Origin: Gemmatimonadota bacterium
GTDB taxonomy: Bacteria; Gemmatimonadota; Gemmatimonadetes; JACCXV01; JAHWKZ01
Reading direction: 5' to 3'
Length of the DNA stretch: 41,066 bases
Assembly: GCA_025931135.1 (NCBI GenBank)
Contig: JAICNR010000004.1
Location: 1 to 41,066 of the forward strand
Part shown: one piece after another, positions 1 through 41,066 of the stretch
How the letters are laid out: every line of letters begins with the position of its first letter
How positions within the stretch are numbered: position 1 is the stretch's first letter
The notes under the pieces: generated by a model
Told to the model about the DNA's origin: nothing
The model's database searches: none
Seen by the model: only the letters and a program-made list of their open reading frames with translations
Program-made: the position numbers and the translations under genes

Positions 1-1506
1 GAGGCATGGGGCGCGCTCTTCGACCGCACGCCGGACGGCCGGATCCTCCAGCGAAACTTCGGCGGCCACGCTTACCCGCGTCTCGCGCACGTCGGCGACC
101 GCACCGGGCTCGAGATGATCCGCACGCTCCAGGATCATGGGATCCACCGCGGAATCGACTTCCACATGGAGGTGACGATCGTGCGCCTCCTGACTGCGGA
201 CAGTCGGGTCGCGGGAGCGTTCGGCTACGACCGCGAGCGCGGCCGGTTCCTCGTCTTCACGGCCGGCGCGGTCGTGCTGGCGACCGGCGGAATCGGTCGC
301 GCGTACGAGATCACGTCCAACTCGTGGGAATACACCGGCGACGGCCACGCGCTGGCCTACGAGGCGGGCGCGGAACTCGTGGACATGGAGTTCGTCCAGT
401 TCCATCCTACCGGCATGGTGTGGCCGCCCTCGGTACGCGGGATCCTCGTCACCGAGGGGGTGCGGGGCGAGGGTGGAGTCCTCAGGAACAGCGAGGGGCG
501 GCGGTTCATGTTCGACGACATCCCTCCGCTCTACCGCGACCAGACGGCCGACAGCCCCGAAGAAGGCTGGCGCTACACCCAGGGGGACAAGAACTCGCGC
601 CGACCGCCGGAGCTCCTGACCCGCGACCATGTGGCGCGGTGCATCGTTCGCGAGGTGCGGGAGGGACGGGGTAGCCCCCACGGGGGCGTGTTCCTCGATA
701 TCGCCTGGATCAAGGAACGGCGCTCGGACGCGGCCGATCACATCAAGCGGAAGCTCCCCAGCATGTACCACCAGTTCAAGGAGCTGGCCGACCTCGACAT
801 CACCGAGGAGGCGATGGAGGTGGGACCGACGACCCACTACGCGATGGGCGGCGTCCTGGTCGACGCCGAGAGTCAGATGTCGACCCTGCCGGGGCTCTAC
901 GCCGCAGGCGAGGTCGCGGCCGGGCTTCACGGCGCCAACCGGCTGGGCGGGAACTCGCTCTCCGACCTGCTCGTGTTCGGGAAGCGGGCGGGGGACCACG
1001 CGGCCGAGTTCGCGAGGGGCAACCCCGTATCGCGAATCGACTCCGCCCAGGTCGAGGCATCCGAGCGGGAATCGCTCGCGCCGTTCGAGCGCACATCGGA
1101 TGAGGGGCCGTATCGGATCCAGGCCGACCTGCAGCTGATGATGCAGGCGAAAGTCGGCATCGTCCGCAGCGAAACCGAGATGAAAGAAGCGCTCGAGGCG
1201 CTGGAGTCGCTGGTTGAGCGCGCCCGGATGGTCGGCGTCACCGGCAACCGCGAGTACAACCCCGGCTGGCACACCGCGCTCGACCTGCGCAACTTGCTGA
1301 TCGTATCCGAGGCGGTGGCGCGCGCGGCGCTGGACCGCGAGGAGAGTCGGGGAGCGCACTTCCGGGAAGATCGCCCCGCGAAGGACCCCGCACTCGATCG
1401 GACCCGCATCGTGATCCGCAAGTCGGCGGGAGGCATGGAGCTCCGGCGCGAGGCCGTCCCTCCGTTGCCGGAGGAGCTCCGGCGAATCATCGAGGAGCAC
1501 TCCTGA
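1..1506 (+). CDS. sdhA: Succinate dehydrogenase/fumarate reductase flavoprotein subunit (5' partial)
   Basis: The reading frame is open from the first base, so the N-terminal FAD-binding part lies outside the window. The visible part begins with RNFGGHAYPR and GDRTG...EMIRTLQ, which are SdhA/FrdA signatures. It continues with HPTGMV, TEGVRGEGG and GANRLGGNSLSDLLVFGKRAG, the substrate and FAD contacts of the family, and ends in the C-terminal helical domain. The enzyme oxidises succinate to fumarate (or the reverse) and passes electrons to SdhB. The stop codon overlaps the sdhB start by one base (TGATG), so the two are coupled. The membrane anchor subunit is not seen downstream and would have to lie upstream. 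Function is secure; the direction of catalysis in vivo cannot be read from sequence. Confidence 0.96.
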   Translation, partial: EAWGALFDRTPDGRILQRNFGGHAYPRLAHVGDRTGLEMIRTLQDHGIHRGIDFHMEVTIVRLLTADSRVAGAFGYDRERGRFLVFTAGAVVLATGGIGRAYEITSNSWEYTGDGHALAYEAGAELVDMEFVQFHPTGMVWPPSVRGILVTEGVRGEGGVLRNSEGRRFMFDDIPPLYRDQTADSPEEGWRYTQGDKNSRRPPELLTRDHVARCIVREVREGRGSPHGGVFLDIAWIKERRSDAADHIKRKLPSMYHQFKELADLDITEEAMEVGPTTHYAMGGVLVDAESQMSTLPGLYAAGEVAAGLHGANRLGGNSLSDLLVFGKRAGDHAAEFARGNPVSRIDSAQVEASERESLAPFERTSDEGPYRIQADLQLMMQAKVGIVRSETEMKEALEALESLVERARMVGVTGNREYNPGWHTALDLRNLLIVSEAVARAALDREESRGAHFREDRPAKDPALDRTRIVIRKSAGGMELRREAVPPLPEELRRIIEEHS

Positions 1507-2261
1507 TGGCGACAGCGACCTTCCGGGTCTGGCGTGGCGAGCGCGGCCGGGGCGAGTTCCGCGACTATGAAACCGAAGTGTCTGAGGGCATGGTCGTACT
1601 CGATGCCCTGCACGATATCCAAGCCGAGCAAGCAAACGATCTCGCTGTCCGCTGGAACTGCAAGGCCGGGAAATGCGGGTCATGCTCCACCGAGATCAAC
1701 GGAATGCCCCGCCTGGCATGCATGGCTCGCATTTCTGACATTCCGCTCGATCGCCCGATCACTGTCGAGCCCATGAAGGCGTTCCCTCACGTCAAGGATC
1801 TCGTCAGCGACGTGAGTTGGAACTACGCCGTCAAGCGGAGCATCAAGCCGTTTCGCCCGCGCGAGCCCGATCACTCCGATGGTACGTGGCGGATGGCCCA
1901 GTTCGACGTCGACCGGGTACAGGAGTTCCGCAAGTGCATCGAATGCTTCCTGTGCCAGGACGTCTGCCACGTTTTGCGTGACCACCACGAGCATGAACGG
2001 TTCGCGGGTCCGCGCCATTACGTGTATGTCGCCGCGCTGGAGATGCACCCGCTCGATGTCGAGGATCGCGTCGACGAGCTGAAGGAGGCGCACGGGGTTG
2101 GCTTCTGCAACATCACGAAGTGTTGCACGAAGGTGTGCCCTGAATCGATCACGATCACCGATAACGCGATCATTCCACTCAAGGAGCGGGTCGCGGATCG
2201 GCATTACGATCCCGTCCAATGGCTGATTCGCACGGTTCGCGGCAGGAAGGAGCCCCGTTGA
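1506..2261 (+). CDS. sdhB: Succinate dehydrogenase/fumarate reductase iron-sulfur subunit, Sdh1-like
   Basis: This 251-residue subunit carries electrons from the flavoprotein towards quinone. Cys52, Cys57, Cys60 and Cys72 (CKAGKCGSC plus a later Cys) form the plant-type 2Fe-2S site. CIECFLCQDVC and CNITKCCTKVCPE supply the 4Fe-4S and 3Fe-4S sites. The wording CIECFLCQ, AGPR and LEMHPLD resembles, from memory, the actinobacterial Sdh1 type (for example Rv0247c) more than the proteobacterial SdhB. It starts on the last base of the sdhA stop codon, and its own stop overlaps the next gene in the same way. Length is normal and no cluster ligand is missing. Confidence 0.96.
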   Translation: MATATFRVWRGERGRGEFRDYETEVSEGMVVLDALHDIQAEQANDLAVRWNCKAGKCGSCSTEINGMPRLACMARISDIPLDRPITVEPMKAFPHVKDLVSDVSWNYAVKRSIKPFRPREPDHSDGTWRMAQFDVDRVQEFRKCIECFLCQDVCHVLRDHHEHERFAGPRHYVYVAALEMHPLDVEDRVDELKEAHGVGFCNITKCCTKVCPESITITDNAIIPLKERVADRHYDPVQWLIRTVRGRKEPR

Positions 2262-2749
2262 TGGAGCTCAAGCCGATCTCGCGGGAGGCGATCCCACAGG
2301 CCCTGGAGAAGGTCGAACGCTACCGGCTCCTGAACGAGCCGGCCGAGGCAGAGTCGATCTGCCGGGACGTGTTGCGCGCAGACCCGGGGAACGCCAGGGC
2401 ACTCGTCATGCTGCTTCTCACACTGACCGACCAGTTCGGCAGCGGTCGCGGCGCAGGCGTGAACGAGGCGCGAGAGATCATCGCTCGGCTAGAGGGCGAG
2501 TACGAGCGCGCCTACTACGAGGGAGTCGTGTTCGAGCGCCAGGGGAAGGCGCTGCTTCGAACCCAGACCGCCGCTGTCGGTACCTACGGCTGGCTCCAGG
2601 AGGCGATGCGTGCGTACGAGCGTGCGGAAGCGCTGCGACCGGCGGGCAACGACGACGCGATCCTCCGCTGGAACGCGTGCGCTCGGCTCCTCCGCGATCG
2701 CGGGCTCGGGCCGCGGTCGGAAGACGAGGTGGAGGGCCCAATCGAGTAG
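2261..2749 (+). CDS. TPR-like protein coupled to sdhAB
   Basis: A 162-residue soluble protein made almost entirely of helices with TPR-like spacing, including LLNEPAEAESICRDVLRADP near residues 18-37 and a later helix pair around AMRAYERAEALRPAG. TPR-like repeats usually mediate protein contacts. The chosen start, ATG at 2261, overlaps the sdhB stop and has a strong upstream AGGAAGGAG; an in-frame ATG at 2219 would run back into sdhB and is less likely. Its position as the last gene of the sdh operon suggests a role in assembly or regulation of the complex, but that is inference from context. It has no signal peptide or membrane segment. Confidence 0.85.
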   Translation: MELKPISREAIPQALEKVERYRLLNEPAEAESICRDVLRADPGNARALVMLLLTLTDQFGSGRGAGVNEAREIIARLEGEYERAYYEGVVFERQGKALLRTQTAAVGTYGWLQEAMRAYERAEALRPAGNDDAILRWNACARLLRDRGLGPRSEDEVEGPIE

Positions 2750-2780
2750 TCTCCGGGCACGGTGTCATCCATCCACACCA

Positions 2781-3602
2781 CTATCTGTCCAGTCCGAAAG
2801 ACCCTTCGATCTCCACGGAGGGAACGGCGAGACCCAGCTGAGTAAACCTGCCGCGCTCGGCGATCTCCCTCGCCGCCCGGAGGAATCCGGTCCACGCGGC
2901 TCGAGCCAGGGCGCCGCCGACGCTGATTCGCCGGACCCCCAGGTCGGCGAGCTGCGCCACGGTGGTGAAGTCGGCGCCGACGAGAACGTTGATCGGCTTC
3001 GGCGCGACGGCCTCGACGACAGCGCGAATGGCTTCCTGGCTACGGATTCCCGGGGCGTAGAGACAATCAGCGCCGGCGTCCGCGTAGGCGGCGAGTCGGC
3101 GGATCGTCTCGTCGAGGTCAGGCACCCCGACGATGAAGCCCTCGGAGCGACCGGTCAGGAGGATGCCGGTTCCGCTCTCGTCGATCGCTTCCCGGGCCGC
3201 CCGGATCCGCTCTACCGCGAGGGGATAGTCGAAGAGCGGGCGGTCGGGATGGCCCGTGGAATCCTCGATCGAGAGTCCGGCCACGCCAGTGGCAGCTGCG
3301 GCCGCTACGTTCCGGCGGACGTCTGCGGGGGCCGCCGCGAAGCCGCCTTCGAAGTCCCCATTGACCGGGACCTCGACGCTCGCTGCGATGATCCGGAAGT
3401 GGAACAGCGCCTCGTCCAGGGGCACGTGGTTGTCCTGCCTGCCCGTAGACCACGCGTGCCCCGAGCTTGTCGTCGCCAGCGCCGGGAAACCGAGACCGGC
3501 CAAGACGCGCGCGCTGCCGACGTCCCAGGGATTCGGGATCACGAAGCAGCCATGCTCGTGAAGCCGCCGGAATTCGGTGACGCGCTCCGAGGCGGTGGTC
3601 AC
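2781..3602 (-). CDS. Isocitrate lyase/PEP mutase family protein
   Basis: A 273-residue TIM-barrel protein of the isocitrate lyase/phosphoenolpyruvate mutase superfamily. It opens with a segment on IPNPWDVGSARVL and then ATTSSG, both typical of the short carboxyvinyl-phosphonate/PEP mutase-like branch. NGDFEGGF and GLSIEDS supply the acidic residues that hold Mg2+ in the family. It lacks the KKCGH catalytic loop of true isocitrate lyase, so it is not a glyoxylate-cycle enzyme. Members cleave or rearrange small 2-oxo or 2-methyl dicarboxylates; the substrate here is unknown. It lies 39 bases downstream of the flavoprotein gene on the same strand, so the two may be cotranscribed. It converges on the sdh operon. 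Confidence 0.9.
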   Translation of the reverse strand: MTTASERVTEFRRLHEHGCFVIPNPWDVGSARVLAGLGFPALATTSSGHAWSTGRQDNHVPLDEALFHFRIIAASVEVPVNGDFEGGFAAAPADVRRNVAAAAATGVAGLSIEDSTGHPDRPLFDYPLAVERIRAAREAIDESGTGILLTGRSEGFIVGVPDLDETIRRLAAYADAGADCLYAPGIRSQEAIRAVVEAVAPKPINVLVGADFTTVAQLADLGVRRISVGGALARAAWTGFLRAAREIAERGRFTQLGLAVPSVEIEGSFGLDR

Positions 3603-3641
3603 GGTCCGGGAAGCGGCGTGAAGGTCACGAGGGGAACGTAG

Positions 3642-4880
3642 TCACTCGCAGCGGGACGCGCCGAGACCGGCGGCCCGGCCGGTCGCCCACGCCCAGAGGA
3701 AGTTGTAGCCGCCGATCGGACCGAAGGCGTCGAGCATCTCGCCGCAGAGGTAGAGCCCCGGGCGGAGCCGGCTTTCGAGCGTCCGCGGGTCGACCTCCGA
3801 GAGGGCGACCCCGCCGCCCGTGACCTCGGCCTTCTTGTAGCCCTCATCCCCGGTCCACGGAAGTGGGTAGCGGGCGAGCACCGCGACCAGCGCGGCGCGC
3901 TCCTCGCGACGAAGCTCCGCGAGCGCCCGGGCGGGGTCGACAGAGGCTTCGAGGAGGAGCTGATCGGCAAGGCGATCCGGGAGGTGGCGCCGCAGAAGTG
4001 GGCCGACGACGCCCGCGCCGCCGTCGCGGAGTCGGCGGTCCCATTCCTCCGCGCTCGCCTCGGTCCACCGCACGAAGATCTCCTGCGGCCGGGCGCCGTC
4101 CTGCAGCGAGCGGACTGCGAGATGGGAGACGTCAAGGACGGCGGGGCCGCTATAGCCCCGGTGGGTGAAGAGGAATCCGCCGCTCGTCGAGAAGCGACCC
4201 CTCCCGAGCGGCGCGTCGATTCGCGCGCTCAGCGAGACCCCGGCCAGATGCGCGTGGCGCGGCGGGTCGCAGACGAGGGGGGTCAGGGCCGGATACGTGG
4301 CGTGGATCGTGTGGCCCAACCGCTCGGCGATCCGGAGCCCCGCGCCTTCGCTGCCGCTGGCCGGAACCGAGAGCCCGCCGGTCGCGAGGACCACGGACGC
4401 CGCGCGGATCTCTCCGCCGGAGGTCTCCAGACGCCAGGGGCGATCCCCCGCCCGCGGCTTCAGGGCCGAGACCCGCGTCGAGAACGCGATCTCGACTCCC
4501 CGGCGTCGGGCGAGGTCGTAGAGCCCGTCCCGGACCTCGCGCGAGCGATTCGAGACCGGGAACAGCTTGCCGGTCTCCTCCTCGAGAGCCAACGGGATCC
4601 CGAGCGTCTCCTCGAAGAAGCGGCGCTGCTCGGCGAGCGGCCACGAGAGGAGGATCTTCCGCAAGGTGTTGCGCGACGACGCCGTGACGAACTGCGCGGC
4701 GCTCGCCCGGGAGGGCAGCACGTTGCAGCGGCCCCCGCCGCTGATCACGATCTTCCGGCCGCCGTTGCCCGTGCTCTCGAGGAGCAGGACCGGTCGGCCG
4801 TCCTTCGCCGCGAAGATCGCGGCCATCGTTCCCGCCGCTCCCGCGCCGACCACCGCGATGGGATCGCCCGGTCCGCTCAC
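3642..4880 (-). CDS. HI0933/BaiN-family NAD(P)/FAD-dependent oxidoreductase
   Basis: A flavoprotein of about 412 residues. An N-terminal Rossmann motif (VVGAGAAGTMAA), the family hallmark SGGGRCNV, an FAD-binding LATGG, and the C-terminal VTGGGVAL and GPIGGYNFLWAWATGR segment identify the HI0933/BaiN (YhiN-like) family. Members are soluble FAD proteins of mostly unknown substrate; a few act as steroid-ring reductases, and that role should not be assumed here. I prefer the GTG at 4880, which puts the Rossmann motif ten residues in. An in-frame ATG at 4934 is possible and would overlap the divergent lipoprotein gene. Neither start has a strong ribosome binding site. The open frame continues to 5447, but that stretch is antisense to the lipoprotein gene and has no family similarity. 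Confidence 0.9.
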   Translation of the reverse strand: MSGPGDPIAVVGAGAAGTMAAIFAAKDGRPVLLLESTGNGGRKIVISGGGRCNVLPSRASAAQFVTASSRNTLRKILLSWPLAEQRRFFEETLGIPLALEEETGKLFPVSNRSREVRDGLYDLARRRGVEIAFSTRVSALKPRAGDRPWRLETSGGEIRAASVVLATGGLSVPASGSEGAGLRIAERLGHTIHATYPALTPLVCDPPRHAHLAGVSLSARIDAPLGRGRFSTSGGFLFTHRGYSGPAVLDVSHLAVRSLQDGARPQEIFVRWTEASAEEWDRRLRDGGAGVVGPLLRRHLPDRLADQLLLEASVDPARALAELRREERAALVAVLARYPLPWTGDEGYKKAEVTGGGVALSEVDPRTLESRLRPGLYLCGEMLDAFGPIGGYNFLWAWATGRAAGLGASRCE

Positions 4881-4925
4881 GCGGGGAATCTCGGCGCCCG
4901 GATCGTCCGCGAGTAGGTTCGGGCC

Positions 4926-5348
4926 ATGCGGCATCTGACGATCGCGGCGCTGATTCTCGCTTCGGGCGCGTGCGCGACCAGGCCGACGGGGCCGCCGCCG
5001 GATCCGGAGATTGTCGCCGACCGCCTGTTCTTCGGGCGGGCGATCCCCGGAGGCGGCGCGGTCTCGGACACCGAGTGGCGTGCGTTCCTCGAGGAGGTCG
5101 TGACGCCCGCTTTTCCGGGCGGGCTCACCGTCTGGCGAGCCGACGGTCAGTGGCTCGACGAGCAGGGGCGCATCGTGCGCGAACCGGTGATGGTGGTCGA
5201 AGTGATCCACGAGACCGGTCCCGCGGCAGAGGCTGCGATCGTCCGCGTAGCCGACGAGTACCGCCGCCGTTTCCACCAGGAGGCCGCCCTCCGTGTGACG
5301 GAGGACGCGCGCATGCGTCTCTTCGACGGAGGGGAGGAAGAGCCGTGA
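4926..5348 (+). CDS. DUF3574 lipoprotein
   Basis: A 140-residue protein with a short lipoprotein leader ending in the lipobox ASGAC (Cys16), so it is probably anchored in a membrane facing the periplasm. The mature part matches the DUF3574 pattern: RLFFGRAIPGGGAVSD, EWRAFLEEVVTPAFPGGLTV, QW, REP and a C-terminal RRRFHQEAALRV. The function of DUF3574 is not known. It is divergent from the flavoprotein gene, and its stop overlaps the start of the hydrolase gene by four bases (GTGA), which makes a two-gene operon likely. Confidence 0.88.
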   Translation: MRHLTIAALILASGACATRPTGPPPDPEIVADRLFFGRAIPGGGAVSDTEWRAFLEEVVTPAFPGGLTVWRADGQWLDEQGRIVREPVMVVEVIHETGPAAEAAIVRVADEYRRRFHQEAALRVTEDARMRLFDGGEEEP

Positions 5349-6625
5349 TCGCTCGCTTCGTGATCGCGTGGCTTCTCTGGGCAGCGATGCCGGACGCCGC
5401 CGCAGGACAGGATGCGGCGGGGCTGGCGGGGGAGTGGGTGGGAGCATGGGGGCGAGCCGCCGACACGCTCGCGGTCACGATGCGGTTCGCGGAGCGCGAC
5501 GGAGCGTGGAGCGGCTCGTTCGACGCCCCACGGCTGCGGGTGGAGGAGATTCCCTTCACCTCAGTACGCTACGAGCCGCCGCGTGTCACGATCGAGATGG
5601 AGGGAGACAGGACCACTCTCTCCTTCGAAGGTCGCCTCCAGGAGAACACGCTCGCGGGAATCCTGCGGGAGGAGGGCGACACCGGCTGGTTCTCGGCCAC
5701 CCGCGCGACCGGCGCTGCGCCCGCTCTGCCCGAGGCGGACGTCCGGTTTGCGAACGCCGGCGTGGAGCTGGCCGGCACGCTCGTGCTGCCGTCGGGACCG
5801 GGACCGCACCCGGCGGTCGTGTTCCTCCACGGCTCGGGCGCTGAGGGGCGCTGGGCATCGCGCTTTCTCGCGCGCCGATTCGCCGAGCGGGGGTTCGCGG
5901 GGTTGATCTGGGACAAGCGCGGTGTCGGGGAGTCGAAGGGGGACTGGAACGAGGCGGGCTTCGATGACTTGGCCGCGGACGCAGCCGCGGCCATCGCGTT
6001 CCTGCGCGCGCGACCCGAGATCGACTCTCGGCGGGTCGGCATCCATGGTCACAGCCAGGGGGGCACGATCGCGCCGATGGTGGCGGTCCGCGCGGAAGCG
6101 GATTTCGTGATCGCCTCGGCCGCGGCGGGTGTCCCGATGGCGGACTCCGAGATCTACAGCCTGGAGAACTTCATCGGGGTCCAGACCCTGTCGGAGGCGG
6201 AGGCGAAGATCGCTCGCGAATACGTGCGGGCGCTCGTCGACGTCGCGTATCGCGGGGCGCCGCGGGAGTCCCTCGACGCCGCCGCCGCCCGCGCGCGCGG
6301 ACACGCGTGGTTCTTCGAGCCGCCCGCTCTCGACGACTCGTACTGGCGGTTTTCCCCCCGGATCGCGGACTTCGACCCCCTCGCCTGGTGGCGCCAGATC
6401 AGGGTTCCGGTGCTGCTCGTCTACGGGTCGGCGGACGGGCGGGTGCCGGTGGAGCCGAGTCGCGCGGCGATCGTGGGCGCGATCCAGGAGGCCGGCGGGA
6501 TCGTGGAGGCCCGCGTCTTCGACGGGGCTGACCACACCTTCCGGGTTCGGCGCGAAGGAGACGTGTGGCCTCGCACGGTCGAGGAGTATCCGGACGCGAT
6601 CCTCGACTGGCTGCGCGCGCACTGA
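5345..6625 (+). CDS. Secreted alpha/beta hydrolase
   Basis: A 426-residue protein that starts at GTG 5345, overlapping the previous stop codon. Residues 1-21 form a Sec-type signal peptide that would be cleaved before QDAAG. Residues ~25-130 are a beta-rich N-terminal domain, followed by the hydrolase core. The nucleophile is Ser237 in GHSQGG, the likely acid is Asp364 in VYGSADG, and the histidine is His397 in DGADHTF. FLHGSG supplies the oxyanion-hole turn. This fits the dienelactone hydrolase/prolyl oligopeptidase-like esterases (S9-type). It should act outside the cytoplasm on an ester or peptide; the substrate is not predictable. Confidence 0.92.
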   Translation: MIARFVIAWLLWAAMPDAAAGQDAAGLAGEWVGAWGRAADTLAVTMRFAERDGAWSGSFDAPRLRVEEIPFTSVRYEPPRVTIEMEGDRTTLSFEGRLQENTLAGILREEGDTGWFSATRATGAAPALPEADVRFANAGVELAGTLVLPSGPGPHPAVVFLHGSGAEGRWASRFLARRFAERGFAGLIWDKRGVGESKGDWNEAGFDDLAADAAAAIAFLRARPEIDSRRVGIHGHSQGGTIAPMVAVRAEADFVIASAAAGVPMADSEIYSLENFIGVQTLSEAEAKIAREYVRALVDVAYRGAPRESLDAAAARARGHAWFFEPPALDDSYWRFSPRIADFDPLAWWRQIRVPVLLVYGSADGRVPVEPSRAAIVGAIQEAGGIVEARVFDGADHTFRVRREGDVWPRTVEEYPDAILDWLRAH

Positions 6626-6722
6626 CCCCGCTTCCGGTCGCCCGCCTGGTGTAAGATTTCTGCTACTGCGCTTCGCGTCATCTCCATACACTCCAAACAG
6701 GGAATCCAACTCAGGAGGAGTG

Positions 6723-7016
6723 ATGGGACTGTTCGATCGCGACAAGGACGAAAAGAAGAAGAAAAAAGCTGACTTCTCGAACGTGGATAGCGGCTCGTCG
6801 GTGACGGCCCCCAAGACCGAAGAGGCGAAGGCGGAGAAATACACCGTCCAGAGCGGCGATTCGCTGTGGGCGATCTCCGAGCGCTTCTACGGGGACGGGA
6901 ACGAGTGGCACAGGATCTACGAGGCGAACCGCGGCCGTATCAAGGATCCCGACGTCATCCAGCCCGGGTGGGAGCTCAGCATCCCCAGTCGGGCTGCGGA
7001 AGGAGAGGTGAGGTGA
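6723..7016 (+). CDS. Small LysM-domain protein without signal peptide
   Basis: A 97-residue protein preceded by a good ribosome binding site (AGGAGG just upstream of ATG 6723). Residues 1-37 are charged, with a run of five lysines and no hydrophobic leader. Residues ~39-88 form one LysM domain: YTVQSGDSLWAISERFYGDG, then IYEANRG and IQPGWELSIP. LysM usually binds peptidoglycan sugars, but the missing leader places this protein in the cytoplasm, as with E. coli Kbp/YgaU, whose LysM domain ends in the same way. Its stop overlaps the next start by one base (TGATG). Domain assignment is firm; the role is not. Confidence 0.92.
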   Translation: MGLFDRDKDEKKKKKADFSNVDSGSSVTAPKTEEAKAEKYTVQSGDSLWAISERFYGDGNEWHRIYEANRGRIKDPDVIQPGWELSIPSRAAEGEVR

Positions 7017-7477
7017 TGCGCGCGAGATTCGGATGGAACGCGATGCTGGCGCTCCTTCTCGCGGGATCGCTGGCATCGCTCGGGTGCGATCGCGAGGAGC
7101 CCGCAGCGGAGCAGGCCGAAGAGACCGACATTGCCGTCGAGGAGCCGGCGCTCGACGTCACGAACGTGGCGCTCGGCCGCTCGATCGGAGCAGACAGGAA
7201 AGTCGTCGAGGAGATCGGCAACTTCGCCCCCGGCGACACGATCTACGCCTCGGTCGAGACCGAAGGCGCGGGCAGCGGAACGCTCGCGGCGCGCTGGACG
7301 TTCGAGGACGGCCAGGTAGTAGACGAAAGCTCTCATCCGATCGGGGGCGGGGCGCAAGTGTCCGAGTTCCACGTCTCGAAGCCCGACGGCTGGCCCGCCG
7401 GTCACTACGAAGTCGTCATCCTGCTGAACGGACAGGAAGCCGACCGCAAGGGCTTCGACGTCGAAGCGGGCACGTAG
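7016..7477 (+). CDS. Putative lipoprotein, beta-sandwich-like
   Basis: A 153-residue protein with a lipoprotein leader ending in LASLGC (Cys24) followed by an acidic linker of Glu and Ala. The rest, about residues 45-153, alternates short strands: ALGRSIGADRKV, FAPGDTIYASVET, AARWTFEDGQVV and AGHYEVVILLNG. This order is that of an Ig-like domain seen in other small bacterial lipoproteins, where the segment before YEV is a conserved turn. I recognise no named family with confidence. It is translationally coupled to the LysM protein and followed by a strong hairpin at 7504-7539. Confidence 0.85.
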   Translation: MRARFGWNAMLALLLAGSLASLGCDREEPAAEQAEETDIAVEEPALDVTNVALGRSIGADRKVVEEIGNFAPGDTIYASVETEGAGSGTLAARWTFEDGQVVDESSHPIGGGAQVSEFHVSKPDGWPAGHYEVVILLNGQEADRKGFDVEAGT

Positions 7478-7503
7478 CGGCAAGCGGACAGGAAAGCAGG
7501 CCC

Positions 7504-7539
7504 GAGGGAAGGCCGGCGCCGATCAGCCGGCCTCCCCTC
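7504..7539 (+). terminator. Strong GC-rich hairpin, candidate terminator
   Basis: GGCCGGC (7511-7517) pairs with GCCGGCC (7526-7532) around an 8-base loop. The stem extends outward through A7510/T7533, skips one A/C mismatch, then pairs five more bases (7504-7508 with 7535-7539). It begins 26 bases after the lipoprotein stop codon. No T-tract follows, so it is not a classical intrinsic terminator. A second, shorter hairpin (about 7547-7567, one bulged base) precedes the next gene and is followed by TTT. Confidence 0.5.
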
Positions 7540-7579
7540 CCGCTGGCCCGCTACGCGGCTCGCGGTAGCTTTCGAGCGC

Positions 7580-8890
7580 GTGCGAACTCCTTCGTTCCTC
7601 GTCGCTCTCCTTGCGGCAGCCGTGACGGCGCTCGCCCAGGAGCCGTCCATCGACCTGGCCGAAGCGAGTCGCGCGTTCGAGTCCGCGAAATCCGCGAGTG
7701 ATTTGGACGCCGGCCGGCTGTGGGACACGGAGATATACGGCCCCGTCTTCCTGGTCGATCCCCAGACCCGCTTCGTCGCCGCCGACCGGTCGGATCCAGG
7801 AGGGGTACTGACCGCGCGCGACGGCGTCTGGACGGGAACGCTCCCGCAGTCGATCAACCCCGCGAACACGGCGATCGAATGGGCAGGTCTCGAGTGGACG
7901 ATGGTCCTCTGGCCGCCGCCGACGATCCCGCATGCGCGGAACCGGCTTCTCCTCCACGAGATGTTCCATCGTGTCCAGGACAAGATCGGGCTGCCGGCGA
8001 ACAACCCGCTGAACGCGCATCTCGACACGCGGGATGGCCGGATCTGGATGCGGCTCGAGATGCGGGCGCTCGCCGAGGCGCTGTCACATGGCGGAGAGGC
8101 GCGGCGCTCGGCGATTCGCGACGCGCTCGACTTCCGCGCGCTCCGTCGCGGGCTGTTCCCGGGTGCAGCCGCGGACGAGGATGGGCTCGAGCGGAACGAA
8201 GGGATGGCGGAGTATACCGGGCTCGTCCTGGGCGGGCTTCCGACCGCCGCGCTGGCGCATCGCGCCGCCGTGGGGCTCGAGCAGCAGGAGGCCCGCGAAA
8301 CGTTCTCGCGGAGTTTCGCCTACGCGACTGGACCCGCCTACGGCGTGCTCCTGGACGCGTCGGGGAGGTCCTGGCGCGAGGCACTCGTCGGCGGGGCGAC
8401 GCTGACAGAGCTCCTGGAAGCGTCTTATGCGCCCGAGGTGTCGCGGGTCCCGGCGGAAGGCCGGGTCGCGGGATACAACGGCGAGCGCGTGATCGCGATC
8501 GAGACGGCACGCGACGAGGCGCGGCTGGCCCGCGAGGCGGAGCTCCGGGAACGTTTCGTAGACGGGCCGCTCCTACTCATGGTTCCGGGCTCGGAGTTCT
8601 CGTTCTCGTTCGATCCGAATGACGCCTTCAACCTGGCGGGGATCGGGACCGTCTATGGCACAACGCGGGTGGTCGACGGCTGGGGCGTGCTCGAGGTCGA
8701 GTCCGGTGGCGGGCTCTTCCGCCGGAACGAGGAGGGCATGATCACGGGCGTCGCCGTGCCGGTCCCCTCCGGCGCCGCGACCCCGCCGACGGCAGGGGGC
8801 GGCTGGAGGCTCGAGCTGGCGCCGGGTTGGGAGATCGTCCCCGGAGACCGCGCGGGGGACTGGGTCGTCCGCGCCACCACCACTCCTTGA
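7580..8890 (+). CDS. Secreted HExxH-type putative metallopeptidase
   Basis: A 436-residue protein starting at GTG 7580, with a signal peptide at residues 1-19 ending before QEPS. LLLHEMFHR contains a zinc-peptidase HExxH motif (His126, Glu127, His130). About 80 residues on, NEGMAEYTG offers Glu207 or Glu211 as a third, gluzincin-type metal ligand. The C-terminal ~100 residues are strand-rich (FSFDPNDAFNLAGIGTVYG). I do not recognise a named peptidase family, so peptidase activity is inferred from the motif, spacing and secretion. Its stop overlaps the following GNAT gene by one base. Confidence 0.82.
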   Translation: MRTPSFLVALLAAAVTALAQEPSIDLAEASRAFESAKSASDLDAGRLWDTEIYGPVFLVDPQTRFVAADRSDPGGVLTARDGVWTGTLPQSINPANTAIEWAGLEWTMVLWPPPTIPHARNRLLLHEMFHRVQDKIGLPANNPLNAHLDTRDGRIWMRLEMRALAEALSHGGEARRSAIRDALDFRALRRGLFPGAAADEDGLERNEGMAEYTGLVLGGLPTAALAHRAAVGLEQQEARETFSRSFAYATGPAYGVLLDASGRSWREALVGGATLTELLEASYAPEVSRVPAEGRVAGYNGERVIAIETARDEARLAREAELRERFVDGPLLLMVPGSEFSFSFDPNDAFNLAGIGTVYGTTRVVDGWGVLEVESGGGLFRRNEEGMITGVAVPVPSGAATPPTAGGGWRLELAPGWEIVPGDRAGDWVVRATTTP

Positions 8891-9354
8891 TGCCGGACCG
8901 GGGGGCCACCGTAACGCTCCGGGAGGTGACGAAGGAGAATCTGCGCGATGTCCTCCTGTTGAAGGTGGCGCCCGACCAGGAGCGGTTCGTCGCCTCGAAC
9001 TCGATCTCGATCGCGCAGGCCCACTTCCATCCCGAGATCGCGTGGTTCCGGGCGATCTACGCCGACGACACGGCGGTCGGGTTCCTCATGCTGCACGACG
9101 AGCCTGGCACTGCCACGTACTACCTGTGGCGATTCATGGTCGACCACCGGTTCCAGAAGCTGGGCTACGGCCGGCGCGCGCTCGAGCTCCTGGTCAACCA
9201 CGTCCGCTCCCGCCCGGGAGCGACCGCGCTCACCCTCAGTCACGTCCCCGGCGACGGCGATCCGTCACCCTTCTACGAGCGGCTGGGGTTCGCGCATACG
9301 GGCGAAGAGGACGACGGCGAGCTCGTGATGCGGCTGGATCTCACGCCCGCATAG
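8890..9354 (+). CDS. GNAT N-acetyltransferase, diamine/SpeG-like
   Basis: A 154-residue single-domain acetyltransferase. It opens with VTLREVTKENLRDVLLL, and WRFMVDHRFQKLGYGRRALELL contains the acetyl-CoA pyrophosphate-binding R/Q-x-x-G-x-G/A loop. PSPFYERLGF is the usual C-terminal motif. The order of motifs, including YYLWRFMVD and a terminal ELVMRLDL, resembles the spermine/spermidine and diamine acetyltransferase branch (PaiA/SpeG/BltD). It starts on the last base of the peptidase stop codon (TGATG); an earlier ATG at 8827 would lie inside the peptidase gene. Confidence 0.9.
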   Translation: MPDRGATVTLREVTKENLRDVLLLKVAPDQERFVASNSISIAQAHFHPEIAWFRAIYADDTAVGFLMLHDEPGTATYYLWRFMVDHRFQKLGYGRRALELLVNHVRSRPGATALTLSHVPGDGDPSPFYERLGFAHTGEEDDGELVMRLDLTPA

Positions 9355-9358
9355 CCGC

Positions 9359-9390
9359 CGACCGCTTTCCGCAGAAATCGCTGGCGGTCG
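9359..9390. terminator. Inverted repeat between convergent genes
   Basis: CGACCGC (9359-9365) and GCGGTCG (9384-9390) can pair as a 7-base stem with an 18-base loop, exactly in the 40-base gap where the GNAT gene and the glycosyltransferase gene converge. The loop is long and there is no T-tract, so this is only a weak candidate for a bidirectional terminator. Confidence 0.3.
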
Positions 9391-9394
9391 CTCG

Positions 9395-10654
9395 TCAGCC
9401 GCGGACCGCAGTCGCGATCTCCTCGCACGCCGCCGAAACCCCGTCCTCCTCCCGCACGATGCGGGAGACCTCCCCCGCCCGGGCGGCGCAAACGGGGTCG
9501 TCGAGGAGCTCCTCGAGCGCAGCGGCCGCGCGAGCGGCGCGGTAGCGACCAGAGCTCAATACGCGGGCCACTCCCAGCCGGGCCGCGCGTCGCGCGTTGT
9601 CGGGCTGGTCGTGAGACCAGGGAACCACGAGCATCGGCCGGCCGGACCGGAGGCCCTCCGCCAGCGTGCCGATCCCCCCGTGATGGACAATGGCGGCGGC
9701 GCGTGGGAACAGTGCACGATGGGGAGCGCGGGCGATCGCGATCGCGTCGTCATGGAGCGAGGGGGAGATGCGGTTCACCCCCTCGTCCCCGACCAGGAGG
9801 ACCGCCCGTCGCCCCAGCCGGCGGGCAGCCGCGAGGCTCTCGTCGTAGAACCGACCCGCGACGTTCACCGCCGAGGAGCCCAGCGTGAAGACGACGGGAG
9901 GGGGGCCGGCGACGAGAAAGGCTTCGAGCCGGCGCGCGTCCGGCTCGTCCTCGGAAGGCGCGTCGCGGAACGCGAAGCCCGTCACCCGCGTGCTCTTGGG
10001 CCAGTCGGGTTGAGGGTCGGCGAGGACGCGGGAGAAGAGCGCGAGCGTGCGCAGCGGTGAATGCTGACCTTCCTGGAGAGGGTCGCCGCCCGGCGGCAGT
10101 CCGAGCTCCTCCCGGAGCTGCCGCACCGGTCTGGTCCACGAGCGCGTGACGGAGCGCATCGTACGGACCACGAGCGACACGACACCCGGGATCCCGTACA
10201 GCCGCCAAGCGTGGGGCAGCGGACCGAGCACGGGAAAGTCGTGTCGCGAGAAGAAGGACAGGGGCGCGAGCACGGTCGAGATCCAGGGCAGGCCGCGCTC
10301 CGCGGCGACGATCGGCGCCGCGAGCGAGAGCGGGTGGGAGACGATAGCGTCCGCGTCGCTCGCGGCCGCGAACGTGTCCGCGTGGGATTCCCGCAGAGCG
10401 GGCAGGACCATCTCCCGCAGGACGACAGCCGGTCCCCACCGAGGGTGCATCGCGCGCGCGAAGAGCTCCTTGTCCTCGGGATGGGCGTCCGGCCGGACCG
10501 GACGGAACGCGAGGCCCTCGCTCTCGACGTCGGCGCGCCAGTACTCGTGGGTGGCGACCACTGGCTCGTGCCCGCGCGCCGCGAGGCCGCCGGCGATCGC
10601 GAGGTAGGGGTTCAGGTCGCCGCGAGTGCCGAAGGTCGTCAGGAGGATTCGCAT
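9395..10654 (-). CDS. MGT-type glycosyltransferase (GT1, GT-B fold), copy 1
   Basis: A 419-residue GT-B glycosyltransferase. The N-terminal MRILLTTFGTRGDLNPYLA is the acceptor-domain start seen in UDP-glucosyl/rhamnosyl transferases and sterol glucosyltransferases. The C-terminal donor-binding region has VVFTLGSSA, HHGGIGTLAEGL and PWSHDQPDNA, including the HGGxGT motif. It probably moves a hexose from a nucleotide sugar to a small hydrophobic acceptor. The start at 10654 is chosen because the next upstream ATG adds 21 residues with no family similarity. A second copy lies at 16163-17425; the two are clearly paralogues, with well over half of residues identical by eye. Confidence 0.92.
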   Translation of the reverse strand: MRILLTTFGTRGDLNPYLAIAGGLAARGHEPVVATHEYWRADVESEGLAFRPVRPDAHPEDKELFARAMHPRWGPAVVLREMVLPALRESHADTFAAASDADAIVSHPLSLAAPIVAAERGLPWISTVLAPLSFFSRHDFPVLGPLPHAWRLYGIPGVVSLVVRTMRSVTRSWTRPVRQLREELGLPPGGDPLQEGQHSPLRTLALFSRVLADPQPDWPKSTRVTGFAFRDAPSEDEPDARRLEAFLVAGPPPVVFTLGSSAVNVAGRFYDESLAAARRLGRRAVLLVGDEGVNRISPSLHDDAIAIARAPHRALFPRAAAIVHHGGIGTLAEGLRSGRPMLVVPWSHDQPDNARRAARLGVARVLSSGRYRAARAAAALEELLDDPVCAARAGEVSRIVREEDGVSAACEEIATAVRG

Positions 10655-10715
10655 GGAAACGGGATGTACCCTTCCGATGTGCGCCGGATCCTCCGGCCAC
10701 GCTAGGTTGTTCTCC

Positions 10716-10862
10716 ATGAACCGGCGCTGCGCGGCGTACTACCTCGGCGACCTCGGTGCGGACGGACCCTCTCCCGAGGAGATCGTGGCGCGGTTCGCTG
10801 TGGCTGGAAGCGGCGAGTGGCCGACGGCCACCGGCGCAAGAGCCAGGGAGACACGGCCATGA
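10716..10862 (+). CDS. Possible 48-codon leader ORF upstream of the hybrid kinase
   Basis: A short open frame in the 204-base gap between the divergent glycosyltransferase and kinase genes. It begins MNRRCAAYYLGDLGADG, contains a short helix-like PSPEEIVARFAV, and its TGA overlaps the kinase ATG by four bases (ATGA), a layout typical of translational coupling. There is no good ribosome binding site before its ATG and no recognised domain. It may be a leader peptide, or simply a chance open frame in GC-rich DNA. Confidence 0.3.
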   Translation: MNRRCAAYYLGDLGADGPSPEEIVARFAVAGSGEWPTATGARARETRP

Positions 10863-13800
10863 CGATCGCCAAGCGCCTGATCCTCTTGCTCGGCGTGCCT
10901 CTCGTAGTGCTCATCGGGTTGGGCATCTACACGCACCGGCAGCTCGATCGGATCGAGGAGCGAAGCCGCTTCGTCGCGGAGTCGCGCATCGATGCACTCG
11001 CCACGATCGCGAACCTTTCCCGACAGTTCGAAGAGCTTCGCGTGGAAGCGCGAGAGTACCTCCTCTCCGACGACGAGGAACGCGCGCAGATCCGCGCGCG
11101 GTTCGACGATGGGGAGCGTGAGTTGACTGCTCTCCTGCGGTTGTATGCAGACAGCCTGGTCGTGAGTGATCAGGGGCGACGCCTTCTGGGGGAGTTCCAG
11201 ACCCAGAGCGCGGAGTGGCTGATCGACGCGAAGCGGGTGATGAGCCTCGTCGACGAAGGCCGGGGCGAGGAAGCGCTCGCGCTCGCGGGGGGCCAGATGG
11301 AGCTCGGCATGCGGCTCAGCGCAGCCTCGGGCGAGTGGATCCTCAACAACGAGGAGTTGGCGGAGCGGGCGGGGCAGGACGTGACGCGAGCCATCGAGAC
11401 TTTCAGGACGCGAATGATGCTCGTCACCGCAGCGGCGGTCCTGCTGGCCGGTATCCTGGGCTACTTGACGGTCCGCCGGATCGTCGTGCCGATCCGCGGC
11501 CTCCGGTCCTCGGTGGAGACGATCGCGTCGGGCGACTACCGGACCGAGGTCCCGTTCATGCACGCCACAGATGAGGCGGGCGCTCTGGCGCGATCCATCG
11601 ACGTGTTGAAGCGCGGCGCGGAGGAAATGGACGACCAACGCTGGGTAAAGTCTCAGGTGTCCGCCATCACCGGGGACTTGCAGGGGGCGACCTCCTTCGC
11701 GGACTTCGGCGAGCGCTTGTTGTCCGGTCTCGTGCCTCTGATCGGCGGGGGGGTGGCGAGCTTCTACGTGTTCGACGAGTCGACTCACCGTCTCCGGAAG
11801 AGCGCGACGTACGGACTGCCCGCCGATGCCGCGGCCGATGAAGTCGGACTCGGCGAAGGGCTGATCGGCCAATGTGCGCGGGATCGCCGCCCGGTCACCC
11901 TGTCGGGACTGCCGCCGGATTACTTGCTGATCGGATCGAGCGTCGGGACGGCGACTCCCACTTTCGCGAAAGCGTGGCCTGTCCTGCTCCAGGACTCGCT
12001 CCTCGGAGTATGCGAGCTCGCATCCTTCCAGGCGTTCGGTTCGCGGAGCGAGGCGTTGCTCGAGCAGCTCCTGCCGGTCACGGCGATGAGCCTGGAGGTC
12101 TTGCAGCGCAACCTGCGACTCGAAGATACCGAACGATTCTTCCGCAGCGTGCTCGAGCTCGCTCCCGACGGCCTCATGGTGGTCGACGAGCAGGGCGTTA
12201 TCCAGGTGGCGAACGTGCAGTGCGAGGCGCTCTTCGGCTATACCCAGGCGGAGCTCATCGGCCGTTCTGTCGAGACGCTCGTGCCGGAGGACGTGCGAGC
12301 GGGGCATGCGGCGCTACGCGAGGCGTTCAATCGGAACCCGTCCACACGCTCGATGGGAGCGGGTCGGGAGCTCCAGGGCCAGCGCAAGGACGGCACTCTG
12401 TTCGCCATCGAGATCGGGCTGAGCCCGTTGCCGGGGCGGAACGGGAGCCGCGCCCAGACCGCGGTCTCCATTCGGGACATCACCGAGCGCAAGCAGGCCG
12501 AGGCCGAGCTCAAGCGCACGAACTTCCTGGCCGACAGCGCGCTGGATCTCACGAAGTCGGGATACTGGCACGTGCCGCTCGACGGGTCGGGCTGGTACAA
12601 CTCGTCCGCTCGCAGCATCGCCATCTTCGGGGACGAGCCGAACCCCGAGATGCGATACACCCTGGACCACTGGTCCGCTCACGTGTTTGCGGGCGACGAG
12701 GCGGCGGCGAAGACGACGATGGAGAACTTCGCCGCGGCGGTGGCAGGGACGATTCCGCGGTACGACTCGACGTACGCCTACAAACGCCCCGTCGACGGCG
12801 AGGTCGTCTGGCTCCACGCGTTGGGCCACGTGATCAAGGACGAGGATGGGACGCCGACGGACATGTACGGGGTCGTCCAGGACGTCACAGATTTCAAGGA
12901 GCTGGAACGGGAGCTCCTAGGGGCGCGCGACACGGCGGAAGCCGCCACTCAAATGAAGTCGATGTTCCTCGCGAACATGAGCCACGAGATCCGCACGCCG
13001 ATGAACGCCGTCATCGGCCTCTCGCACCTGGCTCTCAAGACCCAGCTGAGCCACAAGCAGCGCGACTACGTGACCAAGATCCACAGCGCCGGTACGTCAC
13101 TGCTTGCGATCATCAACGACATCCTCGACTACTCGAAGATCGAGGCGGGCAAGCTCGAGATCGAGGCGACGACTTTCCGGCTCGACGACGTCATCGCGTC
13201 GGTCACCACGCTCACAGGTCAGAAGGCGAACGAGCGTGGGCTCGAGTTCCTCGCGCGCGTCTCGCCCGGCATACCGCAAGTGCTCATCGGGGACCCGATC
13301 CGACTAGGACAGATTCTTACCAACCTGGTGAACAACGCGATCAAGTTCACCGAGCGAGGCGAAGTTCACGTCACCGCCGAGGTCCTGGAGAAGACCGACC
13401 AGAAGTGCAAGCTGAGGTTCTCGGTCCGCGACACCGGCGTAGGCATGACGCGGGAGCAGGCCGATCGGCTGTTCCAGCCGTTCATGCAGGCCGACATGTC
13501 GACCACGCGCCGCTACGGCGGAACCGGCCTGGGTCTCAGCATCAGCCGGCGGCTGGTCGAACTGATGGAGGGCGAGATCTGGCTTGAAAGCGAGCTCGGC
13601 GCGGGGAGCACCTTCACGTTCACCGTCTGGCTGGGAGTCGCTGAGGATAAGGCGTCCCGCAAGGTGGTCCCCGAGAAGCTGGCGAGCCTGCGCGCTCTCA
13701 TCGTGGACGACAACGCCGCCGCCCGGGAGATCCTCGAAGACATGCTCGAAGGGGTTGTGAAACAGGCGGACGTCGTGGCCTCGGGTGCCGAGGCGATCGC

Positions 13801-15151
13801 CGCGCTCCGAGACAACGCCGCGGACGACCCCTATGACGTCGTGTTCATGGATTGGCGCATGCCCGGGATGGATGGGCTGGAGGCAGTCCGCATCATCAAG
13901 CAGGAGCCGAGGATCGAGCCCAAGCCGGCGATCGTCATGGTCACGGCGTTCGGACGGGAGGACGTGCGCGAGGAGGCGGAACGCCTGGAGCTCGATGGAT
14001 TCCTGCTCAAGCCGCTCACGAAGTCGATGATCGTGGATGCGCTGGTCAGCGTGTTCGCCGATTCGGCCGAACAGGCAGCCGCGGTCGACATGGCGAACGA
14101 GCAAGGAATCGACCTGTCTGGTATGCGCGTGCTCGTGGTCGAGGATAACGAGATCAATCAGCAGATCGCGGTGGAGCTCATCGAGGGCGTAGGCGCGTCG
14201 GTGACCGTAGCGGACAACGGAAAGCTGGCCCTCGACATCCTGATGGAAGGCCCGACCCCGACCCCGTTCGAGGCCGTGCTCATGGACCTGCAGATGCCCG
14301 TGATGGACGGTTTCCAGGCGACGGAGGCGATCCGGGCCGACCCGCGGTTCGCCTCTCTCCCCATCGTGGCCCTGACTGCGCACGCGACAATGGAAGAGAG
14401 GCAGCGGTGCATCGCCGCGGGCATGAACGATCACGTGGCGAAACCGATCGACCCCGGCTTGCTCTACGAGACGCTCGGCCGTTTCCACCACGGGACGACG
14501 CCCGTCGCGCGTCCCGAGGTGAGCGCGCGCGCACACGACGGAGTCCCGAACGTCGAGGGGCTCGACACCGCGGCCGGCCTCAGCCGGGTCGCGGGCAACG
14601 AGCGGCTCTATCTGAAGCTCCTCCGCCAGTTCGTGGACCAGCAAGCCGAAGCGGTGACGGAGATTCGCGCGCTTCTCCAGGAGCGTCGCACGGAGGACGC
14701 GGAGCGGCTCGCGCACACGTTAAAGGGGGTTTCCGCGACCCTGGGCGTGAAGGACGTTCCTGAAGTGGCCGAGACGGCCGAGCGAGCGATCAAGGATCGC
14801 GCTCCGAGCGGGGAGATCGATGTCGCGCTGGAGAAGGTCGAAGCCGCCCTAGGCCTCGCGGTGACACGGCTGCGGGACGCCCTCGCCGTGTTCGCACCTG
14901 ACGCCGTGACGACGAGCGCGGCGGTAGATCCCGCACAGACGCGCGCGGCCGTGGCCGAATTGACGAGCCTGCTGGCGGACTTCGACGCGGGCGCCATCGA
15001 GTTCGTCGAGGGTCACGCCGCCGTCTTGCGGCCGCTTTTCGCGGCCGACGCCTGGAGTCAATTCCTCAAGCAGGTCCAGGCGTTCGCCTTCCCGGACGCG
15101 TTGGCGATGCTCGAGGCCACCGATCGCGGCCAGGGATCGACGAAAGCCTGA
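10859..15151 (+). CDS. Hybrid sensor histidine kinase with two receivers and HPt
   Basis: A 1430-residue membrane phosphorelay protein. Order: membrane segment (~6-26), extracytoplasmic helical sensor (~27-185), second membrane segment (~187-207), HAMP (~208-260), GAF (~270-415), two PAS domains (~420-545, ~550-680), HisKA with phosphoacceptor His709 in MSHEIRTPM, HATPase (~805-925, with DTGVGM and GGTGLGLSI), receiver 1 (Asp998), receiver 2 (Asp1143 in VLMDLQMPVMDG), and an HPt domain with His1286 in HTLKGVSATLG. All relay residues are present. The start at 10859 has AGGGAG nine bases upstream; an ATG at 10817 is also in frame. The BarA/ArcB-like layout suggests phosphate ends on a separate receiver. 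The next gene, three bases on, encodes one. Confidence 0.95.
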   Translation: MTIAKRLILLLGVPLVVLIGLGIYTHRQLDRIEERSRFVAESRIDALATIANLSRQFEELRVEAREYLLSDDEERAQIRARFDDGERELTALLRLYADSLVVSDQGRRLLGEFQTQSAEWLIDAKRVMSLVDEGRGEEALALAGGQMELGMRLSAASGEWILNNEELAERAGQDVTRAIETFRTRMMLVTAAAVLLAGILGYLTVRRIVVPIRGLRSSVETIASGDYRTEVPFMHATDEAGALARSIDVLKRGAEEMDDQRWVKSQVSAITGDLQGATSFADFGERLLSGLVPLIGGGVASFYVFDESTHRLRKSATYGLPADAAADEVGLGEGLIGQCARDRRPVTLSGLPPDYLLIGSSVGTATPTFAKAWPVLLQDSLLGVCELASFQAFGSRSEALLEQLLPVTAMSLEVLQRNLRLEDTERFFRSVLELAPDGLMVVDEQGVIQVANVQCEALFGYTQAELIGRSVETLVPEDVRAGHAALREAFNRNPSTRSMGAGRELQGQRKDGTLFAIEIGLSPLPGRNGSRAQTAVSIRDITERKQAEAELKRTNFLADSALDLTKSGYWHVPLDGSGWYNSSARSIAIFGDEPNPEMRYTLDHWSAHVFAGDEAAAKTTMENFAAAVAGTIPRYDSTYAYKRPVDGEVVWLHALGHVIKDEDGTPTDMYGVVQDVTDFKELERELLGARDTAEAATQMKSMFLANMSHEIRTPMNAVIGLSHLALKTQLSHKQRDYVTKIHSAGTSLLAIINDILDYSKIEAGKLEIEATTFRLDDVIASVTTLTGQKANERGLEFLARVSPGIPQVLIGDPIRLGQILTNLVNNAIKFTERGEVHVTAEVLEKTDQKCKLRFSVRDTGVGMTREQADRLFQPFMQADMSTTRRYGGTGLGLSISRRLVELMEGEIWLESELGAGSTFTFTVWLGVAEDKASRKVVPEKLASLRALIVDDNAAAREILEDMLEGVVKQADVVASGAEAIAALRDNAADDPYDVVFMDWRMPGMDGLEAVRIIKQEPRIEPKPAIVMVTAFGREDVREEAERLELDGFLLKPLTKSMIVDALVSVFADSAEQAAAVDMANEQGIDLSGMRVLVVEDNEINQQIAVELIEGVGASVTVADNGKLALDILMEGPTPTPFEAVLMDLQMPVMDGFQATEAIRADPRFASLPIVALTAHATMEERQRCIAAGMNDHVAKPIDPGLLYETLGRFHHGTTPVARPEVSARAHDGVPNVEGLDTAAGLSRVAGNERLYLKLLRQFVDQQAEAVTEIRALLQERRTEDAERLAHTLKGVSATLGVKDVPEVAETAERAIKDRAPSGEIDVALEKVEAALGLAVTRLRDALAVFAPDAVTTSAAVDPAQTRAAVAELTSLLADFDAGAIEFVEGHAAVLRPLFAADAWSQFLKQVQAFAFPDALAMLEATDRGQGSTKA

Positions 15152-15154
15152 GCG

Positions 15155-16159
15155 ATGACGTCGCGAATCCTGCTCATCGACGACACCCCGGCCACCATCG
15201 AAGCGATCGCCGCCACCTTGCGGCAGGAGGGCTATAAGGTCAGCGTCGCGACCAGCGGTGAGCAGGGGCTGGACGTTCTCGAGCGCTTTCGCCCGGACCT
15301 GATCCTCCTCGACGTGATGATGCCCGGGATGGACGGTTTCGAAACCTGCGCCCGGATCAAGGCGGCCCCCGAGTGGGCAGAGATCCCGGTGGTCTTCCTC
15401 ACGGCCAGGGGCGATCCGGACGACATCGTCCATGGCTTCGAGGCGGGCGCGGTGGATTACGTGTCGAAGCCTTTCAATGCGCACGAGTTGCTCGCGCGTG
15501 TGAGAACCCATCTGACGCTCGACCAGCTCTATCGCGAGAATCAACGTCTCCTGCTCAACGTGCTGCCCGCGCCGATCGCCGAGAAGCTGAAGAAACAGAC
15601 CGGTATCATCGCCGACCGATACGATGACGTATCGGTTCTCTTCGGGGACCTCGTGGGGTTCACACCGCTCTCGGCGACGTTATCCCCGACCGACCTGCTG
15701 GAGCTCCTGAACCGTGTGTTCTCCGGATTCGACCTGCTGGCCAGCCAACGGGGTCTCGAGAAGATCAAGACCATCGGAGACGCCTACATGGTCGCGGGCG
15801 GCCTTCCCGAGCCACGGCCCGGTCACCTCGCGCTGATGGCCGAGCTCGCCCTGGACATGCAGGCCAGCATGGCACCGTTCAAGGCGAAGTACGACGGTCT
15901 CAGCCTGCGCATCGGGCTCCACGTCGGCAGCGCCATCGCCGGGGTCATCGGGATACGCAAGTTCATCTACGACGTCTGGGGCGATACCGTGAACACGGCC
16001 AGCCGATTGGAGTCCCACGGCATCCCGGGCCGCGTCCAGGTCAGCGACACGGTGTACGAGCGGCTCCGGACTCGCTTCGATTTCGAGCCGCGCGGGGTCG
16101 TGGATCTGAAGGGGAAGGGCCCGATGATGACCTACCTGCTAATCGGAGCGCGGGGTTAG
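15155..16159 (+). CDS. Receiver domain-class III adenylate cyclase fusion
   Basis: A 334-residue response regulator whose output is a nucleotide cyclase. The receiver (residues ~1-120) has the acid pair Asp9/Asp10, phosphoacceptor Asp53 in LLDVMMPGMDG and the KPFN lysine. A helical linker leads to the cyclase domain (~150-330). Metal ligands are Asp165 in FGDLVGFT and Asp209 in IGDAYM. Lys205 (KIKTIGD) and Asp273 (YDVWGDTVN) match the adenine-specifying pair of adenylate cyclases, and Asn280 and Arg284 complete the transition-state set. I therefore predict cAMP rather than cGMP as product. It starts three bases after the hybrid kinase and is probably its phosphorelay target. Confidence 0.94.
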   Translation: MTSRILLIDDTPATIEAIAATLRQEGYKVSVATSGEQGLDVLERFRPDLILLDVMMPGMDGFETCARIKAAPEWAEIPVVFLTARGDPDDIVHGFEAGAVDYVSKPFNAHELLARVRTHLTLDQLYRENQRLLLNVLPAPIAEKLKKQTGIIADRYDDVSVLFGDLVGFTPLSATLSPTDLLELLNRVFSGFDLLASQRGLEKIKTIGDAYMVAGGLPEPRPGHLALMAELALDMQASMAPFKAKYDGLSLRIGLHVGSAIAGVIGIRKFIYDVWGDTVNTASRLESHGIPGRVQVSDTVYERLRTRFDFEPRGVVDLKGKGPMMTYLLIGARG

Positions 16160-16162
16160 TGT

Positions 16163-17425
16163 TCATGGAGACTCCCAGTTCAGCGCCGCCTCCTCGATCG
16201 CGTCGCACGCCGCCCCGACGCCGTCCTCAGCGCGCACTGTCTCGCCGATGCGTGCGGCCCGGGCCAGCAAGGCGGGGTCGTCGAGGAGCGCTCTGAGCTC
16301 GGCGGCGACCCGGTCGGCCTGATAGCGCTTCGGGGGCAAGGTCTTCGCCACCCCGATCCGCGTCGCCCGGCGCGCGTTGTCCGGCTGGTCGCCGGCCCAC
16401 GGGACCGCCAGCATCGGACGTCCCGAGCGCAGCGCCTGGGCCAACGTGCCCATTCCGGCGTGATGGACGATCGCCGTGGCACGGGGAAACAGCGCACCGT
16501 ATGGCGCGCGCTCGATTACGATCGCGTCGTCCCCGAGAGGCGCTTCCGGTCGGTTCGAGGGATCGTCGCCGACCAGGAGGACTGCGCGCTTCCCCAGCAT
16601 TCGCGCCGCGGCGAGGCTCTCCTCGTAGAACGATCCCGCGACCGCCACCGCCGAGGTCCCGAGCGTGAACACGATCGGCGCCGGCCCGGCGTCGAGAAAC
16701 GCCTCGAGCGGCGCGGTGCCGGGATCCGCGGCCAGCGGGGGATCTCGGAACAGGAAGCCGGTCAGCTTGGCGCTCGCCGGCCAGTCGCGCTGGGGCTCGG
16801 CGATGACGCGCGAGAAGAGCCCCAGCGTCAGCAACGGGGAGTGCTGACCCTCGTAGAGGGGGTGACCACCCGGCGGCAGCCCGTGCTCCTCGCGAAGCTC
16901 GCGAACCGGCTCGATCCAGGACCTCGTGATCTCTCGAGCCAGCCGGATCAGGAGGTCCGGAACCCCCGGCATCCCATGCACGCGCCACGCCCGCGGAGGC
17001 GGCGGGGCGACCGGCAGGTCGTATCGTGAGAAGAAGGGGAATGGCGAGAGAACAGTCGAGGCCCACGCCATTTCCCGCTCTTCGGCGACGATCGGTCCCG
17101 CGAACGTCAGCGGGTGGGTGACGATCATGTCGGCGTCACGCGCGGCGTCGGCCGTATCGAGGTACGAGTCGCGGAGGTGCGGAAGCACGACGTTCCGGAT
17201 CACGAATTCAGCCCCGAGGCGCGGGTCCATCGCGATCTTTCGGTCGTTCGGATCCGCGTCCGGGCGGACCGGCCGGAACCCGATCCCCTCGGCCTCGACA
17301 GCTGCGCGGTAGAAATCGTGGGTCCCGATCATCGGTTCGTGGCCGCGCGCGGCGAGCCCGCGGCCCAGCGCGAGGTACGGGTCGAGGTCTCCCAGCGTGC
17401 CGAAGGTCGTGATCAGGACGCGCAT
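16163..17425 (-). CDS. MGT-type glycosyltransferase (GT1, GT-B fold), copy 2
   Basis: A 420-residue paralogue of the protein at 9395-10654. Both share the MR-L-TTFGT-GDL-PYLA start, SFFSR/PFFSR, an ELREE/REL segment with GLPPGG, EGQHSPL, VFTLG(S/T)SAV and PW--DQPDNARR. The donor-site motif reads HHAGMGT here, where copy 1 has HHGGIGT, so one glycine of the usual HGGxGT is replaced by alanine. Copy 2 also lacks three residues near position 65. Function should be glycosyl transfer to a small lipophilic acceptor; different acceptors for the two copies are possible. It ends three bases from the cyclase gene, convergently, and is divergent from the ars operon. Confidence 0.92.
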   Translation of the reverse strand: MRVLITTFGTLGDLDPYLALGRGLAARGHEPMIGTHDFYRAAVEAEGIGFRPVRPDADPNDRKIAMDPRLGAEFVIRNVVLPHLRDSYLDTADAARDADMIVTHPLTFAGPIVAEEREMAWASTVLSPFPFFSRYDLPVAPPPPRAWRVHGMPGVPDLLIRLAREITRSWIEPVRELREEHGLPPGGHPLYEGQHSPLLTLGLFSRVIAEPQRDWPASAKLTGFLFRDPPLAADPGTAPLEAFLDAGPAPIVFTLGTSAVAVAGSFYEESLAAARMLGKRAVLLVGDDPSNRPEAPLGDDAIVIERAPYGALFPRATAIVHHAGMGTLAQALRSGRPMLAVPWAGDQPDNARRATRIGVAKTLPPKRYQADRVAAELRALLDDPALLARAARIGETVRAEDGVGAACDAIEEAALNWESP

Positions 17426-17489
17426 CGGAACAGTGTAGGCCGTCGCGGGAGCCGGGAGCTACCGGTCCGGATGCTCGTCCCGCTTTCGT

Positions 17490-17505
17490 ATCAAGATTCG
17501 TTGAT
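17490..17505. promoter_or_regulatory. ArsR-type operator palindrome
   Basis: A perfect inverted repeat ATCAA-GATTCG-TTGAT, 13 bases before the arsR start codon. ATCAA-N6-TTGAT fits the operators bound by ArsR/SmtB-family repressors. Its place in the 93-base gap between the glycosyltransferase and arsR suggests that ArsR represses its own operon and releases on arsenite binding. It could also affect the divergent gene. Confidence 0.75.
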
Positions 17506-17518
17506 GTAAGTTGGTTCC

Positions 17519-17839
17519 ATGGTCCTCGCTCCTTCGATTCCGGTGGCCCGGGCAGCGGCGGTCTTTCAGGCCCTTTCCGACGAGAAGCGGCTTCGCATCC
17601 TCGGGCTCCTGGTTGGCGGCGAGCAGTGCGTCTGCGAGCTGACCGAGGCGCTCGACCTCCCCCAGTCCCTGCTCTCGTTCCACCTCAAGGCGCTCAAGGC
17701 GGCCGGCCTGGTCGCCGACCGACGTGACGGGCGGTGGGTCCATTACTCGCTGAGGCCGTCGGGCCTGGAAGAGGCGAAGGACGCGCTCGATGCGCTGGTC
17801 GTCGAGCCGATACCGCGTGCGAAGGCAGCCCGATGCTGA
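17519..17839 (+). CDS. arsR: ArsR-family arsenite-responsive repressor
   Basis: A 106-residue winged-helix repressor. The core has FQALSDEKRLRIL, a recognition helix in SLLSFHLKALKAAGLV and the wing DRRDGRWVHYSL. Cys37 and Cys39 in EQCVCEL are the cysteine pair that binds As(III) in classical ArsR proteins; a further cysteine is the last residue. It should repress the operon until arsenite is present. An ATCAA-N6-TTGAT palindrome precedes it. Its stop codon lies inside the start of the metallophosphoesterase gene (7-base overlap), and acr3 follows, so the arsenic assignment rests on both motif and context. Confidence 0.94.
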   Translation: MVLAPSIPVARAAAVFQALSDEKRLRILGLLVGGEQCVCELTEALDLPQSLLSFHLKALKAAGLVADRRDGRWVHYSLRPSGLEEAKDALDALVVEPIPRAKAARC

Positions 17840-18606
17840 GCTCCTGGCACTGCGCGCTGATCGCCGATGTCCACGGCAACCTGCCCGCGCTCGAGGCTGT
17901 CCTCGAAGACATCCAGCGACGCGGCGTGGATGCGGCCTACCACCTGGGAGACCTGGTGGGATATGCGCCGTGGCCGGACGAGGTGGTGGCGCGGCTCGCC
18001 GAGGCGGGGATCGCGGGTGTCGCCGGGAACTACGACTCCACCGTGGCAACCGGCGCCGACCACTGCGGCTGCCGAGCTGAGAGTCCCGAGCAGGAGGCGC
18101 TCGCCCACGAGAGCTATGCCTGGACGCTGGCGCGGGTGACGCTCGAGACGAAAGCCCGGCTCCGAGCGCTTCCGTTCCGCATCGACCTCCGGCCGGGCGG
18201 GGGTCACCATTCCGGGCCGACGCTCCATCTCTTCCACGGCGCGCCTACCCTAAATACGCTCTACTGGGACGAGAGCCGCCCGGACGACTTCGCTCGCAAG
18301 ATGGCGGCGAAGCTGGGCGCGATCGAGGGCGACGCCATGGTCTTCGGTCACACGCACGTTCCGTGGCAACGCGAAGTCGACGGAATGCTGTTCGCGAACG
18401 CGGGGTCGGTCGGGCGACCCAAGGACGGTGATCCGCGCGCCTCTTGGGCGATCGCATCCTGGGACGGTTCGGCGATCCAGATCGAGCCCGTGAGGACCGA
18501 CTACGACGTCGAGCGCGCAGCCAGGGCGATCCTCGTGAGCGAGCTTCCCGACACGTTCGCCGACGACCTGAAGCATGGCGGGACGAAACGGGTCGGAGCC
18601 GCATGA
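17833..18606 (+). CDS. Calcineurin-like metallophosphoesterase in ars operon
   Basis: A 257-residue cytoplasmic phosphoesterase of the YfcE/MJ0936-like group. The two-metal site is complete: Asp12-Val-His14, Asp40 in LGDLVGY, Asn66 in GNYD (usual GNHD), His in LFHGAP, and GHTHVP near residue 175. Two cysteines in HCGCR (Cys78, Cys80) follow the GNYD motif. Members hydrolyse phosphodiesters or phosphomonoesters; the substrate here is unknown. The gene overlaps arsR by seven bases and acr3 by four (ATGA), so it is translated together with the arsenite genes. That arrangement implies a role in arsenic tolerance, which is inference. Confidence 0.9.
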
Positions 18607-19706
18607 CGGGTCGACTGGCCTTCCTCGATCGATACCTGACGCTGTGGATCTTCCTGGCGATGGCGGGCGGTGTGGCGCTGGGCCGGTTGGTCCCGGTCAT
18701 CCCCACGGCCCTCGACGCGATCGCGATCGGGACCACGTCGATTCCGATCGCCGCCGGCCTCATCCTGATGATGTATCCGCCGCTCGCCAAGGTGCGGTAC
18801 GAGCAGCTGCCGAGGGTCTTCCGTGACATCAAGGTGCTGGGGCTCTCCCTCGCTTTGAACTGGGTCGTGGGTCCGGCGCTCATGTTCCTCCTCGCGATCG
18901 CGTTCCTCGCGGATCGGCCCGAGTACATGATCGGGATCATCCTGATCGGGCTGGCGCGCTGCATCGCCATGGTGATCGTGTGGAACGACCTGGCGGCAGG
19001 AGACGCGGAGTACGCCGCGGGGCTGGTGGCGTTCAACTCCGTCTTCCAGGTGGTGTTCTTCGCGGCGTACGCGTGGCTGTTCATCGGCGTGCTGCCCGGC
19101 GTGCTGGGACTGGAAGGCGCGCGGGTCGACGTCACGACGCGTGAGATCGCGACCTCGGTGTTCGTCTACCTGGGCATCCCGTTCCTGGCCGGAATGGCGA
19201 CGCGATGGATCGGGCTGAGGACCAAGGGTCGTGCGTGGTACGAGTCGGAGTTCGTCCCGCGAATCTCGCCGCTCACCTTGATCGCGCTCCTGTTCACGAT
19301 CGTCGTCATGTTCTCCTTTCAGGGGGACGCGATCCTGGAGCGTCCGTTCGACGCGGTGCGGATCGCGGCGCCATTGCTCGTCTATTTCGTCATCATGTTC
19401 TTCACGGCGTTCTGGCTGTCGTGGAAGGCCGGAGCCGACTATCCGAAGGCGACCACCCTCTCGTTCACGGCGGCGTCGAACAACTTCGAGCTGGCGATCG
19501 CGGTTGCGGTGGCCACGTTCGGGATCGGGCACGGTGCGGCGTTCGCCGCCGTGATCGGACCGCTCGTGGAGGTGCCGGTCCTGATCTCCCTGGTCGCGGT
19601 GGCGCTTCGCATCCGCAGCCGCTGGTTCCCCGACGACCCGGCCGAGCTGGCGCGGGTCCGGACCTGTGCGATCGATGTCGAGACCTCGCCCGCAGTCCAG
19701 AGGTAG
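18603..19706 (+). CDS. acr3: Arsenite efflux permease, ACR3 family
   Basis: A 367-residue membrane protein with about ten hydrophobic segments, the usual size of bacterial ACR3 carriers. Cys120 in [16 protein letters not shown] is the conserved cysteine needed for arsenite transport in the family, and [17 protein letters not shown] is the second signature near the C-terminus. It exports As(OH)3 or arsenite across the inner membrane using the proton gradient. It starts inside the phosphoesterase stop codon (ATGA). No arsC arsenate reductase is found in this window, so reduction of arsenate would need a gene elsewhere. Confidence 0.96.
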
Positions 19707-20289
19707 GATCTCGTCCCCGTTGCCTGTCTACGCGCTGCTCCTGGTCTGGGGCGCGCTAGCGGTCGCCGCGGGGGCCGCGGGGTGGGTGGCGGACTCGCCG
19801 GTTCCACCGCCTGCCATCGCGGCGGGTCTGATCGCCGCCTGGCTCGTCGCATACCGAGTCTCGGAACGCATGAAGGGCTGGGTCCGCGCCGTGCCCCTCA
19901 GTGCTCTGATTGCGATCCACCTCGTGCGCTTCGTCGGGGCCTGGTTCATCGCGCTCTACCGCCGTGGGGAGCTGCCGTTCGAGTTTGCCGTTCCCGGTGG
20001 GTGGGGGGACATCCTGGCCGCCGCGGGCGCGGCCGCGCTCCTCGTAGGGGCGATTCCGGCGCGGACACGGGGGCGCCGAGGGGCCGTCCTGGCGTGGAAC
20101 GTGCTCGGTGTGCTCGACATCCTGTACGTCCTGGTCACCGCGGCGGGGCTCTTTGTCGCCGACCCGACGCAGCTGACGCCCCTGACGCGACTGCCTCTCT
20201 CTCTGCTGCCGACCTACTTCGTGCCGCTGGTCGTCCTCTCCCACCTGCGGATCTTCGGTTGGTTGCGCGAGACGCGCTCTCGCCCCTGA
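19675..20289 (+). CDS. Multi-pass membrane protein at the end of the ars operon
   Basis: About 204 residues with five or six hydrophobic segments, for example [49 protein letters not shown] and [19 protein letters not shown]. The loops are short and a basic cluster (RTRGRRG) lies in the middle. I recognise no family. The start is uncertain. ATG 19675 would overlap acr3 by 32 bases, GTG 19666 by 41, while TTG 19720, 13 bases after an AGGTAGG, would begin outside acr3. In any case it is likely cotranscribed with acr3. It converges on the radical SAM gene four bases away. Confidence 0.75.
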
Positions 20290-20293
20290 ACGA

Positions 20294-21274
20294 TCAGCCC
20301 TGGCCCCGAGTCCGCAGCGCCCGAGCGGTTTCGCCCACTCGGAGCGACGCGTCGAAGATGCGCCCCACGCGGATCCCGCCCGGAAGGCGATGGCGGCCGA
20401 GAGCGTGGAGGCCGATTGACGCAACGCAGCCGCAGTTGGCGCAGTCCGGCTTCCCGCCGAACTGACACGGCGTCACGCGGGTCTCGAGGTCCGCGGAGAG
20501 GCACCGGGTCACGCGCGCGAAGACGCACTCGCTCGGGTCGCGGGGAGGCTCCAGATAGGCATCCAGCATCCCGCGGTTGGCGAGCAGTTTCGGAAACCGC
20601 CGTCGGATGGCGTCCAGCTCCGCGACCGCCTTGCGTCGCATGGCCGGCGACAGGATCTCCTCGCACGACTCCCCCACCTGAGGAGTGAAGAAGCTGATCC
20701 GAATCGACTTCACCTCCGGGCGCTCGCTCCATGTCCGCACGAACTCCGTGAGGTAGCCGTCGCGACGGGTCATCTGGCTCGTAACCGTGCAATGGACGAT
20801 GATCCGGTGACCCTCGATGTTGGCGAGGATTCGCTCGTAGGTGGCGGGTTTCCGGCGAACGTCGTGCTCGGGCTGGAGCCCGTCGATGGAGACCACGACC
20901 GTGAGATCCTCGATGTGGGCCCAGGCGGGCGGGATGCGACGGACCGCGCTCGTCACGACCTCGACACGGACTCCGCGGTCCGCCAGCTGCGGAAGCAGCA
21001 CGTCCAGTTCCCGATAGCGAACCAGGGGCTCGCCGCCCACGATGTGGACGATCAATGGACGCTGGCGGTCGACCAGCTCGAGGATCCCTTCGACGAGGGC
21101 AGGGCCTGTTCGATCCGCCAGCGATGTGAGGGGGACACCGTCCAGGTGCTCGGGCTGGTAGGCGTAGCAGCCCGGACAGGAGAGGGGGCAGCGGGTCGTG
21201 ATCTCGATGGAGAGGGACGGAGCGTATCCGCGGAGGATCCGCGTCCAAGCCCGTACGACGTGAATACGATGCAC
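20294..21274 (-). CDS. Radical SAM protein with extra cysteines near the C-terminus
   Basis: A 326-residue radical SAM enzyme that starts at GTG 21274. Cys29, Cys33 and Cys36 in RCPLSCPGCY form the CX3CX2C cluster motif, and HIVGGEPL supplies the GGE motif for SAM binding. VVSIDGL follows. Near residues 245-285 come cysteines in ECVFARVTRC, TPCQFGGKPDCANCGC, a pattern that suggests a second iron-sulfur cluster or a SPASM-like zinc/iron site. It is not close to HpnH, and it lacks the features of a methyltransferase-type enzyme. The substrate is unknown. Ars and ArsN1-like genes are nearby, but nothing in the protein ties it to arsenic. Confidence 0.9.
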   Translation of the reverse strand: MHRIHVVRAWTRILRGYAPSLSIEITTRCPLSCPGCYAYQPEHLDGVPLTSLADRTGPALVEGILELVDRQRPLIVHIVGGEPLVRYRELDVLLPQLADRGVRVEVVTSAVRRIPPAWAHIEDLTVVVSIDGLQPEHDVRRKPATYERILANIEGHRIIVHCTVTSQMTRRDGYLTEFVRTWSERPEVKSIRISFFTPQVGESCEEILSPAMRRKAVAELDAIRRRFPKLLANRGMLDAYLEPPRDPSECVFARVTRCLSADLETRVTPCQFGGKPDCANCGCVASIGLHALGRHRLPGGIRVGRIFDASLRVGETARALRTRGQG

Positions 21275-21436
21275 GTGTACCTCACCGTTGCTTCGGCGAG
21301 CGACGTGGCCCTCTCGGACGATAGCTCTCGCGGGGCGCGGCAGCCAGCGGATGGGACCCGGGCTCGTAAGCCATCGAACGGTGTATTCTAGGCGGATCGA
21401 CGATCATATACGATTGGATAAGGAAGGATAGGGGTC

Positions 21437-21862
21437 GTGAGGAAGATCCTGCGCGCGGCGATCGGAACGGTATTGTTCCTGGAGGGGCTGGCGTTCTTCG
21501 GGGGAGTCGCGCTCCACCTGGGAATTCCCATCCCTTCGCCCTACGTCGAGAAACTCTCCTACAGCTCTGCGCTTGCGGAGATCATCAGCGGTGTCGTGCT
21601 CCTGGTGGCGGCCGTCGCGACCGCGGTTCAACCGCGGTTCGCGTGGAAGCTGGCGGTGGTGGGTCACGTCCTGGGCGTGGCCAGCATCGCGTGGGGAATC
21701 GCGAACCGAGGATCCGCAGTGGGCGAGACCAGCCACCATCCGGCGATGCTCCTGATGCTCATCGTCGTCGTGATCGGGCTCTCGATGCCGTTCTGCCGGC
21801 AGGCGCTCGAAAACGGTCGGCACCGATCGAAGCGCCGGAGACGCTACATGCAGGCGATCTAG
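21437..21862 (+). CDS. Small multi-pass membrane protein
   Basis: A 141-residue protein starting at GTG 21437 with a purine-rich AGGAAGGATAGGGG upstream. Four hydrophobic segments are visible: GTVLFLEGLAFFGGVALHLG, EIISGVVLLVAAVATA, LAVVGHVLGVASIAWGI and PAMLLMLIVVVIGLSM. The tail is very basic (RSKRRRR). No family is recognised. The last ~170 bases overlap the open frame of the next GNAT gene, and the stop codon lies at the point where the GNAT similarity begins, so the true C-terminus is questionable. Confidence 0.7.
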   Translation: MRKILRAAIGTVLFLEGLAFFGGVALHLGIPIPSPYVEKLSYSSALAEIISGVVLLVAAVATAVQPRFAWKLAVVGHVLGVASIAWGIANRGSAVGETSHHPAMLLMLIVVVIGLSMPFCRQALENGRHRSKRRRRYMQAI

Positions 21863-22341
21863 CTACGATCCGCCCCGCCGGACCCGAGGACGTTCCCGCC
21901 ATCCGGGCCATCTACGCGCCCCTGGTCACCGGATCCCACGTTTCGTTCGAGATCGTCCCCCCCTCGATCGAGGAGATGCGGGAGCGGATGGAGACGGCCC
22001 CGGTACCGTGGCTCGTCGCCGACGAGGGCAGAGTCGTCGGCTTCGCGAGCGCGGGGCCCTTCCGCTCGCGCCCGGCGTACGGCCGGACGGCCGAGGCGTC
22101 GATCTACGTGGCGGAGGAGGCTCGCCGGAAAGGCGTGGGTCGGGCCTTGGGGGAAGCCATCCTCGAAGAGCTCCGGAACGCCGGTTACCACAGCGCGATC
22201 GGGGTCGTCGCGCTCCCGAATCCGGACAGCGAGCGCCTGCTCGGGAAGCTCGGCTTCCGCTCCGTGGGAACGATCCGGGAGGCGGGGTTCAAGCTCGGTC
22301 GCTGGTGGGACGTCCAGCTCTGGCAACGCGTCCTGGAGTGA
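21691..22341 (+). CDS. Phosphinothricin/arsinothricin acetyltransferase-like GNAT (start uncertain)
   Basis: The conserved part starts near base 21862 with ATIRPAGPEDVPAIRAIY and continues with VSFEIVPPSIEEM, WLVADEGRVVGFA, AEASIYVAEEARRKGVGRAL and AGFKLGRWWDVQLWQ. That order, ending in the GFK-G-W-DV--WQ signature, is that of the PAT/Bar and ArsN1 acetyltransferases, which N-acetylate phosphinothricin or arsinothricin. No ATG, GTG or TTG lies in frame near the conserved start. The nearest is GTG 21691, which adds about 57 unrelated residues and overlaps the membrane protein gene. A frameshift at 21848-21862, real or a sequence error, would explain this. Fold is firm, substrate is not. Confidence 0.8.
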   Translation: MGNREPRIRSGRDQPPSGDAPDAHRRRDRALDAVLPAGARKRSAPIEAPETLHAGDLATIRPAGPEDVPAIRAIYAPLVTGSHVSFEIVPPSIEEMRERMETAPVPWLVADEGRVVGFASAGPFRSRPAYGRTAEASIYVAEEARRKGVGRALGEAILEELRNAGYHSAIGVVALPNPDSERLLGKLGFRSVGTIREAGFKLGRWWDVQLWQRVLE

Positions 22342-22351
22342 CGCGAGAGGC

Positions 22352-23698
22352 TCAGGCCATTGCGAGCCGGAGTGCGAGCCCGCAGAGGGCTGCCACGGCC
22401 ACGGTGGCGAGGATCCCCCATCGCCGGCGGAACAGGAGAAACGCCGCTCCGGCGGCGATCGCGACCGCGTAGGGATCCATCGTGGACCAGACCGGAACCT
22501 CGAGGTGGAGGCTCCAGCGGGACACCCATTCCGTGGCGCCGAAGAGGGTCCGGAGCGCGAACCAGACCGCGAGGTTCAGAATCACGCCCACGACTGCAGC
22601 GGTGATTCCGGAGAGTGCCGCGGTGAGCCCCTTCCGGCCGCGCAAATGCTCGATGTACGGCGCGCCGACGAAGATCCACAGGAAGCACGGCGCGAACGTC
22701 ACCCACGTCGTCACGACGGACCCAACCACGCCCGCAACGATCGGATCCAGGGCGCCGGGACTCCGGTAGGCCCCCAGGAACCCGACGAACTGGACGACCA
22801 TGATCAGGGGGCCGGGCGTCGTCTCGGCCAGCCCCAGGCCATCCAGCATCTCTCCCGGGGAGAGCCAGCCGAAGTCCTCGACCGCGCGCTGGGCGATGTA
22901 GGCGAGGACCGCATAGGCGCCGCCGAAGGTCAGAACGGCCGCCTTCGAGAAGAACAGCGCCTCTGAGACGAAGACGCTCCCCCCTCCAGCGACCAGCGCG
23001 AGCAGTCCCACCGGAGCCCACCAGATACCGAGCCAGAGGAGCGCGGTCGCGATCGTGCGGGAGGCCGGCGGAGGCGGGACCGCTTCCCGCTGTGGAGGAT
23101 CTCCCGCGCCCGGCAGGGAGCGCGAGATCAGAGACTCGACCCCGGCCCGTGCTCCGAGCCATCCGACGAGCGCAGCGGCTCCGACGATCGCCGGGAATGG
23201 GACGTCGAAGGCGAACATCGCGAGGAATGCGAGGGCGGCGACAGCCACGAGGAGGGTCGAATCGAGAGCGCGGCGGCCAATCCGGACCAGCGCGTGAACG
23301 ACGATCGCCAGGACGGCGGGCTTGATTCCGTAGAAGATCGCGTCCACGACCGGAACGTCCCCCCACGCGACGTAGAGGATCGAGAGAGCCAGGATCGAAA
23401 GGAACCCGGGCAGGATGAACAGCCCTCCCGCCACCAGGCCGCCGCGCCAGCGGTGCATGAGCCAGCCGACGTACGTCGCGAGCTGCTGCGCCTCGGGCCC
23501 GGGAAGGAGCATGCAGTAGTTCAGCGCGTGAAGGAAGTGGCGCTCCGAGATCCAGCGCCGCTCGTCGACGAGCAGCCGCTGCATGACCGCGATCTGTCCC
23601 GCGGGCCCGCCGAAAGAGAGCGCCGCGACCCGTAGCCAGACCGGGATCGCCTCCCGCAGGGAGGTCGCCTGACGCACGCGCTCCGGGGAGTCGGTCAT
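22352..23698 (-). CDS. chrA: Chromate efflux transporter, long-chain ChrA
   Basis: A 448-residue membrane protein made of two homologous halves, the long CHR type. The N-terminal half has LSFGGPAGQIAVMQRL and YCMLLPGPEAQQLATYVGW; the C-terminal half has VLTFGGAYAVLAYIAQ and LAETTPGPLIMVVQFVGFL. These are the paired FGG and PGP motifs of ChrA. The two halves are joined by a Pro/Ser-rich linker around residue 205. Family members export chromate from the cytoplasm, sometimes driven by the proton gradient, and a few move sulfate. It converges on the GNAT gene and is divergent from the VOC gene. Confidence 0.95.
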   Translation of the reverse strand: MTDSPERVRQATSLREAIPVWLRVAALSFGGPAGQIAVMQRLLVDERRWISERHFLHALNYCMLLPGPEAQQLATYVGWLMHRWRGGLVAGGLFILPGFLSILALSILYVAWGDVPVVDAIFYGIKPAVLAIVVHALVRIGRRALDSTLLVAVAALAFLAMFAFDVPFPAIVGAAALVGWLGARAGVESLISRSLPGAGDPPQREAVPPPPASRTIATALLWLGIWWAPVGLLALVAGGGSVFVSEALFFSKAAVLTFGGAYAVLAYIAQRAVEDFGWLSPGEMLDGLGLAETTPGPLIMVVQFVGFLGAYRSPGALDPIVAGVVGSVVTTWVTFAPCFLWIFVGAPYIEHLRGRKGLTAALSGITAAVVGVILNLAVWFALRTLFGATEWVSRWSLHLEVPVWSTMDPYAVAIAAGAAFLLFRRRWGILATVAVAALCGLALRLAMA

Positions 23699-23822
23699 CG
23701 GAGGGGGAGGAGGAGGGTCGGGAGTCGTGACGCGTCCGAAGGGCGCTGAAAAGGGGAGGCCATGCGCCAGTAGGATAGCGTATCATGAAGGCATCGAGGA
23801 ACCCGAGGAGAGGGGGAAGATC

Positions 23823-24776
23823 ATGGAACCATCGCCCGCCGTGCACGGCATCCATCACGTCACCGCCATCGCAGGTCATCCGCAGGAGAACCTGGACTTC
23901 TACGCCGGGGTGCTCGGATTGCGGCTCGTCAAGCGGAGTGTGAATCAGGACGATCCCGGCACCTATCACCTGTTCTACGCCGACGCCGCCGGCACGCCCG
24001 GCACGGACGTCACATTCTTCCCGTGGATGCGGATGGCTCCCTCGCGCCCGGGTGCGGGGCTGGTCGGGGAGATCGCGCTCGCCGTTCCCTCCGAGCACCT
24101 CGGGTGGTGGAGCGAAAGGCTGCGGGAGCTGGGAGTCGAGACTCTCGACGAGGAGTCCCGCTTCGGCGAACCGGCGCTCCCGTTCCGCGACCCGCACGGC
24201 CTGCCGCTCGCGCTCGTCGGGATCGAGGGCGAGCGCGAGTTCGCCGCCTGGGAGGGGAGCCAGGTTCCGCCCGAGCGCCAGATCCGAGGAGTGCACGCGG
24301 TCCGGATCCGGGTGCGGGCATCGGGTCCGACGGAGCGGTTGCTCGCGGACCAGCTCGGCTTCTCTCTCGCCGCCGAGGACCGCGGGTGGCGGCGTTGGGC
24401 GGCGGGCGAAGGATCGGGCGCGTTCGCGGACCTCTTCGAGGAGCCGGGCGCTCACGTCGGACGGTGGGGTACCGGCGCGGTGCATCACGTCGCCTGGCGG
24501 GTCCACGACGACGCCGAGGAGCTCCTCGTCCGCGCGGCGGTCGAGGCCGCGGGACTGTCGCCGACGCCGGTCATCGACCGCTTCTGGTTCCGCTCCGTCT
24601 ACTTCAAGGAGCCCGGCGGCACCCTGTTCGAGCTCGCCACCGACGGCCCCGGGTTCGATCGCGACGAGGACCCCGAGAGCCTCGGCGAGACGCTCGTCCT
24701 GCCGCCCTGGCTCGAGCCGCACCGCCGCGAGATCGAGGCGGTCTTGCCGCCGCTGGAGGTGCCCGCGGCCACGTGA
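23823..24776 (+). CDS. Ring-cleaving dioxygenase-like VOC protein
   Basis: A 317-residue protein with two vicinal-oxygen-chelate halves. It starts MEPSPAVHGIHHVTAIAG and has FYAGVLGLRLVKRSVNQDD, the opening of the MhqO/MhqE-type ring-cleaving dioxygenases. Likely metal ligands are a His in GIHHVTAI, a His in VHHVAWRV and Glu in TLFELATDGPGF. Members act on hydroquinone-like or glyoxal-type compounds; the substrate is not set by sequence. The start at 23823 has GAGAGGGGGAAG upstream. Its stop overlaps the next start by four bases (GTGA). Confidence 0.9.
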   Translation: MEPSPAVHGIHHVTAIAGHPQENLDFYAGVLGLRLVKRSVNQDDPGTYHLFYADAAGTPGTDVTFFPWMRMAPSRPGAGLVGEIALAVPSEHLGWWSERLRELGVETLDEESRFGEPALPFRDPHGLPLALVGIEGEREFAAWEGSQVPPERQIRGVHAVRIRVRASGPTERLLADQLGFSLAAEDRGWRRWAAGEGSGAFADLFEEPGAHVGRWGTGAVHHVAWRVHDDAEELLVRAAVEAAGLSPTPVIDRFWFRSVYFKEPGGTLFELATDGPGFDRDEDPESLGETLVLPPWLEPHRREIEAVLPPLEVPAAT

Positions 24777-25291
24777 CCGGGCGTGGGGCCTCGGCGTCCG
24801 GGCCCCCGGTCTGGACGCTGCGCGCGGCGGGGCGCGAGGACTTCGGCTGGGTCGTCGAGCGCCACCGGGACCTGTATCGGCGAGAGCACGATTGGGACGA
24901 CCGGTTCGTCGCGCTCGTGGCCGGCGTCCTGGACGGCTTCGAACGCGCATGGGATCCTGCGCGTGAGCGAGGCTGGATCGCGGAGCTCCAGGGCCGTCCC
25001 GTAGGCTCGGTGTTCCTCGCCCGTCATCCTGAGCGCGACGGAGTGGCGAAGCTGAGACTCCTCCTGGTCGAGCCCGAGGCTCGCGGCCTGGGGATCGGCA
25101 GGCGGCTCGTGGCCGAGTGCACCACGTTCGCCCGCGAGGCCGGTTACCGCGCGATCACGCTCTGGACCAGCAGCGTGCTGGACTCCGCGCGACGACTCTA
25201 TGAAGCCGAAGGGTACCGTCTGGTCCGGGAGGAGCCGGAGGAGCTGTTCCACGAAGGCGAGCTGGGCCAGGAGTGGGAGCTCGTGCTGTGA
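24773..25291 (+). CDS. GNAT N-acetyltransferase
   Basis: A 172-residue acetyltransferase beginning at GTG 24773 inside the VOC stop codon. AAGREDFGWVVERHRDLYRREH is the N-terminal pattern found in the acetyltransferase half of MarR-GNAT regulators, here without the MarR part. LLVEPEARGLGIGRRLVAECTTFA is the acetyl-CoA loop, and SARRLYEAEGYRLV and QEWELVL close the domain. The substrate is unknown. Coupling to the VOC gene suggests that both handle the same compound or stress. Confidence 0.88.
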   Translation: MTGRGASASGPPVWTLRAAGREDFGWVVERHRDLYRREHDWDDRFVALVAGVLDGFERAWDPARERGWIAELQGRPVGSVFLARHPERDGVAKLRLLLVEPEARGLGIGRRLVAECTTFAREAGYRAITLWTSSVLDSARRLYEAEGYRLVREEPEELFHEGELGQEWELVL

Positions 25292-25295
25292 GCGG

Positions 25296-25712
25296 TCAGA
25301 CTGTCGGAGCCGGCCGCGGGCGGTCCGGCAGGAGGAACACGCGCTTGGCGAGGGGGGAGTCGAGCGTCGTGCGCTCGTACAGCGCGTCGAGAGCGCGGCC
25401 CGAGAGGATGTCGGCGGAAGCGGCCTCGAACTCCTCCCAGGACGCGGCCGGGCCGAGCCGCTCCACCTGTTCCCGGATCAGGCTGAACCAGGCCCACGTC
25501 AGAGTCTCGTGGTAGAGGTCCGTCTTCCCCAGAGCGACCGCCAGCTCCCGGATGCCGCGCGCCAGCTCCGCGAGGCCCTCCGGTCCGGACCTTGTGCGCG
25601 CGTAGTGCCAGGCGATCATCACGTGCTCGCGGTGATTGAGCGATCCGCGCAGTGTTCTGCGCTCCTCGAACGCGTTGACGATGTCTGAGACGCTGAAGGA
25701 ATCAGCGGGCAT
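25296..25712 (-). CDS. Conserved hypothetical protein, all-helical
   Basis: A 138-residue soluble protein with a series of helices. Motifs are SLNHREHVMIAWHYART, KTDLYHETLTWAWFSLIREQVE, SWEEFEAASADILSG and a tail LAKRVFLLPDRPRP. I have seen this pattern (a histidine pair near HREH, then LYHETxTWA) in many bacterial hypotheticals of similar length, but I know no function. It lies four bases from the convergent GNAT gene. Only 15 bases separate its start from the divergent methyltransferase gene, so its promoter must sit inside that gene. Confidence 0.8.
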   Translation of the reverse strand: MPADSFSVSDIVNAFEERRTLRGSLNHREHVMIAWHYARTRSGPEGLAELARGIRELAVALGKTDLYHETLTWAWFSLIREQVERLGPAASWEEFEAASADILSGRALDALYERTTLDSPLAKRVFLLPDRPRPAPTV

Positions 25713-25727
25713 GGAGGGAAGATAACG

Positions 25728-26246
25728 GTGAGCCGGGCGTCGACCCTCTGGACGGCCGCCCGTGCGCTCTTCTACGCGACCGCGTTCTCGGCTCTCTGGG
25801 GGTGGCTCGCCTACGAAGCGCATCTCAACGACGCTCGATTCGCGGTTCAGCTTCCCGGCTGGATCGCGCCGATCGGGGTTGCGCTCATGCCGATCGGCGC
25901 GGCGATCGTCGTCGCCTGTCTCGTGACGTTCGTCGTCCGCGGAAGAGGGACGCCGGCGCCGTTCGACGCGCCGCGCGAGTTCGTCGCGAGCGGCCCCTAT
26001 CGTTGGGTGCGAAACCCCATGTATCTCGGCGCGTTCCTCGTTCTCGCCGGGTACGCGCTCTGCGCGGGCTCGTTCGCGGCGCTGCTGGTCGCGTTCGGAC
26101 TGCTGGGGGTCACGCACCTGTTCGCGGTTCTTCACGAGGAGCCCGCGCTCGAGCGGCGGTTCGGAGACAGCTACCGCGACTACCGCTTGCGGACGCGGCG
26201 CTGGATCCCCGGGCCGCCGCGGGAGGCCGGCACCGATCGCCGATGA
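25728..26246 (+). CDS. Isoprenylcysteine methyltransferase-like membrane protein
   Basis: A 172-residue membrane protein starting at GTG 25728 with GAGGGA upstream. Hydrophobic segments at residues ~8-28, ~43-68 and ~105-130 surround the ICMT/PEMT-type motif SGPYRWVRNPMYLGAFLVLAG, with HEEPALERRFGDSYRDYR behind it. This is the SAM-binding site of the bacterial isoprenylcysteine methyltransferase-like family. Such proteins probably methylate small or lipid substrates at the membrane; the substrate is unknown. Its stop overlaps the DUF5655 gene start by four bases. Confidence 0.88.
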   Translation: MSRASTLWTAARALFYATAFSALWGWLAYEAHLNDARFAVQLPGWIAPIGVALMPIGAAIVVACLVTFVVRGRGTPAPFDAPREFVASGPYRWVRNPMYLGAFLVLAGYALCAGSFAALLVAFGLLGVTHLFAVLHEEPALERRFGDSYRDYRLRTRRWIPGPPREAGTDRR

Positions 26247-26680
26247 TGGAGCGCCCGCCCTTGTGGCGCTGTCCCGAGTGTGGGCGGTCGTTCGCGAACC
26301 CTAACCAGTCCCACGCCTGCGGCCGTCACGATCTCGAGGCCCACTTCGCCCGCCGCCCTTCGGAGGTGCGGGCGCTCTTCGACGCGTTCCTGGCTGCGCT
26401 CGAGGAGATCGGCCCGGTCGAGGTCCTTCCCCAGAAGACCCGTATCGCATTCCACGTTAGGATGTCGTTCGCGCAAGTGACGCCGCGGAAGAACGGGCTG
26501 GAGGGCCATTTCGTGCTGGCGCGGAGAATCGAGGACCCGCGTTTCTTCGAGGTGACGACCTTCTCGCCGCGGAACCATCTGCATCGGTTCCGAATTCGCC
26601 GTCCGGAAGAGATCGATGCTGCGATGAAGGCATGGATGCGAGAGGCGTATGCGGTCGGGGAGCAGCGCCATCTGGATTGA
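26243..26680 (+). CDS. DUF5655-type protein with N-terminal zinc-ribbon-like site
   Basis: A 145-residue soluble protein. The first 30 residues hold LWRCPECGRSFANPNQSHACG, in which CPEC and a later Cys plus His could bind one zinc. The remainder has FDAFLAALEEIGPVEVLPQKT, RIAFHVRMSFAQV and FEVTTFSPRNHLHRF, which resemble the DUF5655 pattern. Function is unknown. It may start at ATG 26243 or at ATG 26246, the next codon. It is translated with the methyltransferase-like gene. Confidence 0.85.
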   Translation: MMERPPLWRCPECGRSFANPNQSHACGRHDLEAHFARRPSEVRALFDAFLAALEEIGPVEVLPQKTRIAFHVRMSFAQVTPRKNGLEGHFVLARRIEDPRFFEVTTFSPRNHLHRFRIRRPEEIDAAMKAWMREAYAVGEQRHLD

Positions 26681-26704
26681 CCGCGGGAGCGCGGCGCGCA
26701 CAGC

Positions 26705-27694
26705 ATGGACTTCGTGGGATCGAGCGGACCGCCTGTGATCGTACTCGGCGTTTGGCGGAGCGGGACAGCGCTCCTCAAGGAGATCCTCGACCACCATTCC
26801 CAGATCGCCATCCCCGGGGAATCGTATTTCCTGCCCGCGCTCTGGGTGCGTTACCGCGCCAAGCCGGACATCGGAAGCCTTCTGGAAGACATCGACTGCG
26901 TTCCGCAGGTGCGCGAGTGGGGCGTGAGATCTCGCGATCTCCGGGCGTGCCTGCCCGATCGGCCCATGTTCCCCGACGTCGTCCGGGCCCTATACGAGCG
27001 GTACGCCCACAGTCGCGGCAAGCCGCGGTTCGGCGATAGGACGCCGCACTACATGCGGCATCTGGACCTGCTCGAGCACGCCTTCTCGCGTCCGCGGTAT
27101 GTTCACATCGTGCGGGACGGACGCGACGCCGCCCTCTCTTTCGCAGCGATGCGCGCAAATCCCCGACCCCCGTGGATCTGGCCGCGCGGGATTGCCGACT
27201 ACGCGTGCCGCTGGCGCCACGAAGTCGAAGCCGCCCGCGAACTGGGAGCGAGTGTGGGGCCGCAACGATACTTTGAGCTGCGGTACGAGGACCTGATCGC
27301 GCGCCCCGAGGCGGTCGTGCGCGACGTTTGCGCCTTCCTGGACCTGATGTTCGAAGCCGCGATGCTGGACTATTACCGCGACCGTGACCTCGCGATCGAT
27401 CCGAACCATGCACGACTGGCCGAGCCCGTTTCCCCAGCCCTCAGGAACTGGCGCAAGCAGATGTCGCCTTCCGACGCGCGGCGCTTCGAGACGATCGCTG
27501 GACCACTGCTCGGGGATCTCGGTTACGAGCGCACAACCCTTCCGTCGAAGAGGGACCGGGTCCGAAGCCTCTTCGATCGCGTGGTCTCCCGAGGCCGCAT
27601 CGCCACCGGTCTTCCCGTCCCGCTCTTTCGCCGCTCCTTCCTCTGGCCGATCAGGCAGAAGCGTCAGCTCCGCCGGGCGGGATACCATGTGTGA
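26705..27694 (+). CDS. Sulfotransferase family protein
   Basis: A 329-residue cytosolic protein of the PAPS-dependent sulfotransferase type. VIVLGVWRSGTALLKEILD is the 5'-phosphosulfate loop (RSGT); FGDRTPHYM follows. VHIVRDGRDAALSFAAMR is the 3'-phosphate-binding motif with the conserved Arg and Ser. The LRYEDLIARPEAVV motif confirms the family. The C-terminus is Arg-rich. It should transfer sulfate from PAPS to a hydroxyl of a sugar or small molecule. No strong ribosome binding site lies before ATG 26705. No related sulfation genes are nearby. Confidence 0.9.
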   Translation: MDFVGSSGPPVIVLGVWRSGTALLKEILDHHSQIAIPGESYFLPALWVRYRAKPDIGSLLEDIDCVPQVREWGVRSRDLRACLPDRPMFPDVVRALYERYAHSRGKPRFGDRTPHYMRHLDLLEHAFSRPRYVHIVRDGRDAALSFAAMRANPRPPWIWPRGIADYACRWRHEVEAARELGASVGPQRYFELRYEDLIARPEAVVRDVCAFLDLMFEAAMLDYYRDRDLAIDPNHARLAEPVSPALRNWRKQMSPSDARRFETIAGPLLGDLGYERTTLPSKRDRVRSLFDRVVSRGRIATGLPVPLFRRSFLWPIRQKRQLRRAGYHV

Positions 27695-27715
27695 GGAAGC
27701 ACCGAAGAGAGAGCT

Positions 27716-28087
27716 TCAGCCCCGTTCGTACGACGGCTGGTAGAGCTCGATCGTGAAGTTCCCTGGCGCGCGGAAGGTCGTGCGGATCCCGTAGCCGACT
27801 TCCTCGGGCTGGTCGACGAACTCCACGCCCTTCGACTGCAGCTCGTCCATCGTCGTCGCGAGGTCGTCGCAGTAGAACGAGATGTGAGGTGTCCCGGAGG
27901 GCATCCTCCGGCCGTCCACTGAGGGGTCCGCCTCCAGCGGGTGGCAACCCATCTCGGCCTCGGGCAGGTCGAAGATCAGCCAACCTCCGCCCACGTCGGT
28001 GGCCGGGAATCCGACCACGTCGCGCAGGAACGCGCGTAGCGCCTCGGGTTCCGACGTATAGAACATCGTATGCACTCCACGAATCAT
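27716..28087 (-). CDS. VOC (glyoxalase-like) family protein
   Basis: A 123-residue single VOC module of two beta-alpha-beta-beta-beta units. It starts MIRGVHTMFYTSEPEALRAF, then GWLIFDLPEAEMG, TPHISFYCDD and ends TIELYQPSYERG. His in TPHISF and Glu in IELYQP are the usual metal-ligand positions. Substrate is unknown. It starts inside the stop codon of the HAAS-domain gene (ATGA overlap), so the two are coupled. It converges with the sulfotransferase gene. Confidence 0.88.
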   Translation of the reverse strand: MIRGVHTMFYTSEPEALRAFLRDVVGFPATDVGGGWLIFDLPEAEMGCHPLEADPSVDGRRMPSGTPHISFYCDDLATTMDELQSKGVEFVDQPEEVGYGIRTTFRAPGNFTIELYQPSYERG

Positions 28088-29049
28088 GCGCCCTCCTCTA
28101 CGGCCAGATCGCTGGCCGTGTCGGTTCCCGCCGCCAGCACCACCGCCGAGACGGCGAAGGCGAGGCCAAGAAGGAACAGGATCGGGTCGAAAACGCGGTC
28201 CAGCACCGTGAACGGCCCGCTCAGAGCGATCGCGAACAGGACGATGGCGCCGAGCGCGTCGAGGCCGGCCATCGCCCACCGCTCGGCCGATCGGGTTTCC
28301 CCGCGCTCCATCTCCCACAGCAGGAGCGCGACCGTCGGCAGGAGCCAGAGGTCGATCCACGGGACGAACGTGTGGTAGGCCGGGTGCAGAAGGGTCGTGA
28401 GCCACAGCCGGCCGTCGGAGTGCGCCAGATACGGGAACAGGACGGGCGCAAAGTGTAGCGCCAACAGCGCGTACAGGCAGAGGCCGAGACGGAGGCCGAC
28501 CCCGACCCGCGACGTCGGCCGAGGCGCGGGGAGCGGCGGCAGCTCGCGCGGGTCCCAGCGGACCGGGAAAGCCGAGGGTGCGCCCATCGCCCAGCGCTGA
28601 ATGACCGCGAACACGAGGACCACCATTCCGAAGTTCGCGATCGCGCCGAAGACGATCTCCATCCACGTGGTCGAGCCGGTGAACGCGAACCGGAACGGCA
28701 ACAGGTACGTGACAGTGTAGAAGCCCCTCAGCCACAGCGCGGTGAACGCGAGGTGGACGAGGAGCACTCCGGCCGCGCACTTCCAGAAGAACGGCAGAAT
28801 GCGCGGCCCGATGAGTACGGTCTGGTCGGGAGCCAGTCCATAGGCGAGCTCGGCGGGATCCCCCATCGCCGACAGTCGCTCCAGCGTGATCTTCTCGGCG
28901 GTTCGATCGCTGCCGTCCAACCGCGCCTCGACCTCGGTCGTCAGGCGCGCCCGCAGGTCCTCCGCCACCTCCTCGCGCCGATCGCGCGGGAGCCGGCGCA
29001 CGACGTCGTGCACGTAGCGCTCGATCCACTCTCTCCAGTCGACGATCAT
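28084..29049 (-). CDS. HAAS-like domain membrane protein
   Basis: A 321-residue protein. Residues 1-55 are helical and charged (WIERYVHDVVRRLPRDRREEVAEDLRA region, then ERLSAMGDPAELA), resembling the HAAS/DUF1700 domain that often sits at the N-terminus of PadR-linked membrane proteins. About six hydrophobic segments follow, from ~85 to the end. No enzyme motif is visible. A GAGGGA precedes the ATG at 29049. It is divergent from the ABC exporter, 86 bases apart, which suggests shared control. Confidence 0.8.
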   Translation of the reverse strand: MIVDWREWIERYVHDVVRRLPRDRREEVAEDLRARLTTEVEARLDGSDRTAEKITLERLSAMGDPAELAYGLAPDQTVLIGPRILPFFWKCAAGVLLVHLAFTALWLRGFYTVTYLLPFRFAFTGSTTWMEIVFGAIANFGMVVLVFAVIQRWAMGAPSAFPVRWDPRELPPLPAPRPTSRVGVGLRLGLCLYALLALHFAPVLFPYLAHSDGRLWLTTLLHPAYHTFVPWIDLWLLPTVALLLWEMERGETRSAERWAMAGLDALGAIVLFAIALSGPFTVLDRVFDPILFLLGLAFAVSAVVLAAGTDTASDLAVEEGA

Positions 29050-29135
29050 CGCTCCCTCTGGCGTAGGCCGTCCCCGAAAACTACCTATGGGCCGGTCCCG
29101 GACAACATCGCCCCCCATCCGCATGGAGCCGGTCC

Positions 29136-30065
29136 ATGATCCAGGTCGACGAGCTTCGCAAGGAGTATGACGGAGTCGTCGCCGTGGACGACGTCTCGTT
29201 CGAAGCCCGCCCGGGAGAGATCTTCGGCCTCCTGGGGCCGAACGGCGCGGGGAAATCGACCACGATCGGCTGCATCTCGGGACTCCTGACCCCAACTGCG
29301 GGGTCCGTCCGGATCCAGCAGTACGACGTGGCCCGCGAGCCGGTCGCGGCCAAGTCCCGGATGGGCATCGTGCCACAGGAGGTCGCGCTCTACGAGGATC
29401 TCCCGGCGGAGGAGAATCTGCGGTTCTGGGCCGAGGCATACGGCCTCCGGGGCGAGCGGGCCGCCGAGCGGGTCCGCGCCGTCCTCGACACCGTGGGACT
29501 GGCGGACCGCGGCAACGACCGGGTCGAGACGTTCAGCGGAGGCATGAAGCGCCGGTTGAACTTCGGCTGCGGAATCGTCCACGAGCCCGAGGTGCTGCTG
29601 CTGGACGAGCCGACGGTGGGGGTGGATCCGCAAAGCCGCGTGCGACTCCTCGACCTGGTGCGCGAGCAGGCGGGCGCCGGGGTCTGCGTCCTCTACACGA
29701 CTCACTACATGGAGGAAGCCGAGGCCCTGTGCGACCGACTCGCGATCCTCGACCACGGGAAGATCATCGCCGCCGGGACGCTCGAGGAGCTCCGCGGAAA
29801 GGAGGGTGAGCGCGATCTCGTCCGACTCTCGGGGAGCTTCGACCCCGAGGCGGTGGGTCGCGCGGTGAGCGACGTCGAGGGGGTCGAGATCGTCGCCGCC
29901 GGTCCGGAGCAGGTCGCGCTCGCGGTGGCCGCCGCATCGCGCCGGCTCCCTGAGATCCTGACGCTCGTGTCCGGGACGGGGGCGGCGGTTCGCGAGACGA
30001 CGGTCACGCGCCCGAGCCTCGAGAGCCTGTTCATTCGTCTGACCGGCAAGGAGCTCCGGGAGTAG
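29136..30065 (+). CDS. ABC-2 exporter ATP-binding subunit
   Basis: A 309-residue ATPase of the DrrA/NatA type. Walker A is GPNGAGKST (residues ~36-44), the Q-loop follows at VPQEVALY, the signature is ETFSGGMKRRLN, Walker B is VLLLDEPTVGVDPQS, and the H-loop is TTHYMEEAE. The C-terminal ~80 residues hold a small regulatory domain. It powers the two permeases encoded directly downstream; together they form a complete exporter. The substrate (drug, lipid or other) is not predictable. Confidence 0.95.
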   Translation: MIQVDELRKEYDGVVAVDDVSFEARPGEIFGLLGPNGAGKSTTIGCISGLLTPTAGSVRIQQYDVAREPVAAKSRMGIVPQEVALYEDLPAEENLRFWAEAYGLRGERAAERVRAVLDTVGLADRGNDRVETFSGGMKRRLNFGCGIVHEPEVLLLDEPTVGVDPQSRVRLLDLVREQAGAGVCVLYTTHYMEEAEALCDRLAILDHGKIIAAGTLEELRGKEGERDLVRLSGSFDPEAVGRAVSDVEGVEIVAAGPEQVALAVAAASRRLPEILTLVSGTGAAVRETTVTRPSLESLFIRLTGKELRE

Positions 30066-30067
30066 GC

Positions 30068-31288
30068 GTGCGCTTCCTCCTCGCGACCGCCCGGAAGGAC
30101 CTGCTCCGGCTGCGAAGCGACTGGCCCGCGCTCCTCCTGTGGATCGGGATCCCGCTCCTCGTCGGCGGGCTCCTGGTCCTCGTCTTCGGCGGCGACTCGA
30201 ACCCGCGCGCGCGACTCCTGGTCGACGACCGCGACAGCTCGCTGGCGGGCCGCCTCCTGACCGGTGGCTTCTCCCAGGGCCCGCTGGCCGAGATCGTCGA
30301 TGTCGAGGGGGTGGCGACCGACGAGGGTCTCCGGCGCATTGAGGACGGGGACGCCTCCGCGCTGCTCGTGATCCCGGAGGGATTCGGCGCGGCGCTCCTG
30401 GACGGTCGACCGGCCTCGCTCGAGCTCGTAAAGAACCCGGCCCAGACGATCCTGCCCGCGATCCTCGAGGCCACGCTCGACATCGAGCTCGAGGCGGCCG
30501 AGGTCCTGCGGCGCCTGTTCGATGAGCCGATCGCGCGCATCGCGGCGGACGAGGACCGCGAAGGGTTCCCGCCCGATTCCCTGGTCGCGTCGGTGGCCGC
30601 GGAGTTCAATCGCGCGGGGGAAGGCGCGCGCGGATGGCTCCTGCCGCCGGCGATCGAGCTGGCGACGGTCGAGCCTCCAGCGGAGCAGGCGTTCGACTTC
30701 GGGCGCGCGTTCTTCCCGGGCATGCTGATCCTCGCACTCCTCTTCATGGCCACCGGCCTCTCGGCCGACGTGTGGAGCGAGCGCCGACTCGGAACCCTCG
30801 AGCGCGCAATCGTCACGCCGGGCGGCGTCGGGACGTTCGTCGCCGGCAAGTGGCTCGCGGGAGCGGCCGCGCTCGCGCTGGTCGCGGCCATCGGACTCGT
30901 GGCCGGCCGGTGGGCGTTCGGGATCGAGATCGCCAACCCGGCGCTCGCGTTCGTCTGGCTGGCCCTCGTCGGCGTCGCGCTCCTCGCCGCGTTCACGCTC
31001 GTCCAAGTCCTGGCGAAGAGCGAGCGCGCAGCGAGCGTCCTCGTCAATGCTGTCACCCTCCCGCTGGCGATGCTCGGCGGGAGCTTCTTCCCGTTCGAGG
31101 CGATGCCGTCGTGGATGGTCGCGCTCGGGAAGGCGACCCCCAACGGGTGGGCGCTCCTGCGGCTGCGCGCGATCGTCGACGGTGACCCCGAGCCGCGACT
31201 GCTTGCGGTCTCGGCGATCGGGGTGATCGCTCTCCTCGTCGGCGGCGGCTGGCTCGTTACCCGTCGCATCCGGAGCTGGACATCGTGA
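30068..31288 (+). CDS. ABC-2 type permease, first subunit
   Basis: A 406-residue permease that starts at GTG 30068, two bases after the ATPase stop. An N-terminal membrane segment is followed by a ~200-residue extracytoplasmic loop and then five or six membrane segments (MLILALLFMATGLSADVW, AAALALVAAIGLVAG, AFVWLALVGVALLAAFTL, AVTLPLAMLGGSFFPFEAMP). The LGGSFFPFEAMP turn is typical of ABC2_membrane permeases. It forms the channel with its neighbour. Confidence 0.93.
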   Translation: MRFLLATARKDLLRLRSDWPALLLWIGIPLLVGGLLVLVFGGDSNPRARLLVDDRDSSLAGRLLTGGFSQGPLAEIVDVEGVATDEGLRRIEDGDASALLVIPEGFGAALLDGRPASLELVKNPAQTILPAILEATLDIELEAAEVLRRLFDEPIARIAADEDREGFPPDSLVASVAAEFNRAGEGARGWLLPPAIELATVEPPAEQAFDFGRAFFPGMLILALLFMATGLSADVWSERRLGTLERAIVTPGGVGTFVAGKWLAGAAALALVAAIGLVAGRWAFGIEIANPALAFVWLALVGVALLAAFTLVQVLAKSERAASVLVNAVTLPLAMLGGSFFPFEAMPSWMVALGKATPNGWALLRLRAIVDGDPEPRLLAVSAIGVIALLVGGGWLVTRRIRSWTS

Positions 31289-32433
31289 GCGCGCTCGGCG
31301 CCGCCCTGTTCGTTGCCCGCAAGGACCTGTGGTACATGCTCCGGCAGAAGGAGACGCTGCTGTGGACCTTCGGGATGCCTCCCGTCTTCTTCTTCTTCAT
31401 CGGAACGATTACCGGCGGGTTCGCGGACGGAGACGAAAAGCCGGCGCTGGACCTCGTCGCCCCGGCCCCCGCGGGCTGGTTCGCCGACGCCCTGGAGAAG
31501 CGCCTTGCCGACGAGGGGTTCGACGTCCGGCGGACGGACGCCCCTCCGCCCGATTCGCTGGCCGCTTCCAGGCGGCTCGTCCTGCCGGCAGCGTTCACCG
31601 ATTCGCTTGTCGCGGCGAGTCGGGTTTCGGCGCGGTTCGAGCACGGGGGGGAGCTGGATCCGGCCGGCCGCTGGGATCAGATCCGCGTGGCGCGGGCGGT
31701 GTACGGCCTGCTGGCCGACGCGGCCCTGGTCGAGAGCGGTGGGGACACGGTGAGCGCCTCCGCTCTCGAACGCGAACGCGCGCGCCCGCGGATGTTCACG
31801 CTGGACGTGCGCGCGGCGGGTAGCGCGCTGGAGGCTCCGTCAGGGTTCCAGCAGGCCGTGCCGGGCACGATGGTGATGTTCACGCTCCTCGTTCTCCTCA
31901 CCTCGGGCGCCGTCGCGCTCGTGATCGAACGCCGCGAGGGGCTGCTCCGGCGCGTGGCGTCGACGCCGTTGCCGCGAGCGGGGGTCGTGGCGGGGAAATG
32001 GGGCTCACGGATGGCGCTCGGGCTGGTTCAGATCGCGTTCGCGATCGCGGTCGGGACCGCCTTCTTCTCGGTCGACTGGGGCCCGGACCTCTGGATGGTG
32101 GGGCTCGTCCTTGTGGGATGGGCCTCCCTCTGCGCCGGCCTTGCGATCCTGTCGGGAAACCTCGCCCGCACCGAGGGGCAGGCGGTGGGGCTCGGCGTGT
32201 TCGCCGCCAACCTCCTGGCAGCGCTCGGCGGGTGCTGGTGGCCGATCGAGGTCACGCCGGGCTGGGCGCAGCGCCTTGCGCTCGGGCTCCCTACCGGATG
32301 GACGATGGACGCGCTCCACCGCCTCATGAGCTTTCAGGCCGGGGCGTCCGCCGCGCTGCCGCACCTAGTGGCGCTCTCCGTCGCCGCACTCATCGTCGGC
32401 TGGATCGCGACGCGGACGTTCCGCTACGCCTGA
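31285..32433 (+). CDS. ABC-2 type permease, second subunit
   Basis: A 382-residue permease related to the preceding subunit, starting at GTG 31285 inside its stop codon. It has an N-terminal membrane helix (MPPVFFFFIGTITGGFAD), a large periplasmic loop, and a C-terminal set of membrane segments with ALGGCWWPIEVTPGWAQR in the same place as LGGSFFPFEAMP. It completes the exporter as a heterodimeric channel. Sequence does not show which molecule is moved. Confidence 0.93.
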   Translation: MSALGAALFVARKDLWYMLRQKETLLWTFGMPPVFFFFIGTITGGFADGDEKPALDLVAPAPAGWFADALEKRLADEGFDVRRTDAPPPDSLAASRRLVLPAAFTDSLVAASRVSARFEHGGELDPAGRWDQIRVARAVYGLLADAALVESGGDTVSASALERERARPRMFTLDVRAAGSALEAPSGFQQAVPGTMVMFTLLVLLTSGAVALVIERREGLLRRVASTPLPRAGVVAGKWGSRMALGLVQIAFAIAVGTAFFSVDWGPDLWMVGLVLVGWASLCAGLAILSGNLARTEGQAVGLGVFAANLLAALGGCWWPIEVTPGWAQRLALGLPTGWTMDALHRLMSFQAGASAALPHLVALSVAALIVGWIATRTFRYA

Positions 32434-32442
32434 ACGTAATTC

Positions 32443-32472
32443 TTGATCGACGGTCCGCTTACGCGATAGTAT
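32443..32472 (+). promoter_or_regulatory. Candidate sigma70-like promoter
   Basis: TTGATC (32443-32448) and TAGTAT (32467-32472) are separated by 18 bases and each match four of six consensus bases. They lie 41 bases upstream of the GTG start of the membrane protein gene, in the 79-base gap after the ABC permease. This is a weak match and untested. Confidence 0.3.
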
Positions 32473-32512
32473 GAGCCACTCCGAACGTGGTTGACCCTCT
32501 CCGGGAGGCGGC

Positions 32513-32932
32513 GTGGAACGGATTCACTGGGTACGCGTGATCCTCGGCGGGATCGCGGCAGCCGTGGTGCTCGGGATCGGGGAATATGTCCTGCACGAAT
32601 ACGTGCTCGGCGCGCGCATGGAGGAGGCCATGATCGAGATGGAGATGGAGAATCCGACCGGGGCCGACATGGCGATCTTCTCCGCGATTACGCTCGTTAC
32701 CGGGATGCTCCTGGTCTGGCTCTATGCGGCCATCCGGCCTCGTTTCGGACCGGGCCCGCGCACGGCGATCATCGCGGGACTGTTCCTGTGGGTCCCTCTC
32801 AACGTGTTCTGGTACGGGTACAATCTCGCGTGGGAGACCTTCCCTCAGGACGTCATCACGATGTCCACCGTCTGGGGGTTCTTGGCGCTCCCGATCGCGA
32901 CGCTGGTGGGGGCATGGCTCTACCGCGAGTAG
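32513..32932 (+). CDS. Small multi-pass membrane protein
   Basis: A 139-residue protein starting at GTG 32513 with GGGAGG upstream. Four hydrophobic segments are visible, around residues 8-28, 52-72, 84-104 and 115-136. Between the first two lies a Glu/Met-rich stretch (ARMEEAMIEMEMENP). No named family is recognised. It stands between the ABC exporter and a small lipoprotein gene. Confidence 0.8.
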   Translation: MERIHWVRVILGGIAAAVVLGIGEYVLHEYVLGARMEEAMIEMEMENPTGADMAIFSAITLVTGMLLVWLYAAIRPRFGPGPRTAIIAGLFLWVPLNVFWYGYNLAWETFPQDVITMSTVWGFLALPIATLVGAWLYRE

Positions 32933-32943
32933 CGGCTCGCGCG

Positions 32944-33126
32944 GTGCGTCTGGCGCTCGCGGCGGCAACGCTCGGTACCGCGCTCGCGTGCAGCACGAGT
33001 GACCCCGACACCGCGCCCGCCGACGGAGGCCGGATCGGGCGCACCACGGCCGACGTCGACAGCGCGCTCGATCCGGCGCGCGCACGCATCCGCGCGATCG
33101 ACTCCCTGGGAGAGGGGATCGAGTGA
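32944..33126 (+). CDS. Small lipoprotein
   Basis: A 60-residue protein. Starting at GTG 32944 gives a compact leader, MRLALAAATLGTALAC, with the lipobox TALAC (Cys16). An in-frame ATG at 32914 would overlap the previous gene by 19 bases and add ten residues before this leader. The mature part of about 44 residues is charged, with a helix-like ALDPARARIRAIDSLGEGIE. Function is unknown. A GC-rich hairpin follows at 33142-33163. Confidence 0.65.
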   Translation: MRLALAAATLGTALACSTSDPDTAPADGGRIGRTTADVDSALDPARARIRAIDSLGEGIE

Positions 33127-33141
33127 GGACTCGGGGGAGAA

Positions 33142-33163
33142 CGGCCCGCTAGAGGGCGGGCCG
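33142..33163. terminator. Hairpin between convergent genes
   Basis: CGGCCCGC (33142-33149) and GCGGGCCG (33156-33163) form a perfect 8-base stem with a 6-base loop, just after the small lipoprotein stop and over the stop of the convergent membrane gene. No T-tract follows on either strand. It may serve both genes as a terminator. Confidence 0.4.
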
Positions 33164-33793
33164 GAAGCGCTCCCCGCGCGGCCGCGCCCAGGCGGGCGGC
33201 TCGGTCGCGAGCCAGGCGCCTCCGACCGCGGCGCCGACGCCCAGCAGCAGCGTGAACCCGGCCCACAAGCCGGCGTCGATCGCCCCCTCCGCGCGCGCTG
33301 CCAGCCGGCGCATCGCCTCTGCGCGAAGCTCTTCGAGATCCTCGTCCTCCACCTCGCCCGCGGGGGGAAGGGTCGAACCCGCCTCGATCTCTCCCAGGAC
33401 CCCGTAGACGCTCTCCGTCGCCACCGCGAGCGGGCCGCCGAGGAGCGTGCTGATCGCCGTCGTCAGAAGCCAGAACGAGGCCAGCGTCACGATCGCCCAC
33501 ACGAGGACGCCGAGGAGCACCCCGCGGGGCGCGAACGGCCCGCCCGCCACGCGGCCCGCCGTCCAGCCGCCGAGGAACAGCGACAGGAGAGCGCTGACCG
33601 TCCACCAGACGCCGATCGCCCCGGTGATCGTCCCCGACTCGACGTCCGGGTCCGACACCACGTCCACGGCACCTAGGCCGAGTCCCAGGGCGAGGATCGC
33701 CAACACCAGATGCAGGGTGAGAGCCACCAGGGCCCCGGCAAAGACCGCGCTCCAGGAGATCCCGCCGGGAAACACCACGTCCCTTTCGATCAT
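33149..33793 (-). CDS. YrzE-like membrane protein
   Basis: A 214-residue protein starting at ATG 33793, with a strong GGGAGG just upstream on the minus strand. It begins FPGGISWSAVFAGALVALTLH, which resembles the TIGR04086/YrzE-like opening where a cytoplasmic leader is followed by several membrane helices. Membrane segments sit near residues 13-40, 55-76, 85-120 and 175-195. A charged region around residues 140-165 (GEVEDEDLEELRAEAMRRLA) faces one side. Function is unknown. Confidence 0.8.
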   Translation of the reverse strand: MIERDVVFPGGISWSAVFAGALVALTLHLVLAILALGLGLGAVDVVSDPDVESGTITGAIGVWWTVSALLSLFLGGWTAGRVAGGPFAPRGVLLGVLVWAIVTLASFWLLTTAISTLLGGPLAVATESVYGVLGEIEAGSTLPPAGEVEDEDLEELRAEAMRRLAARAEGAIDAGLWAGFTLLLGVGAAVGGAWLATEPPAWARPRGERFRPAL

Positions 33794-34030
33794 CGCTTCC
33801 TCCCTGTGCAAGTTCCTCCCATTCCTCCATCTTGACGCGTCGCGCGGACTCGCGCCAGCAAGTCGATCACTCACCGCGAGGTGCGATGGGAGCGGTCCGA
33901 TTCCGGCTGTCGGCCTTGATGCTCCTGCGTACTTCGTGCGGGACGGGTGGTTCGTGATCCTCAGCACATCCCTCGACGCTCCGCCACATGCCCACGCCGG
34001 GAGCCTGTATCATGGGATGACGGGGCCCCG

Positions 34031-36022
34031 ATGACCCAGCGAACCTATCGCCTGGCGGCTGTCTGCTTCGCGGACATCGCGGGCTACACCGAGCTCTCCG
34101 CGAGGAACGAGGGCGAAGCAGTGGCGGTGGTCGAGCTGCTCCAGGAGGTGGCGCTCCGGGCCGTCGGAGAGCGCGGAGGCCGCGTCGTCAAGTTCATCGG
34201 CGATGCCGTCCTGGCCGAGTTCACGAGCACGGACGATGCCGTGCGGTCGGCGATCGAGATGCGGGACCGTTTCGCGGCGGAGGCTCGCACGCGTGGGTTT
34301 GGGACCCGCGACGTTCGCGTCGGCGTGCATCTCGGCGACATCGTGACGGCGGCGGACGGGGACGTCTACGGCGACGGCATCAACGTCGCCGCGCGCATCC
34401 AGGGGGCGGCCGAGCCCGGACACGTGTGGGTGAGCGAGGACGTGTGGCGCCAGCTGCGACAGCGTCCGGAGTTCCAGTTCGAGTCGCGAGGCGAGCACGC
34501 GCTCAAGGGCGTAGCCACGCCGGTAGGATTGTATGGCGTGCGATTGGAGCCGTCCGCCCGCGCCGCCGTACCTCCTCGTCCCGCGGCGAAGGCGGAAGCA
34601 AAGACCGCTCCCCACAAGCAGTCGGTGGCGGTCCTTCCGTTTGCGAACATGAGCGCGAACGCCGAGAACGAGTACTTCTCGGACGGCGTCACCGAGGAGA
34701 TCCTTACCCTGCTCGCCCGCATCGAAGGCCTCAAGGTGATCAGCCGGACCTCGATCATGCGCTACAAGGGAGCCGACAAGCCGATGCGCCAGATCGCCGA
34801 AGAGCTGGGCGTCGCCTCCATCGTGGAAGGGAGCGTCCGGCAGGCGGGGCAGCGCGTGCGGATCACGGCCCAGCTGATCGACGCCGCTACCGATGAGCAT
34901 CTGTGGGCCGATCGGTACGACCGCGACCTCGAGGACATCTTCGCCATCCAGACCGACGTCGCCGAGCGGATCGTCGAGGCGCTGCGCGTGCGGCTGACTC
35001 CGAAAGAGCAGGCGCGGCTCGTCGAGCGCCCGACGGAGAACGTGGAGGCCTACCAGTCGTACCTGAAGGGCCGTCACTTCCTGAGTCGGCGGACGGAGGC
35101 GACGCTCCGGCAGGCGATCGAGTGGTTCCGGAAGGCGGTGGCGGCGGACCCCGGGTTCGCGCAGGCCTGGGCCGGGCTGGCGGACACCTTCGCGGTGCTG
35201 CCGAGTTACAGCCCGATGCCGGTGCCGGAGGCGTGCGCCGAAGGGCGCTCGGCCGCTGAGCGCGCTCTGGCGCTCGACCCCGCGCTGGGTGAGGTGCACG
35301 CGGCTCTCGGTTTCTTGGCCCAGAATGAGTCGAACTGGGAGGAGGCGGAGCGTGAATTCCGCTGCGCGCTCGAGCTAGCGCCCGGATACGCCACCGCGTA
35401 CCACTGGTACGGGAACTTCCTGTCCTCGCGCGGCCGGACGGAGGAGGCGCTGGCGGCGCTCCGTCGTGCGCTCGAGCTCGATCCGGTGTCGCTGCCGGTT
35501 CACATGGCCGTGGGGGTCGCCCTCCATTTCGACCGTCGGTTCGACGAGGCGATCGACGTGTGCCGCAAGGCGATCGAGATGGATCCGGGCTACACCAACG
35601 CCCACCAGAACCTCGCCAACTCGTATCTCTGTCAGGGGCGCTACGAGGAGGCCCTGACCGAGTGGGAGATCATCTCTGAACTGAATCCCGCGAGATTTCC
35701 GCCCGAGCTGTTGTCGGAGATCCGGGCAGGCCATGCGTCGGACGGGGAGCGCGGGTTCTGGGAGGCGGTTCTCGAGGGGTTGCGGTCGCGGCCCAAGGCG
35801 CTGGGCCGGGCCTACGACATGCCCCAGGCCTGCGCCCAGCTCGGAAGGATCGACGAGGCGTTCGCCTTGATCGACGTGCTCCTGGTCGAGCGAAGCGCGA
35901 TCGCGATTCAGGTTCCGCGCGATCCGCTGTTCGATCCGATCCGCACCGATCCCCGCTACGAGAAGGTCCTGGAGCGGCTGGGGCTCGGGGCTGACGGATC
36001 GCGCGGCATCAGCCGCCGCTGA
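34031..36022 (+). CDS. Adenylate cyclase-TolB-like-TPR protein
   Basis: A 663-residue protein. The class III cyclase domain (~1-175) has Asp15 in CFADIAGYT and Asp58 in IGDAVLAEF as metal ligands. Lys54 and Asp111 are the adenine-specifying pair, with Asn118 and Arg122 completing the active site. The middle (~200-340) matches the TolB-like/FlgO domain: VAVLPFANMSANAENEYFSD, VISRTSIMRYK and VEGSVRQAGQRVRITAQLID. Four or more TPR units fill ~355-580 (WFRKAVAADPGFAQAWAGLA and FRCALELAPGYATAYHWYG). This order is common in Gemmatimonadota-like genomes, where the role is not settled. The protein is probably cytoplasmic, since no leader is seen. Its end overlaps the convergent MoaD-like gene by 14 bases. 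Confidence 0.93.
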   Translation: MTQRTYRLAAVCFADIAGYTELSARNEGEAVAVVELLQEVALRAVGERGGRVVKFIGDAVLAEFTSTDDAVRSAIEMRDRFAAEARTRGFGTRDVRVGVHLGDIVTAADGDVYGDGINVAARIQGAAEPGHVWVSEDVWRQLRQRPEFQFESRGEHALKGVATPVGLYGVRLEPSARAAVPPRPAAKAEAKTAPHKQSVAVLPFANMSANAENEYFSDGVTEEILTLLARIEGLKVISRTSIMRYKGADKPMRQIAEELGVASIVEGSVRQAGQRVRITAQLIDAATDEHLWADRYDRDLEDIFAIQTDVAERIVEALRVRLTPKEQARLVERPTENVEAYQSYLKGRHFLSRRTEATLRQAIEWFRKAVAADPGFAQAWAGLADTFAVLPSYSPMPVPEACAEGRSAAERALALDPALGEVHAALGFLAQNESNWEEAEREFRCALELAPGYATAYHWYGNFLSSRGRTEEALAALRRALELDPVSLPVHMAVGVALHFDRRFDEAIDVCRKAIEMDPGYTNAHQNLANSYLCQGRYEEALTEWEIISELNPARFPPELLSEIRAGHASDGERGFWEAVLEGLRSRPKALGRAYDMPQACAQLGRIDEAFALIDVLLVERSAIAIQVPRDPLFDPIRTDPRYEKVLERLGLGADGSRGISRR

Positions 36023-36299
36023 CCGCCTGGACGATCGTCAGGCGATCGCCCGCGGACAGCGGGAGCTCTGGCCGCGGAGCCCGAGGTACGAGCCGGTCGT
36101 TGTGAAGGACGAGGACATGCGGTCGCAGCTCACCCGCTTCCGTGAACACGTGGGTCGCGAGCACGGGCCACCGGTTCCGGATCGCGGCGAACGCGGTCCC
36201 CAGGCGGTCCGCCTCGATCTCGACGGCGGAGCGGCCGTCCGTGCAGTCGCGAAGCATGCGGGGCAGCTCCAGCGTCACTCGACCCATCGGTCCCCTCAT
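36009..36299 (-). CDS. MoaD/ThiS-like ubiquitin-fold protein with Gly-Gly end
   Basis: A 96-residue beta-grasp protein. It runs VTLELPRMLRDCTDG, then LGTAFAAIRNRWPVLATHV, VLVLHNDRLV and ends DRLTIVQAVSGG. The terminal Gly-Gly is the hallmark of sulfur-carrier and ubiquitin-like proteins, which are adenylated by an E1-like enzyme. No ThiF/MoeB, MoaE or ThiG is found in the window. ATG 36299 overlaps the propeller stop (ATGA), so the two are made together. A shorter start at 36287 is possible. Confidence 0.88.
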   Translation of the reverse strand: MRGPMGRVTLELPRMLRDCTDGRSAVEIEADRLGTAFAAIRNRWPVLATHVFTEAGELRPHVLVLHNDRLVPRAPRPELPLSAGDRLTIVQAVSGG

Positions 36300-37405
36300 G
36301 CATACGCCGCGGCGCGGACGCAGAGGACGCGGGGAAGACGCGCCGGGAGTCGTCGCCAATCGTCGCCCGCGTCCGCGGACGCGAACACGTCGCCGCCCGT
36401 CGTGCCGAAGTAGACTCCGGTCGGCGCGCGCCCGTCGAGCGCCATCGCGTCGCGGAGGACGCCGGTGAAAACCGGCTCCTCGGCGCCGACGGCATCCCGC
36501 CGCTGCCACGACTCGCCTGCGTCCTTCGATCGCCAGACCGCCGGACGCCCGCCGTCGAAGACCCGGTTCTCGTCGGAGACGAGCGGGGCGACGAACAGCT
36601 CGCCTTCCGGCGACAGGACCATGGGGAAGCCGAAGCGGTGCGGGAGCTCGCGGTCGATCGCCGTCCATGTGCGTCCGGCGTCGTCGCTCCGGAAGACGCC
36701 GCTCGACCGCTTGCCGTCGGGAGTCATCGTGTGGGCGTGGAACTGCATGAATAGGCGGTCCCTGCGCGTCTCGTCGAGGACGATCTTATGGATGCAGAAC
36801 ATGGCGTCCTCGTCGGGCGACCCGGTCATCGTCATCGGGGGGAGCCCCTCGTTCCACGCCTCCCACGTCTCGCCGCCGTCCGTGGTGCCGAAGACCCCGA
36901 CCGCGCTGATCGCGACCCACATCCGACGCGGGTCGTGGGGATCGACGAGGATGGAATGGAGGCAGAGTCCGCCGTTCCCGGGATGCCAATGGGGGCGGGA
37001 AGGGTGTCGCGTGAGCGCGTCGATCTCCCGCCACGAAGCGCCGTCGTCGTCGCTCGCGTAGAGCGCGGCGTCGGCCACGCCGGCGTAGAGTTGTCCGCGT
37101 CCGGTTCCGCGCGCGAGCTGCCAGATTCGAGTCAGCGGATGCTCGGCGGGTTCGTCGGGGGGGCGCAACGGCGTCTGAGTCCACGTCGCGCCCGCGTCGC
37201 GGGTCTCGCGGATCGTGGCGCCAAACGCCTCGTGCGAGGTGCCGACGTGGAGTCGATCCGGATCCGCGGGATCGGGGAGGATCGCGTCGACTCGCCACTC
37301 CGGCAGAAGTGGCTCTCCGATCCGCCACGACCGGCGCCCGTCGTCGGACTGAAACCGATACGCGCCCTTCACCGTACCCACCCACAAGACCACTGGCTCG
37401 GCCAT
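36296..37405 (-). CDS. Asp-box (BNR) beta-propeller protein
   Basis: A 369-residue protein built from repeated strands with Asp-box motifs: SDDGRRSW, RDAGATW, SDDDGASW, TDGGETW, SDDAGRTW, SKDAGESW and SADAGDDW. This S/T-x-D-x-G-x-x-W pattern occurs in sialidases and in Vps10-type propellers. The catalytic Arg triad and the RIP motif of true sialidases are not evident, so glycosidase activity should not be assumed. There is no signal peptide, so it is probably cytoplasmic. It starts on the minus strand and is divergent from the DUF5916 gene. It is coupled to the MoaD-like gene. Confidence 0.9.
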   Translation of the reverse strand: MAEPVVLWVGTVKGAYRFQSDDGRRSWRIGEPLLPEWRVDAILPDPADPDRLHVGTSHEAFGATIRETRDAGATWTQTPLRPPDEPAEHPLTRIWQLARGTGRGQLYAGVADAALYASDDDGASWREIDALTRHPSRPHWHPGNGGLCLHSILVDPHDPRRMWVAISAVGVFGTTDGGETWEAWNEGLPPMTMTGSPDEDAMFCIHKIVLDETRRDRLFMQFHAHTMTPDGKRSSGVFRSDDAGRTWTAIDRELPHRFGFPMVLSPEGELFVAPLVSDENRVFDGGRPAVWRSKDAGESWQRRDAVGAEEPVFTGVLRDAMALDGRAPTGVYFGTTGGDVFASADAGDDWRRLPARLPRVLCVRAAAYA

Positions 37406-37564
37406 CGTGACTCCTCCTCGGGTTCAGAGAATCCACCGCGGAGCGTACCGGACCCGCCGGACGACCGTCAAGCGATGCGGCTTTGCAACCCTCCGACCGC
37501 CGGGACGATCCCAGAGGTAGAACGCCGGCCACATCGCCGAACCCGGATCGCTGGAGGCAGCTCG

Positions 37565-40327
37565 ATGGCTCGCTGGACGCTCGCACTCGCCGCGCTCCTG
37601 CTCCTGGCGGGCTCCCTACGGGCCCAGACCGCGGAGCGGGCCCCGCCCGCCTCTGCGAATGGAGCCGGCGAGGTCCTTGCCCAGGCCACTCCGGCCGCCG
37701 GGACGGCCGACCACGAACGCCTCGCGCCGGTCGCGCAGGCGATCCGGCTGACCGGGCCGATCGACGTGGACGGCGAGCTGGACGAGCCGATCTGGCAGAG
37801 CGCGCCGGCCGTCACCCGGTTCTTCCAGCGCGAGCCGAACCAGGGCTCTCCGGCGACCCAGCCGACCGAGGTACGGTTCCTGTACGACGACGAGACCCTG
37901 TACATCGGCGCCCGGATGTTCGATTCCCTCGGGGCGGACGGCGTCGTCGGACGGCTCGCGCGGCGGGACTCCGACCCCCCGGGGGACCGCCTCACGATCA
38001 CGTTCGACACGTTCCTGGACCATCTCGGCCAGACCCAGTTCACCGTGAACCCGACCGAGACGCGGGTCGACGCGTACGGGCCCGGCGGGTCGAACCTGGA
38101 CTTCTCGTGGAACCCGGTGTGGAACGCCGAGGCGGAGATCGATTCGCTCGGATGGACCGCGGAGCTGGCGATCCCGTTCGCCCAGCTGCGGTTCCCGCGC
38201 GGCGCGGAGCAGACGTGGGGGCTCCAGATCGAGCGCGAGGTGAGCCGCCTGAACGAGTTCCAGGTGTTCTCGTTCTGGACCCTCGACCAGCAGGGCGGGC
38301 CGTCCCGGTACGGCCATCTGACGGGTCTGGAGATCCCCAACGCGAGCCCCAACCGCCTCGAGCTGCTCCCATACGTTGTCGCGCAGCTCGAGACGAAGGC
38401 GGAGGTCGACGCGTTCGACCCGTTCGCGCAGGACCGCGAGCAGGACTACCGCGTGGGCGCGGACCTGAAGTACCTGCTGACGTCGAACCTGACGGTGTCC
38501 GCGACCGTGAACCCGGATTTCGGCCAGGCCGAGGTCGACCCCGCGGTCGTGAACCTCACCGCATTCGAGACGTTCTTTCCCGAGAAGCGCGAGTTCTTCA
38601 TCGAGGGGAGCGGGCTGTTCAGCTACGGCGGATTGTGGTGCTTCACGTGCAGCAACATCTCGTCGATGGATCTCCTGTTCACGCGCCGGATCGGCCGCAC
38701 GCCGCAAGGCGGGAATCTGGCGTTCCAGGGGGCGGACTATGCGGACGTTCCGGACGCGACGACGATCCTCGGGGCCGCGAAGCTGACCGGGCGAACGCGG
38801 AGCGGAACGTCGCTCGGGATCCTGGGCGCGGTGACGGAGCGCGAGCTGGCGGCGACCGAGACCCTCGAGGGTGAGCGGTCGGAGGCGGAGGTCGAGCCCC
38901 TGACGGGATACCTCGCCGCGCGCGCGCAGCACGACCTGCGGAACGGGGACCTGCAGATCGGCGGCATCGTGACGTCCGTGACGCGGAGCTTCGACGATCC
39001 CGACCTCGAGGACCTGATTCCGAGCCATGCCGAGGCGTTCGGCGCCGACGCGGAGCTGTGGTGGGCCGACCACACCTATCACTACCTGGGGAACGCGGCG
39101 ATCTCCAACGTCGCCGGCGATCCCGACGCGATGCGGCGCATCCAGGAATCCAGCGCGCGGTACTTTCAGCGGCCGGATCGGGAGCACGGATCGAACGGGC
39201 TGTTCACCGACCGCTACGATCCCACGCTGGAGGCGATCCGCGGGTGGGCGATGTACCACCGGGTAGCCAAGGAGGCCGGCGCGTGGCGCTGGGAGAGCTC
39301 CCTGGCCGCGCGGAGCCCGGGATTCGAGATCAACGACCTGGGCTTCCAGACCCGCACGGACTGGCTGTGGCTGCACGGAAACATCCAGCGCCGGTGGACC
39401 GAGCCGACCAGCAAGTACCGGTACCTCCAGGTGAACGTCGGCGCCCAGAACCGCACCAACTGGGACGGTGACCTCGAGGAGCGGCAGCTCCACTTCAGCG
39501 TCTATTCCGAGCTGCCCAACTATTGGGAGATCAGTCAGTTCAACCTCATCCGCCCGTCGGCATTCGACCCCCGCGCCACTCGCGGCGGACCTGTCGTCAA
39601 GTCGCCGGGGCACGGTTTCCACAGCCTGTACATGGCCACGGACTCGCGAAAGCGGTTCGTGGCGTCGATCGAGCCGACCTACACGTGGATCGAGGAAGGA
39701 TACCGGGAGTACGCGCTCTTCTTGAACTTCACGTTCAAGCCGGCCTCGAACATTTCATTGTCGCTCGGGCCGTACTTCGAGCACGGCGAATCTTCGGCCC
39801 AGTACGTGACGACGGTCACGGATGCGACCGCGGAGGTGTTCTACGGAAGCCGGTACGTGTTCTCCGATCTCGATCAGAACACGTTCTCGATGGACACGCG
39901 TCTAGATTGGACGTTCACGCCGACGATGTCGCTGGAGCTCTTCCTGCAGCCCTTCTTCTCGAGCAACGACTTCTCGCGCTTCAAGGAATTCTCCGAGCCG
40001 CGGACGCTGGACAAACTGGTCTATGGCGAGGACATGGGGACGATCGCTCTGAACGAGGGCGTCTATGCGGTCGATCCGGACGCCGCCGGCCCGGCCGCGA
40101 CGTTCACGTTCGACGATCCCAATTTCAGCTTCGCATCGTTGCGCGGAAACCTCGTCTATCGGTGGGAGTACGTCCCGGGGTCGACCCTGTTCGTCGTCTG
40201 GACGCAGGACCGCAACAACGAGCTCGCCGAAGGTGATTTCGATCTGGGACGCGACGTCGACGACCTGTTCGGTACCGGGTCCGACAACGTGTTTCTGGTC
40301 AAGCTCACGTACTGGCTGGGCATCTAG
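37565..40327 (+). CDS. DUF5916 protein with CBM9-like N-terminus, outer-membrane candidate
   Basis: A 920-residue exported protein. A signal peptide at residues 1-20 ends before QTAERAP. Residues ~60-230 form a CBM9/DOMON-like sandwich: DVDGELDEPIWQSAPAVTRF, EVRFLYDDETLYIGARMFD and WTAELAIPFAQLRFP. After it come the DUF5916 motifs VNPDFGQAEVDP, VNLTAFETFFPEKREFFIEG and RRIGRTP. From ~430 on, short alternating strands rich in Tyr/Trp/Phe resemble an outer-membrane barrel. The terminal VKLTYWLGI has the character of a C-terminal strand. ATG 37565 has GGAGG upstream. The family is common in Bacteroidota and Gemmatimonadota; function is not settled. Confidence 0.92.
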   Translation: MARWTLALAALLLLAGSLRAQTAERAPPASANGAGEVLAQATPAAGTADHERLAPVAQAIRLTGPIDVDGELDEPIWQSAPAVTRFFQREPNQGSPATQPTEVRFLYDDETLYIGARMFDSLGADGVVGRLARRDSDPPGDRLTITFDTFLDHLGQTQFTVNPTETRVDAYGPGGSNLDFSWNPVWNAEAEIDSLGWTAELAIPFAQLRFPRGAEQTWGLQIEREVSRLNEFQVFSFWTLDQQGGPSRYGHLTGLEIPNASPNRLELLPYVVAQLETKAEVDAFDPFAQDREQDYRVGADLKYLLTSNLTVSATVNPDFGQAEVDPAVVNLTAFETFFPEKREFFIEGSGLFSYGGLWCFTCSNISSMDLLFTRRIGRTPQGGNLAFQGADYADVPDATTILGAAKLTGRTRSGTSLGILGAVTERELAATETLEGERSEAEVEPLTGYLAARAQHDLRNGDLQIGGIVTSVTRSFDDPDLEDLIPSHAEAFGADAELWWADHTYHYLGNAAISNVAGDPDAMRRIQESSARYFQRPDREHGSNGLFTDRYDPTLEAIRGWAMYHRVAKEAGAWRWESSLAARSPGFEINDLGFQTRTDWLWLHGNIQRRWTEPTSKYRYLQVNVGAQNRTNWDGDLEERQLHFSVYSELPNYWEISQFNLIRPSAFDPRATRGGPVVKSPGHGFHSLYMATDSRKRFVASIEPTYTWIEEGYREYALFLNFTFKPASNISLSLGPYFEHGESSAQYVTTVTDATAEVFYGSRYVFSDLDQNTFSMDTRLDWTFTPTMSLELFLQPFFSSNDFSRFKEFSEPRTLDKLVYGEDMGTIALNEGVYAVDPDAAGPAATFTFDDPNFSFASLRGNLVYRWEYVPGSTLFVVWTQDRNNELAEGDFDLGRDVDDLFGTGSDNVFLVKLTYWLGI

Positions 40328-40343
40328 GGCGCGCGGGGCGCCC
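40327..40343. terminator. Hairpin between convergent genes
   Basis: GGGCGC (40327-40332) pairs with GCGCCC (40338-40343) around a 5-base loop, starting on the last base of the DUF5916 stop codon. A partly T-rich stretch (TTCGACTTTCT) follows on the plus strand. It sits in the 25-base gap between the two convergent genes and may end both. Confidence 0.45.
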
Positions 40344-40352
40344 TTCGACTTT

Positions 40353-41066
40353 CTAGACGGCGAGGAGCGCAGAGGCGAGCGGCTCTCCGACCCGCAGCTC
40401 GCGACCCGGGATCACGCGCGGGTCGAGGAGGACGCGGCCGGCCTCGAACAGGACGACGACGCTCGACCCCAGGTGGAACGCCATCAGCTCGTCGCCGGCG
40501 TCCACCGCGAGCGGCGGATCGTAGCGGCGGGATCCCGCCGCCCGGCCGCGTCCCCGCGCCCCCGCGCGATTCGTGACCCCGCCGCGGGGGCCATTCCAGT
40601 CGGGATCGAATACCGACTCGATTCGCCCCACGTTCGTGGCACCGACGGCCACGAGCGCCGCATGACCGAACGCGGCGTCCAATTCGCACACGATCCGCTC
40701 GTTCCTCGCGAACAGCCGGGAAATGCTCGCGACGGCGGGTGCGTTGACCGGGAGGAGCGCGCCGGGGACGTGGCGCGCCGCCCGCAGACGCGCCCGGCAG
40801 GGTGCGTGGATCCGATGATAGTGCCGGGGTGCGAGATAGAGCGTGATGAACACCCCGCCCTCGAGCCGGGCGGCCAGCGCCTCGTCCGCGAGCAGCTCGT
40901 CAGCGCCGTAGTCGAGTCCTTTGGCCTGGATCAGCCGCCCGCTCCCGATCTCGCCGATCTCCCCCACGACGCAGTCGACCGGCGAGCCCGCGCCCGCGGG
41001 GTCGGCGCGCCACGGCCGCGCTCCCGCCCGTAGCCGGCGCACGAAGAACGCGTCGAGCGTGCGGTA
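40353..41066 (-). CDS. psd: Phosphatidylserine decarboxylase (5' partial)
   Basis: About 237 residues remain; the frame is open to the window end, and YRTLDAFFVRRLRAGARP there matches the family's F-F-xRxLKPGARP region, so the start lies beyond 41066. SPVDCVVGEIGEIGSG, RLIQAKG, YLAPRHYHRIHAPC, PVNAPAVASISRLFARNER and ALVAVGATNVG are all PSD signatures. Near the C-terminus comes AFHLGSSVVVLFE, where the self-cleavage site LGST of most PSDs reads LGSS. Cleavage there would yield a pyruvoyl group on the small subunit. The enzyme makes phosphatidylethanolamine at the inner membrane. Confidence 0.94.
   Translation of the reverse strand, partial: YRTLDAFFVRRLRAGARPWRADPAGAGSPVDCVVGEIGEIGSGRLIQAKGLDYGADELLADEALAARLEGGVFITLYLAPRHYHRIHAPCRARLRAARHVPGALLPVNAPAVASISRLFARNERIVCELDAAFGHAALVAVGATNVGRIESVFDPDWNGPRGGVTNRAGARGRGRAAGSRRYDPPLAVDAGDELMAFHLGSSVVVLFEAGRVLLDPRVIPGRELRVGEPLASALLAV

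Follow-up and report, generated by a model that had tools for sequence, protein, structure and literature searches.

Two described systems come closest to the small protein of the gene pair analysed here. CysO of Mycobacterium tuberculosis (3DWG; with CysM, Mec+ and MoeZ) is a ubiquitin-fold carrier with a Gly-Gly and uses a MoeZ-type E1 with a rhodanese domain, like the E1 linked to our pair; the MoaD–MoaE molybdopterin synthase has in common with the pair the carrier fold, the Gly-Gly, a MoeB-type E1 and a molybdenum-cofactor (Moco) context. The pair differs from the CysO system in that its partner is a beta-propeller rather than a cysteine synthase, with no JAB gene adjoining it at the loci searched for JAB, and from molybdopterin synthase in that MoaE is absent beside it. 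The observation in the initial annotation that no partner enzyme lies nearby holds within the window (the whole 41,066-nucleotide stretch of Gemmatimonadota DNA that we analysed), although a canonical moaD-moaE pair is encoded at a separate locus (G000:C81) of the same genome.

For the propeller, the nearest solved structure is 3B7F (Reut_B4987 of Ralstonia eutropha JMP134, a ‘putative glycosyl hydrolase with BNR repeats’), solved in 2007 and known as a structure only. The 3B7F profile match spans the whole propeller (E 1e-108), and comparison with the propeller model (Foldseek TM 0.88, 33% identity, seven blades) places the two in the same family. The Asp-box propellers Ycf48/HCF136 and sortilin Vps10 are exported or luminal and share only 12–18% identity with our propeller at a TM of about 0.6 or less; some were solved with bound peptides, which could by analogy be a precedent for binding of a carrier tail. 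XdhC and FdhD, chaperones that sulfurate molybdoenzymes, act late in the Moco pathway, either ahead of cofactor insertion or during it (PMC10609526), and it is this role that the pair may resemble, whereas their folds differ from those of the pair and their sulfur source is a cysteine desulfurase, with no thiocarboxylate carrier. A literature search, in which subscription journals were thinly covered, found no paper on a propeller-MoaD pair, and an Asp-box survey that used 3B7F does not mention MoaD.

Table 1. Positions of the propeller and carrier genes and of their conserved elements in the window.
Feature	Position	Strand	Description and basis
Propeller, 369 aa	36296..37405	(-)	cytosolic seven-bladed Asp-box beta-propeller, 3B7F family; ORF and translation
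His206 codon	36788..36790	(-)	invariant in 119 aligned relatives
Gln221 and His223 codons (QxH)	36737..36745	(-)	both invariant in 119 relatives
His150 codon	36956..36958	(-)	present in 116/119 relatives
Arg318 codon	36452..36454	(-)	invariant in 119 relatives
MoaD/ThiS-like sulfur-carrier protein, C-terminal SGG	36009..36299	(-)	96 aa (ATG 36299) or 92 aa (ATG 36287)
C-terminal Gly-Gly codons of carrier	36012..36017	(-)	sequence; retained in all but one of ~98 carriers
ATGA overlap, propeller stop / first possible MoaD start	36296..36299	(-)	sequence

Both genes lie on the minus strand at 36009–37405, as first annotated. The propeller, which matches Pfam BNR and Sortilin-Vps10 and has an AlphaFold2 model with a pLDDT of 90.2, contains Asp boxes that begin at residues 68, 118, 174, 240, 293 and 343, all six of them perfect, and a degenerate one at residues 19–27, such that the ‘seven or more’ boxes originally counted become seven only when the degenerate copy is included. 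No export signal was found, in agreement with the initial annotation, the highest 15-residue mean hydropathy within the first 45 residues being 0.98. Cys204 was considered as a catalytic persulfide; it is invariant in the first 36 sequences, yet we dropped it as a general mechanism because the position is Asp in 8 of 119 relatives. The long Asp-box proteins of a first genome scan (L008–L082) were likewise set aside, being weakly related and having no MoaD neighbour; in one early scan, apparent absences of the propeller cannot be relied on wherever scoring covered only 32 candidates.

The carrier scores 31.0 bits against Pfam ThiS (cut-off 22.5), which places it in the ThiS/MoaD superfamily, and the same model matches 17 of 27 relatives at E 0.01. 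It is neither located beside moaE nor the sole MoaD of its genome, and its ThiS score is about half that of the canonical MoaD (30 versus 63 bits). The best solved matches of the carrier profile are CysO (3DWG) and 4N6E rather than MoaD. NCBIfam SAMP1 and moaD_arch both match below cut-off; SAMP1 is the best of the NCBIfam matches, with an equivalog score of 42.5 against a cut-off of 60 and up to 52.9 in relatives. The carrier ends in ...QAVSGG, as had been noted, and this terminus is retained across relatives despite strong divergence outside it (mean column identity 32%): among ~98 carriers compared, the Gly-Gly is missing in one genome, although the pair is retained there, which excludes a general loss of the motif. 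Some carriers have residues after the Gly-Gly. The ATGA overlap reported between the two genes is literally present, but an alternative in-frame start at ATG 36287, 12 bases further in and preceded by AGGGG, is as plausible as ATG 36299 because a sister species (L113) starts at the equivalent codon without an overlap, its propeller ending at 9107 and its MoaD starting at 9118. Other relatives often show an exact ATGA overlap (L114, L116, L120, L133, L190).

The pairing itself is far from random. Across 249 Gemmatimonadota genomes, a MoaD gene adjoins 109 of 127 family propellers, and the pair also occurs in Actinomycetota and Acidobacteriota, in reversed gene order in Burkholderiales and Pseudomonas, and with MoaD directly upstream of the propeller in Cupriavidus relatives of 3B7F (L161). 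The association thus extends far beyond chance, and the conclusion that the propeller and MoaD form a true, widespread module, considered probable in the initial annotation, is well supported. In three actinobacterial genomes (L244, L255, L256) MoaD and propeller are fused in one open reading frame with the Gly-Gly at the joint, and these fusions argue that the two proteins would act together; a structure model of the fused protein, built from an alignment that left out rows from plasmid records, does not fix the relative placement of the two domains. Propellers without an adjacent carrier occur in Alphaproteobacteria, Streptomyces and Anaerolineae, for example. These counts rest on MoaD partners found by an iterated profile, as phmmer with a single MoaD query missed most of them, and on a simple codon-usage gene caller near the loci, as antisense frames overwhelmed the clustering of raw ORFs in this high-GC DNA; the tree labels ‘no MoaD’ for L126, L159, L196 and L197 are misses of that caller and were corrected in the later carrier count.

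An E1 is also linked to the pair in some relatives, as the initial annotation had suggested looking for. A MoeB-type gene (ThiF-rhodanese; MoeB by NCBIfam) is found at six loci, each in a different genome and all within one phylum, where it lies directly downstream of MoaD (L190, L191; also L173, across a deletion) or is divergent and adjoins the pair (L120, L200, L202). A defence role was rejected, since PADLOC matched neither propeller nor carrier and the E1 merely cross-matches E1-E2 models.

The module, the Gly-Gly retention, the E1 linkage and the fusions partly bear out the earlier suggestion of a sulfur-transfer or tagging pair, in which the propeller would be a putative acceptor. That suggestion did not include molybdenum, the strongest pointer to function. 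Nearly all genomes with the propeller fall among those that make the molybdenum cofactor: in 297 Actinomycetota genomes, MoaE is present in 73 of 74 with the propeller versus 94 of 223 others (p 3e-21, uncorrected for phylogeny), and the sole propeller genome without MoaE carries three MoCoBD genes. Restricting the sample to genomes of 2.2–4.5 Mb leaves the same pattern (48/49 versus 72/105; p 1e-5, phylogeny uncorrected), and among MoaE genomes, Mo hydroxylases are encoded in 67 of 73 with the propeller versus 62 of 94 without it (p 7e-5, again uncorrected for phylogeny). MoaE-positive genomes that lack the propeller are thus common in this sample (n=94). A MoaD-less clade of the same propeller family adjoins moeA (with mobA/fdhD) or yqeC, placing fdhD itself within its loci; no Moco gene was seen adjoining the MoaD-paired propellers, and the function of the MoaD-less clade may differ from theirs.

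Because the pair is kept across phyla and is nearly confined to Moco-making bacteria, propeller and carrier probably form an undescribed sulfur-relay step. More specifically, we tentatively favour a sulfur-relay module in Moco metabolism, composed of an E1-charged carrier and a cytosolic propeller, a reading that is quite possible while falling short of probable. We infer the exact reaction as follows. The MoaD-like protein would be a dedicated ubiquitin-fold sulfur carrier, distinct from the MoaD of molybdopterin synthase, whose C-terminal Gly-Gly would be adenylated by a rhodanese-bearing E1 of the MoeB/MoeZ type and then probably converted by it to a thiocarboxylate. The charged tail may be received or positioned by the propeller, where invariant His206, Gln221, His223 and Arg318, together with near-invariant His150, form a putative binding or active site, and the pair would act on a late intermediate of Moco or on a molybdoenzyme still being assembled, either supplying it with sulfur or protecting it, much as XdhC or FdhD does.

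The foremost competitor is sulfur delivery outside Moco, to a small-molecule, RNA or amino-acid pathway in which the propeller is an enzyme or substrate-binding partner, as in CysO/CysM or the 4N6E carrier with BexX. The carrier profile's preference for CysO and the 4N6E carrier over MoaD fits this reading, as do the paired propellers' lack of Moco neighbours and the fact that MoeZ-type E1s serve several carriers. It is nonetheless unlikely in view of the co-occurrence with Moco genes and of the sister clade's moeA/yqeC neighbourhoods; across phyla, the search beside the pair turned up no conserved gene for a metabolic enzyme, and relatives already own a separate CysO-like carrier cluster with JAB, E1 and a PLP enzyme.

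Returning to the Moco relay, a bolder and unlikely version would make it a third way of inserting the terminal sulfur into Mo enzymes: the E1-charged thiocarboxylate would dock on a propeller holding Moco or the apo-enzyme and hand its sulfur over, replacing the cysteine-desulfurase persulfide of the XdhC/FdhD type, with carrier and acceptor in some actinobacteria forming one polypeptide opened by a peptidase at the Gly-Gly. The natural fusion, with its Gly-Gly at the joint, offers a direct handle on how carrier and acceptor meet and on whether a peptidase sets them free.

Residues beyond the Gly-Gly and the MoaD-GG-propeller fusions also resemble precursors that require a peptidase, as would be expected of protein tagging by a SAMP/Urm1-like modifier that is E1-activated and lysine-attached, with the propeller as its substrate or substrate receptor. 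In eukaryotes, propellers often serve as receptors for substrates, and SAMP1 is the carrier's best, albeit sub-threshold, NCBIfam match. We consider tagging distinctly unlikely: the loci searched for JAB yielded none beside the pair, the linked E1 has the rhodanese domain typical of sulfur transfer, and the Moco link is left unexplained. The fused forms, which have no free Gly-Gly unless cut, the pair that survives Gly-Gly loss in one genome, and the peptide-bound structures of Ycf48 and sortilin would all suit a scaffold without sulfur chemistry, in which the carrier is a docking fold, a peptide or metal is bound by the propeller and the Gly-Gly serves binding only; near-universal Gly-Gly retention in so divergent a protein and an E1 within the same operon in some relatives make this very unlikely.

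Finally, the BNR/Asp-box repeats, the ranking of GH74 xyloglucanases next after 3B7F among fold matches, and the database names of relatives (sialidase family protein, exo-alpha-sialidase) would suggest a sialidase or other glycoside hydrolase with the carrier gene as an incidental neighbour, an idea made highly improbable by the missing export signal, an NCBIfam glycosylhydrolase score far under its cut-off (61.8 versus 175 bits), and the conserved pairing, gene-order reversal and fusion with the carrier. An ‘exo-alpha-sialidase’ family with a 2007 structure (3B7F) can instead be tested as the partner of a sulfur carrier with a ubiquitin fold, with the test aimed at molybdenum. To our knowledge, such carriers have few known partners, each of which defined a pathway.

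The window's propeller and its MoaD/ThiS-like carrier belong to a pair that recurs across phyla. A propeller-profile search of 249 Gemmatimonadota genomes returned 127 family propellers in 123 genomes; for 106 of the 127, a same-strand MoaD-like gene lay no more than 1.5 kb away (downstream in 105 cases), and three more had one directly upstream, for a total of 109 paired. Of the 18 unpaired propellers, several are cut short by the end of a contig; the others mostly fall within a single MoaD-less clade. Propellers also occur in 74 of 297 Actinomycetota genomes; surrounding genes were read at 40 loci, most of which have the MoaD gene. The pair was also found in one acidobacterial genome. The reversed, MoaD-first order occurs in Pseudomonas, Burkholderia, Cupriavidus and Mitsuaria, and the alphaproteobacterial, Streptomyces and Anaerolineae members examined have a propeller without an adjoining MoaD. 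Gene arrangements are strongly clustered on a tree of 119 propellers, with at least four changes of the 'upstream' label on well supported branches, a few gene-caller misses included. These counts bear out the view in the initial annotation of a widespread, probably real module, and we consider it close to certain that the two proteins act together. One genome (G204; locus L167, contigs C51, C53 and C77) has two MoaD-paired propellers and a third adjoining moeA, so both arrangements can coexist.

Coordinates of the paired genes, their neighbors in the window and genes from related loci
Feature	Position	Strand
Beta-propeller ORF, 369 residues	window:36296-37405	minus
MoaD/ThiS-like ORF, 96 residues, C-terminal Gly-Gly	window:36009-36299	minus
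DUF5916 protein	window:37565-40327	
Cyclase-TPR protein	window:34031-36022	
Carrier lacking Gly-Gly	L154:7072-7383	
Shortened propeller gene (G236)	L173:5780-6624	
Gene without known Pfam family	L117:3987-4751	
Gene without known Pfam family	L123:9951-10940	

AlphaFold2 gave a confident model of the window's propeller (pLDDT 90.2, pTM 0.91), matched along its length by PDB 3B7F (TM 0.88), a structural entry without assigned function. The small protein exceeds the Pfam ThiS cut-off, and among solved structures its profile best matches CysO (3DWG) and the carrier of 4N6E. As initially annotated, no export signal was found in the propeller sequence; the 'seven or more' Asp boxes come to six perfect and one degenerate. 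The ATGA overlap is present, but an ATG further inside the gene, at 36287 and preceded by AGGGG, corresponds to the start codon of the sister species (L113). The carrier gene and the cyclase-TPR gene, an adenylate/guanylate cyclase domain fused to TPR repeats, lie on opposite strands with 3′ ends overlapping by 14 bases. Divergent from the propeller, the DUF5916 gene encodes a probable outer-membrane protein with a CBM9-like start; its long ORF could continue back through the propeller locus on the opposite strand.

The terminal Gly-Gly, whose upkeep the earlier proposal depended on, is truly lost in a single case among the 98 carriers present in 122 propeller loci read in context. It is C-terminal in 87 and followed by one or two residues in five; three carriers are fused, one is cut at a contig end, one has a 25-residue tail, and that of Nonomuraea gerenzanensis (L154), ending VLPALA, is the only clear loss seen. 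About 7% of called genes in these loci have Gly-Gly ends, the majority being the paired carriers.

In three actinobacterial genomes (L244, L255 and L256) MoaD and propeller form a single ORF, joined behind the Gly-Gly. MoaD lies upstream in the sister loci, some with one or two residues beyond Gly-Gly, and in one (L239) the 25-residue carrier tail reaches into the propeller start. Both domains of the L255 fusion are modeled as well folded (mean pLDDT 94.3), with disordered joint residues 83-85 and a relative placement that is not fixed (pTM 0.82); the joint could be accessible to a peptidase.

In the ThiS/MoaD superfamily, the C-terminal glycine is first adenylated by an E1; a rhodanese or desulfurase then turns it into a thiocarboxylate, which serves a partner enzyme. 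The sequence fits this scheme. Trp140, His206, Gln221, His223 and Arg318 are invariant across 119 propellers and His150 nearly so, suggesting a binding or active site. A persulfide on Cys204 cannot be general, since Asp replaces this residue in eight of the 119. Because solved structures of fold relatives contain bound peptides (a D1 peptide in Ycf48, neurotensin in sortilin), it is a reasonable guess that the carrier tail would dock on the propeller.

Linked E1-like genes, which the initial annotation had proposed seeking, were found in six relatives. Two have the run propeller, MoaD, ThiF-rhodanese (G194, L190; G096, L191), and in three the E1 is adjacent and divergent (G038, L120; G074, L200; G246, L202). 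In the sixth (G236, L173) the MoaD stop overlaps the E1 start, and propeller and MoaD are joined by deletion or assembly error, the shortened propeller gene running out of frame into its partner's tail. The L190 and L200 E1s exceed the NCBIfam cut-off for molybdopterin-synthase adenylyltransferase MoeB. No E1 was found in the window's own genome, an assembly only 81% complete; a same-genus neighbor has one.

One link to the molybdenum cofactor (Moco) comes from a clade of propellers (support 100) that lacks MoaD. Five genomes have moeA overlapping the propeller gene of this clade or directly next to it (two of these loci also contain mobA and three fdhD), and three have yqeC, which scores above the TIGR03172 cut-off, in such a position. 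MoeA, MobA and FdhD have roles in Moco synthesis and delivery (PMC13197769), and YqeC is linked to selenium-dependent molybdenum hydroxylases (PMC2276186, PMC11448449). The L117 and L123 genes near the propeller-yqeC pair are possible further members of that context. Among the 297 Actinomycetota, in counts uncorrected for phylogeny, strong MoaE occurs in 73 of 74 propeller genomes versus 94 of 223 others (Fisher, 3e-21), and in 48 of 49 versus 72 of 105 genomes listed at 2.2-4.5 Mb (p 1e-5); the sole exception with a propeller has three MoCoBD genes. Molybdenum hydroxylases are likewise commoner with a propeller among MoaE genomes (67/73 versus 62/94, p 7e-5, also uncorrected). A canonical moaD-moaE exists separately in the window's genome and in its relatives, which makes the paired carrier supernumerary.

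This Moco evidence suggests that the pair may act late, at the stage where cofactor sulfuration is the task of the known chaperones XdhC and FdhD, whose sulfur source is a cysteine desulfurase (PMC10609526). We tentatively read the pair as a sulfur relay of Moco metabolism, with somewhat less than even confidence. Delivery by the same carrier to some other, non-Moco acceptor appears unlikely, tagging of proteins by the carrier a little more so, and a scaffold free of sulfur chemistry improbable.

Carrier and E1 relays are a known kind of system. No propeller, BNR or sialidase partner appears in a 2006 survey of ThiS/MoaD neighborhoods (PMC1779556), MoaD is absent from an Asp-box survey using 3B7F, and full-text searches returned no paper on the pair. 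The propeller partner, its fusion to the carrier and the Moco setting look undescribed. A second ubiquitin-like system occurs in Gemmatimonadota (L177-L181), comprising a CysO-like carrier, JAB peptidase, ThiF-rhodanese E1 and PLP enzyme; at L178-L180 the carrier is fused to its E1.
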